Source of the DNA: Cucumis sativus
Lineage: Eukaryota > Streptophyta > Magnoliopsida > Cucurbitales > Cucurbitaceae
Length of the DNA: 64,000 bases
Direction: 5' to 3'
Assembly (NCBI RefSeq): GCF_000004075.3
Contig: NC_026656.2
Location: forward strand, 10,540,001-10,604,000
Shown here: piece after piece, positions 1 to 64,000 of the stretch
Position numbering within the stretch: position 1 is the stretch's first letter
Layout: each line of letters begins with the position of its first letter
Notes under the pieces: generated by a model
What the model was told of the DNA's origin: nothing
Databases searched by the model: none
The model's input: only the letters and a program-made list of their open reading frames with translations
Position numbers and translations under genes: made by a program

Positions 1-2999
1 ATTTTTCATCTTTCTTCTTGACATACATCCGATCGTCCATGTTGTTTAAAGCTTGACACAGGTTATATATTAGCAACTTATAGCCGGTCGTTGATATATT
101 CATGCATGCTCATTTTCTCCATGGAGAACCCAATCTCCGTAGGGAATCCCCACCCCAATATCTTCAAGATTGAGAATAAATGAGGGGTGGGGTAGGGATG
201 AGGAAGCTATCACCACCCACCAGCCTGTTCCATGGACATGCCTTGATATATCCGATGTCTTATTGATCACTTCCAAATTTAAACACATAACCATTGCATT
301 TCATGGTTATAAGCAATGTAGCAAAAACATCAGTTCATCTTGCTGTTATTTCAGTCTACAAACTGTCTATATGTTGCACTTCCAAGTCTGTTACATTGAT
401 TATTGTTCCTGGGACTGTTTTTTGTTTGGTCATGAACTTATAGAAACTTAAGTATCTGTTGAAAAGCTACAGCTTTTTGCTTTTCAGGTGGAAAATGTCT
501 GTTTTTCTCCATTAAGTAACGAGGCTGAATCTTTCAAATGAAGATGGAAAAAGGGAATTTGGTGCTCAAAACTCCTGATCCCCAACTCCAGCATCTTGCT
601 TATACATCATACAGTTAGTAGCTATTTCTCCCCAACTTTGCCCCATCCCACAATTTGTTTTTTGTTTTCTGGTGGTTGTAATTTAAATATAAAACAGTAG
701 CTTGATGTATTTAAATCACAACCATGTCAACATCATATGCCAAATCAAATGGATGAAATGAAATATACTTCTTACAGGACATTGTTGCACTATATTAGCT
801 ACTGAAATATCTTGGTAGTTCATGTTAGAGATAATAAATCTATTTACATTCAGCATGTTTATATATTCAATCAGATTTCATTTTGTGAATGAAGAGTAAG
901 GAAATAAAAAATGGTCCAAAGTTTCCTTAAAGTTGGAAGTAATGAATGTGGTGGCTTCACAGATCTGTGCAGCCATAATGGGATGGTTAGGTTATGAAGT
1001 TGCATTCATTGTGGCCTTAAATATCATTTGCCCATGTAGTTGGGTGCTCATAATGTGTTGCCATGTGCAACTTTAATTCATCAAATTTGTTGTCACATTA
1101 CAAATTTGTCTTCAATACCACACTATATCAAAAAGAAAAAAAAATCTATTCCATTTCATGTAGGTTTAGTTAGGAGATCTCTTTTGTTTTTTTTTTGTCA
1201 AAAGCTTATTTGTGGTTTTATTTGTAAAGATTTAGATTGTATTTGGAATACATTTTTAAGTGTTTAGTTTAAACAATTAAAGTATTTGGTAATCACTCAA
1301 ATAGTTGTTGATGTGTAGTTTAAACGATTTTCATCAAAAGAGATTTAATAAAAGAAAGAGTAATTTTTTTACAAATCAATTAAAACGGACCTCTTAATCT
1401 CCATCGGAGTGTGACCATTCAATAAATAATTATACAATTTTAGGAATAATAATTAAGTAAATATTTAAAAAATTTGTAAATATAACTATAAACTTTTATT
1501 GTTGGTAGATTACTATGGTCTATCATAGTATAAGGATTACATTCACAACTATTTCCATTAAATTCTTGCGACAAAATATATCAATTTTTTAAAACAATTA
1601 CAAAATGAAACACTAATGATCTCTATTTATACAGAAAGCAGTCAATCTTGGTCCATCATGGTATATAGATTATATGATATTTTTCAATATTTTATAAACT
1701 TAAAAGTAAGTGTCCATTATTAATACTAATAAATGACATGTTGGGCCAGTTCATATATTGGGCTACATCTCACACTGGGCCCATAAAAAATGGGCTAAAA
1801 TGGGTAACTCAAACATATAGGCATAGAGGCATAGCTATTCAGTGGTCTTGGAAAGGGCAGTAAAGATTTCTGATATTTGACCAAAGGGAACAGAGTTTGG
1901 TTAATGGTTTGTTTGAGTTACAAATCCACATATTATATCCTTTTCTTGAACACTACAAAATTAAAAAACAAAGTTAAGTTTGATTGGATGAATATCCAAA
2001 TTTATTGAATCCCTAATAATGAAAGCCTCAGTTTTTGTAATAGTAATTATTGCACTCAAAATTAAGTAACAATGGCTGGGTTAAGAAGAGTACAACTCTT
2101 TTCTTCAATTTTAATATATCATTTTTCTTTTCATCCCATTTTGATATTTTATTCTTTTTCAATTTAAGTATTTTGCTTTCCCAATTTTTATGTTCATTTT
2201 ATTTTGGTCTCAAATTTATGCTTTCAAGGGTTTTTTTTTTCTTTCTTTTTAAATATATATAAGCAAAATATTTAAACAATTTTGAAAATAAAAAAACTAC
2301 AACCCCACAACAAAAAAATATTTGCTTGCACCATTAATTTATCACTCGCCTAATTTGAGCTTTAATAATCTTTTTTAACATCTTTTATATTTGTTACCCG
2401 AGTTTGAACCAAATAATACTAGATTTATAGATTAAAAAAAATCATTATTTCAAAAATACAAAATAAAAATGGCAGAAAAAGAGAAAAAAGATGATAAAAA
2501 TGAAGTATAAACATGAAATATTTAAAAAAGAATAGTCAAACTTTTTTATTTGGTTACACGAGTTGTAAATATTTATATTTTCTCGATCTACAAGATTACG
2601 ACGTCTGAAGATGTGTGTTGGATGTTCTGACGCTTAATCTTATCGGAAGTTCTTATTTTTTTTTTTAAAAAAAATACCTTCCATTATTAAATGGAATGCA
2701 TTATATATCCATAAAGAGCCTTACCAAAAAAATTAAATCAATATTACTTTTAAAAAAATTCATTTAAAGTTTAAAATTGCAAAACTGTCTTAGAAGACCA
2801 TTTTATATGAACCAAAATGCAGATTCATCACAAAATCATAAAATAAAGAACAAACAATACAAAGTTAAATGAAAAAAAAAATGTACCACCTGGTTTGCCA
2901 TGACCTGTGATCCCTACAACATTCGTAACGATAGCATGCGGTGTCCTCTTTCCATTCTTTTCAGATTATTTTCAGATTTGTGAATAAAGAGAGATCAAA
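1..2999. other. Non-coding AT-rich segment, no gene recognised
   Basis: No ORF here has recognisable domains. A possible 3' splice acceptor (pyrimidine-rich, ending in cag near 488) precedes a short open stretch that soon meets a stop. This could be the 3' end of a plus-strand gene lying to the left, but that is only a guess. A GC-richer patch around 130-230 is the only compositional deviation. Around 1480-1560 there is a decayed repeat of the 'ctatcatag' foldback type seen elsewhere in the window. Confidence 0.5.
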
Positions 3000-3169
3000 A
3001 CAAAAAAAACAAGGATAAAAAGGAAAAGGAGAAGGAAGAAGAGAATAGAAAAAGAAGAGAAAAGAAGAAGGAGAAGCAAGAAGAGAAGAAAAGAAGAGAA
3101 GAAGAAGGGAGAGAGACGTTTGAGGAAAACATAGAAGAAAAGAAAGAAGAAAAGAAAGAAGAGAAAATA
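3000..3169 (+). repeat. Long polypurine tract
   Basis: About 170 bp is nearly all A and G on the plus strand, built from aag/gaag/gagaag-type units, with only a few pyrimidine interruptions. A matching pyrimidine-rich tract lies about 330 bp further on (about 3497-3645). The pair could form an imperfect long-range hairpin, or each could adopt triplex (H-DNA) structures. No coding potential is seen. Confidence 0.8.
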
Positions 3170-4497
3170 TTGGATGGAATTAGAATTTTAAAGGATAATT
3201 TCCCACGGTGCTAAAATTTGAGTCGGGAGTTATATCCAACCAGTGTCGATGCTTTAATAAAGCGTCGAAAGTTCTCCACTATCATTTGATGCATTAAGTA
3301 ATGAGTTGAGAGTTTTCTCACATTTGCCCTCTTCAAATGGGTGCGTCGGAGATGCATCTCCAACGTGATCTCTCCCAACTTTGTAAATCAATGTAGAGAT
3401 CAAATCCATATTTTTACACCATATATTAAATATTGAAGATTTAAATGTCGGTTGAGTTTTAAATATGAAAATTTGGATGAATATAACAAAACTTCCAATT
3501 TCTTCTATTTTTTTAAATATTCCATTTTTGTAAAATATTTCAATTTTGCCCTTCTTTTCATTTTCTTCCTTCTATTGTTTTTCTTTTTCTTTTCTTGTCC
3601 TTTTCTCTATTTTGCAATTTTTCTTTTATTTTTTTTCAAACTGTTATTTGTTTGTTCAAGATCATTTACCAAATATAAAAGATTTTGAAAACAAAATTGT
3701 TGGAATTTGAATAGTTAAATCTAAATGCGTATACAACTTTTTTAAAAAACATAGTGTATCAAATTAACTATCATGTATCAAATATAAATGATCGTGTATA
3801 AAAAAAATAGCCAAATCAAAACGATTGTATACCAAAAATATTTTTGAAAAATTTGAAAACGATCATGTTCTAACAAATAGCTAAATCTAAACGATTGTGT
3901 AGCAAAGAAATCTTGAAGAAAAAAGATCTTGGTACAAGATCGTGTATCAAATATATTATGTGCAAGAACGGCAAATTAATCACTTGTCGATAAGGACATT
4001 TTTGGTATTTTTTACCGTGGATTTGTGTCCTTTTTTTTTGTTTTCCTGCTGTGTATATTTTTTAGAAAACTCTTTTTAAATATATAAAATAATTAATGTA
4101 TCAATTTTATATATGACAACACAAATTAAGTAAGGTAAGAGTTTGAATTGAATTTTGTATTATTTCATTGATTAATTAATATTTGATCACTTATTTCTCA
4201 AAAAAAAAAAAAAAAAAAAAGAATCTATCACTTTACGTTGATCAAAGTAAGTTTAATTGAAAAAATGGTACAAAATGAGATATATTAACTGTAAATAATA
4301 TATTTATATAATTAAAAAAATAGTAATAATGAATTGTTATGAATTAATTAGATGATATGAAACAAAAAACTAACCTTGAGGAATGAGGATTGTCTCACTC
4401 TCACCAAAATAATTGTTCAACCCAAAATTCCTCAAAATATGTTTAAAACTTATCACACTTCCAAATCAAACTTCCGATTGCCGTACACTATTTTGTG
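3170..4497. other. Non-coding segment with pyrimidine tract and degenerate repeats
   Basis: Contents are a C/T-rich stretch (about 3497-3645), several imperfect repeats of the form 'aacgattgtgta' / 'gatcgtgtatcaaa' (about 3770-3955), and a run of 21 A at 4200-4220. The 'gatcgtgtatc' motif recurs near 59880 and 60075. No gene is recognised. Confidence 0.55.
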
Positions 4498-4505
4498 TAT
4501 AAATA
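4498..4505 (+). promoter_or_regulatory. Candidate TATA box for the AHL gene
   Basis: TATAAATA lies about 150 bp upstream of the inferred CTG start, so transcription would begin near 4530. The leader is pyrimidine-rich (ctctctccctccctc) and I see no ATG between there and the CTG at 4645. Confidence 0.5.
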
Positions 4506-4644
4506 ACCTCATTTTTTCTTTCCCAATTAATACTTTTTTCATTATTAATTACAATTATTTTCTCTCTCCCTCCCTCAATTTTTGTGAAAAATTAATCCTC
4601 CATTTATTTGTACAATTAGGCTCCCTTTCTCAATTTTCGCTAAT

Positions 4645-5421
4645 CTGGCTAATTCTAATCCGTGGTGGGTCAGTCCGGTGGGGTTTCCGACCACCGCCCC
4701 GATATCAACCACCGTCGACGGCAGTGGAAGAGATAAAGATGAGGAAGAAGATGAGGCAAAGGGTGGGGGTGTGGAGGTCGGAAACCGCAGATCGAGAGGG
4801 CGGCCACCGGGATCAAAAAACAAACGAAAATCTCCAATCATCGTCACCCGCGACAGCCCTCACACGCTTAGCACCCACGTGATAGAGATCGTGGGAGGAG
4901 CCGACGTCGCGGACAGCATAAACCAATTCTGCTGCCGACGGCAACGTGGAGTTTGTGTTCTCAGTGGCAGCGGTACGGTTGTGGACGTAACAGTCAGGCA
5001 ATCGGCGGGTTCCGGCGCAGTGATCCAACTTCGTGGCCGGTTCGAGATTTTGTCTGTGAGTGGGTCTTTTCTTCCCGGTCGAGACCCTCCCTGTTCAACC
5101 GGGCTGACCGTATACTTGGCTGGCGGCCAGGGGCAGGTGATTGGAGGGACGGTAGTGGGTCCACTATTGGCCGGTGGGCCTGTAATATTGATTGCTGCTA
5201 CCTTTGCTAATGCAACTTATGAGAGACTTCCCTTACAACACCATCATAATTATGAAGAAAGAGAGGTTTCTCCCGCCACCACGAGTGCCGGAGAACTGGA
5301 GGAGCCCCTGCCTTATCCTCGGATCGAAACTTCAATTTACGACTTGATTCCACCGAATAATAATAATAATCATGCACTCGATGGCTATGCTTGGACTCAT
5401 GACAGACCATCTCTTGTTTAA
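4645..5421 (+). CDS. AT-hook motif nuclear-localized (AHL) protein, AHL20/AHL15-like, apparent CTG start
   Basis: AHL proteins bind AT-rich DNA in the nucleus and restrain growth, hypocotyl elongation and phase change by forming PPC-domain trimers. From the CTG the protein is 258 residues and intronless, as is usual for clade A AHLs. It has an acidic stretch, one AT-hook ([14 protein letters not shown], with two prolines of the usual [14 protein letters not shown] replaced), then a full PPC/DUF296 domain. That domain includes [41 protein letters not shown] and [14 protein letters not shown]. The tail ends in [11 protein letters not shown], resembling the AHL20 end. The N-terminus reads (CTG)ANSNPWWV, matching the MANPWWV start of AHL15/19/20, but the codon where Met belongs is CTG, in good context (A at -3, G at +4). 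There is no in-frame ATG from the upstream stop at 4585 to the AT-hook. The first ATG downstream (4739) is out of frame. Family is near certain; the start mechanism is open. Confidence 0.9.
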
Positions 5422-8400
5422 TTTCACTCTACTGTATTTTGAAATTTCTCTTATGAATTTTCATGCTCTTTTTTTTTTCTTTATTTTTTTTTTAAATTTT
5501 ACAAAATGTTTAGTTCTATTATCTCTATTTCAATACATTCATATCATTAATACATCTTGTATGAGTTCCACGTTGACATAATAAAGTAAATAGATATTAT
5601 ATTATATTATATGATAAAAAATTCATGTAAAAATGTGAAAAGAAGACAACTAATGAGAATATTAAAATAGGAAATAGTTTGACTAACTATTTTTTTCAAC
5701 AAAGAGTTATTTATTTCTTTTCAAATTAATAATCCAGGAATGAAAAATTTGGATTGAGAATTTTTTGGATGAGTTAGATGAGGGAATTGGGGGTATGAGA
5801 AAGATGAAGTGTTTAGATGGGGGAGAGGTAGGCACCTGTTAGTTGTTCCACACATTAGAAGATAGTGAGTATGAATATAAGATCTGTTTACGGAACCTTC
5901 AAAAAAGTCAATAGTCAATAGAGTGGTAAGTTAAGTCTCTCCTCCCACATGCCCCCACTACCGCTGTTGTGTATCTACACCGCTCTGTATTTCAATTTTA
6001 AAACTTCATTTTTATAACTAGTTACCTTTCCCCCTTCTTTTCCATTCTAACCACTAATCCTCACTCTTCCTTATAATTTATAATTTGTCTCCATCTAACC
6101 ACTACATGTTTAAGGTGAGTACTATGTTAATTATACTTATGACCTCATTCATATTAAACTCAAATTGTATTTAACACCGTCTCAGGTTCAATCACATAAC
6201 TAATGATATTGTCCGTGAATAATATAATATTTTAATTATATTTTCTTTTTGTACAATTAACATCCTTATGTTAAAGTATAGATATATTATCAATGCCTTT
6301 TTTTGGTATTCTATTATGAAATATTGATATGACTAAGTATTATCAGTGATGAGCTGGATAGGAGAATTAGATTATCAAAGAATAGGGTAGTGGAACCAAA
6401 AAGTCTCAAACTCATTAGACAACAAGTATTATTTTGAATATATAAAATATGAACAATAAACTTCCTTGGTTACGTTTATGACCTAACTTTTACATACAAT
6501 CACGGTGTATTTAGAGTTCAAGAAAATTTATTGAATATTATTTGATGAGAAATTTTGGACCAATCACATATTGTCACGTCATTTCTCAAATTAATGACAA
6601 AATTCTAAATGTTTAAATTTAGAACTAATTAAAAGTTGATAAGAGTTCCAAATTAAATTGAAGACATAAATTTGACAAATTCTGATGACATGACATGTTC
6701 TCATTGGATCAAATTTACTATTTTGGTCAAATTAAATATTATTATTTGGGCTAAAGTTTAATGGAGCAAACAAAAAAAAAAGGCTTAAATTAGCCAAAAT
6801 GCTAAATAATACCCAAATACATATAGTTAGGCCTAACGGGCCAGATTCATGGATGAACGAAGCCTAAGCTCACAAGTCCCACTTGAGAACTCTATAAATA
6901 AATGAGTTCTATTTTATTCGTGGGGTTAAAAAAATTTCCCTACTGAAAACTTAATCACTCGTTTAAAGCTCAAGTTCTTTTGAGATAAAAATATTCATTT
7001 AAAGCTCAAATTTATTCGCACAATATCTACAAATTTCTTTAATTTTTCCTTTTACAATTTTAACAAAATCTGAAAGTTCTCTATATTCTGTAAATATTTT
7101 ATTATTTTTAATAAATTTTCTTCATAAATATTTCAAGCTAAAAATTTATTATAATTTTAAAATTAAAACAGGTATAAAATGACATGTTATAGACTATAAT
7201 AAGATTTTTCTAAATAATAAAAAAACAACCTATTTACAATTCACATAAAAAAACTACCAATTGTGTTTGATTTTTTATTTTTGTGAAAAATATTTTGTCC
7301 ATTTTGTTATTTTTTATAATTTTTTAAATAAAAAAATGTAAATTAATAAAAACATGTTTATCTATAAGTTACATTAAATTTTATAGTTGAAATGATTCTT
7401 ACTACAATTATTCTTGCTATTTATTACTCTCACACACAATTTGAATCTTATATTATTTTAGTGTAAAACATTGAAAATATGTAGAAAAAAAAAATTTATA
7501 AATAGAAAATGACAAACTATTTACCAAAATAAATAAATAAAAAATATCGATAAACTTGTATCCACCTTTATCAATAATAGATATGTATCAATTTCTATTC
7601 CTAATAGTATTGTGATATTATTTATATCAATTTCTATCATCGATACGCTTTTATTAGATTCATATCATTGATAGATTATTATCAGCTTTTATAATAATAG
7701 ATTTGTATTTGTTTTATTCGCGACAGAAAGTCGATACATTAAAAATCACATTAAGGAAAAGCAGAAAAGTGTGAACATTAAAATAGTTAGCATTTTTCTG
7801 TATATAAAAAGGCACAAAAAAATGATTACTTTCATACACTATTTTATTTTTAAATTTATGCTTTCTAGTTAAAACCACTGTATTAGGTTTTTGTGTAATT
7901 AGCAAAACTGAGAATAGGTTTATTCCACACATTCACCTATTTCCACCTTTTTGGCTCTCTCAACTTTCTTTTGTTGTCATTCTCTCCAAATATATCATTA
8001 CATTACAAACAAACTTGCCTAAGTAACATATATATTATATATACTTCTTAAACTTGTCTAAGTGATTCTTCATTTTTTTTAATGAAACAATTCACTACTC
8101 AACAAGTAAAATAACACAAATGTTTGAGAAATAACTGAGAATAGTTGTCCCATTAGGTCAATTAAACACAACAAAACCACTCCAACAAATTCCGATTGAC
8201 AAGATCAATATATATATACAATCATATTCTACCAATAAAGGATGGGGGAGAGAATCACTATATATGTTTTCTTTACCAAGAAAATAAATAAATAACTAAA
8301 GATGTATTTGATATTTTTTTTTCATTTAAATTTAGCATATAATTATATTTCTTTTAATTTAATTTAATCTTTGATCATATATACCTTATGTTTTTTTAGA

Positions 8401-8904
8401 AGGAAAAGCAAAATCAACCTTGTGTCATATTTCAAAATGCCTATTCATTCTATTCTAATTATTACACAAAAAAGAAAGTCTCTATTAAGTACTACTTAGG
8501 GTTTTCCCATCATGCATGCAAACAAAGCATAATTAATCAATGTATTACAAAGGAAATGACATTGATTAAATTAAAAGGGGGTGTCTCTTCTTATCCCTAG
8601 TTGCAGCCCTCCATAATTATATTAGTTACTATTGAAACAATTTCACATCTTTTCTTGATCAAGTTGTTTTGAAGTGCCTTCAAACTACACTACAAAAGAT
8701 CATCATCATTAATAATGAAACTAAAAACTATTGGCTTTGTGAATGTACTGGTCTGATAAAAAAATGTATCAATCATTTAAACACCGTCTGTTTCTATACC
8801 CCAATATTATATTATGCTTTCTATAGGTCATTTGATGTGTATATATCACATTCACAAGTCACAATCAAGAGTGTAGAAATATTGATATAATTAAATCTAC
8901 AAAA

Positions 8905-9375
8905 AATTATCTTTTCGATCCTTAAGTTTGGAAGAATATGTACGTTTGATTCTTGAGTTTAAAAATATATCTTATTAATTCCTAGCTTTATAACTTATAA
9001 GAACATACCTACTTGATCATCGAATTTTCAAAACGCAGTTTCCAAGTTTTCTAAAATAGGTTTAAAAAATGCTCAAATAACTTTAAACTTTTATTTTAAA
9101 TAATTATATAACATTTTAAATTAGAAGAAGAATTTCTAAAAATCACATCGTGACATTTAAAACCATTTTTCTTCTAATTTTAAATATAATAATATAATTA
9201 TTTTTTAAAAATCAAACAAAAAATACTTGAGGGATCTTTTAAACACATTTTAAAGAAGTTGGAGATAAAATGTGCACATTTTGAAAATTTAGAAACCAAA
9301 TGGATTTATTGTTAAAAACATATTAGGTAGACTAAAAATGACACATATTGAGACTAAAGAGGTAAAAACTTTTGC
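8905..9375. repeat. Imperfect foldback (MITE-like) element
   Basis: Two inverted arms face each other around about 9145. The core arms are at about 9097-9135 (aaataattatata...ttaaattagaagaa) and about 9165-9204. Weaker inverted similarity continues outward to near 9030 and 9275, and possibly to the listed ends ('gatccttaagtttgg' versus 'gagactaaagagg'). No coding capacity. Outer limits are approximate. Confidence 0.55.
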
Positions 9376-10568
9376 ATATAATGTATGTAGTGAGTTAAAA
9401 GTTGATTAGATAATAGGTGATCTAACACCCAAAACTGTTTTAAGTTAATTGGATTGAGAAAAAAAGTATTAATGTTGAATTTCAGATGCAATGGATTAAT
9501 AGGTTAAATACCTAAAAGAGCCTCAATGAAAAGTTATGGGGATTTTGTCTTACTGAAAAAAGAAAGAGTTTCTTGTCCCCCTTCATTATCAAAATTATAG
9601 ACAAATAGAAGCTCAAGTTGAAAGTCATGTTATGGAGTGGAGCCACATATTCGAGGTGTCTTTGTGACAACAGAATGGACAAAACAACCCTTAATTTCTG
9701 ATACAAAAGAGGAAAAACGACACAAGCAAGAGATGAAAGGTCTTGCATACTTTTAGGCCAAATTGATAGATAAATTGACTTCCATCTCCATAAAAGAAAA
9801 TAATTAATTGAGATTTCCAACACTCTCTAACTAATCCATAAAATTGATTCTAAAATTGAGAGAAGTTCATAATATCCATTGTTTTATGTTACTAGCTGCA
9901 CAAAATGGTACTACTATATCCCTCCAAACTTAAAAAATTCATTTTTATTAAATCATTCATCAATATCAAACCTTAAATCTTTCTTAATATAACTTAGCTG
10001 AGTCATAATTGATTTTATTTTTCTTAAAGATTGAAGATTCGAGCCCTTATCGTTATAGTTGTTATACTAAAAGAAAATATATTCTTATTTCATATCAAAC
10101 ATAATCTATCAACTATCGTTTTAAAGGTTAATTATTTAATTTTCAACCAACCAAAATCTCTTGATTATAAAGGAAATGAGAGAAGAAGAATGACATTTAG
10201 CACGTGTATTTAGCTAAATTAAAAAAAATACATTCAACTTCGTGTTTTGTAATTTTTTTTTTTTTAAAAAAAGTCACCATATCCTCCTAACAAAATTTTA
10301 TTGCAATAGGTGTTTTTAAAACCTTGACCAAAGTGAATATTAATTAATAATTATAAGCCAAGTTCTAGGGTATCTTTTATAGTTTTAGTCTACATATACT
10401 TAACACAAGTAAAGTTCTAATTTTATGATTATTATTCTTGTTTGACAACATAAATGGAAAAAAAGGGCCCTCAATAAGATTGATGGAGAAGCCATTATAT
10501 GAATTATATTATTCGTTTGTTTAATCAATCTACATAAACCCACAGTTTAAGTACTAGTTGCATTTGGA

Positions 10569-10601
10569 TTCTTCTTCTTCTTCTTCTTCTTCTTCTTCTT
10601 C
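10569..10601 (+). repeat. (TTC)11 microsatellite
   Basis: Perfect trinucleotide run, followed by a further imperfect ctctcttctt tail. Confidence 0.95.
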
Positions 10602-11030
10602 TCTCTTCTTCCTATTTCCCTATTTGGTGTATGAAAAAAGCCATTAATTTTCACTTTGAATGATGAATTAAGTTGGGAAAGAAAAAGAATCCAACCAAAT
10701 CCGCCCATTGCCCATTTTTGTTGTTGAAAGCACCACTCACAATTTTTAACTCTTTGAATTAATTAATTCATTCAAGTGGGGAATTAGAAAGGAGCTTTTG
10801 TCCATTGATGGGACACCATATGGAACTAACAACGCCAACTTGAGGAAGAAGATAAAGAAAGAACTATGGAAGATTGAGTTAATTAAAAGTAAACCCTAGA
10901 ATGTGGTTTGATGTCCCAACTCCAAGTGCAATGTATATCAAAATTTCTCTTTAATCATTAACCCTAAAAACTATTCCCAAAATACCATTCTAATCTATGA
11001 TTAGGTGTATTGTTTATTTGAATTAACAAT

Positions 11031-11048
11031 CTCTCTCTCTCTCTCTCT
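11031..11048 (+). repeat. (CT)9 microsatellite
   Basis: Perfect dinucleotide run in non-coding DNA. Confidence 0.95.
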
Positions 11049-11549
11049 GCATACTTTTACAACACAAGTTGTTATTTAAGAGAGTTGAGTTAAAATTAAT
11101 TCTTTAAGTTATTATTACTTTTTAATACATATTTTCCGACTATCTAATAATTGTGTGTTGATTATCTATCCTATGATATTAAATATTTTGAAAAGTATAA
11201 ATGGATCAATTTCGTAGAAAATGGCATACAATTCAATAGGATTATATATATAAATTTACTTTAATAATAATCATATGTTATCTTTTTTATTAATTTGTTT
11301 AATTAATTGAAATAAAAGGATGAAAAAGTTGAAATGTGTAATTGAAAAATGAATCAGAATATGGAGGAATTTAAGAAAAAGAGAAAGAAGAAGGAGAATG
11401 GAGGTGGGAAAATCAACTTAAAATTTGCCGACATAGAAACCGACACGTGTCTTGGAAATGGTATCCCTACTACTTTGTCGTTTCTTAGTTACTCCGTCAA
11501 ACACGTCTTCTTCATCTTCTTTTATATTAAGAAAGAAGATACAATAATT

Positions 11550-11555
11550 AAAAAA
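11550..11555 (-). terminator. RNA polymerase III terminator of tRNA-Gly
   Basis: Six A on the plus strand give T6 on the minus strand, four bases past the tRNA 3' end. This is the usual Pol III stop signal. Confidence 0.8.
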
Positions 11556-11559
11556 GGTT

Positions 11560-11630
11560 TGCACCAGCCGGGAATCGAACCCGGGTCTGTACCGTGGCAG
11601 GGTACTATTCTACCACTAGACCACTGGTGC
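11560..11630 (-). tRNA. tRNA-Gly (anticodon GCC)
   Basis: The 71-nt nuclear tRNA starts GCACCAG at 11630 and ends CTGGTGC plus discriminator A (complement of T at 11560). The acceptor stem is seven perfect pairs. The D-loop contains the A box (TGGTCTAGTGGT), the anticodon loop carries GCC, and the T-arm is GGGTTCGATTCCC (B box). There is no intron, and a T6 terminator follows. It looks fully functional. Confidence 0.97.
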
Positions 11631-13205
11631 TTCTTATTACACAAATCAAATATATTTGTATAATAAAATAAAAGAAACGAGCGCTCAAACTCGTGCAAAG
11701 TTTGTTAATATCTCTTTGTCTAAAGTACCTCATTAATTGGTATAAAAATGGTTTTGCTTCCTTTTATTAATCGAATATCTCAAAATTTATATACAAAGGA
11801 GAGAAAATAAAAAACGAAATACCCTAATAGTTTTGTTGAAGCAATGATTTCTTTTTTTCTTTTAACGTACAATTGAATATTTGTGTAACTTAGGGGACGA
11901 TTAATAAACCAAAATCAACTTTGAATGGTGTATTAATTTTTCATACAACAAATGTAATGTGATTTATGAAATCAATTTATTACCACTTTGGATAGTTTGG
12001 TATTGGTAGAATCAATTATATTAGTAAAAGAATTTGTATCCATCTATTTTTCTCCCAAACTTAATTTAATTGTTAGATTAATTTTTTAAAATTGATTTTG
12101 GTTAGCGAAGGTTTCGTGTCATTTTGAGAGATAGGCCAAATGTGGTATTATTTTAAATTTAAAAAATCTTCGATTTGAATTTTTAGACATTTGAAGAATA
12201 AGCAACTCATTATAAATAATCTCTCGCTCTTTATCAACTCCGTGAGAGGACAAAACACAAACTAAAAAACCACACAAAAAATCTCTTCACAATCTCGAAG
12301 TCCCCCTTTCTTCAACCAAACCTCTCGCCTCCGTAGCACTATTTATAAGCCTTCACTTCTTAGAAACGACTATGAGATCTACAACATCAATTTTGTATTC
12401 TCTTCTTAGCAACTTCGTAAATCTCCATCTTTCTCACAAAAACTCTCTACAATGCCAAAAATCTAGAATATAGAAAAAACTCTACTTTAATTGGAGATGT
12501 CTCGTAGAACTTTAGTCTTAATGATCTACACTTTAAATAACAAGTGAGTTTATTAGGGGTTTGCTTTTTTTTTTTTTTTTTTTTATCTTCTTCTTATTTT
12601 ATTTATTTTTCTTCAAACATCCATAACAAAAATGAAACTTAAAAAGTACTAAAATGATTAAACATTTTCTTATGGTTTTTGTTGTTATGTCTCTACTTTT
12701 CTTTCTTTTATAATCATTTCTTTATTAACTTGAGAGCTTCCCTTTTATATATTTATTTATTTATATACATAGCTGCGCATCTATTGTTTATTGTTATTAT
12801 TGTCTTTCCTTCGTTAATTAATTATTCTTAAACTTTATTCTTTATATAATTTTATCATTAGCAACTTTATTTAATTCTTTTTTTCCTTATTTTCATAACA
12901 TCGATTATTGTTTCCGGAGTTTTTCTCATCTTTTTATGCGTTATTTAATACTATATATATATTTTTTATCCATTTATTATGTTATTATTAATACTGTTTA
13001 AATTGGTTAACATTTTAAATTATTTTTTTATAAAAGAACACTGATGAAACCTAAAAAATCACCTAGAAATTTTGAGAGTTCGATTTTCTAGAATCTTTAG
13101 GACTAGAAGTTGATTCTCGAGTTGTTTGAGATCGATCACCAATAATTTTTCTCTAAATTGTTAATTTGTTTTCTTATGTTTATTGATCTATCTTTATACT
13201 TCTAT

Positions 13206-13281
13206 CAATATTGAATCTTTATATAATATTTTAGTTTGATTTTCAATATTGATTCTTTATATAATATTTTAGTTTGATTTT
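13206..13281 (+). repeat. 38-bp unit tandemly duplicated
   Basis: Two adjacent copies of a unit beginning caatattgaatctttatata, with a single base difference between them. The second copy starts at 13244. Confidence 0.85.
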
Positions 13282-16200
13282 CAATTCAATATTTGTTTGC
13301 TCGTTAAATTTCTTCTTAAAATATTTGAAAGTTCTATATATTTTATAATTATTAATAAAAAACTAATTATCAATTCAAAACTTTTAAATTCTTTTTTATC
13401 AAGCCTATTATTTTTATAAAATTTCCGACTACAAAATCAAAAAAATTTAAGAGTTCGATTTTCTAGGATTTGAAGAAATCGATTATTTAAAAATCTAATT
13501 TTCTAGAATTTTTGAGGTGAAGAAATCGATTCTTTACCAGTCTTTCTTTAGTTCTGTTTTTACTTATCTAGTTTTTTTACTAATTCTCATTTTGATTTTA
13601 TTTAAAATTTATAAAATTAAGTTTCCAATGTTTTAAAATTCTTCTAATTTAAATTTTTCTATGCTTTAAAATTTTCACACTAACTCTTTTCTTTTTAAAT
13701 CATTTAGAATTTTTTTTATTTAAAGTCATAATTTTTTTTATATTTTTTCAAACATTCAAAATTTAATCTATGAATTGTTATGATTTTATAGGACATTTGG
13801 AAGCTCGATTTTCTAAAATTTTGAGGTAAATGATCGCATGTTTGAGAGTACGAGATTTGATTGTGAAAAAATTATTTTAATTAATATTTTTTTAAAAAAA
13901 TCTCTTTATTAAAAAAAGTTCTTTAATTGTGGAGTTTACAAAAAGTACAAAAATGTATGATAAAAAGCTCATGTTATTTACATTTTCAAAATTTTAAAAA
14001 TAACAAATTTAAAATCAGATTTACCGTTATATTTGTCAAATTTGCAATATCGATCCCTCCAGGTTGTCTCAAACACGTGGCGATGGTTTGTGGATGATAT
14101 GTCCAAAATTTTCATTTTATTTTGTATAGCTTAAATAATACTAAATTGATAATGACTTCTTGGATCGAATAAGAGTTATTGGAGATTATTTTTCAAATTG
14201 GGCCTAATTTTCTCAATCTTTAAACGGGGAGCTCAACCCAATAACAAAATGTGCATTCTTTGAATAATGTTAGAGATGAAAAATTATATAGATCATGTTC
14301 AACCATTTAATCTTTAAGTTGAAGAGAATTTTTATAATAAATAATTTTAATGTTCCATCTAATAATATAAAATAAGAGTGGTTTTTTAATTTTCTTTCAT
14401 TTTAAATATCATATTTTAGTTAATTACGCATTGAATTTTGTTATGAATATCTAATTTTCCCCATATTTGCACTAAATATACACAACTCAATTTTGAGTAG
14501 TTTTCTCCCTTTTTATGCTTTAGTTTTATTCAAATTTAAAAGATAAATGTCCTACATAGTGGATGCTTATGAATTGGTTTGAGATTGTAATACGATGTTT
14601 ACGTCTTCTTATCTTTCTTACACTTTAAATCGCATTTGAGTTTAAATGAGTTCATGAAAAAGAAAAAAAAAAAAGAAAAAAAACTCTTACAATAGTTCAT
14701 AGACTGAGAATTATTATGGTTCGAGTCATAGTAGTAAATATTTATAAGGATTAAATCCTATTTTAGTAACTTTTATATATCAGTTTGTTTTAGTTTGTGA
14801 ATTTTTTTAAAATACTTATTTTGTCATTAAGATTTTGTTAACTTCTTAACGAAATGAAAATGTAAAATGTAGCTTTCATATTTAAATGACTAAATTATAG
14901 ATTTATCATATTAATTAAATTCATTTTGTGAAAATATTTAACTCCAACTTACTGGTTGTTATTCTTAATTTTTTTTTTTTTAGTTTTATCTCACTTTGTC
15001 ATATGAATGTTAACACCAATATATGCAAGTTCAATTTTTTTTTTTTAAATTCTACTGAATATTCATAACATATGCTTCAAGGTTTCAATTTAAAAATAAA
15101 AATAGAAATGTGTCAGTGAGACAGTTAAGGTTTGGAGAAAAAAAAAAAAGAACAAAATGAGTTTTTAGCTTTTGATTCAAATGGATTAACTATGTTTTGG
15201 TTTTACAGAATAAATTAACAAACTCTCTTCTTGGTTATTTGTCAATTTAATTAATAGGATAAATATAGAGTTTAGTTATCTAGATAATCAAGTTTATAAA
15301 ATCCTAATTACAAGAATCAAGAGATTAAAGACGACTAAATTATACGTTTTTAAAAGTTTATTAGGGATCAAAATAAAATCACAAAACACAGAATTTAGGA
15401 ACCAAAAGACATTAAAAAAAAAAGAAGAATAATTTGAAATACTAATATTATAGTTAATTAATGATAAATAATAATAATTGTAAAATGTGAACAATTAGAG
15501 TCATGCAAAAGTTGAATATATTATAAGATTAGCGGACTGTATTCATTTGAAGTTGGGCTAAACATATCATCATTCAGAAACACATAACATTTCAATTTAA
15601 ATGTGTATTTAATATCTTGAAATGAATAAGTAATTAACATACCGCAGAACTAATGTGTATCGATTAGAAATTATTCTAAACAAAATGTATGTGAATCTAA
15701 TGCCTATTTATTTTACAACTTTTTTTAAACAGATTTGGGTTCATAAACTCTCACCACTCTCATATTACAATCATTCATTATCTTCTCGTTTGATAAACAA
15801 TGCAGAACAAATAATAAAACAAAATTATATGATAGTTAATTATTGTCTTCAAAATTCAGGGAGATATATGGACAATTATTTTGTATATAACTTTGTTCAC
15901 AATCAATTCATTCACATATTCCTTATACATGTTTGTACCCGAAAATTTAACTTTTATGACTGTGAACATCCATCTAACATATGCTCAATCAATAATATTT
16001 TTCTAATTATTTCTTGAATTTTTTATGCATAAATAACTTAGACTGGTCCTTGAACTCACCAGCTTAGATGTCAAATTTTCAAAATTAAAGTTTCTAAAAC
16101 TTTAAGAGGGTTTAATATAGATATTTTAACTTTCTATGTCTTGCAAGTTTTTGAAAACTTCAAAAATGTTTATTAGTCCATGGAATTAAATTATCTAGAT

Positions 16201-16445
16201 AAAGTAATTACTAAAAGTAAAGTTGAAAATTCTTTTGATACAAAATCAAGAGTTTAAATACTTATTAGACTTTTTTTTTTAACGAATGAGTTAGTGTGTA
16301 CAAAAATTTGAAAGTTCATCAATCCTATTTTATACACTCTTCAAACTAATTAAGGTTTAAAGGATAAAATGATAATCACCAGGGGAAAAAGTATTTTAGT
16401 TCTCAGGTTGATTTTGTAGCTTGAATTCACTGTGAGGACCAACAT

Positions 16446-16487
16446 GTATATATAAATTAATTCACAGTATATATAAATTAATGTTCA
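16446..16487 (+). repeat. 21-bp unit tandemly duplicated
   Basis: gtatatataaattaattcac-type unit, repeated once with period 21. Only the last few bases differ. Confidence 0.8.
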
Positions 16488-17599
16488 TATTTGAAAAACT
16501 AATGTTGAATCTAATTGTTTCAATCTATGTTTGAAAGTGATTTTGAAATAATTAAGACTACTTCAGTTATATTCAAAATCTGGACAGAAACACATTTTTA
16601 TTCCCTCACAATGATTTTAGGTTATACTTTTAAATAGTTTTTCATGCCATCATAATTGATTCTGAATTACTAAACTCAGATTTCACGAGACACTTTTGAA
16701 CATAAGAAAAGTGAGGATCTTGATACTTTTACATAATTACTTCCAAGCATATCATTCGAGTTATACATATGTACTAGTTATACATCATTTCTAAGAATAA
16801 TTTAAATATTTCATACACAATTTTTTACAATCTATTTATTTTACAAGTTAGAACTATTCTTGTGTGAGCTCGATAGTACTATCTTAGATATGAACTCAGT
16901 TCTTTGCTTGAACTCATTTCTTTGAGGTTTGAAGTCGGAGGTCATGTAACTATAAGTATAAATCAACCCTACATTCTCAAATTTCTTTCCATTTCCCAAT
17001 CTAATAAAGAAAAAAAGAAAAACAAATTATCAAACTCCATTCGGTAGAAATTAATCCATCCCTATTGGAAGAAGTGTGAGTAAATGAAATCTCATTTTTT
17101 CCCTATATCACAATTTCTTGATCAAAAGCAATAATAAATTATGGATTTTTTTGGTGAAAAAAAAAAACAAAAAGATAATGGAAGGAAACAGAATTTTTTT
17201 AATAACTATGGATTTGTTAGAACTAACCAAATTATGATGCATTAATGTTATAAAGAATCACTAAAAAATAAATATTAATTCTGTATTAGTTAACTGTCCA
17301 AAAAAAAAAAAAACTACGAAATACAAAGAACACATCCAAAGCAATGAAATATGATCTATATCATCATAACCTGCTACTCAATTATTAAAGAGATCTTAAT
17401 GAAGAAACTCAAATTACCCTAAACCAAAAAAGTCAGCTATGAATCCATATAAAGATTAAAGAGAAAATCGATACTCGAAAGACATATTTTAGAGTTTGAT
17501 TATTCAATAACATTCATATAAGAATAGAGATTCAAACCTTTGATATATGTTAGGCCGTCAAGAACATACGCTTAATAAGTAGTTGAGCTTGAGTCGGGA

Positions 17600-18139
17600 T
17601 TACAGATGATGATGACCAAGTCGAAGCTCCAAATCAACACCATCACCATTATTCCAAAGTCGCCTCCTCCCGTTGGTCGATCCAATCTGTAAGCTCAAAT
17701 CTGACCCCCAAAGGTTCATATTAAAATGATCTCCATGTAGGTTAGAAGTTGATGCTTGATAATTCACTTGAGACTCACCCAAAAGAGGCCCAAAGTAGGG
17801 GATATTGTTGAAAGTGGATGGACCAATTATTTGATTATTGCTTTGAAGTGATGAAGAGGAAGAAGAAGAAGAAAAAGAAAAAGAGGTTTTTGGAGGTTTA
17901 TTTGGTCTATCTTTTCTATGAATATTCATATGACCTCCAAGAGCTTGAGCGTTGGTAAATCCACGTTTGCAAAAAATACACTCATATGAACGTTTGATAA
18001 TAATATCGTTGAAATTATCTGAATAATTATGATGATCATGATCATGATCTTCCTTTGTTGTTGCTTCTAATTGTTCTAATTGATCATCACTTGAACTCTG
18101 TGAGCAATTGCTGATTTCTAGTTTTTGATCTGAATCCAT
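17600..18139 (-). CDS. Single C2H2 zinc-finger protein with EAR motif, TAC1/SUPERMAN-like
   Basis: A probable nuclear transcriptional repressor of 179 residues in a single exon. The start is the ATG at 18139; one more upstream codon is open but is TTG. One plant C2H2 finger spans about residues 52-75: [10 protein letters not shown] then [10 protein letters not shown], with ligands C54, C57, H70 and H74. QALGGH is the plant DNA-reading helix, and [16 protein letters not shown] resembles TAC1-type proteins. An acidic, His/Asp-rich segment precedes the finger and a poly-Ser run (about 88-97) follows it. The C-terminus ends in [11 protein letters not shown], an EAR motif that in this family recruits TOPLESS co-repressors. 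DLSLQI at 147-152 may be a second, weaker one. A related gene lies 6 kb away on the same strand. Ortholog identity within the SUP/TAC1/ZFP10-11 group cannot be fixed by eye. Confidence 0.93.
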
Positions 18140-19755
18140 CAAGAAATGAAAGTGTGAGGGTGGTTAATTAAAGAGAGTTCCGTTATTTGAAGAGAGAAAG
18201 AGATGGGTCATGGAAATGGATATTTGGGAATTGAAAGAAACTAGGGTTTTTATGGAGATGAAGGGGAAAATGAAATTAAAGGGAAAGGAAGTTGCTAAGA
18301 AAGTGTGTTATTCAAACATATATTATATTAAATATATATCATAATCTATCTGGTCAACATTGGTATCTAATTTATCATTTTAAATTTTCATGAGACATTT
18401 TTTACATTTTTAAATGATTAAATACTTATATATATAGTCTGTAAAATTTAATATTTTTAATTGTTTATTTAAAAATTGTCAAAAATAGAAAAATGGTTAG
18501 TGTTTTTTTTTATGGAAGGTAAATAATTTTTTTTTATTTAAAAAATCCTTGTTGATATTTATGTAAATGAAAAATACTTTGGTGTATTGATTTAGACAAC
18601 ACCTACATTTTATGCAATGGTTATCATATTATTGTTTGTAACTTGAGAAACTCTTCTTACTTCTTTATAAAAAGAATTATTTCTTTTTTTATTGTAATTA
18701 AAATATGATATTCAAAGATGATCTAAAAATGCATCCAAATGTTAGTCTTCTAATTTTTTAGAAATATCTATCAATATATATATATAGGCCTTTTATTGAT
18801 ATTCTATAGCAGAAATTTAAACATTTCCATTAAATTTAGACTTCAAAACTTTCACCCAACATGATCAAGATTCTATGTTTAATTTCATTGTTTGAGATGA
18901 CTACAAGAAACTAATGACTACAAGAAACTAATTAATAAGGAAGGTTAGAATTTTGGAGATGTGCCCTTGAAAAATACTAAAATATCATCCTATATTAATA
19001 TTATTTTGGAATTTCTCTTATTTGATACAAGAAAAAATGACTTAAGTATGCACGCCTCAAGTGACATTAAAGTGAATTTAGTTTGATAGTGTTAACATGA
19101 CCTTCATCGTTAGAGGTCGAAGATTATGAAGGTGGTTTTTGAATATGTATGATAACTTGAAAGTTAGAGATTGAAGGATGGGTGTTACATATTTAAAATA
19201 ATAATAGGGAAGAAAATGAGGAGTGGTTTTTGGGAGTTAGTGAATAGGTGTTTAGTGAAAGCCGGCTTTAGAATGATGTGTATGGAAAGGACATGTGTGT
19301 GTTTGTGATGTGAATTCAACTGCTCAAGTTGCTTTCGGCTGTGTCATTTGGATTGCTCTCTCAATCTTTCCTTTCTTTTCTCAATACCAAATATTCATTA
19401 TTTTCTATTTCTAAACCCACCTTATTCTAAACAATATATAAAACTATCTCTCACAAAAGTATTTAAAATGATAAACGTTGTTTTCCTAAATAGTTTCAAT
19501 TTTTTTTCTATCGAAGAGAAATTTTCAATTTAAACACAAAATGTGTTTGGTAGATAGGATTCTTGAATAATTCTGAATTATAAAAAATTATTAATCAGAA
19601 TACACTTTGAAAATATTAATTAATTTAATTGTTATTTTTGGGAGTCAAACTCTCAACCGTCCTCTTTGAAACATAAATTTTGAAGTAATAAAAATGGTAA
19701 ATAAGCTTCACAAAAATATGAATATGCACTTTTCAATTTTTGGTTTTGGTTTTGG
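18140..19755. other. Upstream region of the first zinc-finger gene, no gene seen
   Basis: This is the minus-strand gene's 5' flank and spacer. A 17-bp tandem duplication (tgactacaagaaactaa) sits at about 18898-18931. No coding region is recognised. Confidence 0.5.
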
Positions 19756-20051
19756 TTGTATCAATTTAAATTCTAAACTAATAATTGTATTAATTTAAAT
19801 CTTAAATTTTGAGAGTTGTATAAATATAAATCTTAGCTTTCATAAATGCATCCATCTAAACTCTGAATTTTCGTACATGTATTAATTTAAACCTTTAAAT
19901 TTTATAAGTATATCTAGTAAAGAATAATAATAAATGGTTAGATGATTTAAATGGATAAATTTGTATAAGTTTAGAGTTTAAATTGATAGAACTTTCAAAG
20001 TTCAAAGTTTAAATTGATATAATTATTAATTTATAGTTTAAATTGATACAA
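19756..20051. repeat. Foldback element of about 296 bp with long terminal inverted repeats
   Basis: Begins ttgtatcaatttaaa and ends tttaaattgatacaa. The arms pair for well over 100 bp each with scattered mismatches, leaving a short centre near 19900. Similar single-arm sequence appears at the extreme right end of the window (about 63870-63980). It is non-coding and typical of MITE or foldback transposons. Target-site duplications were not resolved. Confidence 0.75.
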
Positions 20052-23000
20052 AAGCCTCTGGAAAAGTTTCCTAAATTTTAGAAAACTTACTTTTGTTTAT
20101 GTAAAATTACTCAATAAGCTAACCTTAAATTATTCTATAGGTACTTAAATATAAATTGATTTCAATAATAATAAAAATTAGTTATTTCAAACCATAAGAA
20201 CCCCTCACTAATAAGAGGAGCATTGGAAGGCGTAGATAACCAAAGATTGAATGAAAATGAAACTGTAAATCGAAAAAACAACGAGAAAAAAAAATTGAAT
20301 TGAAAACTGTCGGAACAAAAATGAATTTTATATATTATAATACAGCCTGATCCAAAATGTGCTCGATCCAAATATGTGGGTTATGTTTTATATTATTATT
20401 AGATATCAAATAATACAAACGTGAATGTGCAGTAGTTAACCATGTATACCTTTTTGTTCTTGTTTTGTTAGGATTTAGTATAATAAAGAGGTGCAGTTCT
20501 TAAAAATGTATATATTTGAATGGCATTGGTGTGTGGTGGTTGTAATTTAATTGTTGACAAAGTCAATGTGTTTATAAAATATAAAGGAGAAGTGATCTCA
20601 TTCTTCATTGTCCATGCAAAAACCTCCAACAACAACAGTACAATACACTTCTTCAATTCTTATATTCTCTTCTGACAAATGGAGCCATTCCCTTTTTATT
20701 TGCAAATGTCTTATTTTATCAATCTTGTTTTAATTACACTCAAATTTCAAACTTAATTGTTTGATGTCATTCTGTTCCTTGTTTTTTTATTTTGTAAATA
20801 TCAGAAACAAAGATATGTTTGATAACTTGAAAAAAGATAACAAAAACAAAGAAAATAAACTATTTCTTGTTTTTACTATTTTTTTTCTTTTTTCTTTTAT
20901 ATTTATTTTATACGTAAATAATAATGTAATTATTATGTAAAATTAAAAAAATATATATGCAACATGAATTAAAATATTTAAAAAATTATAAATATTTTAC
21001 ATTACTGAATATAGAATAGTTTATGATGAAAAAACTAAATGCAAAAGGTAAAAAGATAATATAATTGTTATTTCTCCCTAAAATTCATTTAAATGAAGTC
21101 AACTCAGTTACAGTATAGGAGGTAAATATCATAGTTGTAAATTCAAATATTAAAGTGAAGCTAGTGAACGTTTTAGTGAATAAAATTTATATATAGTAAA
21201 ATTTTGACTTGATTCAAATTTACAAAAGATTAATAATAAAATTTAAAAAATATGTTTAGTTGAAAATTTTTAAAATTTAAAATTTGATTATTTTGATTTA
21301 TACAAGATGATGAAGAGAGATGTAATATTGCATGATGATGACCTTGGCTAGCTAGTATTGTATGGGAAAGGTTGAGTCTTGGGACTTGACCTAAAGTAGA
21401 GGACAAGTCAATTTTATTAGTCACATGTGAAGGAAAATACATACGTTTCAAACAATATGTTGCGGAATTTAGTTCCGTTAGAAGTAAAACTTTAAAAAGT
21501 AGACCAAAATATGAGATGAAAAGTTAACAAGGTTTTTTTTTCTTTATGAGAAAGAAATGCATAGAATTGAAGGTTCTCACCTATTTTGTGTTTGGATCAT
21601 ATCATAATGCCTAAAATTAAAGTGGATGTGCTTAACATTGATAAATTTATGTTTTTTGTGCCGAATGACTTTCGAGATATCATGTAGGTTTTGACGGTCT
21701 ACAAAAAGTACTTATTCGTTCAAAATTGGGAGATAGTGACTTATGATACTTTTCAAACTGATAGTAATTTTAGGAGTTCAAAACCCATTGGTTTCATATC
21801 CCTAAATTGCTGGCCAAATATTTAAAAGGGTGTATTGAAAGAAATTAGGTTAAAATTAAAATGGTAGTACACTACTTATTTTGGTATATATCATGATTTC
21901 TATATGACATAATTTTGAATGCAATGTAGTATTTGTGGAGCCTAAATTAGAGGTGATTTGAAATAAGCATGGACTTGGTATACGTTTTCTTTTTAAAAAC
22001 ATTACAACCATAATAATGTGGTTTGAAAATCAAAATTGAAAAGTCTTCTAAGAAGAAAAGGAATTCTAATTTCATATAATTTCCTTTAAACCAATTTAAA
22101 CAAATCTAAAAGCGTTGGTAAATGACAAATTCATCATCTCACAGCAAAGGGCCAACAGTTTGAGTAAACAACTTTCTCAAATGCAACTATTTCTTGATTT
22201 TGTCATATTGCCGAATGTAAGTATGTATATATATACATATTTGCAGCTGATTTTTCAACCCATAGGATAATGATATTATAGGTTATTGCAGATTTAAGCT
22301 ACATTGATTACATCCTAACGTATTAAAATTACACATACATATATATAAAGAATTATATGGTAGCATATATATGAACTGCTATATGGTTGTCAATAACTTT
22401 TGGGATATTCTAATTTTAAAAAAGTATATATTTATTTAAACTCTAAATTAAACTTTTTGCAAGTGGTCGTAAAACAGTTCATTTTTCTCTCAAATCACTT
22501 TTTATATTACTAAAATTAAACACTTGAAAAATTAATCTAAACACGGTTAATGTATGTTAAAAAATATTTTATTACAATTTAGTCTCTCAATTTGATTGAG
22601 CAACAATTTAGTCTATATATTTTATAATTTACAACAATTCAACATTCAAAAAATAATTATTAATTAATTAAATTTATGCTAAACATAGAATTGGTAAATT
22701 ACTGGAAAATTAAATTTATTTATAGATAGTCTATAAAGAGAAGTTATTAAGTAACAAAATTAACACTTAATTTTAGTGAAAACTATATTGATAAGGGCTA
22801 TAGATATTTACAAACTATAAAAGTATTGGAACTAAAATTGTTACTAACTAAAGTTCTTACTCTAATGTTTGATTTTACATCTCATGAACTAACAAAATAA
22901 ACACACCAGTTACGTACATATGGCACAATCCAAACACAATCGAAAGAATATATAGAATAATGTAGGAAATTAAATTTATGAAGCAGAGGGCATGGAGAGG

Positions 23001-24150
23001 GGAAATAGGAAAAGAAAGGGTAGTAGTTGGTGTGATTTGGAGTGAGAAGTTGGTTATAAATATTGAGCATAAAAAACCCAAAGCCATAAAAAAGCAAAGA
23101 AGGGAAAGAATGATGCTTAATTGAAAGCCAATATCATTGGGAAGATGCAAAAACATGGGATTTTGGTTAAGAAACACATAGGTAATGAGGCTGCCTTTGT
23201 ATGTCATTTTCAAATGCCAATGTCTTGTCTCTCTTATCATGCATTACAATTAACACAAATGGATATCAAATAGTGGCGTCCAATACAAACCCTAAGTACT
23301 TCTTCCCACAAATTCTCTCTCACCATATATATATATATATATATATATAACAGTTTATCCCTTTCATTTCTAATCTTCATAGTTCAAGTTAACTCTAGTT
23401 AAATAATTCTTTTTATATTCTTTAGTTTGACAGTCCCGTTAAATAGTATGGATATATATATATAAACTTTTGAGAAGAGTGCTTCTTTAATTAAAATTAG
23501 AGAAAAGAGAATTATTTTCTCGGTGATGATGGTAATTACATACAGTGAATTTCTTTTGGACGAGTCGTGATTTTTCTTCAAGTCTTGTATTTTTCGTGTA
23601 AATTCTTGTGTTTTTTAGTTTAATGATTTCTTTTTAATTTTATTTTCTCATATGTGTAAAACGTGTAAATAGATTTAAACTAGGGATAACGATAGAAAAT
23701 AATATAGTTACAATATATACTCCATTTAAGTCATCTTCTTTTTAGTTTTTTCTTAAGCAAATTTTTGAGATCTCTAGTTGTCCTTTTTTTATAAATCTTG
23801 AAAAAATATGTTTAGATCCTATTTTTTCAAAAAATTTAATTATAAATTTAAATATTTAGAATAATATTGTAATAGATAGCACTTTTAGACTAATAATTAA
23901 TTACTAAACATTTTTAAAAATTTGCAAATATACTAAAGTTATCTTTGATGATATCGACAAATTCTATATATTTACCAACACTCTCTACCATGGAACTGAT
24001 ACAATATAATTAGAACATTAGAACCTTTATTAGAGGAAAACATTAAGCAAAATTACCATAGCGTTAACAACAAAATATATTATAACACTCATTTAGGGAA
24101 AATGATCATAAGTTCATAAATATATAGTTAGAGCCAAAATGTTAGGTAAA
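20052..24150. other. Intergenic region, no firm gene
   Basis: Contains an (AT)12 run at 23325-23349. A 122-codon open frame on the minus strand (22875-23240) would encode a very hydrophobic, otherwise unremarkable peptide with no recognised domain. I do not call it a gene. The rest is AT-rich spacer. Confidence 0.45.
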
Positions 24151-24693
24151 TTAAAACCCTAATCTGAGTTCCAAATCTATGTCATTTGAAGTAGCAAGCA
24201 AAGCAGTCTCCTTCTTCACAAACTTATTGACCTTCTTCCAGATCTGACACCCACCATCTGATTGATCATCAGCTTGTTCGCCATGAAAGCTTGAAAAATC
24301 ATACAGTTTAAGAAACTTAATGGGCTGAGATGAGGATCCATGAAAATCATGATGATGATCATCATTAGTGGCCGAATCCAACGGCAGAGATCTTCGGAGC
24401 TTTGCTCGGTCTCGTCGATGAACATTCATGTGGCCACCAAGGGCTTGTGCAGATTGAAATTGCCTTTTGCAAAAGCCACATGTATAAGAAGCTCTTGAAG
24501 AAGCCCATGGAAATTCAACAATAATCTCTTTTTCCTCTTCTTCTTCTTGATTTCCTTCTCTTTTGTTGTTATGTTTTCTTGAGGCTTTAGCTTTAAGTTG
24601 TGGCTTCATTTTGGGTTTGGTTATAATTCTAAGCTCTTGAACGCCTTGTGAGCTGCTGCTCATGGTGATGCCCAAACAATTATTACTCTCCAT
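24151..24693 (-). CDS. Single C2H2 zinc-finger protein with EAR motif, SUPERMAN/RABBIT EARS-like
   Basis: 180 residues in one exon. I chose the ATG at 24693 (MESNNCLG...). The frame stays open 23 codons further upstream, but its first codon is TTG and that segment is hydrophobic and AT-rich. The single finger has ligands C72, C75, H88 and H92 within [20 protein letters not shown] followed by [12 protein letters not shown]. The RRDRA extension is typical of the SUP clade. A basic region (30-46) and a Glu run (about 50-56) come before the finger. The C-terminus is [10 protein letters not shown], an EAR repression motif. Expected role: a nuclear repressor in organ-boundary or growth control. With the gene at 17600-18139 it forms a same-strand pair of related but clearly diverged repressors. 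A possible minus-strand TATA sits near 24808-24820. Confidence 0.93.
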
Positions 24694-26852
<2,159 letters not shown>

Positions 26853-26957
26853 AAAAATCAGATTTTTTTTCCTTGCTTGATTTTGAAATGTTCTTAACAT
26901 TTTATCTATTCCACACCTTTCCTCAACTATAAAAAAATACCAAGTAATTGACAGAAA

Positions 26958-27045
26958 CGGAAAGAGAGGGATTCGAACCCTCGGTACAAAAAAATCGTAC
27001 AACGGATTAGCAATCCGACGCTTTAGTCCACTCAGCCATCTCTCC
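26958..27045 (-). tRNA. trnS-GCU: Plastid-type trnS-GCU in a nuclear insertion
   Basis: The 88-nt class II tRNA starts GGAGAGATGGCTGAGTGG at 27045, with anticodon GCT in GGATTGCTAATCC, a long variable arm and T-arm GAGGGTTCGAATCCCTC. Acceptor pairing is complete, with one G-U. It looks like a structurally intact plastid gene, but inside nuclear DNA it is presumably an inert copy. No T-run terminator sits close to its 3' end (the nearest T-run on the minus strand begins about 20 bases beyond). Confidence 0.93.
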
Positions 27046-27240
27046 CCAAATGGAAAACGGATAATTACTATGATACATTGTATAAAAAATAGAAAATAAA
27101 GGCTTGAAAAAAGCCCTTCTTTATCTCCCCCCTTTATTATATAGATATATAATTATATTGATATAGATAATTATTTAAATATATCGATGAAAATCAATAA
27201 AAACTTTTTTGTGATAAAAACTCCCCAGTGATTTGCATAA

Positions 27241-27869
27241 CACACATTTGAAGAATGAAAATAGTCTAAAGTATGTGATCCAAGACATTTCAAACCAATG
27301 ACCTAGAGGTTCGTCAATCAGCATTTTCAATGAAAATTCTGAAGCCTTTAGGAATAAGATTCATTTTTTATTATGGTAAAGCACAAAATTTTCAGTCGTT
27401 TAATTACAAAGCAATAATAATAATACCGGAGCTGATGGAATTACAAAGTAGGTTTCATCTTTTTTATCTATCTATCTCCTCATCAGTTACTAGACGGTGG
27501 ACACTATACTTCATTGATTGGCAAAAAAATTGAAAGAGAAACGATGAAGTCCTATAAACCAATTAACTACTGAAAGCAGAACCATCTTTATATACATAGG
27601 TTAGAGGCTAGAGGTATGTCCACACTTGTTCTCAAACATTAATCCTTTAGGAAAGAAATCCAACCTAAGCTTACAGAGTGTGCAAAAACAAAATCCGAAA
27701 ACTTGTCAATATGTATAACTGAATACAACTTTACCCATACAACAACCCAATTTTCAGTGCTTGTTTTACTCTATAAACATACCATGTACATGTTGTTAAG
27801 TCGCATAGATATTATTTAACATTCTAGAGCTTCAATAATTAGCCTTTCCAAGTGAAAATATGATTCTAC
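27241..27869. other. Spacer between plastid insertion and Agenet-like exon
   Basis: No coding region is recognised on either strand. On the minus strand this is where the next exons of the Agenet-like gene would be expected, and none is visible. Confidence 0.45.
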
Positions 27870-27983
27870 CTTACATCGGAACCAAGCACCCCGATAACCA
27901 ATGAGAAAGCAACGGTATTCTATCAGATGCCCAACTTCAAAAGATAACTTTCTTTCCATATCATTTGACAAAATAGCATGCAT
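27870..27983 (-). pseudogene. Lone exon resembling the start of an Agenet/Tudor-like domain
   Basis: On the minus strand a good acceptor (ttttttcctacag) is followed by an ATG at 27983 and an open exon ending CGATGTAAG just before a GT donor (gtagaa, from 27869). The exon encodes about 38 residues including FEVGHLIEYRCFLIGYRGAW then FRCK, which resembles the first strands of plant Agenet domains (chromatin- or RNA-related). The continuation of such a domain is not found downstream toward the plastid insertion. I read it as a truncated gene or an isolated gene fragment. The domain match is by eye and could be wrong. Confidence 0.45.
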
Positions 27984-29685
27984 CTGTAGGAAAAAACTTG
28001 CAACTTGAAAAACTAGATAATACATAACTTAAGCCAAAACAAAAACTAGATAATACATAACTCAAAACAAAACAAAACAGACGAACAATTGAAAGCATAA
28101 CTTTCATCTAGCTCATCACTTGCATTCATGATACCAAGGAAGTAGGGAGCCATAGCCATGTAAAGCAAGCAACCTAGCTATAGATATGCTTTAAAATCCG
28201 ATATAAAATATTGCACTGGATTACAAGTATTAAACAGCCATAACCTAGGTTTTTTTGTTTTAAAATTTTAAATAACTATCTCTGTTTGTATTTGTTCAAA
28301 CGTTTTATGGCTAGTTCTATGAGACAATCAAATAATCCTACAAGATTCCCATGAAATTAAACTGATGAACTAATATTTTAAATAGGTGGTCACCAACGTT
28401 AGAACCCTTAGCTTCGCGCATTTTCTTTTCTTCCTGTTAGATATGAGAAAAAGAATATTGACACTGTCGAAATGGGGTGAGTACGTGACGAACTATTCCA
28501 CCTGAAACCCAAATCAGATTACACAAGAAGAACACTCCAGTTGGTTGCAGATAAGGAGAGGGAACAATTACAGAAATAGTTGGTTACGGTTCAAGACAAC
28601 CAATTAAGAAAATCAATTCACATCCACCACCAAATCTATGTTTCTTTTATCGGTTTTACCTCCTCAACGAACACAGTGATCGAAACACAGCTAATTCGCA
28701 AATATGTTTCTAATGACTATTACACTCCAGCACAAATAATTCAAAACCTACCGCAAATGAAGACTGTATTAAGGCTTAAGCTTCCAATTTCCCTAATAAT
28801 CACGTTGAAGAATCATTGGTACAAACTGAAAGTCGCTCATCCATTTGCAAAGGCTAGGACTACTCAAATTAACCAAAACAAGTTTCCTACTCTTCCTATC
28901 TCCATAATTGCTTCACTCTAAGTAGTAACGAAAGCAAATGTAAAGTGCAATACAAGGCATCTAGTTAAGATGAAGAAATGTGAAGGTTGAATTCAGAAGG
29001 TTACCTGAGTTCATTCATGCAAATCAGACTCCTCCTTCTTCACCTGTGCTGAGGAACTTGGAAGTTTAAAACAAGTGCTCATCTAAGCGCGCTAGTGGAT
29101 TTTCCATATTTGTTTCGTTTTACATTCTCATATCTTATAGTTGATTTCGATAGCCATGAAAATCTTTTATCTTCACTTTAGGTCAAATTACTTATCTAAT
29201 TTGAGACATCCTAATTAATTATGTCAAATTTGCATTACTAAGAAAAAGCAAGAGAAGAAATGAAGTTGGGTGGCAAATTAAAGGATTAGTACCAAAGTAC
29301 TGTGTTTATAGTTAAAAGGCTAAATTACATTTTTAGTCCATAAAATTTGGATAATAACACGGTTGTCCAATTGTACCTTTATGGCTGGTATATGTAAGTT
29401 GGACTATAAGGCATTCTCAACTCAATCTATATTTTTGGGTTGGTTCGGTTGACAACCTAAATAACTCATATTAATTTTCAAACCCAACTCGAAAAATATG
29501 GATCGAGTTGTCAGATTGTATTGTTTTTTCTTTTTCATTTCTAACTTGACTACTGTTTAGCTTTCTACCTTCAAACGATTGTCTACTCCTTCAACCATTG
29601 GCTAACTTTCCATACGATCAATTAACTTCCTACACGAACCTATAACAAAATACTTCTAACTTTACTTTTATTAATTAAATAATAT
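27984..29685. other. Non-coding segment
   Basis: The one long plus-strand open frame here (28580-28921) lacks an ATG and has no recognisable domain. The rest is AT-rich spacer with possible old repeat sequence around 29330-29520. Confidence 0.45.
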
Positions 29686-29905
29686 ATGTCGCCACGTGCC
29701 CGAGACGATGCGGAGTGGCCGACGTCCTCAAAAGAGCTAATTTTAAAATAAAACAGGAGTCGCCACCAATCTTTTTTACGGTGTGATTGGACACTGAAAT
29801 AAAGTAAACAAAAAAAATGGTCTGCGAAAAAATTGAGTTGAGTTCGGGAGTCATTTGAGTGTGGGAAAGGTATTAGCACCTCACAACACCCATTTAAAAA
29901 ACGGT
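29686..29905. repeat. GC-richer block of retroelement-like non-coding sequence
   Basis: This stretch stands out in composition and reads like a conserved non-coding part of plant LTR elements: ggagtcgccaccaatc, ggtgtgattgg, gagttcgggagtcatttg, gtgggaaaggtattagcacc. I recognise the style from other plant genomes but cannot name the family. It lies about 150 bp before the copia gag remnant and may be unrelated to it. Confidence 0.4.
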
Positions 29906-30089
29906 GGCCAAATTTCAAATCTTAAATTGAAAATACTTTTTAATTTATTTTTAAACTAATGTTTTATTCTACCCCTCGTTACTCCAATGTTTGATGTTTA
30001 TTCAACCTTGGTAACATTTGAAACCAAAATAGTTTGCTTAAATGTTGTTAATACTAATGGAGATGCTAGTATCAATTATGTTTATAGCC

Positions 30090-30437
30090 GGCAAACCAGA
30101 AATGTTAAGAATGAGCAATAACGTCGTTTTCCAGGATATAACTCTCGAAATCAGAGTAACAACCCTACCTTTCACAACAATCAATCTCAAGGAAGAGGTA
30201 AGAGTGTTAATGGTGGCACATTTCAAAATCGACGAGGCATATGTAGGTTCAATAATAGTCATAGAAGTAATAATTATAAACCCACTTGTCAGATCTGTGG
30301 AAAATTTGGTCATGAGCTATTGTTTGTTACCATCATTTTAAAGAGGAATTTAACAATTCAAGAGCAAACAATAGTCAAGTGAACAATAATACAACAACCT
30401 TTATTACTACTCGTGAAATTGTGAAAGATCCAAATTG
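30090..30437 (+). pseudogene. Ty1/copia gag remnant with zinc knuckle
   Basis: The plus strand encodes an Asn/Gln/Arg-rich nucleocapsid-like stretch followed by a CX2CX4H knuckle (CQICGKFGH), typical of copia gag. Just after the histidine the frame shifts by one base (about 30312-30320); the last cysteine and the rest of the domain continue in the next frame. The homology runs to REIVKDPN, normally just before the protease active site, and stops abruptly at about 30437. No 5' LTR or primer-binding site was found, so the 5' end is missing too. Confidence 0.8.
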
Positions 30438-30533
30438 TCATTTCTGTATAAAAATGAATATCAATATTATCACTAAGACATCCTATATTAGGTCTTGCTT
30501 GTCTATTACACAATCTATGTTTTAAAAATGACA
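30436..30533 (+). repeat. 98-bp segment with inverted ends, copy 1
   Basis: Starts tgtcattt and ends aaatgaca, an 8-bp terminal inverted repeat. The same segment, nearly identical, is present in reverse orientation at 32407-32504, again immediately before a copy of the 0.96-kb direct repeat. This copy sits exactly at the point where copia gag homology breaks. Confidence 0.85.
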
Positions 30534-30556
30534 AGATTGGTCTTGAATGACAAGAT

Positions 30557-31516
30557 ATTTGGATGTTCAAATTTGAATAAAAAAAGTAGGAAATCACTAC
30601 AATCACTACATTATTCTTAACCTTAGCTTGTGGATCTTGATTGACAACAACAGTTCCTAAACAGTAAAGAAAATTTTATTCAATTAATAAAATTGATAAT
30701 GACTAACTTCCAAAAATTCTCCCAAGTTAACTTACCCAAAATGGGAGTTGAAACGAATTCAACCTTGATTGGAAAAAAAAAATTCACAGGATATGTCCTT
30801 CAAATTACCCAACTGAAACTTCAAGGAAAAACTTCAAGTTCGATTCATAATAAATTTAATTTTTAGCCCAAAAGATTCCCATTTGATGGCTATACACAAA
30901 CACAAATGTTTGTTTTTATATCCCCGCCCCATGTTATGAAGGACATATGTTGTTTACATTCCAGCCTTGATCGCCTTTTGTGCCTTGTACTCCCATCATT
31001 TTGGTATTGGCCACTGTAATTCCGCATCGCACGTAGGAGTTAGGCAGTAAAGTGGAGTCATTTTTGGTCTATTTTTCATCCCGTATTGGAGGACTTGTGT
31101 ACCAATGAACAAATATACCCTTAGCTTTGTTTAATAATGAAGTTTTATTATTTCTCTCATGTTTTGCTTTCACGATTAAAATTGTAATCTATGAAGTTGT
31201 TGTGCTTACTAGGTGTTCACAATGTCATTTCACGAGGAGACGCATGATGAGCGACTAGGCGGCAGGCACGCCTCCACTTGGTCGCATGGAGTGATCTTTG
31301 GGGCGGGGTGGGACATGAATAACAACTTTTCATTTATACATTAGATAAGCTCTACTCCTTTTAACAAATTTCTCTCTTCTTACTAAAAATGTAAGGTATT
31401 GTTTATAGATTTATATTTAACTCATGACAACAAATTATGATTGTGTGGTTCATATTTTTATATAACATTTTGACATCAAGACAACTCACAAAAAGTACCT
31501 ACCTAACCATCTACCT
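30557..31516 (+). repeat. Direct repeat of about 0.96 kb, copy A (upstream of RALF gene)
   Basis: Nearly identical to 32521-33473 apart from small indels and substitutions. It runs from atttggatgttcaaattt to taaccatctacct. It does not begin TG and end CA and has no visible target duplication, so LTRs are unlikely. It contains a GC-richer patch (about 31215-31310) and ends about 145 bp before the RALF start codon, so it forms the gene's upstream region. Confidence 0.93.
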
Positions 31517-31572
31517 ATTATAGGTCCCCACTTTCCTGCATCATTCTATGTGTTCTCAACCATAATGGAACT

Positions 31573-31579
31573 TATAAAT
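31573..31579 (+). promoter_or_regulatory. Candidate TATA box of the RALF-like gene
   Basis: TATAAAT lies about 85 bp before the ATG, giving a predicted leader of about 55 nt. Confidence 0.5.
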
Positions 31580-31661
31580 GTCAGAGAAAACTAATAGAGA
31601 AATCATCTAATGAATATACAAAACAATCGCAAGAACATCTCGTGCCGACAATAAAAAAAGC

Positions 31662-31868
31662 ATGAAATCGTGGTTGATATGTTTGGCCTTAATAAGCATG
31701 TTGGTCGTGGGCCAAGAGGTAGCAGCAGAGACAAAACACCTTAAATTTATCGATCCTTGCAATCAACCTTCTCCACCTCCAACTTGTCCTAAAAGGGATA
31801 AAGTGGAGGAGGCAAACCCCTACAATAGAGGTTGCTCTGCAATCAATCGATGTCGTGGAGGAGGATAA
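31662..31868 (+). CDS. RALF-like secreted peptide
   Basis: This 68-residue precursor has a signal peptide (about 1-22, hydrophobic LICLALISMLVVG, likely cleaved after EVAA). The small mature peptide has four cysteines (33, 42, 58, 64) and the family hallmark PYNRGCS at 53-59 followed by RCR. RALF peptides act in the cell wall through CrRLK1L receptors (FERONIA type) and LLG co-receptors, causing extracellular alkalinisation and growth control. The usual YISY motif of the mature N-terminus and the RRxL processing site are absent, so it belongs to the short, divergent RALF group. It is intronless with a TATA box upstream. It sits between two 0.96-kb direct repeats, with copia gag on the left and copia pol on the right. 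Family assignment is firm; expression and activity are unknown. Confidence 0.88.
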   Translation: MKSWLICLALISMLVVGQEVAAETKHLKFIDPCNQPSPPPTCPKRDKVEEANPYNRGCSAINRCRGGG

Positions 31869-32406
31869 AGTATAGACATTTTAAAAAACGTTATTCGACT
31901 ATAGATGTGTAAACGGGGAGACTTGTTTATTGATGGAATGTTACTAATAAGATATGCTAATTATGAAAACATTTTAAAGAAATATAAGGATAAGTTTTAA
32001 AAATAAAGCTTCATTACGTCTCACACAAATCTGTATCAATTTTCCATTATCCATGTCGTGAAAAGGTACGAAGTCATATATAAGGCGCTAACTTACAACT
32101 GAAACTTTGTATTTGTTCTTTATTGATTGAGCAAGGTCCTCATGTATAAACGTTTGATAATTAACCTCTTGTGATATGAAATTGATTGAGTTTATAAATA
32201 CTATTTTGTTAACTATAAATATTACTTGGAAAAAGTAAGAGAACGACAAACTCATTTGGTTAATGATAAGTACTATTTGGATATTTCATTGAACATATGC
32301 CAAACTTCTTTGTTCTTAATATGTTAAGTTCGATAACACTAGTGTACTCGAGGTGCTTTATTTAGTTAGAAATTGGTACGAAAAATAATCCATTCAGGAC
32401 CAATGT
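31869..32406. other. RALF 3' flank
   Basis: AT-rich 3' flank with no gene and no copy of the repeats. Confidence 0.5.
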
Positions 32407-32504
32407 TGTCATATTTAAAACATAGATTGTGTAATAGACAAGCAAGACCTAATATAGGATATCTTAGTGATAATATTGATATTCGTTTTTATACAGAAAT
32501 GACA
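32407..32504 (-). repeat. 98-bp segment with inverted ends, copy 2 (flipped)
   Basis: Reverse complement of 30436-30533 with about three mismatches, again bounded by tgtcat / atgaca. Its flanks (caatgt before, gagtttcatacaagct after) align loosely with those of copy 1, so it occupies the same place in the larger repeat but is turned round. Confidence 0.85.
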
Positions 32505-32520
32505 GAGTTTCATACAAGCT

Positions 32521-33473
32521 ATTTGGATGTTCAAATTTGAGTAAAAAGAAGTAGGCAATCACTACATTATTCTTAACCTTAGCTTGTGGATCTTGATTGA
32601 CAACAACAGTTCCTAAACAGTAAAGAAAATTTTATTAACTCAATTAATAAAATTGATAATGACTAACTTCCAAATATTCTCCCAAGTTAACTTACCCAAA
32701 ATGGGGGTTGAAACGAATTCAACCTTGATTGGAAAAAAAAAAAATCACAGGATATGTCCTTCAAATTACCCAACTGAAACTTCAAGGAAAAACTCCAAGT
32801 TCAATTCATAATAAATTTAATTTTTGCCCAAAAAATCACCATTTGATTTGATGGCTATACACAAACACAAATGTTTGTTTTTATATCCCCGCCCCATGTA
32901 ATGAAGGACATCTGCTGTTTACATTCCAACCTTGATCGCCTTTTGTGCCTTGTACTCTCATCATTTTGGTAGTGGCCACTGTAATTCTGCATCGCATGTA
33001 GGAGTTAGGCAGTAAAGTGGAGTCATTTTTTGGTCTGTTTTTCATCCCATATTGGAGGACTTGTGTACCAATGAAAAAATATACCCTTATCTTTTTTTAA
33101 TAATGAAGTTTTATTATTTCTCTCATGTTTGGCTTTCACGATTAAAATTGTAATCTATGAAGTTGTTGTGCTTACTAGGTGTTCACAATGTCATTTCACA
33201 AGGGAACGCACGATGAGCGACTAGGCGGCACGCCTCCACTTGGTCGTATGAAGTGACCTTTGGGGCGGGGCGTGACGTGAATAACTTTTCATTTATACAT
33301 TAGATAAACTCTACTCTTTTAACAAATTTCTCTCTTCTTACTAAAAATGTAAGGTATCTTTTATAGATTTATATTTAACTTATGACAACAAATTATGATT
33401 GTGTGGTTCTTATTTTTATACAACATTTTGACATCAAGATAACTCACAAAAGTACCTACCTAACCATCTACCT
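32521..33473 (+). repeat. Direct repeat of about 0.95 kb, copy B
   Basis: Second copy of 30557-31516. It ends at the same base (taaccatctacct). After it, where copy A leads into the RALF promoter, the sequence passes directly into copia pol (33474 on). Confidence 0.93.
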
Positions 33474-35118
33474 CTCAGGAAGTGGTAAATCTAGAACCTC
33501 GTATAGCTTCATGTGAAACTGTTAATGTTTTCACATTGTTTCCTCCTGATAGTTTGCTCTTTGATGAACTTCCTCAAGCATCCCAATCTCACACGATCCA
33601 AAAGTGGCGTTTTTAAGCCTAACCCCAAATATGTCTATCATGTTTCTCCTGAGGGTGCATCTCTACTTAATGTTGAACCACGTTCTACCTCTCAAGCTCT
33701 TCAATATAGCCATTGTCGTGCTGCTATGAATGAAGAAATGAGTGTCATATCCAAAATTGACACTTGGATTCTTGTTCCTTCTTTTGCCAAATACAATCTG
33801 ATTGGAAATAAATGGGTGTTTAAGGTGAAACGTCATCATGATGGAACTGTCCATAAATGCAAGGCACAACTAGTTACCAAGGGTTTTCATCAACAACTAT
33901 TCATCTCAGTTTGGCTCTTGCTGCCTCAAAACAATGGGATATTCGTCAACTTGAGATCAATAATACCTTTCTTAATGGGCATCTTGAAAAAACTGTGTTT
34001 ATGAAACAACCAAGAGGTTTTGTGGATCCAAATTGACAAAATTATGTCTACAAATTAAATCGTGATTTGTATGGTCTTAAACAAGCTCTACGTGCCTGGT
34101 TTGATAAGCTTCGATCAACATTTTTTCAGTGGGGTTTTCCAAATTCAAGAGCATATAACTCTTGTTTTTTCTCACTACCTTTCTTGTGACATATTCCAAT
34201 AACACTCTAATTAATAAATTTATAGTTAAGCTCAGTCACACATTTGTCCTCAAAGACATGGGAGACTTGCACTACTACCTTGGTGTTGAAGTTCACCTAA
34301 CAGAGCAATGCATCCATCTCACCCAAACCAAGTACATCCTTGATCTTCTTGAACATGTTGACCTTGCTCATATTAAACCATGCCCCACACCAACTATTAC
34401 TGGTAAGCAGTTATCACTATATAATGGAACTCCTATGGAAAATTTGACAATTTATCGCACTGTTTTAGGTTCCCTTCAGTATTTGACCCATTCTCGACCT
34501 GACATTGCATATATTGTTAACAAGCTAAGTCAATTTCTTCAAAATCTCACTTATGTACATTGGCAAGCCATTTAACGAGTTCTTCGTTATCTTAAGGGTA
34601 CTTTATATTATGGCATGTTTTTACAAAAATCAGATAATTTATCTCTTATTGCCTACACTGATGTTGATTGGGCATGCAGTCCTAATGATCATAAGTCTAT
34701 TGTTGCACATTGTATTTTTCTTGGCTCGTCTCTTATCTCTTAGTCTAATAAACAACATATTGTTGCTCGTTCTTGTATTGAATTTTAGTACTGGTCCCTT
34801 GCTCATAAGTTAAGTTGGGTCATGTCTCTTTTATCTGAAATTGGTTTTAGTCCATCCAAAACTCCTATCATCTGGTGTGATAGTGTAAGTGTCCTTTCTC
34901 TTGCTGCCAATCCTGTGTTTCACTCTAGAAGTAAACATGTTGAATTGGATATTCCTTTTATTCAAGATAAAGTTCTCGCTAAGGAGTTGGATGTACGTAT
35001 GTGCCTTCTCTACACCAGCTTGCCGACAACCTCACTAAGCCTTTAGCTGAGACACAGTTTTATGACATTCGATCCAAACTTCGTGTGATCTTTCATCACC
35101 CTCTTGTTTGAGGAAGGA
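33474..35118 (+). pseudogene. Ty1/copia pol remnant (end of integrase to RNase H)
   Basis: In order it shows the pre-RT linker (TRSKSGVFKPNPKY), the RT start (NKWVFKVKRHHDGTVHKCKA), the RT end (LKDMGDLHYYLGVEV), the connection domain (GSLQYLTHSRPDIAY) and RNase H (SRSKHVELDIPFIQDKV). The last ends just before a purine-rich tract, gaggaagga. Several stops and at least three frame changes interrupt it. The stretch that should hold the catalytic YVDD is collapsed (about 34165-34200). Protease and integrase core are absent: their place is taken by the RALF-bearing segment. It is non-functional. Confidence 0.9.
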
Positions 35119-35397
35119 TGTTAGAACATAAAACTTTTGGCATTCTCCACTTGTTTTATTTTTGATATTTGTAAAAATATAGAAACTCATTTATTTTGGT
35201 CTTCCTTTTTCCGTAGATATTAGATCTATAATGATTTCCTTTTCTCTTCCCTTTTGTATTTTTATTTCCTTTCTTGTCAAAGTTTGTGATGCCTGTATAT
35301 GTTGTTTGGTTAATACATAGCGAAGAATATTGCCTTGTGCCCTATGTCTTCATCTCCTTTTCTTTTCAACTTTCCTTTATATTTTTCTCTCGTGGCA
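35119..35397 (+). repeat. Candidate 3' LTR of the copia element
   Basis: Starts TGTTAGAACATAAAAC directly after the polypurine tract gaggaagga, as copia 3' LTRs do. The right end is uncertain; I place it at the CA of 'ctctcgtggca'. No 5' partner is present in the window, so the limits cannot be confirmed. Confidence 0.55.
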
Positions 35398-38300
35398 TTA
35401 TTAGAATATTGTTTGCACTCCGAGTAGGGCCGTGAAACGTTGAAAAGAAAGTGTGATTCACGACTCAACCTTATTCCTAATATGTTTTTGTTTACAATTT
35501 TAGGTCGCATAACTTAAGCATCCAAACTCAGACGACAAGATCTATGTGTTTCATCACCAATCATTCACTTATAAACGTATTCCTACTCCAAACATTGAAG
35601 TTAACAACATAAATTTCCACCAGGCAACAAAATTTCAAGCGTTTTATCCAATCGTTCAACTTGTCCAGACATTTGGTCCTAGGCGTCCAGATTCAAACAC
35701 TTAATCTATGTTTCAACGAATTATTCGTAGTACCCGTTCCAATAAAAGATTTTCGTTGGGTCTTTTATTCAAGTAGTGTAAAGACCAACCATCAATTTTA
35801 TTTATTTATTATTATTAAAAACCTAAAGCAGCCAACTAGTGTATAATTTAAAAGAAAAGAAGCCCATTTCATACGGATTGAATTCCCATATCGTATGGTA
35901 GTGTTTTTCAACATTATTTGTAGGTCAATTTGTAGTTTGATGAAGCTAAAATGTTATTGTTTACAATGATCTTCAATCTAATAAGTATATATTTCTTTTA
36001 GAGTTGCCTTAGTTAGATATCTATATTGTTGTCATTTGCTGACAAGATTATTTACATATAGTATATATATACACACTTATTTGGGTGAGATTTTTACTTT
36101 GATTTGTGGACTTTTACTCATCTCACCTCGTTTAAGTTTTTCAATCTTATTTTTTTTCGTATCATGTGCTTGAATATTAGTATTGTTTATAGTTGATTCA
36201 AATAAGAGGGAATAACATGCTATCAATTGCTATCTATGATAGATAACGCATGCATTGAAAGGTAAACTCGTAATTTAAAAAGTTTTACCAATTGAGTGAT
36301 TAATATTTGCTCTATTTGTAAATATTTTAAAATTATGCTCGAAATATTAAATTTCACATATATATTTGAGTAACAAATAAAGTGTTATATGTTGACAAAC
36401 TTTAATGATAGTTTAGTAATCTATTATAACTGTACTGGGTATATTTTCAAAATAAAAAAACCAGTGTATTAAAAGGAAACTCCTAACAGGAATGTGACAT
36501 CGTTTTCTACAAAATTATTGGGCACCATCCTAAAGTATATAACTATTTTTAATATATTATTATTCATAATGCTCCAAACTTCGTACATATTCACCATATC
36601 ACAACTTTTAAAAAATAATTAAAAAAAGGAAAGAAACAAAATTCCTTCATCTAGGAGGAACCATTATTGTTCTTTGGTCTAAAGCCACAAAAGTTAAGAA
36701 TGACAATTCATTCAATCTTTAGACCCATAACAAACCTTATTTTATTTCTAAAATCAAAATTATATATATATATATATATTCAAACTTAAAAAGGGAGGTT
36801 AGGGGGTTTGGTGCCCTAATAGGATAAACATAATTATTAAAACAAATATATTTTAAACAATTCAAACAACCCTTCAAAGTTCTGAATAATAATAATAATA
36901 ATAATAATAATGATAATAATAAATATATATATAATAAACAAGGCTTGAAAAAGAAAAGAAAAACCCAGCTATTACCAATGGATAAATCCAAATGATCACC
37001 TACAATCCACATACTGCCATTTAATCATCAGAATTGAAACGTCCGTGGGGATTTTGTGTCAAAATTAATGCACAATAAATAATATGTTAAATTATTTCTC
37101 TCTCCCTTTTTTTTTAATTTAAAATGATAAAACTATTCAATACATTTTTCTAAAAATTTCATGATAAATGATGTTACACATCCATTAATAGAATTTAAAA
37201 TTTTCCTATATTTTATAATTATTTTAACATATTTAAAAATGTCTCTTTTAACTAAATTTAAAATTTTAAGATTTATTAGAAAAATTATTAAACTTTTTTC
37301 TATTTAAAACAATATTTACAGATATATGAGAATTTTACTTTATATCAATTATAGATTCAGATAAATATTTATTAATATATATATTACAAAAATGATAGAT
37401 GTCTGTTTGAGTATAAGTTGAAAACATTAAAAAATAATAATAAATAAACTAGGTAAGATAATGGTTTAATTTAAAAACTTTCACTCAAAACTATTTTAAA
37501 GTGAATTTTAAAACTCTTGATATTTAAACAAAAATGATTTTTTTTAAAAGAAAATTTGAAATTTGAAATTTGAAATTTATTAAAGATATATATAGAGTTG
37601 TGGTTAAAGACAATTAAAAGTTGAAATATTGAAATAAGAGTATGGAAATTGGAAGGATCAAACTCATTTGTAGAGTCTTTTAGCATCAAATAGTGTGGTT
37701 CCACAATGGCCCACTTTGCCTTTAATGCGACTCTATTTCAACTCATTCCTTCAACCAAACCAAACCAATCGCATCCATAATAATAATTTAACTATTTTTA
37801 AAATTAATTTATTTTTGTTTCTATTTACTACTTCAACTTTATAGTGTGTCTAATAAATTAATAAGCATCTTTTATGTAACACAAACTTTAATTTCCTAAC
37901 TAATTAAATCTTAAATCTTCTATACTTCATCAATTTCAACTAGGGTTAAAATTAATCATTGCAATATATATCTCTTTACTTCTCTTTAATCCGGAGCAGT
38001 GCGGTGGTTGGCTTTTCCTTTTGAACCTTCCGCTTGCGGTTGAGCCACCGTCCGCCGCCTCCACCCTCCTTCTTTCCAATAACAAACATTTGTTATTTTT
38101 ATTTTATCTCAATTAAGTATCGGATCCTAATTCCTAAATATGTCATCCCATTTAAGATAAGACATAAGAGTTGGCATCAAATTATATACTTCAATCATAT
38201 GTGTCAATTCTTTTTTATTGTCCTCACCTAATTAAACATTATATTATTTTATATATAATATGGTATAATCATTCCCAACCTTTTTTATTTGCTTTCTCTC

Positions 38301-41300
38301 CTGGATTTGCTTTCATTGTTATTATTATATGGGAGCATAACAATTCCTTTTCAAAGAAAGAGAAAATCAAATGCATTCTTTTTAATTATTAATGTGGGTA
38401 GGACTAGTTTTATTTTAACTTTCAATAATCAATTTCTTGATATTCCAACCTTTTTTCTTCTTTCTTCTTTAGGTTGCAGTAGTCACTTTAAAGCTTCATT
38501 TGATAAAAAAAAAAAAAAAAGGAAGTTTGTAAACATTTTCTTTTGTTTCGTTATCTAATCTTTTTATTAAAATTTTAAAAATTTATGCCAAAATTTAAAA
38601 TTAAGAAAAGAAAAATTGTCTTAAACAACAAAAATGTTTAAAATATTTATAAATATAGTAATATTTAGTATCGATTTACTGTATTTTGTAAATATTTTGA
38701 TTTATATTGGATAACGTTTGGAAGATTAGAATTTAACTAAAAAGATAGAAGAAAAAATATGTGCATAATTTTTAAAAACGATGATTTATAAGGGACAGAC
38801 TCCAAACAATAAAGCTGAGCAATTGAAGTCAACAAAGAACTTATTTCCAACATTAAAAAAAGAATGAATATAAAAAGCAATGAAATTACTCATATAATAT
38901 ATTCCATATATATAACTATTAGTTACATAACTTTTAATAGTTTGTTTTTCCATTTTAATTTATTTTAATGAGAGAGATAAATAGATAATTATAAATGTGG
39001 TATAAGGTAGGGAAGTGGGTTTGAAAAAAAATTAATTAATTTGGAGGTTGATGAGACATTATCAAAAGGGTTAAGAAGCAATAATCAAATATGGGGCCTA
39101 ATCAATTATTTTAGATGCAACATCTTTCTCTTTCTTTACTTTTTAGTTAAGACATGGACCTCTTTTTACACACACATGCCCCTTTCTCATCTACTAATTT
39201 AACCCTAACCCTCTTTATTTTTCCATTTAAATGACTCATAATTCAACTAATCCTTCAATTATTTTTAGAAATTCATCCATAATACTATATTCATTTAGAG
39301 ATTTTATATAATATTATTCTTCACTACCAAATTTCTCTTTAGGGAATATTTCTACTTAAATTATGTTGCATTACATTTATATTATTGTGTTTTAGGTGTA
39401 ACAATTGAATAATATTGTTTGGATACCTTCTATATCTTATTTAATGACATGTTTTGTTCATAACCAATATAAAATATTGTGTTAATTAGTGTTTTCTTTC
39501 ATTGGTTGGTGTACAAACTAGCTTAATGAAAGGTTGGGAATTTTACATATAAATAATTAAAATGATGTGATTTGTTTGTAATCTTACATACTAGTTGTTC
39601 ATATGCATTGTTGACAATACATCTCAATAATTATTGATCACTAGCTCCAATGTAATTAATAATTTAATAAAATTTGTTAGTGAGAATAGAAGATTCTAGT
39701 CTTTTATTTATTTAAGGTTAAGGCAAACAAAAAACACAAACGCTAACAAAAACAATTCACTAAAAAGAAATTCCAATAAGAGAACCCACAAAGAACTCAC
39801 TAGGGCAGGTGGAACGCATATCAAAGCTAATGACTTGAAAAATAACTTGACATGGCTGCTAATTAAAGTAGGTGATTGTACACACCAAGCTAGTCATTCT
39901 CCAAAACTTTCTTACTGGCAGATAAGATGAATGTTTCAGTTTGAATTCATGACATGTTAAAAACTCCAAGGAAAACAATCCTGATCTATACTAGAGCACT
40001 TTTTTCCTAAATATCATCCGATTAGTTGAATAATCCAAAGAATAAATAGTTACAAGACTAGTCATCTATAAAGAACACAAAACAATATAACAACAATATA
40101 CAAATGGTATATATGTGGTTGCACCTGTAACTTGTCCCATGCTACCAACCATACTATAAAAATATCTACAAATAATAACTCTAAATTAAAGAAGACCCAA
40201 CGAAGATACCATTCATTTCTTAAGATACAAAATTCAATGGGTATTATGACAAAAAAGACTTCCCAACAGTTTTTTTTTCGATCTCTACAATCACATAATA
40301 CGCCAATCTAGATAGTTTTTTTTAGATTCCTAAAAGACAAATGGCCATAATCAAAGAACCATTTGAAGGAGAAAAACAAGCATTTTAGAACATAAAAAGT
40401 CATCTACATCTAAGATAACTATTGTACTAAATTGTTAACAATATGATATTGACAATTAAGAATCAAACCATATAGTATTCATAATTAAGAATCATATATA
40501 CCATATTGATAAGTTGCAAGGCCCTTCCTCAATAAAGAATCAAACAAATTAAAAGATTACAAACTATCATGAACATAAAAAAAAAAAAAAAAGAGCCTAC
40601 CAGCACCAAGACAATGAACTAGAAAGTCCAATTCTCTTAGTACTTTAAGTTTCTTGTCTCTTAATTGAAGACATATGATTTAATAATTTAAATTATGTTT
40701 AGCACCTACCTTTCATATTTTTTACATGGATTTGGGGATGGTGTTCACATTTTCTTAGAAACTAATTGGTTTACAATTAGACAAAAGAAAAAAGAAAAAA
40801 AAAATTAGTACAATAAAATCTTCTTTATTTATGGTTCGTGAGCTAAGCTTTAGATGTTTTCAAACAAAACTTCTACATATTTTTTATTTAATTCTGTCTT
40901 CAATTAGATAAAAAATTCATTAGTTTTACCATTTATTTAAATTCAATACTAATTATTTCTTAAAAAGTATGTTTAGTGAAATTAAATAACCCTAATAGAA
41001 AAAAAAATATTTTAAATGAGTTTATCATATAACAAAATATTACAATTTATTAAGCTAAGATAGATATTATTTGTGTATTTCATTATACAAATAGACATAG
41101 TAGTTTATCATAGTTTATTATAGATAATCAACTATATTTTGTTATATTGTGCTATATTTAAAAAGAGTTAAACTAAGTAAGTTTGTTTGGAGAATAGTAC
41201 TATCTTGAAAGGCTTCAACAATTTAAAATGTTAATTTTCAAATTTTCACATTGATTGCAAAGTGAAAGTTTCACTTTAATCTTTCCCATAGGATTCAAAT

Positions 41301-41487
41301 TTAGATGGTCTATTTTAAAACAATGGAAATATTAAATTATATAGTTTTTTTTTTTTCGCTTTTCGTTTTTTTTAAAGTACAATTTAAATAAGTATAAGTT
41401 TTTAAAAATTTCATCCTTTTCCTTTCTAAATGAGATAAATAATAATTATGAAAAAAAAACGGGTAATGGCGCCGTTAAAAAACGAGA
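35398..41487. other. Long AT-rich intergenic region
   Basis: No gene is recognised. Items seen: an (AT)n run at about 36761-36779, an (AAT) run, a short GC-rich patch with ccgcttgcgg at about 37990-38070, A-rich non-coding DNA at 39700-40610, and foldback-type 'tagtttatcatagtttattatag' sequence at about 41040-41160. Confidence 0.5.
36885..36910 (+). repeat. (AAT)n microsatellite
   Basis: About nine perfect AAT units, then an interrupted continuation to about 36922. Confidence 0.92.
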
Positions 41488-41499
41488 GTCGGCACCGAC
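41488..41499. promoter_or_regulatory. Palindromic pair of DRE/CRT cores in WVD2-like promoter
   Basis: GTCGGCACCGAC is a perfect dyad apart from its central two bases. It gives ACCGAC on plus and GCCGAC on minus. Both fit RCCGAC, the DREB/CBF binding core. It lies about 20 bp upstream of a TATA box. Function is inferred only. Confidence 0.45.
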
Positions 41500-41511
41500 G
41501 CGGCAATGGGT

Positions 41512-41520
41512 TTATATAAA
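41512..41520 (+). promoter_or_regulatory. TATA box of the WVD2-like gene
   Basis: TTATATAAA at a sensible distance from the noncoding first exon. Transcription would start near 41545. Confidence 0.65.
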
Positions 41521-42508
41521 CAAGGAACAGAAACAGGACGCACTTCGACACCGTTCTTGGAATCGCGACTTCACTCTGATGCTTTAGTACAATCCCAAGC
41601 AATCCACAGGTATCGTTTCCATTCTTCTTCTACATTTTGCACAATGGTTCTTTCTATTGATGTAATAGTTAGATCTGGTTGCTGTCTCTCGATCCACTTT
41701 TTTTACTATCACAATGTGTTGATGTTCTCTTGATTTCTTGTCGCTACATTTTGTTGCTTAATCTGCTGCTAAATATTCAAAATGATTTGTTGATACGGGA
41801 GACATATATGATTTCTTTATGATTGAGAGGTTGTGTTGTCGATCATCATAATCTATATATATGTATATATTTAGTTCATTCATAAAGACTGCTTTCGTTT
41901 GGGAAGTTGTATATATGGTTACGGTATTGGTTAGATAAATGTTAATTAAGGTAATGCCCACTACCTATTTGTGCATTTTATGAAGCTAAATATATTTTTA
42001 TGGCATGATGAGATATTTGATAATTATAGTTACTATAGAAAATAATCTAGTGACTTGCTATCATAGGTTTAAATCTGTTTAAGCTTTCGAGTTGAATGGT
42101 GATATAAGATGGTATTGGTGTGGGAGAGCGGGAGGGTAATGCCATTTCCACCCTAATCAATATTGATTTGTAGTTGTTTGGTCTTTTACGAATTTTCAAT
42201 CCCAGTAGTGAGTAGTGAGGGAGAGTATTAAAATATTGATAATTTATCGGTACCTATCCATTTAAATTTTTGGGGGGAGTAGTGATTTAACATCATATAG
42301 TTCATTTTTATACAACTGACAAATTAGTGTAGCTCCAATTTTCCTTCCCTCTCTCTCAAAATATTGTTTTCGATAAGAACAACCTTGGATTTTCTCATAT
42401 ATGCAGTAGGGATGTGCATTGATGTGTTTAATTTTATTGTAGTTTGTGTACTAATTCAAATTGTGATCCTATAGAATCCATAGTCACAAATTTCATCATT
42501 GCAGTATT

Positions 42509-44412
42509 ATGGAGATGGATGGTACAGATGTTTGCATGGACAAAGAGCCAGATCTTGTAATAACATATTCCACTGGAGGAGTTTCTCATGTTTCATCTTG
42601 TGAGGACAGCCTCAGTCATCAAGATGTCATGGAGTCGTTTGGGGAAATAAATGGAGATCATGATATCAACAATTCAGAAGAGGGAAGCGAAGCAAAGGAA
42701 TATGAAGTGAAGGAATGCACAAATGAAAAATCAATCAAGATTCCTGAACTGCACCTTTCAGAGAAACCTGACCAACAACAAAATGTGGTCAGCTCGAAGA
42801 ATGAGAAAGAGAGACTGGAGGAGAAGGTACTACAAGAAGGAAAGAATGATGAAAAATCTCTTTTAACTGTGAACTCATCGAAATCTTCTGCTGGAAATGT
42901 TCGTACAAGACACACTGTTCCGCAGCCCTTTGCCTTAGCAACAGAAAAGCGTGCTTCATGTGGTACTCGATCTCCCAATGCTATCACCACTGAAAAATCT
43001 ACCAAAAACAATGTTCGGCCTGCAAAGACCAAATCAAATCAGGTGCCTTCTAATGGAACATAATTCTACTAGTGTTCAACGTAGTTCCCAGGATGTGTTT
43101 AATTCAACTCCTCATGGTCAAAAAGCTTCTTACTTTATCCACTGCCTTCACTTTAAGGGATGGTTATTAATTATAATCCTAAATAACTATTTTGGTTTGT
43201 ATAAATTAGAGTGTAGTGCCTTGTGGCTCAGGAAATACTGGTTTTAGTTGTACGCCTATATATGGCTCAAAGAATTTGCTTTTACTTCCTGCAGCCCGCA
43301 TCACCCCGGGTGCTGAGGAAACCACTGCAACCTACTAACAAGAAGCATGCTGATGAGGAAGATTCCTGCTCGGTAGTTTCCATGTATCTTTCTTATCTTT
43401 ATACTTTTTTATTTGCTAATAGATATAATCTTCTCCATTTGCTCTAAAATTGATTTTTGCTTATTGATTGGTAGCAGTGCAGCATCATCTCGGGCTATCA
43501 AGACCAGAATTACTGTTGCATCAGCTCCTTCATTTAGATGCACAGAGCGTGCAGAGAAAAGGAAGGAGGTATGACCATTCCCAGTTTATCCTATCGTTCT
43601 TTGTACTCAACTATTTCCATACTAATCTTTATCCTGCATTCTTACTACATTTTTTTTCTCATTTATCTAGTTTAATTCGAAATTGGAGGAAAAACTCCAG
43701 GCTCTGGTGGCTGAGAAGACAGAGTGTGAGACGAGGTCCAAGGTAAAATATGTTCTCTCTCTGGTGGAGGAGGATGTTTGTTGCTACCTCATTTTCTTTT
43801 TCTTTTTCAAATATTTTCTTTTCTTTCTGAATATAATTTTGAAGTTGTCATCTTTCCTTCTTTTACATCTTCACCAATCTTCCCAAATTTTAAGGAAGAG
43901 ACTGAGGCGGCTATCAAACAACTGAGAAAGAGTTTATTATTCAAAGCAAATCCAATGCCAAGCTTCTACCACGACGGGCCTCCTCCCAAGGCTGAGCTGA
44001 AAAAGGTACTTGTCACAAATTTATGTGGCCCCTACAGTATCTTGACAAACAGAGAACATATTATTGGGAATATATGAATTCATTGTCTGCTTAAGTTATC
44101 ATTAATAATACTCTGTTTGAGTGCCAGCTCCCACCAACTCGTGCAAAGTCACCTAAACTTGGCCGACGTAAGAGTTGCAACAATGTTGTTCATTCATCGT
44201 ACGGAGACAAGATAAAAGTCAGTTGTGGCAAGGGAACTGGTCGCCGTATAGAGAGTTGCAACAAAGATATCATTGCATTGAATGTTATTGGGGACCAGAG
44301 CGATGTCTTTCGCTTTGTAGAAAACAAGCTGAAGCAAGGCGGAGCCTTTTCCGAGGTGATTCCTACTGATGTAAATGGTCCAAAGAATATGAATATTTCT
44401 GTCCAGTCTTGA
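42509..44412 (+). CDS. WVD2-like TPX2-domain microtubule-associated protein
   Basis: WVD2/WDL proteins bind and bundle cortical microtubules and influence anisotropic growth and organ twisting. I derive a 394-residue product from exons 42509-43042, 43295-43383, 43475-43568, 43671-43742, 43895-44005 and 44128-44412, all with GT-AG junctions and consistent phase. A 5' UTR intron (41610-42504) precedes the ATG, which lies 4 bp into exon 2. The N-terminal 220 residues are acidic and low-complexity (VCMDKEPD near the start). The TPX2 domain (about 228-310) contains [17 protein letters not shown] at 243-247, [40 protein letters not shown] and SPKLGRRKS. Length and intron pattern fit the family. The exon 3 donor (gtatct at 43384) and exon 4 acceptor (43474) were chosen to keep the CSV-S-AAS spacing seen in relatives. 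Family is sure; exact splice sites nearly so. Confidence 0.9.
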
Positions 44413-45154
44413 GTTTGTGACAAACTTCCAAGTCTCTTTTATCATGCTTACTATATCTAGCATTTTTCAAGAGTTCATTGCGGTGGTTTATGTAATTTAT
44501 GATGTAAATTTCTGTAATTTATATCGTTTGATTAAGCGGAAGTATCTTACTTCCAGATGAAATATTTATCTTATAAGGGCCCTCCCTCTGAAAGGAAAAA
44601 TGGAAAACAGAGAGAAGGAGATCTACTAAGATGTGGTTCGGTCTATTGTTTCCTTTGTTACTTCCTCTTGTACGTAAATTATACATTGACCATTCTTGTT
44701 TCTCTAGACTTCAATTTGAGAATAAAAGTGGATAATGTTCCTGTGGATTTATTGCTTTATGTTACATGACTTCCATTGTTTGTTAATCTAATTTTTGCTT
44801 TCTATTAGAAGAGATAGGAGTATCGACTTCAGTTATTGACATGCATGGTTGACGAAGCAAAACGAGGTGCGTTGCATAGAAGTCCTGGTTCCCTGTCTGG
44901 AAAATATTTTTGCTTCAGCTAATTAAGAGAGAATAGCTAAAAGGGCTAGAACAAAAAATGTTTGAAATTTAGGTGTTGGATCCTCAAAATGCAAAGTACT
45001 TGAGAAGTATTGGGCGTTTTAGTTCATGAGTTGGGTTTGTTAACTTCCGAGTAATTCAAGATTAAGAAGGAACTTATTGTTGACATGTAAGTGTAAACAT
45101 TTTTGCCTTCTTTGTTGCTTTTCTTTTCCTAATAATAATTTTGACAGGGAATAC
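44413..45154. other. 3' UTR of WVD2-like gene and spacer to the MIR166 unit
   Basis: The first 150-350 bp is probably 3' UTR. The short open stretches after 44557 have no recognisable domain. Confidence 0.45.
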
Positions 45155-45162
45155 ATATAAAT
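45155..45162 (+). promoter_or_regulatory. Candidate TATA box for a pri-miR166 transcript
   Basis: ATATAAAT lies about 1.5 kb before the hairpin. Donor-like sites after it (tttctaag|gtaaaa near 45342, acttcaag|gtaacc near 45630) and one just past the hairpin (aagga|gtaagttt near 46771) suggest a spliced primary transcript. This is inference from sequence only. Confidence 0.3.
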
Positions 45163-46630
45163 GCAAAACGTTGAAACAAACTTGAAGTAATCTCACTTTG
45201 ACACAAACATCAGAAGCTGAGAAACCAGTTTCTCACGGGTCTTCTTTCCCACAGCCAAGAAAAACATTTAGTCTATCGTCTGGACTCTCAACTGTCTTTG
45301 ACGATGCAGCCAGCTGAAGAGTTGCTTGGCTCCCTTTTCTAAGGTAAAAGAGAATCCTTTTGCCCTTGCTTCTATAGCGTATAACATGCTTAAGATCTTG
45401 GGCAACCATTAAGATGTCTGAATCTCTCTCAAAATGTGTTATTTATAGGTTGAAGGCTTATCTTTTCTCCACTAGTGGGGGACTCGCATTAATCTGAATT
45501 GTGAACTCAATGTCTGTCCTTACAGCTAAAGTTTCTATAGTTAAAAAAAGAAGAGGGGCCTCATAAAGAAAAAGATGCAGCTGTCGTGATCATCCTTCTA
45601 CAATGCCAAAATTTGCGACGACTTCAAGGTAACCTTTTCCACTTGGATTTGATGCTGTTTATGCGTTTGATTTAAGAATATCAGGACTAGATCTTTTTTA
45701 CCACCCTGACGTTTAGAATTGTAAGGATCTAAATTTACAAATCACAAAACCTGCAAACTTTAATACATTACATAAGTTTTTTATTTTTTATTACTCATTT
45801 TTAAAAAAAATTCAAATATAGATCAAGCAAACCCAAATTTCTTGGGCTGTGCTTTCCTGTTCGTCCATATGTTTGTATTTGAACTGTTACTCGTTTTCTC
45901 CTAAATAAATATTCCGTTCCTTGGCTTTTGGGTGTTTAGCCTTCCAGAAGTGTATTGTCTTGATTGCATGCAGCCAAATTGCGACTGATATCTTTCCCAA
46001 ATTCTTATGATTGACAATTCTCCATTCGTTCTTTATGCCCTGACATGAGAAATGAGCGGCATCAAGAGATTATGTTAATAGGCCTGAGTTTACATATAAA
46101 TACGCACACAAATTGTAAATACTTCTTAGTAAATAGTAGTACGCAAATTTCAACTTATACTAAATAATTTCCAGTCTACACTTCTGTATTAGAACATGTT
46201 CTTTTTTTTTCCTTTGCTCCACATATTTTCTGTTTTGCTTTCTTCTTTTACTGTATCTATCTTGCTGTTTTAATAACATTTATCTAAAGTTTGTTTACGT
46301 GTTTGGATCACAACTAGGTACGTTTAATTACTAAACAATCTTCTTGTTAGTTATAGCTATCTATGTTAGCCCACCCTTCTAAGCTTTTTGTTGAACTACC
46401 ACAGCCTCTCCCTTGCAATTTCAACAAACACGGTCTTACTATTTCTGTCGTTTTGTTTTGATTGTCTTTTTAGTTAAAAATTGAAGATCTTGATTTGGTA
46501 GATGTGGAAAAAGTACAACCCCTTGGAGTGTACAACTGAATCATTGACCTTCAAATTTGTAAGTTTGAATCTCTCGATATATATATAACTGCACGAAGAA
46601 CCATTGGCATGCTCTCATTTATTTATTTCT

Positions 46631-46755
46631 CTAGATTTGTTGAGGAGAATGGAAACTGGTTCGAGAACGTTTGTATGAATGAGCTTAAAAAGAGAATCTT
46701 TCATCCGAATGATCTCGGACCAGGCTTCATTCTCGCCAGCTCTTCAGTTATCTAG
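46631..46755 (+). ncRNA. MIR166: MIR166 precursor hairpin
   Basis: The 3' arm holds a 21-nt mature sequence at 46715-46735 whose first 18 bases are UCGGACCAGGCUUCAUUC, identical to miR165/166. Positions 19 and 21 differ from the commonest form (ending UCG instead of CCC). The 5' arm (about 46645-46664) pairs with it: gagaatgg, two mismatched As, then ctggttcga. Pairing continues beyond the duplex on both sides. Toward the loop, 46665-46679 pairs with 46700-46714. At the base, ctagat (46631-46636) pairs with atctag (46750-46755). This is the classic MIR166 layout: mature strand on the 3' arm, a two-base bulge in the duplex and a loop of about 20 nt. miR166 guides cleavage of class III HD-ZIP mRNAs (REV, PHB, PHV, CNA, ATHB8), setting leaf polarity and vascular pattern. 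Confidence 0.95.
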
Positions 46756-46799
46756 TGCATGACGACTAAGGAGTAAGTTTACATCTCCCTCTCCATTTT

Positions 46800-48473
46800 A
46801 AAGTTTTTTCTGGTGATTGTGTCGGAGGGAATGATGTATAGGCCGAAGAAGGCAAAGTCATACTTTGTTTCATGGAGTTTACTTCAAAGTACTATTCTAT
46901 GCATTATAATTTTCTGCTACTTTTGTTTAACTTTTTAGGTTGAGGTGGGGTTTTCTTTTCTCATACTTTGAGTTTCAAACTTTAATATAGTTAATAATTA
47001 AATTAACTAATTGATATTAATTCTAAAAACATTAATATAATTATGATTAGGGGAAATTATTTGACTTAGTTTGCTGTATTTAGATAACCTTATAATTATA
47101 TGTTTTTATAAATTGACTAATTTATTAAAATATTTACCTGACTTGTTTTGTCCAATAAAAATTTATTAAGTAAATGTAATTATTATTTACACAAATTTAG
47201 CTAATGATATCTTGAATATATTTAATTAGTTAAATTAAGTTAGTACCATATTTTTCAATGTGGATAAAATTGCACAAACCATTGCTAGACTATGGAGTTT
47301 GTTACAATTATACACATAAGGACGGATTGTGTATGTGTAATATACTTTTCTTTTATTATTATTATTAAATATGCAATAAGATGTACTTATATTTAAATAT
47401 AAAACATACGTGCCTGACTGCCCGTTTAGAATAAACCTTAGCACTTGGTTCATTGGTCATATATCTTGGTCTCAAGGTTCGAAACTTTACTAGTGCAACG
47501 CTCTTTCTTATTTAACAAAATTTTATTGGTTTTATATACAGAATCATCACCTTGACCAACAAACTATATATAATTTTATACCTTTGTGATGGGTTTGAAG
47601 ACTCAATTTCAATTTTATTTTTGTGTACACGTTTGGACATGTTTGGTAATTATTTAAACCTTGTTAGGTTACTAATTTGTTTTTTTTTTTATATATATTT
47701 TTTAAATTTAAAATTAAATACAATACTTCTGCATCCAAACTTTTTTTTTGTTGTTATTTATTTTTTTATTGATGATTTAAGTGATCAAGTCAAATTTGAA
47801 TGCTAAACAAATTGACTTTGTCTAATCACTTACTTTTTTTTTTTTTCAATAAAGTTTATTTCTTTTCTATAATTTTCAATGATTTGCAACTTTTGTTTTG
47901 GAAACACTTATTAATAAACAAGCCGTCGGTAGAAATAGTGGTTATAGGCATGATTTTCAAAAACGAAAATAAAAGGGTCATCAAATGGGATTTTAGTTTC
48001 TAAAAACTTGTTTTTACTTTTGAAATTTGGTTAAGGTTTATCGAAAGAAAATTAGATTAGACTCAATTTTCAAAAATAAAAAAAATGGCTACCAAACATA
48101 GTTTTAATTATTAGTTTTTAGTTGTTGAAAATTAAAACATAAACTTTATTTTCATATATAAGTTTTTCCGTTTGATATTTACTTGGAATTTGGTATTTCT
48201 GACTATGAATTCTAGGTATTTAACTTATAATTGAACCTTTATTTGTCACTTTAATGACAACAAATTTGATTGGAATGCATTAATATGTAATCATATGTAC
48301 AAAATAGTATCTATACTATATGCGCTATAAATTAATCAATCTCTTCTAACTCATAATAAAATAGATGAAGAAATATAGTTCAATTTTCTTACGTGATATT
48401 CAAACATAATAGTGGTACATAGTAGCACATTTATGAAACGAATTTTCAATTGGACGTGACTTGTAGTTCTTTC
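46800..48473. other. Non-coding segment
   Basis: No gene is recognised. 47440-47500 has a weak tRNA-like pair of boxes (tagcacttggtt, then aggttcgaaac) that might be a decayed SINE head. 47900-48170 resembles old terminal-repeat sequence. Remaining DNA is AT-rich. Confidence 0.45.
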
Positions 48474-49215
48474 TTAGATTTTTATACAAATGAAATACAT
48501 GTAAACCATGTTCTGCTGAATGATACATGGAGCTAAACCTGAATCAACAATTGCAAAAGCCAAAGAGAGTTTTGAATTACCATCAAGCGAGCAAACATTA
48601 AGTAAAGTACTAAAATGTTTATTTTTTATGGAAGCACCATTAGTTGATATTATAGGTAAACAAGAAGCAGTAGGAGCCACAAAATAATACTTAAACCTGT
48701 CTTCTTCATCAACTTCTTCTCATGTATATGTTTCTCACATGAATAAAGTTAAAATTAAACATCTTATCAATTTAAAATGTATCACAGATAAATTACAGCG
48801 CATTTGTCAAACTAAGGTACCTGAGTTTTTTTTTCAATAAGTGTATGTGAAAATGCGCTGACAGAAGAGCATAGGATGACTCAGGAGTACCTCTAATAGA
48901 ATTCAAACCAATCTTATGGCCTCTCGACGCCCTGTTGTAACTTACATTCATACTGTGATGCCTTTTCATATAGCTAATAGCATCACGTGGATGTAATAGA
49001 ACCTTGTCATTCAATTTAAAAAGGAACTTTGTACACCCAACAATCATCCAAGATGTTGCTTGCCTATAGTAAACCTTGACAATGTCAACAACACATTGGT
49101 GGGTTCACGAATGACACACACCACTTTTCTTGTAGACCAATGCACGTAAACACCAACCACAAGATAAATCCTTACCACAAATATCAAACGAAGTACGATT
49201 TAACCTAATCATAGT
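48474..49215 (-). pseudogene. Mutator-like (MULE) transposase remnant
   Basis: Reading the minus strand from 49215 gives a MuDR-type DNA-binding block (CGKDLSCGWCLRALV ... HQCVVDIVKVYYRQATSWMI). It is followed by HPRDAISYMKRHHSMNVSYN and RGTPESSYALLSAHFHIHL, the region before the MULE catalytic domain. A second piece (about 48510-48660) has CLPIISTNGASIKNKHFSTL and SLDGNSKLSLAFAIVDSG, matching the first catalytic-Asp region. The expected Asp before the 'G(T/A)' step is Asn here. A TGA interrupts the first block at about 49107, and the two pieces are separated by non-coding sequence. It is a decayed internal fragment. No terminal inverted repeats were located. Confidence 0.8.
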
Positions 49216-51837
49216 AAGTTCAAAACTATTATTGAGAGTAAGCAAATAAATAGCTTTTTGAAAAAATAGATTTGCTCCTAAAAGTGCACCTTTTTTAACG
49301 AGGATATCATATTATGGGATTTAAAAACTTCAAATAAATTATTTTGGAATCCAAATCTGTTTGTTGGACACAATGTTCTTTTCCTATTAATCCACAATTC
49401 AAATACACTTGTATTTTTCAAAATGCTACATCACAATGTCAACAACAACACAAATCATTTTGAGTGAATTTTGATAAAACCAACATAAGCCACGAAACAT
49501 CATTTTCTTCAACAATTCAAATTAGATTAAAACTGCTGGAGTCAACCCGGTAAAGAGGAGGGAAAAAGTTTACCTTTAATACAATTGATAAATTGTTGAA
49601 TTAAACCAAGAATCAAATAGAATGTAAATCTCAGCAGCATGATACCTGTGATGGTGTGAACTTTCAATTCATTTATCATAAAAAAAAAAAAAACTATCAT
49701 TATTTGTCGTATAGCTATAGCAAACAAGAAAATTTTGAAAAAGCAAATAATATCTTAAGTTTGTAAAAATGGGGAAGTATACACTTGTTCTGCTACTAGT
49801 TTGAACTTTAGTGAAGAAAGATGTTTTTCATAAAAAAAAGAAATGAAAAATTTAGATTAATGAAAAAGTTATTTTAATTTTTTTTAGATAAATTAAACTA
49901 AATCTAATAAAACGATTTAAAAAAGAAACAAAATATGATTAATGAAATATTTTGATATTTTCGGAAAACAACTAAATAGTAAAACAAAGGAAACAAATTA
50001 AATCTTCTATTTGGTAAAACTAATTTTTTAGGTTAATGGAAAAAAAGTTTTGGTAAAACAAAATAAACGGAAATGTGGAAAACCAAATCCACACTTTTTT
50101 TTTTGCAATGTTGAAAATACCAAATTTATAATTTTTCTTAATAAAAGCTTGTAAACGAGATATTTTTATATTTTTCTCTTAAAAAAAAAAAAGTTCAAAT
50201 TGGTTAATGGAATATTTTTGTTTAAATCAAATGAAATTAATGTTCACTCAATAAACAAATATATTTGGAGTTCATCAAAATAAATTAAAATAGACCAAAA
50301 TATTTTTTGTATGTTTGTTAGGTTAAATCAAATCTAAACTAATAAAAGACAAATTCAAAATCACACAAGTTTGTTGGATTGGAAAAACGTTATCAATGTT
50401 TTCTTCATGAAATTCATTCATGATCTCAGTTTGGGAACAACAGCATAAAAATAGAATGCAAAGTATTGTGGAAGTGATTTGTGGTATAAAGAAATACCAA
50501 ATAGGCCATATAAGATGAGAGCTCTCTACATTATAAACTTTTTGTTTAGTAGAGTTACGAATCGACAAGTTTGACTTTTTTTAATTGAATATCAAGTGAG
50601 ATAAGAGTGTGATTGCATCAAATGGAGTGTAATATTAAACTAACATCTAATAAGATAAAAGATCCTATCATTCATCTAAAGTATTGATATAGGTGATAAT
50701 ATTAAAAAAACTAAAATCATGTTGGCGTTGCAATAAAATCGAGGTGTGTAATTACAATTTTGACGTCCATCTCAATTAATGAAATTTTTAGTACTTTGAG
50801 ATTGTAATTCTCCTATTATTTCGTGTCGTCAAATTCTAGAACGACAAGTTATGAATCTCTATTATTCATAGATTTCTATCATTGATCGAGTTTATCATCT
50901 ACTTATCAACTTCAAAAGTGAAAATTTTTGTCCCTCCAAACAATTTTCATGTCTTTAATGGTGGGCTCTTTGGACATTGTTTGTGATGAATTGACAGTAA
51001 ATTTTGTTAGATTTACAATGAATTTTATGTTTTGCTATTTTAAATACAATATTTTAGTCTAATTGGACCAAATATACAAATAACCCTCATAATAGTTGGA
51101 AAAATGTCAAAATAGGTCAATTTTGGAGGGGCGTTGATAACTTTTAGGATTAGGTTTGAAAAAAGGTTGAATTTTAGGACAAATTGAGACCGAAAGGTTA
51201 ATTTTTCCCTTAATGAAAAATTTTCCCCTCTCCTTAACCTAAAACACAATGTAAAAAAAAAAAACCAAAATCATTTTATTCTTGCTCTCCCGTCCGCGAA
51301 CCCTTGTCCTTCAACACATCTACAACATCAATAGTGAGGCAACGACAATGATGAAAACGTCGATAATATTGAGAAAATTTTCTATTTTACACATTTTAAT
51401 TAATTTATCCTTTGTTCACTTTCTTCTTGTCGTTTTCTCCATCTCCAACGACCTCCATTTCAAATTTTTACATACAAAAACCCATCATTTTCACCTACCA
51501 TTTTCTCCACCTTCTCATTCCCTTTCCTCTAAACATTGGTGAATGAGGATGTGTTTATTATGAAGTTTTGAAGCTATGTTGATCGGTTGTGGTGGTGCTA
51601 TCGAACGATAGAATAATTTGTTGTAAACACCATATGTTCGTTAAAAGTCTTGAAAGAAACAGTTGTTTGGCATTTGTAGATTTTTCATTTCTGGCTTATG
51701 TGGTTTAGGCAACAGTCATAATGTGTTTGTTAAATATTGGTGAATGACTTCAATAATTTGTTGTGGACACCATGTGTTTGTTTAAAGTGTTGTCACTCAT
51801 TTGGAACACTTTTGGACTACAATCATGCTATTGTCAC
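49216..51837. other. AT-rich spacer
   Basis: No gene is recognised. Open frames at 50323-50568 (minus) and 51282-51542 (plus) have no recognisable domain. A 'ctattattcatagatttctatcattgatcg' foldback-family word cluster lies near 50855-50900. Confidence 0.45.
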
Positions 51838-52440
51838 TTTTAGGTACTTATGTTTTATCTCGCACACATCTTGCACATTTCAAATTTTCACTATGGGTTT
51901 TGAAATCAAAATTATGCCTCTTACATCCTTTGAAGTGCTTTTTTGCATGTTTGAAAAGCCTTTTAGGTACTCATGTATTATCTCGCACATGTCTCGCACA
52001 TTTCAAACCTTTACTGTGTGTTCCAAAATCGAATTTAAGTTTCTTTTAAGTCCTTTGGAGTGCTTTTACGCATGCCTAGGAAGTCTTTTAAGTGCAAATG
52101 TACTATCTCACACACATCTCGCACATTCCAAACATTAATTATGCATTCCAAAATCGAATTTCTACCTCTCTTAAGTTCTTTAGAATGCTTTTACGCATGT
52201 TTAAAAAGCCTTTTAGATACATATATGCATTATCTAGCACACATATCACACATTCCAAATTTCACTATACGTTTCCAAATCAAATTTCTACCTCTCTTAA
52301 GTCCTTTGAAGTGCTTTTATGATGTTTAGGAAGCCTTTTAGGTACTTATGTTTTATCTCACACATTCCAAACTTTAATTACACAATCCCATATGACTTAG
52401 GGTGATTTAAAGTGTTTTCCCACATGACATAGAGACCTTT
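51838..52440 (+). repeat. Tandem array of about 124-bp units (4 full copies plus a fifth decayed)
   Basis: Units start with ttttaggtac-like sequence at 51838, 51961, 52086, 52211 and 52336, giving periods of 123, 125, 125 and 125. Each contains tatctcgcacacatctcgca, a cattccaaa block and tgcttttacgcatg. The fifth unit is shortened and loses similarity after about 52375. Because the period drifts around 125 it makes overlapping pseudo-repeats in all frames, which explains the several similar short ORFs here. Confidence 0.92.
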
Positions 52441-53356
52441 GTATGTTTTTCATTTGTAATTTCTTCTTGTTTTCCATATTGGTCACATTTGTTCCTTTTG
52501 GTGCAACTTTCTAATTAAATCATATTTATTTCTTTTTTGTTTCAGTCCTATTAGGAAGAGATGGGAGAACTAAAGTGGACCACGATTTTTTTTAAATTGC
52601 TCATGATTACATGATACATTTGATAATTATGATTGAGGTGAGATTGTTCGAATGCACTCTTAGTGGCATATTCACCCTTAAGTATTTTGAATATGTAGCT
52701 TTTAGTTCTGATTTAGTTTCAATATGTCAGGAAAACATGTCATGCTTTAGAAAACAATTGGCATTCCAATTATGGACCAACACTCGATTTATGTATTGAT
52801 TTTGTAATGAATATCATGGAATGAATATCATTGTAATTTTTGGGCTTATGAATTTGGAGAACATATTATGCATTTATGTATTTGGAATACATGTTTCGAA
52901 TTTGTGAACAAGTTCCAATTTATGTTTCTATGGAATGCATGTTCCAATTTATGTACACAGATTCAATATTAATTGAGGCTATAATTTTTGAAAGAAGACC
53001 ACAAGTTATATGTGTATTTTTTTTTTATCTACATCCATTCCAGTTTCATGAAAATTTGAAAAGATAGCCAAACATTTTTTCTTGTACTATCGCAAAACCT
53101 TTTTTACAACAAAATTTAGAAAAACATATTTTCACCCCATGTAAAACCTTAAACTTTAAGGACTCTTAGGACTTATAAGAACTAAGTAAAGGAAAGAAAA
53201 ATGTTAACGAGGAGATTGAAAGATTGAGAAGGGAAGACATAATGGAGTTGAGTAAGGAAATCTTGGGCAATTTTGAGAGTTTTCGGTTTAAATCATGTAG
53301 TCTTGAGTCTAATCCCAGTGATGACTAGCTGAGATCAAGGACAAGTGTAACAACCT
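52441..53356. other. Non-coding segment
   Basis: No gene is recognised. Short words such as 'tttatgt...ggaatacatgtt' recur around 52860-52960. Confidence 0.45.
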
Positions 53357-53510
53357 AGGTTTAGGATTCAGATCCCCGACATTCTTCTGCATCCTTGCAA
53401 CCTGGCAACATCATCCTTACTATTCTAACACGCCACAGGTTTAGGATTCGGATCTCCGACATTCTCCCGCATCCTTGCAACCTGGCAACATCATCCTTAC
53501 TATTTTTAAA
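53357..53510 (+). repeat. 80-bp unit tandemly duplicated
   Basis: The unit beginning aggtttaggattc and including cgacattct and gcatccttgcaacctggc occurs twice, at 53357 and 53437, with few differences. The duplication is probably recent. Confidence 0.9.
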
Positions 53511-53919
53511 GATTTATTAGAGTGAAAGTTCTCCCCACAAACCAACACGAGTCCTTTCAACATGCTTTGTCCTCACTAACATGCATCCTAGGAATATTTT
53601 TTCCAATAGGTCAACTGACATAGGATTGGTCCAAGCTCAAGCACGCTTAACTTCAGAGTTCCTATGATCGAGCTACCGAAAAGGAAGGTACACCTTGTTG
53701 GTATATGTATTAACTTTTAATTTTTTTAAGTATTTCTTAACATTACTTTCATGTCCTTAGGATTCCTCTAATTCAAATGTGATACTGATTCATTCATGTC
53801 TCCCTCTTAATCTCAAGCGTTACAACAGGAAAGCTTAAGGAGATCGATCTCGGAGAACACCTTTGAGCTTTCTTGGCCGAGTTGAAGGACAAAGTGATTT
53901 TTGAGATGAAACTCGAGCC

Positions 53920-54041
53920 AAGCGAGACTGAAATAGAGAAGAATCTTGACTGGACTCGACCTCAGGATTGCCCGAGATCCTTCAATACTTTCTTTTTTTC
54001 TTCCAATCTCAACTAGATTAGGTCCCGTGATTGCCCGAAAA
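53920..54041 (-). repeat. ctcggg-type degenerate minisatellite, inverted partner 1
   Basis: On the minus strand, units of about 60 bp carry tctcgggcaatc, cgag and gagatt. They match 56117-56275 in opposite orientation at roughly 70 percent by eye. Together they flank a 2-kb block. Confidence 0.65.
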
Positions 54042-56116
54042 TTTCTTTTTAAGGGATTAAAGCTCTTCACAGTGGTAAATTTAATAGAGACCTCAAACTC
54101 AAATTAATTTGGAAACAATTTCTATAACCTAAAGGCTAAGCATGCTTTGTACAAATTATACAAAATTACAGAGAAGAAGAACTTACACCGTTCTCGACTC
54201 TGAATATGTCAAACACCAAATTGTAGCACCACCACTTGAATACATTCTTACTCTCAGATGAGATAGGTTTGTAGGAACCAAAATTGGGAAAGACAAATTC
54301 TTTGAGAGGGAGAATTTGTTTCTTGAGAGAATATCAGTACGCAGAAAAAAATCTTCTAGTACTGTTCTATTTTTCATAACGCATACGTAAAACTCACTAT
54401 TCTTCGGTCTAAACAAGAGGAAAGTTGAAAGAATAATGGTAGCATGGAAAACCACATTCCCTATTAATTTAAAATTAAATTAAATTAATAAAAATATTTA
54501 ATTAATTAATCATTAATATAATATTTCATTTAAATTATATTTAATTGAATATCTCTCGTATAACCTATAGTTTTAATTAAATTAAACTATTAATTAATTG
54601 GAGAATTTTGAAAAATAGTAGATTTTACAAAATATTTTACAACTTATAGCAAATTCTATCACTGATGGTCATTGATATGCTACAGTGATATAAGACTAAG
54701 TGATAGAATCCAAAATTTTGCTATAGTTTGTAAATATTTTAATTTATTTTGCTATTTTTAAAAATGCCACTAATTAACTCTCTAATTAATTAATTGTTAA
54801 ATTATATATTATATATTTAATTTAATCCAAATTTGAATCATATTCAAATATAAATTTATCTCATGACATATAGTTTTAATGTGTATCATATACGCATTAA
54901 ATTTTAACCTATAGTCCTAATATGAATTTAATTCACATTAAATTAATATTTGAACTCATTCAAATATTTTACCTCTTATAAATTAATTTTGAATCATATC
55001 CAAAATTAAATTTATATGATAAATTTCAACTAAATTTATATTATAATGTATTATCATACATTACATCAATTCCCAAAGTAAATTTAAAATTTTCAAATTA
55101 GAACCAATATAAATAGATCGCATTACCCTTTACGAGCTAGGAAGGGGATCTAATGAACCTATAGATCAAAAACTACAATGGTATAAGCTTAATTAGCTAA
55201 ACTCATTAACCACATTAATTAATATTTGTTAACTATGTGCACACTCCACTAAAGACTCACAACTCAACTTTTCTCATTGGATATAGACCAATAACAGTAA
55301 ATTAGTCATTTGCAAGTGTTCCTAACACCAATTGGGTCAAATTACCATTTTACCCATGAGTTACTTCTAGTTCTTAAATATCAGTGCTCCTCTAATGAAC
55401 AATCTGTTTATGGTCTCACCTATAAACAGAAACATCTCTCATGTCATAGAGAGGGTAGGACTCTTTATTCAAGCTAGTCGCGGAGCACCATTTAAGGAAC
55501 ACTCATCTACTTTATCTTGTGTTTCCAGCTCCCACTTTATCTTGTCCCCAAAATGATAAACATATTGAGTTGACAATCTGACCACTCTCACCCATACGAA
55601 TCAAAGGATAATCTTTTGCAAACAGGAGTTTCATAATACACTCAGGATTAAGACTAAGTTACCTAAGTCATCATAATGAAATAGAAACTCAACTAGCTAA
55701 CAGAGTTACATTTAGTGGTTACTATTTCGTGGTCCAGTCTTATGAAAACTCATTGTATAGGATACTCTCACTTGCATATCATCTACACGCGTTGAATTAT
55801 TACGTTTGTATCAAATACAAAATGAGGTGTATTCATAATGTTACCAGGATAAGGTACCCAACTTTTATTCCTATACTATAGACCTTTTAAGTTGTATCTC
55901 GAACATTGATCCTTGCATGTCTCTACATACTATTCAAGACTCATCAAACAACTTAGGATGTTAGTTTATTAGATTTAGGTTACTAAGACAAAACTAATTA
56001 TATAATCAATAACATCTATTGAAATGATAACACTTTATTAATAACAGTCAATGAATTATATTTACTATCTACGAGTTTTATAACATAAAACCCAACAATC
56101 TTCCAATATTTAATGA
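54042..56116. other. Block between inverted minisatellites, probable retroelement debris
   Basis: No coding sequence is recognised. 54480-55060 is extremely AT-rich with many taatta words. 55120-55970 is compositionally more normal and reads like plant LTR sequence (for example cttctagttcttaaatatca, gtgctcctctaatgaac, agctagtcgcggagcacc), without a visible partner copy. Confidence 0.45.
54603..54775. repeat. Foldback (MITE-like) element
   Basis: Left arm (about 54603-54665: gaaaaatagtagattttaca ... tagcaaattctatcac) and right arm (about 54700-54775: gtgatagaatccaaaatttt ... tgctatttttaaaa) are inverted relative to each other around a short 'gatggtcattgatatgc' centre. Sequences of the same style occur near 1500, 7600, 41100, 50870 and 63500. 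Confidence 0.65.
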
Positions 56117-56275
56117 TTCTCGGGCAATCTCGGGACATAGTCTAACAAAAAAGAAGTATCGAGGGATCTCGAACAATCCCAAAGCCGAGTTCGATCGAGA
56201 TTGAAGGCATAGAAGAAAAGTAAAAAGTTCTCGAGGCTATCTTGGGTTGTGTTCGACCGAGACTGAAGACAGGAG
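56117..56275 (+). repeat. ctcggg-type degenerate minisatellite, inverted partner 2
   Basis: Two to three loose copies of a unit with ttctcgggcaatctcggga, gagttcgatcgagattgaag and gtgttcgaccgagactgaag. It is inverted relative to 53920-54041. A further patch of cctcgacttcgaccttgacc lies at about 56765-56795. Confidence 0.65.
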
Positions 56276-57600
56276 ATATTTTTTTAAGTACATAATTGAC
56301 TTTTCACCGTCAATTTATCCTAAATCTCAACTTTTTTTTTTCAAACTCAATTTTGAAAGTCATCAACCCCACCAAAATTGGCTTATTTTTGACAATTTTC
56401 ATTTATGAAAGTTATAGATGGATAATCTATTTTAGATGTAAATAATGATTTAACCAACTAACTTCTGTTCACTAAAATAAATGAAGGGGTACTTATTTAA
56501 GTATAGCTATAAAATTCTTCTATTTTGAAACACTCAAAAGAAAATTCTTGTTTTTTGTTTTTTATAATCTTCTGGGGAAAATGCCAATAAAAGCCATCAA
56601 ATCATATCCAACTGAAACAAATTAGAAACACATGTATGAATGATAAAATGTTTTTCTTTAAATAGCAAAAAGAAATTGTAGGAGAATTGGTTTGATAAAT
56701 GCATCATAATAACATGTCAATCTACCAATTGGATTCTGTAGGGTCCTCTAAATATCTCCTCCTTTCTCGACCTCGACTTCGACCTTGACCTCGAGTCCTC
56801 AATCTTTATGAAAGAAGGAATTAAGAAAAATGTCTCTAACAATAAATTTTATAAAAAACACATATCTAATTGATACTATCCATCACTTTTATCGCATTTC
56901 TAAAATAAAATTAAATTGCTATAGACTTTAAAAGAGTTATTTACAGCTCACCAAAATTGATTTTAACTTAACAAATAGTTTATTAAAGACTCCATTTATT
57001 TAGTTATTTATTATTATTATAGATAGAGACAGATCAAATAATGGGAAGAGAAACCCACAAATAATAAAACAGAAGAAAAGAAAAATAGAAAACGTGGGAT
57101 TGTGTAATTATATCTTTCAACGACAATAATGAATAGATGGACGGGGAAATAGGTGATGTACAATAATTTGTCCAAACCTTTTTCCTTTTTCTCACTACCA
57201 TTATCAATATTAATAATCACAACAACAATAATTTATACTAATAAGTTAATAACATATTAATTAATTTCATAAATATAACAAATCAACAAAATATTTACGT
57301 CGGGTAACAAAATATATAAGATCTATTTTCTTTTATGTCTGGAGATACGTTGGCAGAGTCCTATGCTCAACGTCACATGCTGACGTTGGAGTATAGTTTT
57401 CCTAACGTGATTCCATCGTTGACAAAATAGGCATCGGGGGACGAGAATTCGCGACGCTTTCATCTTTGCTCATCAGGAATGGGTCTCCATATGTGGGTTT
57501 CGATGTGCAGGATAACGTCATAAGAACTTTAACTAACACCATTCTTTACCTTCACTGACGCCCTCCTGAGTTGAGAAAATCCTGACTTGTTGTAGTGTTC
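56276..57600. other. Non-coding segment
   Basis: AT-rich with no gene recognised. 57330-57600 is GC-richer and is probably the decayed upstream part of the copia remnant that follows. Confidence 0.45.
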
Positions 57601-59035
57601 CACTTCCACCGAGTCATAATGTAGTGGGATGCAAGTGGCTCTATAAAGTAAAATATAAAGTCGATGAGGCTGTGGAACGTTACAAAGCCTTCTTATTTGC
57701 CAAAGGCTATAGCAAACAAGAAGGGATAAATTTTGTTGATACCTTCTCAAATAGTGGCCAACATTGCATCTGTGAAGGTCCTTCTTTTCCTTGTTGCATC
57801 ATTTGCATGGTCCTTATACCAAATGGATGCCAATAACACATTCTTCAATAAAGATTTATTCGAGGAAGTATACATCATTTTAAATTTACAAAAAGAAAGC
57901 TCATTTAGTTCCTTTCATGTGTAAGATTTATAAACCAATATATGGTCTCAAACAAGCCTCAAGGCAATGCTTCTTCGAGTTTACTTCCATGTTGTAGTTC
58001 TCTAAGTCTACGTTACGTTGATGATATCTTGTTTATTGGCCCCTCTTATGACATTCATGTACTAAGCTCTCCTTCAACCCAAGTTCAAATTAAATTAAGG
58101 ACCTTGGAAATGCTAAATATTTCCTTGTACTTGAACTTTCTCATTCAAAGTTCGGTATATACATATCTCAATGAAGATATCTTACAAATTGTTGATGATT
58201 GTGGCTTTATGGCAACAAATTAAAACCAACACACTGTCCAACGAATCAGCTCAATCTCAGATTAACAGCTTCCTCTGAGAAACTTCTATCTATTGAAGAT
58301 GCAGTTTATAGCAGAAGATGTGTTGACAGGCTATTATTTTTACAAATCTCTCTACCAGACATTTGATTTATATATAGTGCATAAACTAAGTCACTATGTT
58401 GCTTGATCACAATTTGAATATCCCGATGTTGTGCACACTATCTCATTAGATATCAAAAAGCACTATTGGACAAAGTGTTTTACTCAAATCAACAAATAAC
58501 TTTCAGTTGAAAGTCTTTGTTGATTCAGATTGAGGTTCATGTTCAGACACACTAGAAAGTTGGTAACAGACTTTGATAACTATATGGGAGACTTATTCAT
58601 CACATGGAAGACTAGAAAACAAGATATTGTATCACGATCATCCTCTGAAGTCGATATGGAGCTCTTGTCATGGTGTCGAGTGAGGTCTTATAGTTGTATC
58701 GACTTATGCATGATTTACAAATCAAATCTCATGCATGCTCGAGCTGTAGTTTTGACAACCCAAGCTACTATCACCATTGCTTCTAATCCCACCGACCATG
58801 AAAGGACAAAACATACAACAATTGACTAACACTTTGTATAAGAGACAAGCCCTAAACCCTAGACTTTTGCCAATAAATAAAGTCTCAATTTCAGTCAGTT
58901 GATATGTTTACAAAGGATTTACCTGCTTCAATTCTTCATGGTTGTTTACATGCTTCAATTCTTCATGGTTGTTTCTTGGTCAAGATGGGCTTTTTAAATT
59001 TACATTGTACATCTGTTATATCAAATAGCAGTTAA
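57601..59035 (+). pseudogene. Second Ty1/copia pol remnant (RT to C-terminus)
   Basis: Recognisable in order: RT start (VGCKWLYKVKYKVDEAVERY, then FAKGYSKQEGINFVDTFS), the RT active-site motif YVDD (RYVDDILFIG, about 58014-58043), RNase H (ITWKTRKQDIVSRSSSEVDM, about 58595-58660) and the C-terminal region (VDMFTKDLP, about 58900-58925). Stops and frame changes are frequent and parts are deleted, for example most of the RT fingers. It ends with a 27-bp tandem duplication of a tgcttcaattcttcatggtt unit (58924 and 58951). It belongs to a different copia lineage from the element at 30-35 kb, judging by sequence. Confidence 0.85.
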
Positions 59036-59724
59036 AAAGTTAATTAAATTGTAATTAGTTAGAATGGTTTATATTTGGTTATTACAACATATATCATCAT
59101 GTGACTCCTTGATGTATTCAAAGAGATAGATTTCCTCTTATTCATAATAAGGCAAATTATATTTCTACTCATTTGATGTGAAAGTATTGTTATTTTGAAA
59201 AATTTTTATGTATATAATTATATAAAAAAAAATAAAGTTGAAAATAAATATAGGAAAAGGACACATATTATATTTAAAACAAAGTATATACACAAACACT
59301 GGATCAACTCCACAGAAACTAGTGGTCACAGCCTCCCTTTTATGTTAGGTCATTATATTTGTCAATTCTAGGAGATCAAAGGAAAAAAGAAGACACCTAA
59401 GAAAGAACAATGAATTAAGGTGAGTCCAACACCAAATAAATAAATGCACCACATGCTCCATCACACAAATCTTGATATTTTGCCAATGTGTCTATAAGTT
59501 TCTTTTTTTCTTTTTTCTTTTTCTTTTTAAAAATTTAACTTTACATATAATTGGTGGTCACATGTATCTTATTCCTAGATAAACCTTTTTAATCTAGAGA
59601 AGATTTACGTAAACGTAACAAAAATTTAAAATATTTACGGTTGATTACGACAAAATAAGAAAATTTCATGACACGCGATTATTTTTTCATAAATTTCATA
59701 TAAGTCCTTGCGATTATTATTCTC
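59036..59724. other. Non-coding segment
   Basis: May include a 3' LTR of the copia remnant near 59050-59160, but no defined ends. No gene is seen. Confidence 0.4.
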
Positions 59725-60080
59725 ATACCATTTCGATGCAATTAAGGCTCGAAATCAAATAATTAAAGACAAAAAATCTTTCATATTGAGACATCTTGGA
59801 ACAATGTATGCCTGAGATCAAATAAAATAAAAGTAGAATTTTTCATCCCATCTCATCTCGGTGTCACTAAGGCTCGAGATCGTGTATCGTGATACACAAT
59901 CATTTAAATTTGAAAGTCGTTGTTTAAAATGAAGTACAAGATCATGTAGATCTACACTTGTGTCTTTCATCTCGAGCCATCCTGGTGCATTGTGTGCCTA
60001 ATATCAAATGAATTAAAGGCAAAATTATTTCATCTCAGGACATGGTATGCCCGATGTTGTGTATCAAAATCTACATGATC
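59725..60080 (+). repeat. Degenerate repeat cluster with units of about 60-70 bp
   Basis: Four to five loose copies of a unit containing catctcggtgcattgtgtgc, ctgagatcaaat and attaaaggcaaaa. A near-perfect palindrome gtgtatcgtgatacac lies at 59882-59897. Words 'gatcgtgtatc' recur at about 3780-3950, linking the two places. Confidence 0.65.
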
Positions 60081-61291
60081 GTGTATCGAGTGTGTGCGGT
60101 CAATTATCGCGTGTTGACTGAGGTAATTTTTGTATTTTACATTGTGGGTCCGTGAGCTTTTTTTGTTTTAAAAATTGTTTTATGCCGTGTAAATATTTGG
60201 TCGATTTGTTGTATTTTTTTAAAACTCTTTACAAACCTATATCACATTTGTTTTTCAAATTTTAATGACTTAACTATAAAATTTAAATACTTAAGAATTT
60301 ATTAAGTGCAGAAGATTTTTTAGATATAAAAATTGAAATTTGAAAACCAAATATATACTCAGTTTCAAAATTCATGAATTCTAATATTTTTTTTATAAAA
60401 AATAAAAAGAATCAAACATGTCAAAATTCATTACATGGAAAATGAAAAGAAAACCAACAATTAATTTAAGCTCTAGTTAGTTAAAGGCTCTGTTAGATGC
60501 AAATCTAAAAAAGAAAACTGAAAATTATCAAATATATTTGTATTAGAACTTTTTTTTGTTGGGAGAGAATTTCACCCTTTTGGGAGTGTTTTTGTTTGAG
60601 GAAGATTCTCACACGTGAACAAAGTCTAAATGATCATTCACATCTAAGTTTAACTATTTGTTTGTCACGGTAATAGTCATTTATTTATAAATAAATTCAA
60701 CTTTGTAACCATTTAACTGTAATTATCTTCTCTAAATATATTGTTCCTTAGACGTAGGTGTTATTGTACCAAATCGGACTACCACCAAACTCCTGTATTT
60801 TTATTTGTGTCTTATTATTTGTTCCTTGGAATTTTATAACATTGTATATCAAATATTATTCTCTTTCCAATTTTAAAATTTAATGACCTATTGAAGAATT
60901 TGAAAAGTTAAAAAGAAGAGTTAAAATTTAATGTTTTTAGTACAATAAAAGACAGAGGAATTTAAACCACACACCCTCTAGCTACATAATTAATACAAGT
61001 TTTACTTTAGGCGAATTATCCTTACTTTTTTTATTAATTAGATTTAAGATTGAAAAATCAAACATCTAAGTTTAAATTAGAGATGAAAACCTTTAAACTT
61101 TTCATAAAAAAATCATAATAGAGAAAGAAAACAAAGGATAAGTATAAAGCTGACAGTCTAGTCCATTTGTTTGGAAAAATTAAAATTAGCTGTTTTTCCT
61201 ACTCAGACCCATCTCCTCGCTTGCAGTTTTCTTCTCCCAATCCTTCTTCTTACACTCCAACACTCGCCGTCGCCCGAGATTTCTCTCCGAC
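60081..61291. other. Upstream region of the unknown-protein gene
   Basis: No gene is recognised. The last 150 bp before the ATG is more C/T-rich and fits a 5' UTR. Confidence 0.45.
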
Positions 61292-62779
61292 ATGAAGCTC
61301 CCCGGTAATTTTCTTCTTTTCCTCTCTGCCCTGAGCTGAAATGCTTTTTTTTGTCCCTCCAGTGTGGGTTTATGATTAATAGTGTTTTTCTTTTTCTTTT
61401 TTGAGTTCAGATCTCGGCGGAAATGGTGGAGGAATCGTGAACCAGGCACGGATGATCGCCGTGTCGTTGGCCGGTGTTGTGGCCGCTGCTGGAACACATT
61501 ATCACTGGGGCTGGAAGTCAAGGTCTTCTTCGCCTAGCTTCATTGAGGATCAAAAAATCGTACCGGTCATGGGACGGACAGAATCCGGCCGTGCCGCCAC
61601 CTTTGAGGCGTTCCCCGACTATGTTGGTAAGTTCCCAATATCTTTATTTAATTTATTTTTATTTTTCTGGATTCTTTCAATTATTTGAAATTAATCCACA
61701 TTAGAAAAATAACCTCTTTTTTTTTTTTTTTAAATATACCCAAATGAATTTTTATAATAAAATTTTATACTTTATCCATGTTTATATAGAAGAAATCTAA
61801 AATTTTGATGTATTTTTACCTTTGCAATAATTAAAATCTAAAACTTTCGATGACAACTGAAAAAAAGGGTGAAAAAACTTGTATCAAGACAGAGAGTTGA
61901 CTATCAAATTAAAATTTCCCTTTTTTATTTTTATAGAGACAAATTTCATTTGGTATTGCAAAGTGATCAGAAAGACTATGGTGCACTAGTTGTAGACAAT
62001 TTTTTCCTTTAAAATTTTTATTCGTTTATCACATATAAATATAGTTAAAGGTGGGCTTTGCTTAATTATTTTTCTTGCAAAATAAGTACCACAAATAATT
62101 TTCTAAATCAAATTGTCATATGGTCAAATTTTGTGGAGAGAGATGGAGGAACGAAGAAGAAGGCACACAATTATGTGCCAATAAAAACAATAGAATTATT
62201 CAACATTTTAAAATTTTTTTATTATATATTATATTATTTTCTATTACTATTAATTAAAATCGTAACAGGTCTGTAGGTTAGGTATGGAACTTTATTATGT
62301 TTTAATTTCCACCTACGAACGAAATTATGAATGTAGGACGGGAGAGAGAAAAAAAATAGTGATTTAATTTCTTTTTCATTACACATTTTAAAAAAAAAAA
62401 GATAAAAAGAAAATATCTAATAATGAATTAAATATATTAGGGATTTATAATTTGAAAAAGCGTAAGTCAGTAGAAACAAAAATACAAGATATTTGTGGTT
62501 GGAATATGGAGGAGCTAAAAAAGGAGTTAATTTGTGTTTGGGAGTGCAGCAAGGCAATTGGGATTTAAGGATGCGGGAGAGTGTCCAAAGTTGGGGAAGC
62601 TGATAAATGATTATTTGAAGAAGAAGAAAGGCTGTGAAGAATGGATATATGACTATTTGGTTGATCGTGAAAAGGATAATGCAGATTCATTATATGTGAA
62701 GCTCATTCAAGAGTTGGAGACTTGTATTTTGACCTATTTTGCTTTTCATTGGGATAAAGCTCCTCAAATGGTTTCTCAG
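61292..62779 (+). CDS. Conserved plant protein of unknown function, 5' part (exons 1-3)
   Basis: Three exons with GT-AG junctions and matching phases (61292-61304, 61411-61626, 62550-62779) encode 153 residues and leave the reading frame in phase 0 at a gtacac donor. The product has a glycine-rich start (DLGGNGGGIVNQAR), a short hydrophobic segment (about 19-32, AVSLAGVVAAAG) that could be a membrane anchor or signal anchor, then VMGRTESGRAATFEAF, and a helical-looking acidic part with GCEEWIYDYL and SLYVKLIQELETCILTYFAF. I recognise the type as a plant protein without known function but cannot name it. The next exon is not found in the remaining 1.2 kb, so either a long intron crosses the window edge or the gene is cut short. 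The first exon codes only 13 bases. Confidence 0.75.
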
Positions 62780-64000
62780 GTACACACCCTCCCACAATAC
62801 AACTTTTTTATCCCCAAAATTCAAAATTTGTGAAAATATTTACACAATAATATAGTTAAAACTCCAAAATAACAGAAACAGATCTGTATTGCAATAAATA
62901 AGGTTTGTCCATATTCTTTTTCTGTGCTAGCGGGTCCCGTGGGATGCCCAATTTTGTCTGATGGGACGAGGAACCTTGTTTTGATAGGGAATAGAGTGAG
63001 TGGGAGGAGTAGTCTTTTCTTTTCTTTTTTTCTTCAACCCAAACAGGTATATATATCTTTTTATATATTTTTAACGGAAATTGTTTTAAATGTCAATAAA
63101 CATTTACACAAATTAAATAAATTTACATCCTATATGGATTTTAAAAAAATTATATTTAAAATTATCTCTTATTTCAATGGAATAAATTTATTATTGTTGT
63201 AATTGATATTGTGATTATATAAACATATTTTTTATTTTTTTATTTTATTATTTAATGAGTTGGATATAATCTTATAATATGTTTATATAATTAAATAGCT
63301 TAAGAAGTTGACTCTTTTGTTTATATTATAAGACTTAAAACAAATTTTGCCCCAGTCCATAAATTTTAGAAAAAAGTAATAAAATATATGTTATAAAAAT
63401 ACAAAATATATATTATATAAAATTCAAAAATAAGTATAAAACTAAAAAGTTCATGTCAAACTATTATTTCAAATGTTTCTTATCGGTTTCTTAAACTATC
63501 ACTGATAACATCTATCTTTGATATCTGCTATTATTTATTAATGTGATCACCATAACTTTTAATTTGAGAAATGTACCAAGTTACTGTCATTAATAGTGAC
63601 TATAGATGATAACTTCTATCATTGATAGTTACATTGAAGGATATATTTGATTTTTTTTTTAAATTTACTAGCTTACTAACCAACACTTTGTTTTTTTTTT
63701 TTATATATATTTTATTATTGTACTATATTTTAAATTTATTTTCTAAATTGAGTTAATTGTTATGATTTTTTTATATAAATAATAAACACTATAGTTTATA
63801 TTAAAAAAAGTCAGAATAATCATTTTAAAAAGATTTAAAAAGCACAATGTAAATATTGGTATATATCTTTAAATTTTGGGAGTGATTGATTTAAACTCTA
63901 AATAGATTGTATGAATTTAATTAAATGTCAGATTAATAATTATATTAATTTAAAACTCTAAACTTTTAAAGTTAAATTTTATAAAAATTCAAATCCTTTA
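62780..64000. other. Intron or 3' flank of the unknown-protein gene
   Basis: 62928-63050 is GC-richer and briefly open (V-L-A-G-P-V-G-C-P...) after an acceptor-like ctgtgctag, but it shows no similarity I can recognise. The rest is AT-rich. Foldback-family words (gatagttacattg, cattgatag) lie at about 63480-63640 and a partial copy of the 19756-20051 foldback arm at about 63870-63980. Confidence 0.45.

Follow-up and report, generated by a model that had tools for sequence, protein, structure and literature searches.

The stretch of cucumber (Cucumis sativus) DNA analysed here, called the window below (64,000 nt; C2:10540001-10604000), appears to contain a functional, divergent MIR166 gene on its plus strand, a reading that we hold, on the evidence of the sequence, with a probability of about 0.87; the MIR166 gene itself is real, and probably functional. 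We prefer this explanation because of the exact 18-nt miR166 core, the stability of the hairpin (z −6.99), the Rfam match, a paralogue elsewhere in the genome, a double change to an A-U pair, the count of pairing among related hairpins, a printed product and the target sites. According to this reading, a plus-strand transcript would fold into the hairpin, DCL1 would excise a 21-nt duplex from it, and the 3'-arm strand, once loaded, would direct an Argonaute protein to class III HD-ZIP mRNAs, which would be cleaved at their miR166 site. The locus would be a paralogue of the copy at C3:9.6 Mb, and its main product in cucumber would more probably than not be shifted 2 nt towards the loop. What counts against a functional gene is the Rfam score below the cut-off, the minus-strand score of 45.1, the printing of the cucumber product as a 20-mer in the unshifted register, the report of canonical forms only from the shoot apex, the lack of miR166i in the melon passages and in pumpkin phloem sap, the worse target score of the shifted form and the basal pair opened by the change at position 21. 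As a MIR166 copy, the locus is ordinary in kind and should tune leaf and stem development genes; its notable points are a displaced internal loop and the fit of this loop to the shifted register.

The hairpin, a pre-miRNA with its basal helix at 46631-46755 (+), was defined by its fold and by a match to the Rfam family RF00075 (MIR166). It folded at −53.6 kcal/mol with none of 200 shuffled sequences being equally stable, and the wider stretch 46600-46790, the folding of which the preliminary description had proposed as a check, was stable as well (−65.2 kcal/mol, z −4.76). Positions 1-18 of miR166 occur exactly at 46715-46732, within the 3' arm of the hairpin, and this is the sole miR166 match in the window at up to 3 mismatches (mean of dinucleotide shuffles, 0.03). 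Both features taken to mark a member, a miR165/166 core on the 3' arm and a stable stem-loop whose stem contains the mature strand, are present at the locus. The best Rfam family for the hairpin was RF00075 (46639-46740, 54.3 bits, E 2.8e-12), and a search of the 226.6-Mb genome with this model found the hairpin again at the same place and on the same strand (E 3.7e-10). The score lies below the gathering score of 60 bits, so that by the automatic rule of Rfam the hairpin is not a member; its minus strand scores 45.1 with the same model, and seven other loci in the genome exceed the cut-off, each on the sense strand. We use the name divergent MIR166 because of the paralogue, the exact core and the printed product. 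The stop-to-stop frame that spans the hairpin (46540-46755) had no Pfam match. The preliminary description is supported in the identity at positions 1-18, the 3'-arm placement, the hairpin, and the MIR166 identity and strand; the introns that it suggested found no support, and the register may account in part for its variant 3' end.

The exact 18-mer occurs ten times in the genome (seven forward, three reverse) and not at all with a reversed-pattern control. Positions 19-21 read CCC at six of these loci, CTC at two, CCG at one and TCG at the window locus; the search that gave these 3' ends also returned two unrelated places with 3 mismatches and 2 control matches. The closest paralogue, at C3:9.6 Mb (L004/L015), is similar along the whole hairpin (72.6% over 106 nt, E 2e-8), whereas for the eight other copies the alignment with the window hairpin is limited to 18-30 nt at and beside the mature strand. 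A DNA search with the whole stretch was insensitive, returning only the window locus and missing this paralogue. The two hairpins share the CTGGTTCGAGA star core, the CGTTTGT shoulder and the GATCTCGG 3' arm, whereas four adjacent bases of the star arm that read CTGT in the paralogue read GAAA in the window, and further differences include a G-to-A change at the base of the star, C19 to U and C21 to G in the mature strand, and the position of the loop. Outside the hairpin, the likeness is confined to three short segments (32-44 nt), of which two lie in opposite orientation.

The changed position 19 remains within the helix. Since the C-to-U change at 46733 is matched by a G-to-A change at 46646 on the other arm, pairing at this position is kept, and this replacement of G-C by A-U is unique to the window among the eight conventional hairpins aligned, the seven other rows having G-C. 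Three pairs of the family structure are broken in the window: a basal one at columns 6/186, where the change at position 21 leaves G opposite G, and those at columns 16/176 and 17/175. With the family structure set by hand, 91.5% of 200 cells in the eight hairpins pair, as against at most 57% when the structure is slid by 1-3 columns. Changes on both sides were found in four of 25 family pairs (shuffle mean, 1.2; four reached by 6 of 500 shuffles), and the count of further pair types in the family structure was unremarkable, being reached by 239 of 500 shuffles.

A 2 × 2 internal loop opposite canonical positions 12-13 is typical for MIR166 and is not known to be part of its definition. The window has its internal loop at positions 10-11 instead, where AA at 46654-46655 faces GC at 46724-46725, and positions 12-13 are paired (A-U and G-U, probabilities 0.99-1.00). 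In folds of stretches chosen by hand, these two positions are unpaired in all seven other conventional hairpins, joined by position 10 in the copy at C4:21.5 Mb. The loop of the window corresponds to guide positions 12-13 only given a register shifted by 2 nt, and the shifted duplex has a dot-bracket string identical to that of the canonical duplex of the C3:9.6 Mb copy. Because the window pattern, pairing at 12-13 and none at 10-11, is reached by 24 of 256 tetramers by chance, the fact that the loop coincides with the shifted register is no more than suggestive. According to the passages of an Arabidopsis study, mismatches occur in the miR166 duplex at guide positions 12, 13 and 16, the first two of these being important for its loading into AGO10 (PMC9508841); a mismatch at guide position 16 is absent from the window duplex in both registers. 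Canonical copies such as those at C6:20.6 Mb and C6:7.07 Mb are like the window in the 3'-arm mature strand, the exact positions 1-18, the architecture and the candidate target class, and the window is unlike them in U19 and G21, in the A-U for G-C at 19 and in the loop at 10-11. The preliminary description had noted the changes at 19 and 21, which stand, but mentioned neither of two less usual features, the compensated pair and the loop. Two loci, L002 (C2:24.09 Mb) and L005 (C3:34.95 Mb), are of a long-loop MIR166-like type with a 3' arm ending in TTCATTCCTCACAC; their 5' arms lie about 240 and about 700 nt upstream, respectively, and miR166 positions 12-13 are paired there too. Neither was among the genome-wide matches to the Rfam MIR166 model, and a literature search found none of their 5'-arm pieces in print.

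The fold allows two registers of the mature strand. The alternative mature miRNA in the canonical register, TCGGACCAGGCTTCATTCTCG at 46715-46735 (+), would be accompanied by the predicted star AGAATGGAAACTGGTTCGAGA (46646-46666), and the candidate main miRNA in the shifted register, TCTCGGACCAGGCTTCATTCT at 46713-46733 (+), by the predicted star AATGGAAACTGGTTCGAGAAC (46648-46668), both stars following from the geometry of 2-nt overhangs on the fold. A star starting at about 46644 had been expected earlier, and these overhangs move its start to 46646 in the unshifted or 46648 in the shifted register. Compared with the majority form of the genome, TCGGACCAGGCTTCATTCCCC (six of the ten exact 18-mer loci), TCGGACCAGGCTTCATTCTCG differs at positions 19 and 21, precisely the two substitutions claimed in the preliminary description. 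A mature strand beginning 2 nt upstream would end at 46733 and contain the C-to-U change alone, and what was read as a variant 3' end may then partly reflect the register.

On balance, we lean towards a main product in cucumber that is shifted 2 nt towards the loop. The passages of the Luffa report give TCTCGGACCAGGCTTCATTCT as Lc-miRn8-3p (81 and 71 reads) together with its star AATGCGGTCTGGTTCGAGAGC (10 and 18 reads; PMC6214963), which lies in the same register as the predicted shifted star of the window. The same 21-mer appears as Lsi-miR166u in the bottle gourd passages (PMC5066974), and those on blueberry print it with the melon name cme-miR166i-p3 set beside it (PMC5751366). From the common C-to-U change and the GTTCGAGA star, we infer that Luffa miRn8 may be the orthologue of the window locus. 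The Luffa star as printed reads CGGT where the window has GAAA, which leaves position 15 as the sole internal mismatch of the Luffa duplex; a coupling between register and loop, if real, would therefore not be common to Luffa. A shifted miR166 with 2271 reads is also given for Acacia, in passages where cme-miR166i is connected with a 23-mer whose 3' end is canonical (PMC3981707). Cucumber miR166i is printed as the 20-mer UCGGACCAGGCUUCAUUCUC in the unshifted register, with the letters of 46715-46734 (PMC10631058), under a name that may be homology-based. This published miR166i is probably the product of the window locus. For the cucumber shoot apex, the passages list csa-miR166 from 8 loci in the canonical 3' form only (PMC6238408). 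Among the literature passages covered, the variant letters appeared for Luffa, bottle gourd, blueberry and cucumber only. The melon passages did not mention miR166i, nor was it found in the phloem sap of pumpkin (PMC7093818), and open-licence PubMed Central yielded no printed mention of the star strand of the window locus.

Candidate targets were found in the same genome. The HD-ZIP III miR166 site is split by an intron: five loci have the half-site CCTGGTCCGGATTC behind AG, and all five have a match, at a distance of 2.7-4.6 kb, to the MEKHLA domain, which we take to be a marker of class III HD-ZIP proteins. The upstream half reads TGGGATGAAG before GT at four of these five loci and TGGAATGAAG at the fifth (L041). 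Complementarity to class III HD-ZIP mRNAs was seen at the four candidate loci that were scored, with penalties (lower being better) of 2.5-3.0 for the unshifted window form, 3.0 for canonical miR166, 5.0 for the shifted window form and 4.5 for a shifted canonical form. The duplex energies at the sites were −37.7 kcal/mol for the canonical, −35.7 for the unshifted and −35.6 for the shifted window form. These scores indicate that the changed 3' end costs nothing in penalty and about 2 kcal/mol in energy. A genome search with the reverse complement of the shifted 21-mer at up to 3 mismatches returned only the ten MIR166 loci and no new targets, and a search for a contiguous HD-ZIP III site returned nine MIR166 loci and two other places with 3 mismatches. 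At a sixth MEKHLA place (G000:C4:4602519-4602662), the exact miR166 half-site of the other five was not found.

How do other explanations fare with these data? That the 18-mer merely sits by accident in an inverted repeat is hardly conceivable, with nothing but the RF00075 score below the cut-off speaking for it, whereas none of the 200 shuffles folds as well and the similarity to the paralogue runs along the whole hairpin. It is also very unlikely that the locus is a decaying, non-expressed MIR166 pseudogene that arose when the C3:9.6 Mb copy was duplicated. Such a pseudogene would be consistent with the low Rfam score, the four adjacent star-arm bases that differ from the paralogue, the three broken family stem pairs and the flanks that resemble the paralogue only in the three short segments mentioned above, but the mature core is intact, the altered position 19 is still paired across the stem, and the passages mentioned above print the variant 20-mer from cucumber and show the same 21-mer with a star sequenced in Luffa.

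The register is a question within the functional MIR166 reading. A cut in the canonical register (46715-46735), with stable pairing at 12-13, mainly AGO1-type loading and an escape from AGO10, is compatible with the core of our preferred explanation and is possible, if somewhat unlikely. It agrees with the printed form of cucumber miR166i (PMC10631058) and with a target score better than that of the shifted form (3.0 versus 5.0); the paired 12-13 and the mismatch at 10-11 would suit it as well, since mismatches at 12-13 matter for loading into Arabidopsis AGO10 according to the passages of PMC9508841. The shifted 21-mer printed for Luffa and bottle gourd, and the shifted miR166 known from Acacia (2271 reads, passages of PMC3981707), argue for the other register. 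A stronger form of the shifted reading is that register and loop moved together, the cut shifting by 2 nt and the star changing from CTGT to GAAA, with mismatches again at guide positions 12-13. The duplex would then have an AGO10-type shape with a 5'-shifted guide and a weaker HD-ZIP III pairing, amounting to an AGO10-directed weak or decoy miR166, and we consider this doubtful. Under the functional, divergent MIR166 reading in general, the displacement of the loop might change the cut site and the protein that takes the product. The displaced loop offers a natural test of whether AGO10 reads the position of the mismatch from the 5' end of the guide or reads the mature sequence, and a ready comparison exists in the relative from Luffa, in which an identical mature strand is combined with a different loop.

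The upstream neighbour is a TPX2-domain gene with open frames at 42467-44412 (+), separate from the miRNA gene; its domain, matched by Pfam TPX2 within the ORF 43730-44077 (E 7.1e-11), lies about 2.6 kb upstream of the hairpin on the same strand, which fits the WVD2-like gene named in the preliminary description. We take it to be WVD2/WDL-like, and the limits of the gene are partly presumed. A TATA-like run at 46578-46588 (+), identified by motif match, is a candidate core promoter; it precedes the base of the hairpin by 43-53 nt and starts 137 nt before the core. Four of the ten MIR166 copies (the window, at 46607-46611, and L004, L011 and L014) have the motif GCATG at 108-186 nt before the mature core, in three of these four no more than 60 nt behind a TATA-like run, and two further copies have it at 234 and 429 nt; it is possibly a shared promoter element of MIR166 copies.

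Donor-like sites reported near 45342, 45630 and 46771 are present as GT at 45344, 45629 and 46773 (scores 7.57, 7.83 and 5.82), but the one adjacent to the hairpin is unremarkable against the background of the best score in 150 nt (median 4.4, 90th percentile 7.4, 95th 8.4), the weight table following the plant consensus. The donor scan lends no support to introns around the hairpin; the best donor within 150 nt after it is another site (6.65), and the other nine MIR166 copies score from 2.5 to 11.7. A scan for bacterial promoters and terminators, with models uninformative for a plant, gave nothing. Elsewhere in the window, a tRNA-Gly (GCC) gene lies at 11560-11630 (−), and a plastid-like tRNA-Ser (GCT) at 26958-27045 (−), with a plastid psbl-rps4-type Rfam match, probably stems from chloroplast DNA inserted into the nuclear genome. 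The fragment at 57570-57836 (+), which matches Pfam RVT_2 just below threshold (30.3 bits, cut-off 31.6), is probably the remnant of a Copia-type retrotransposon.
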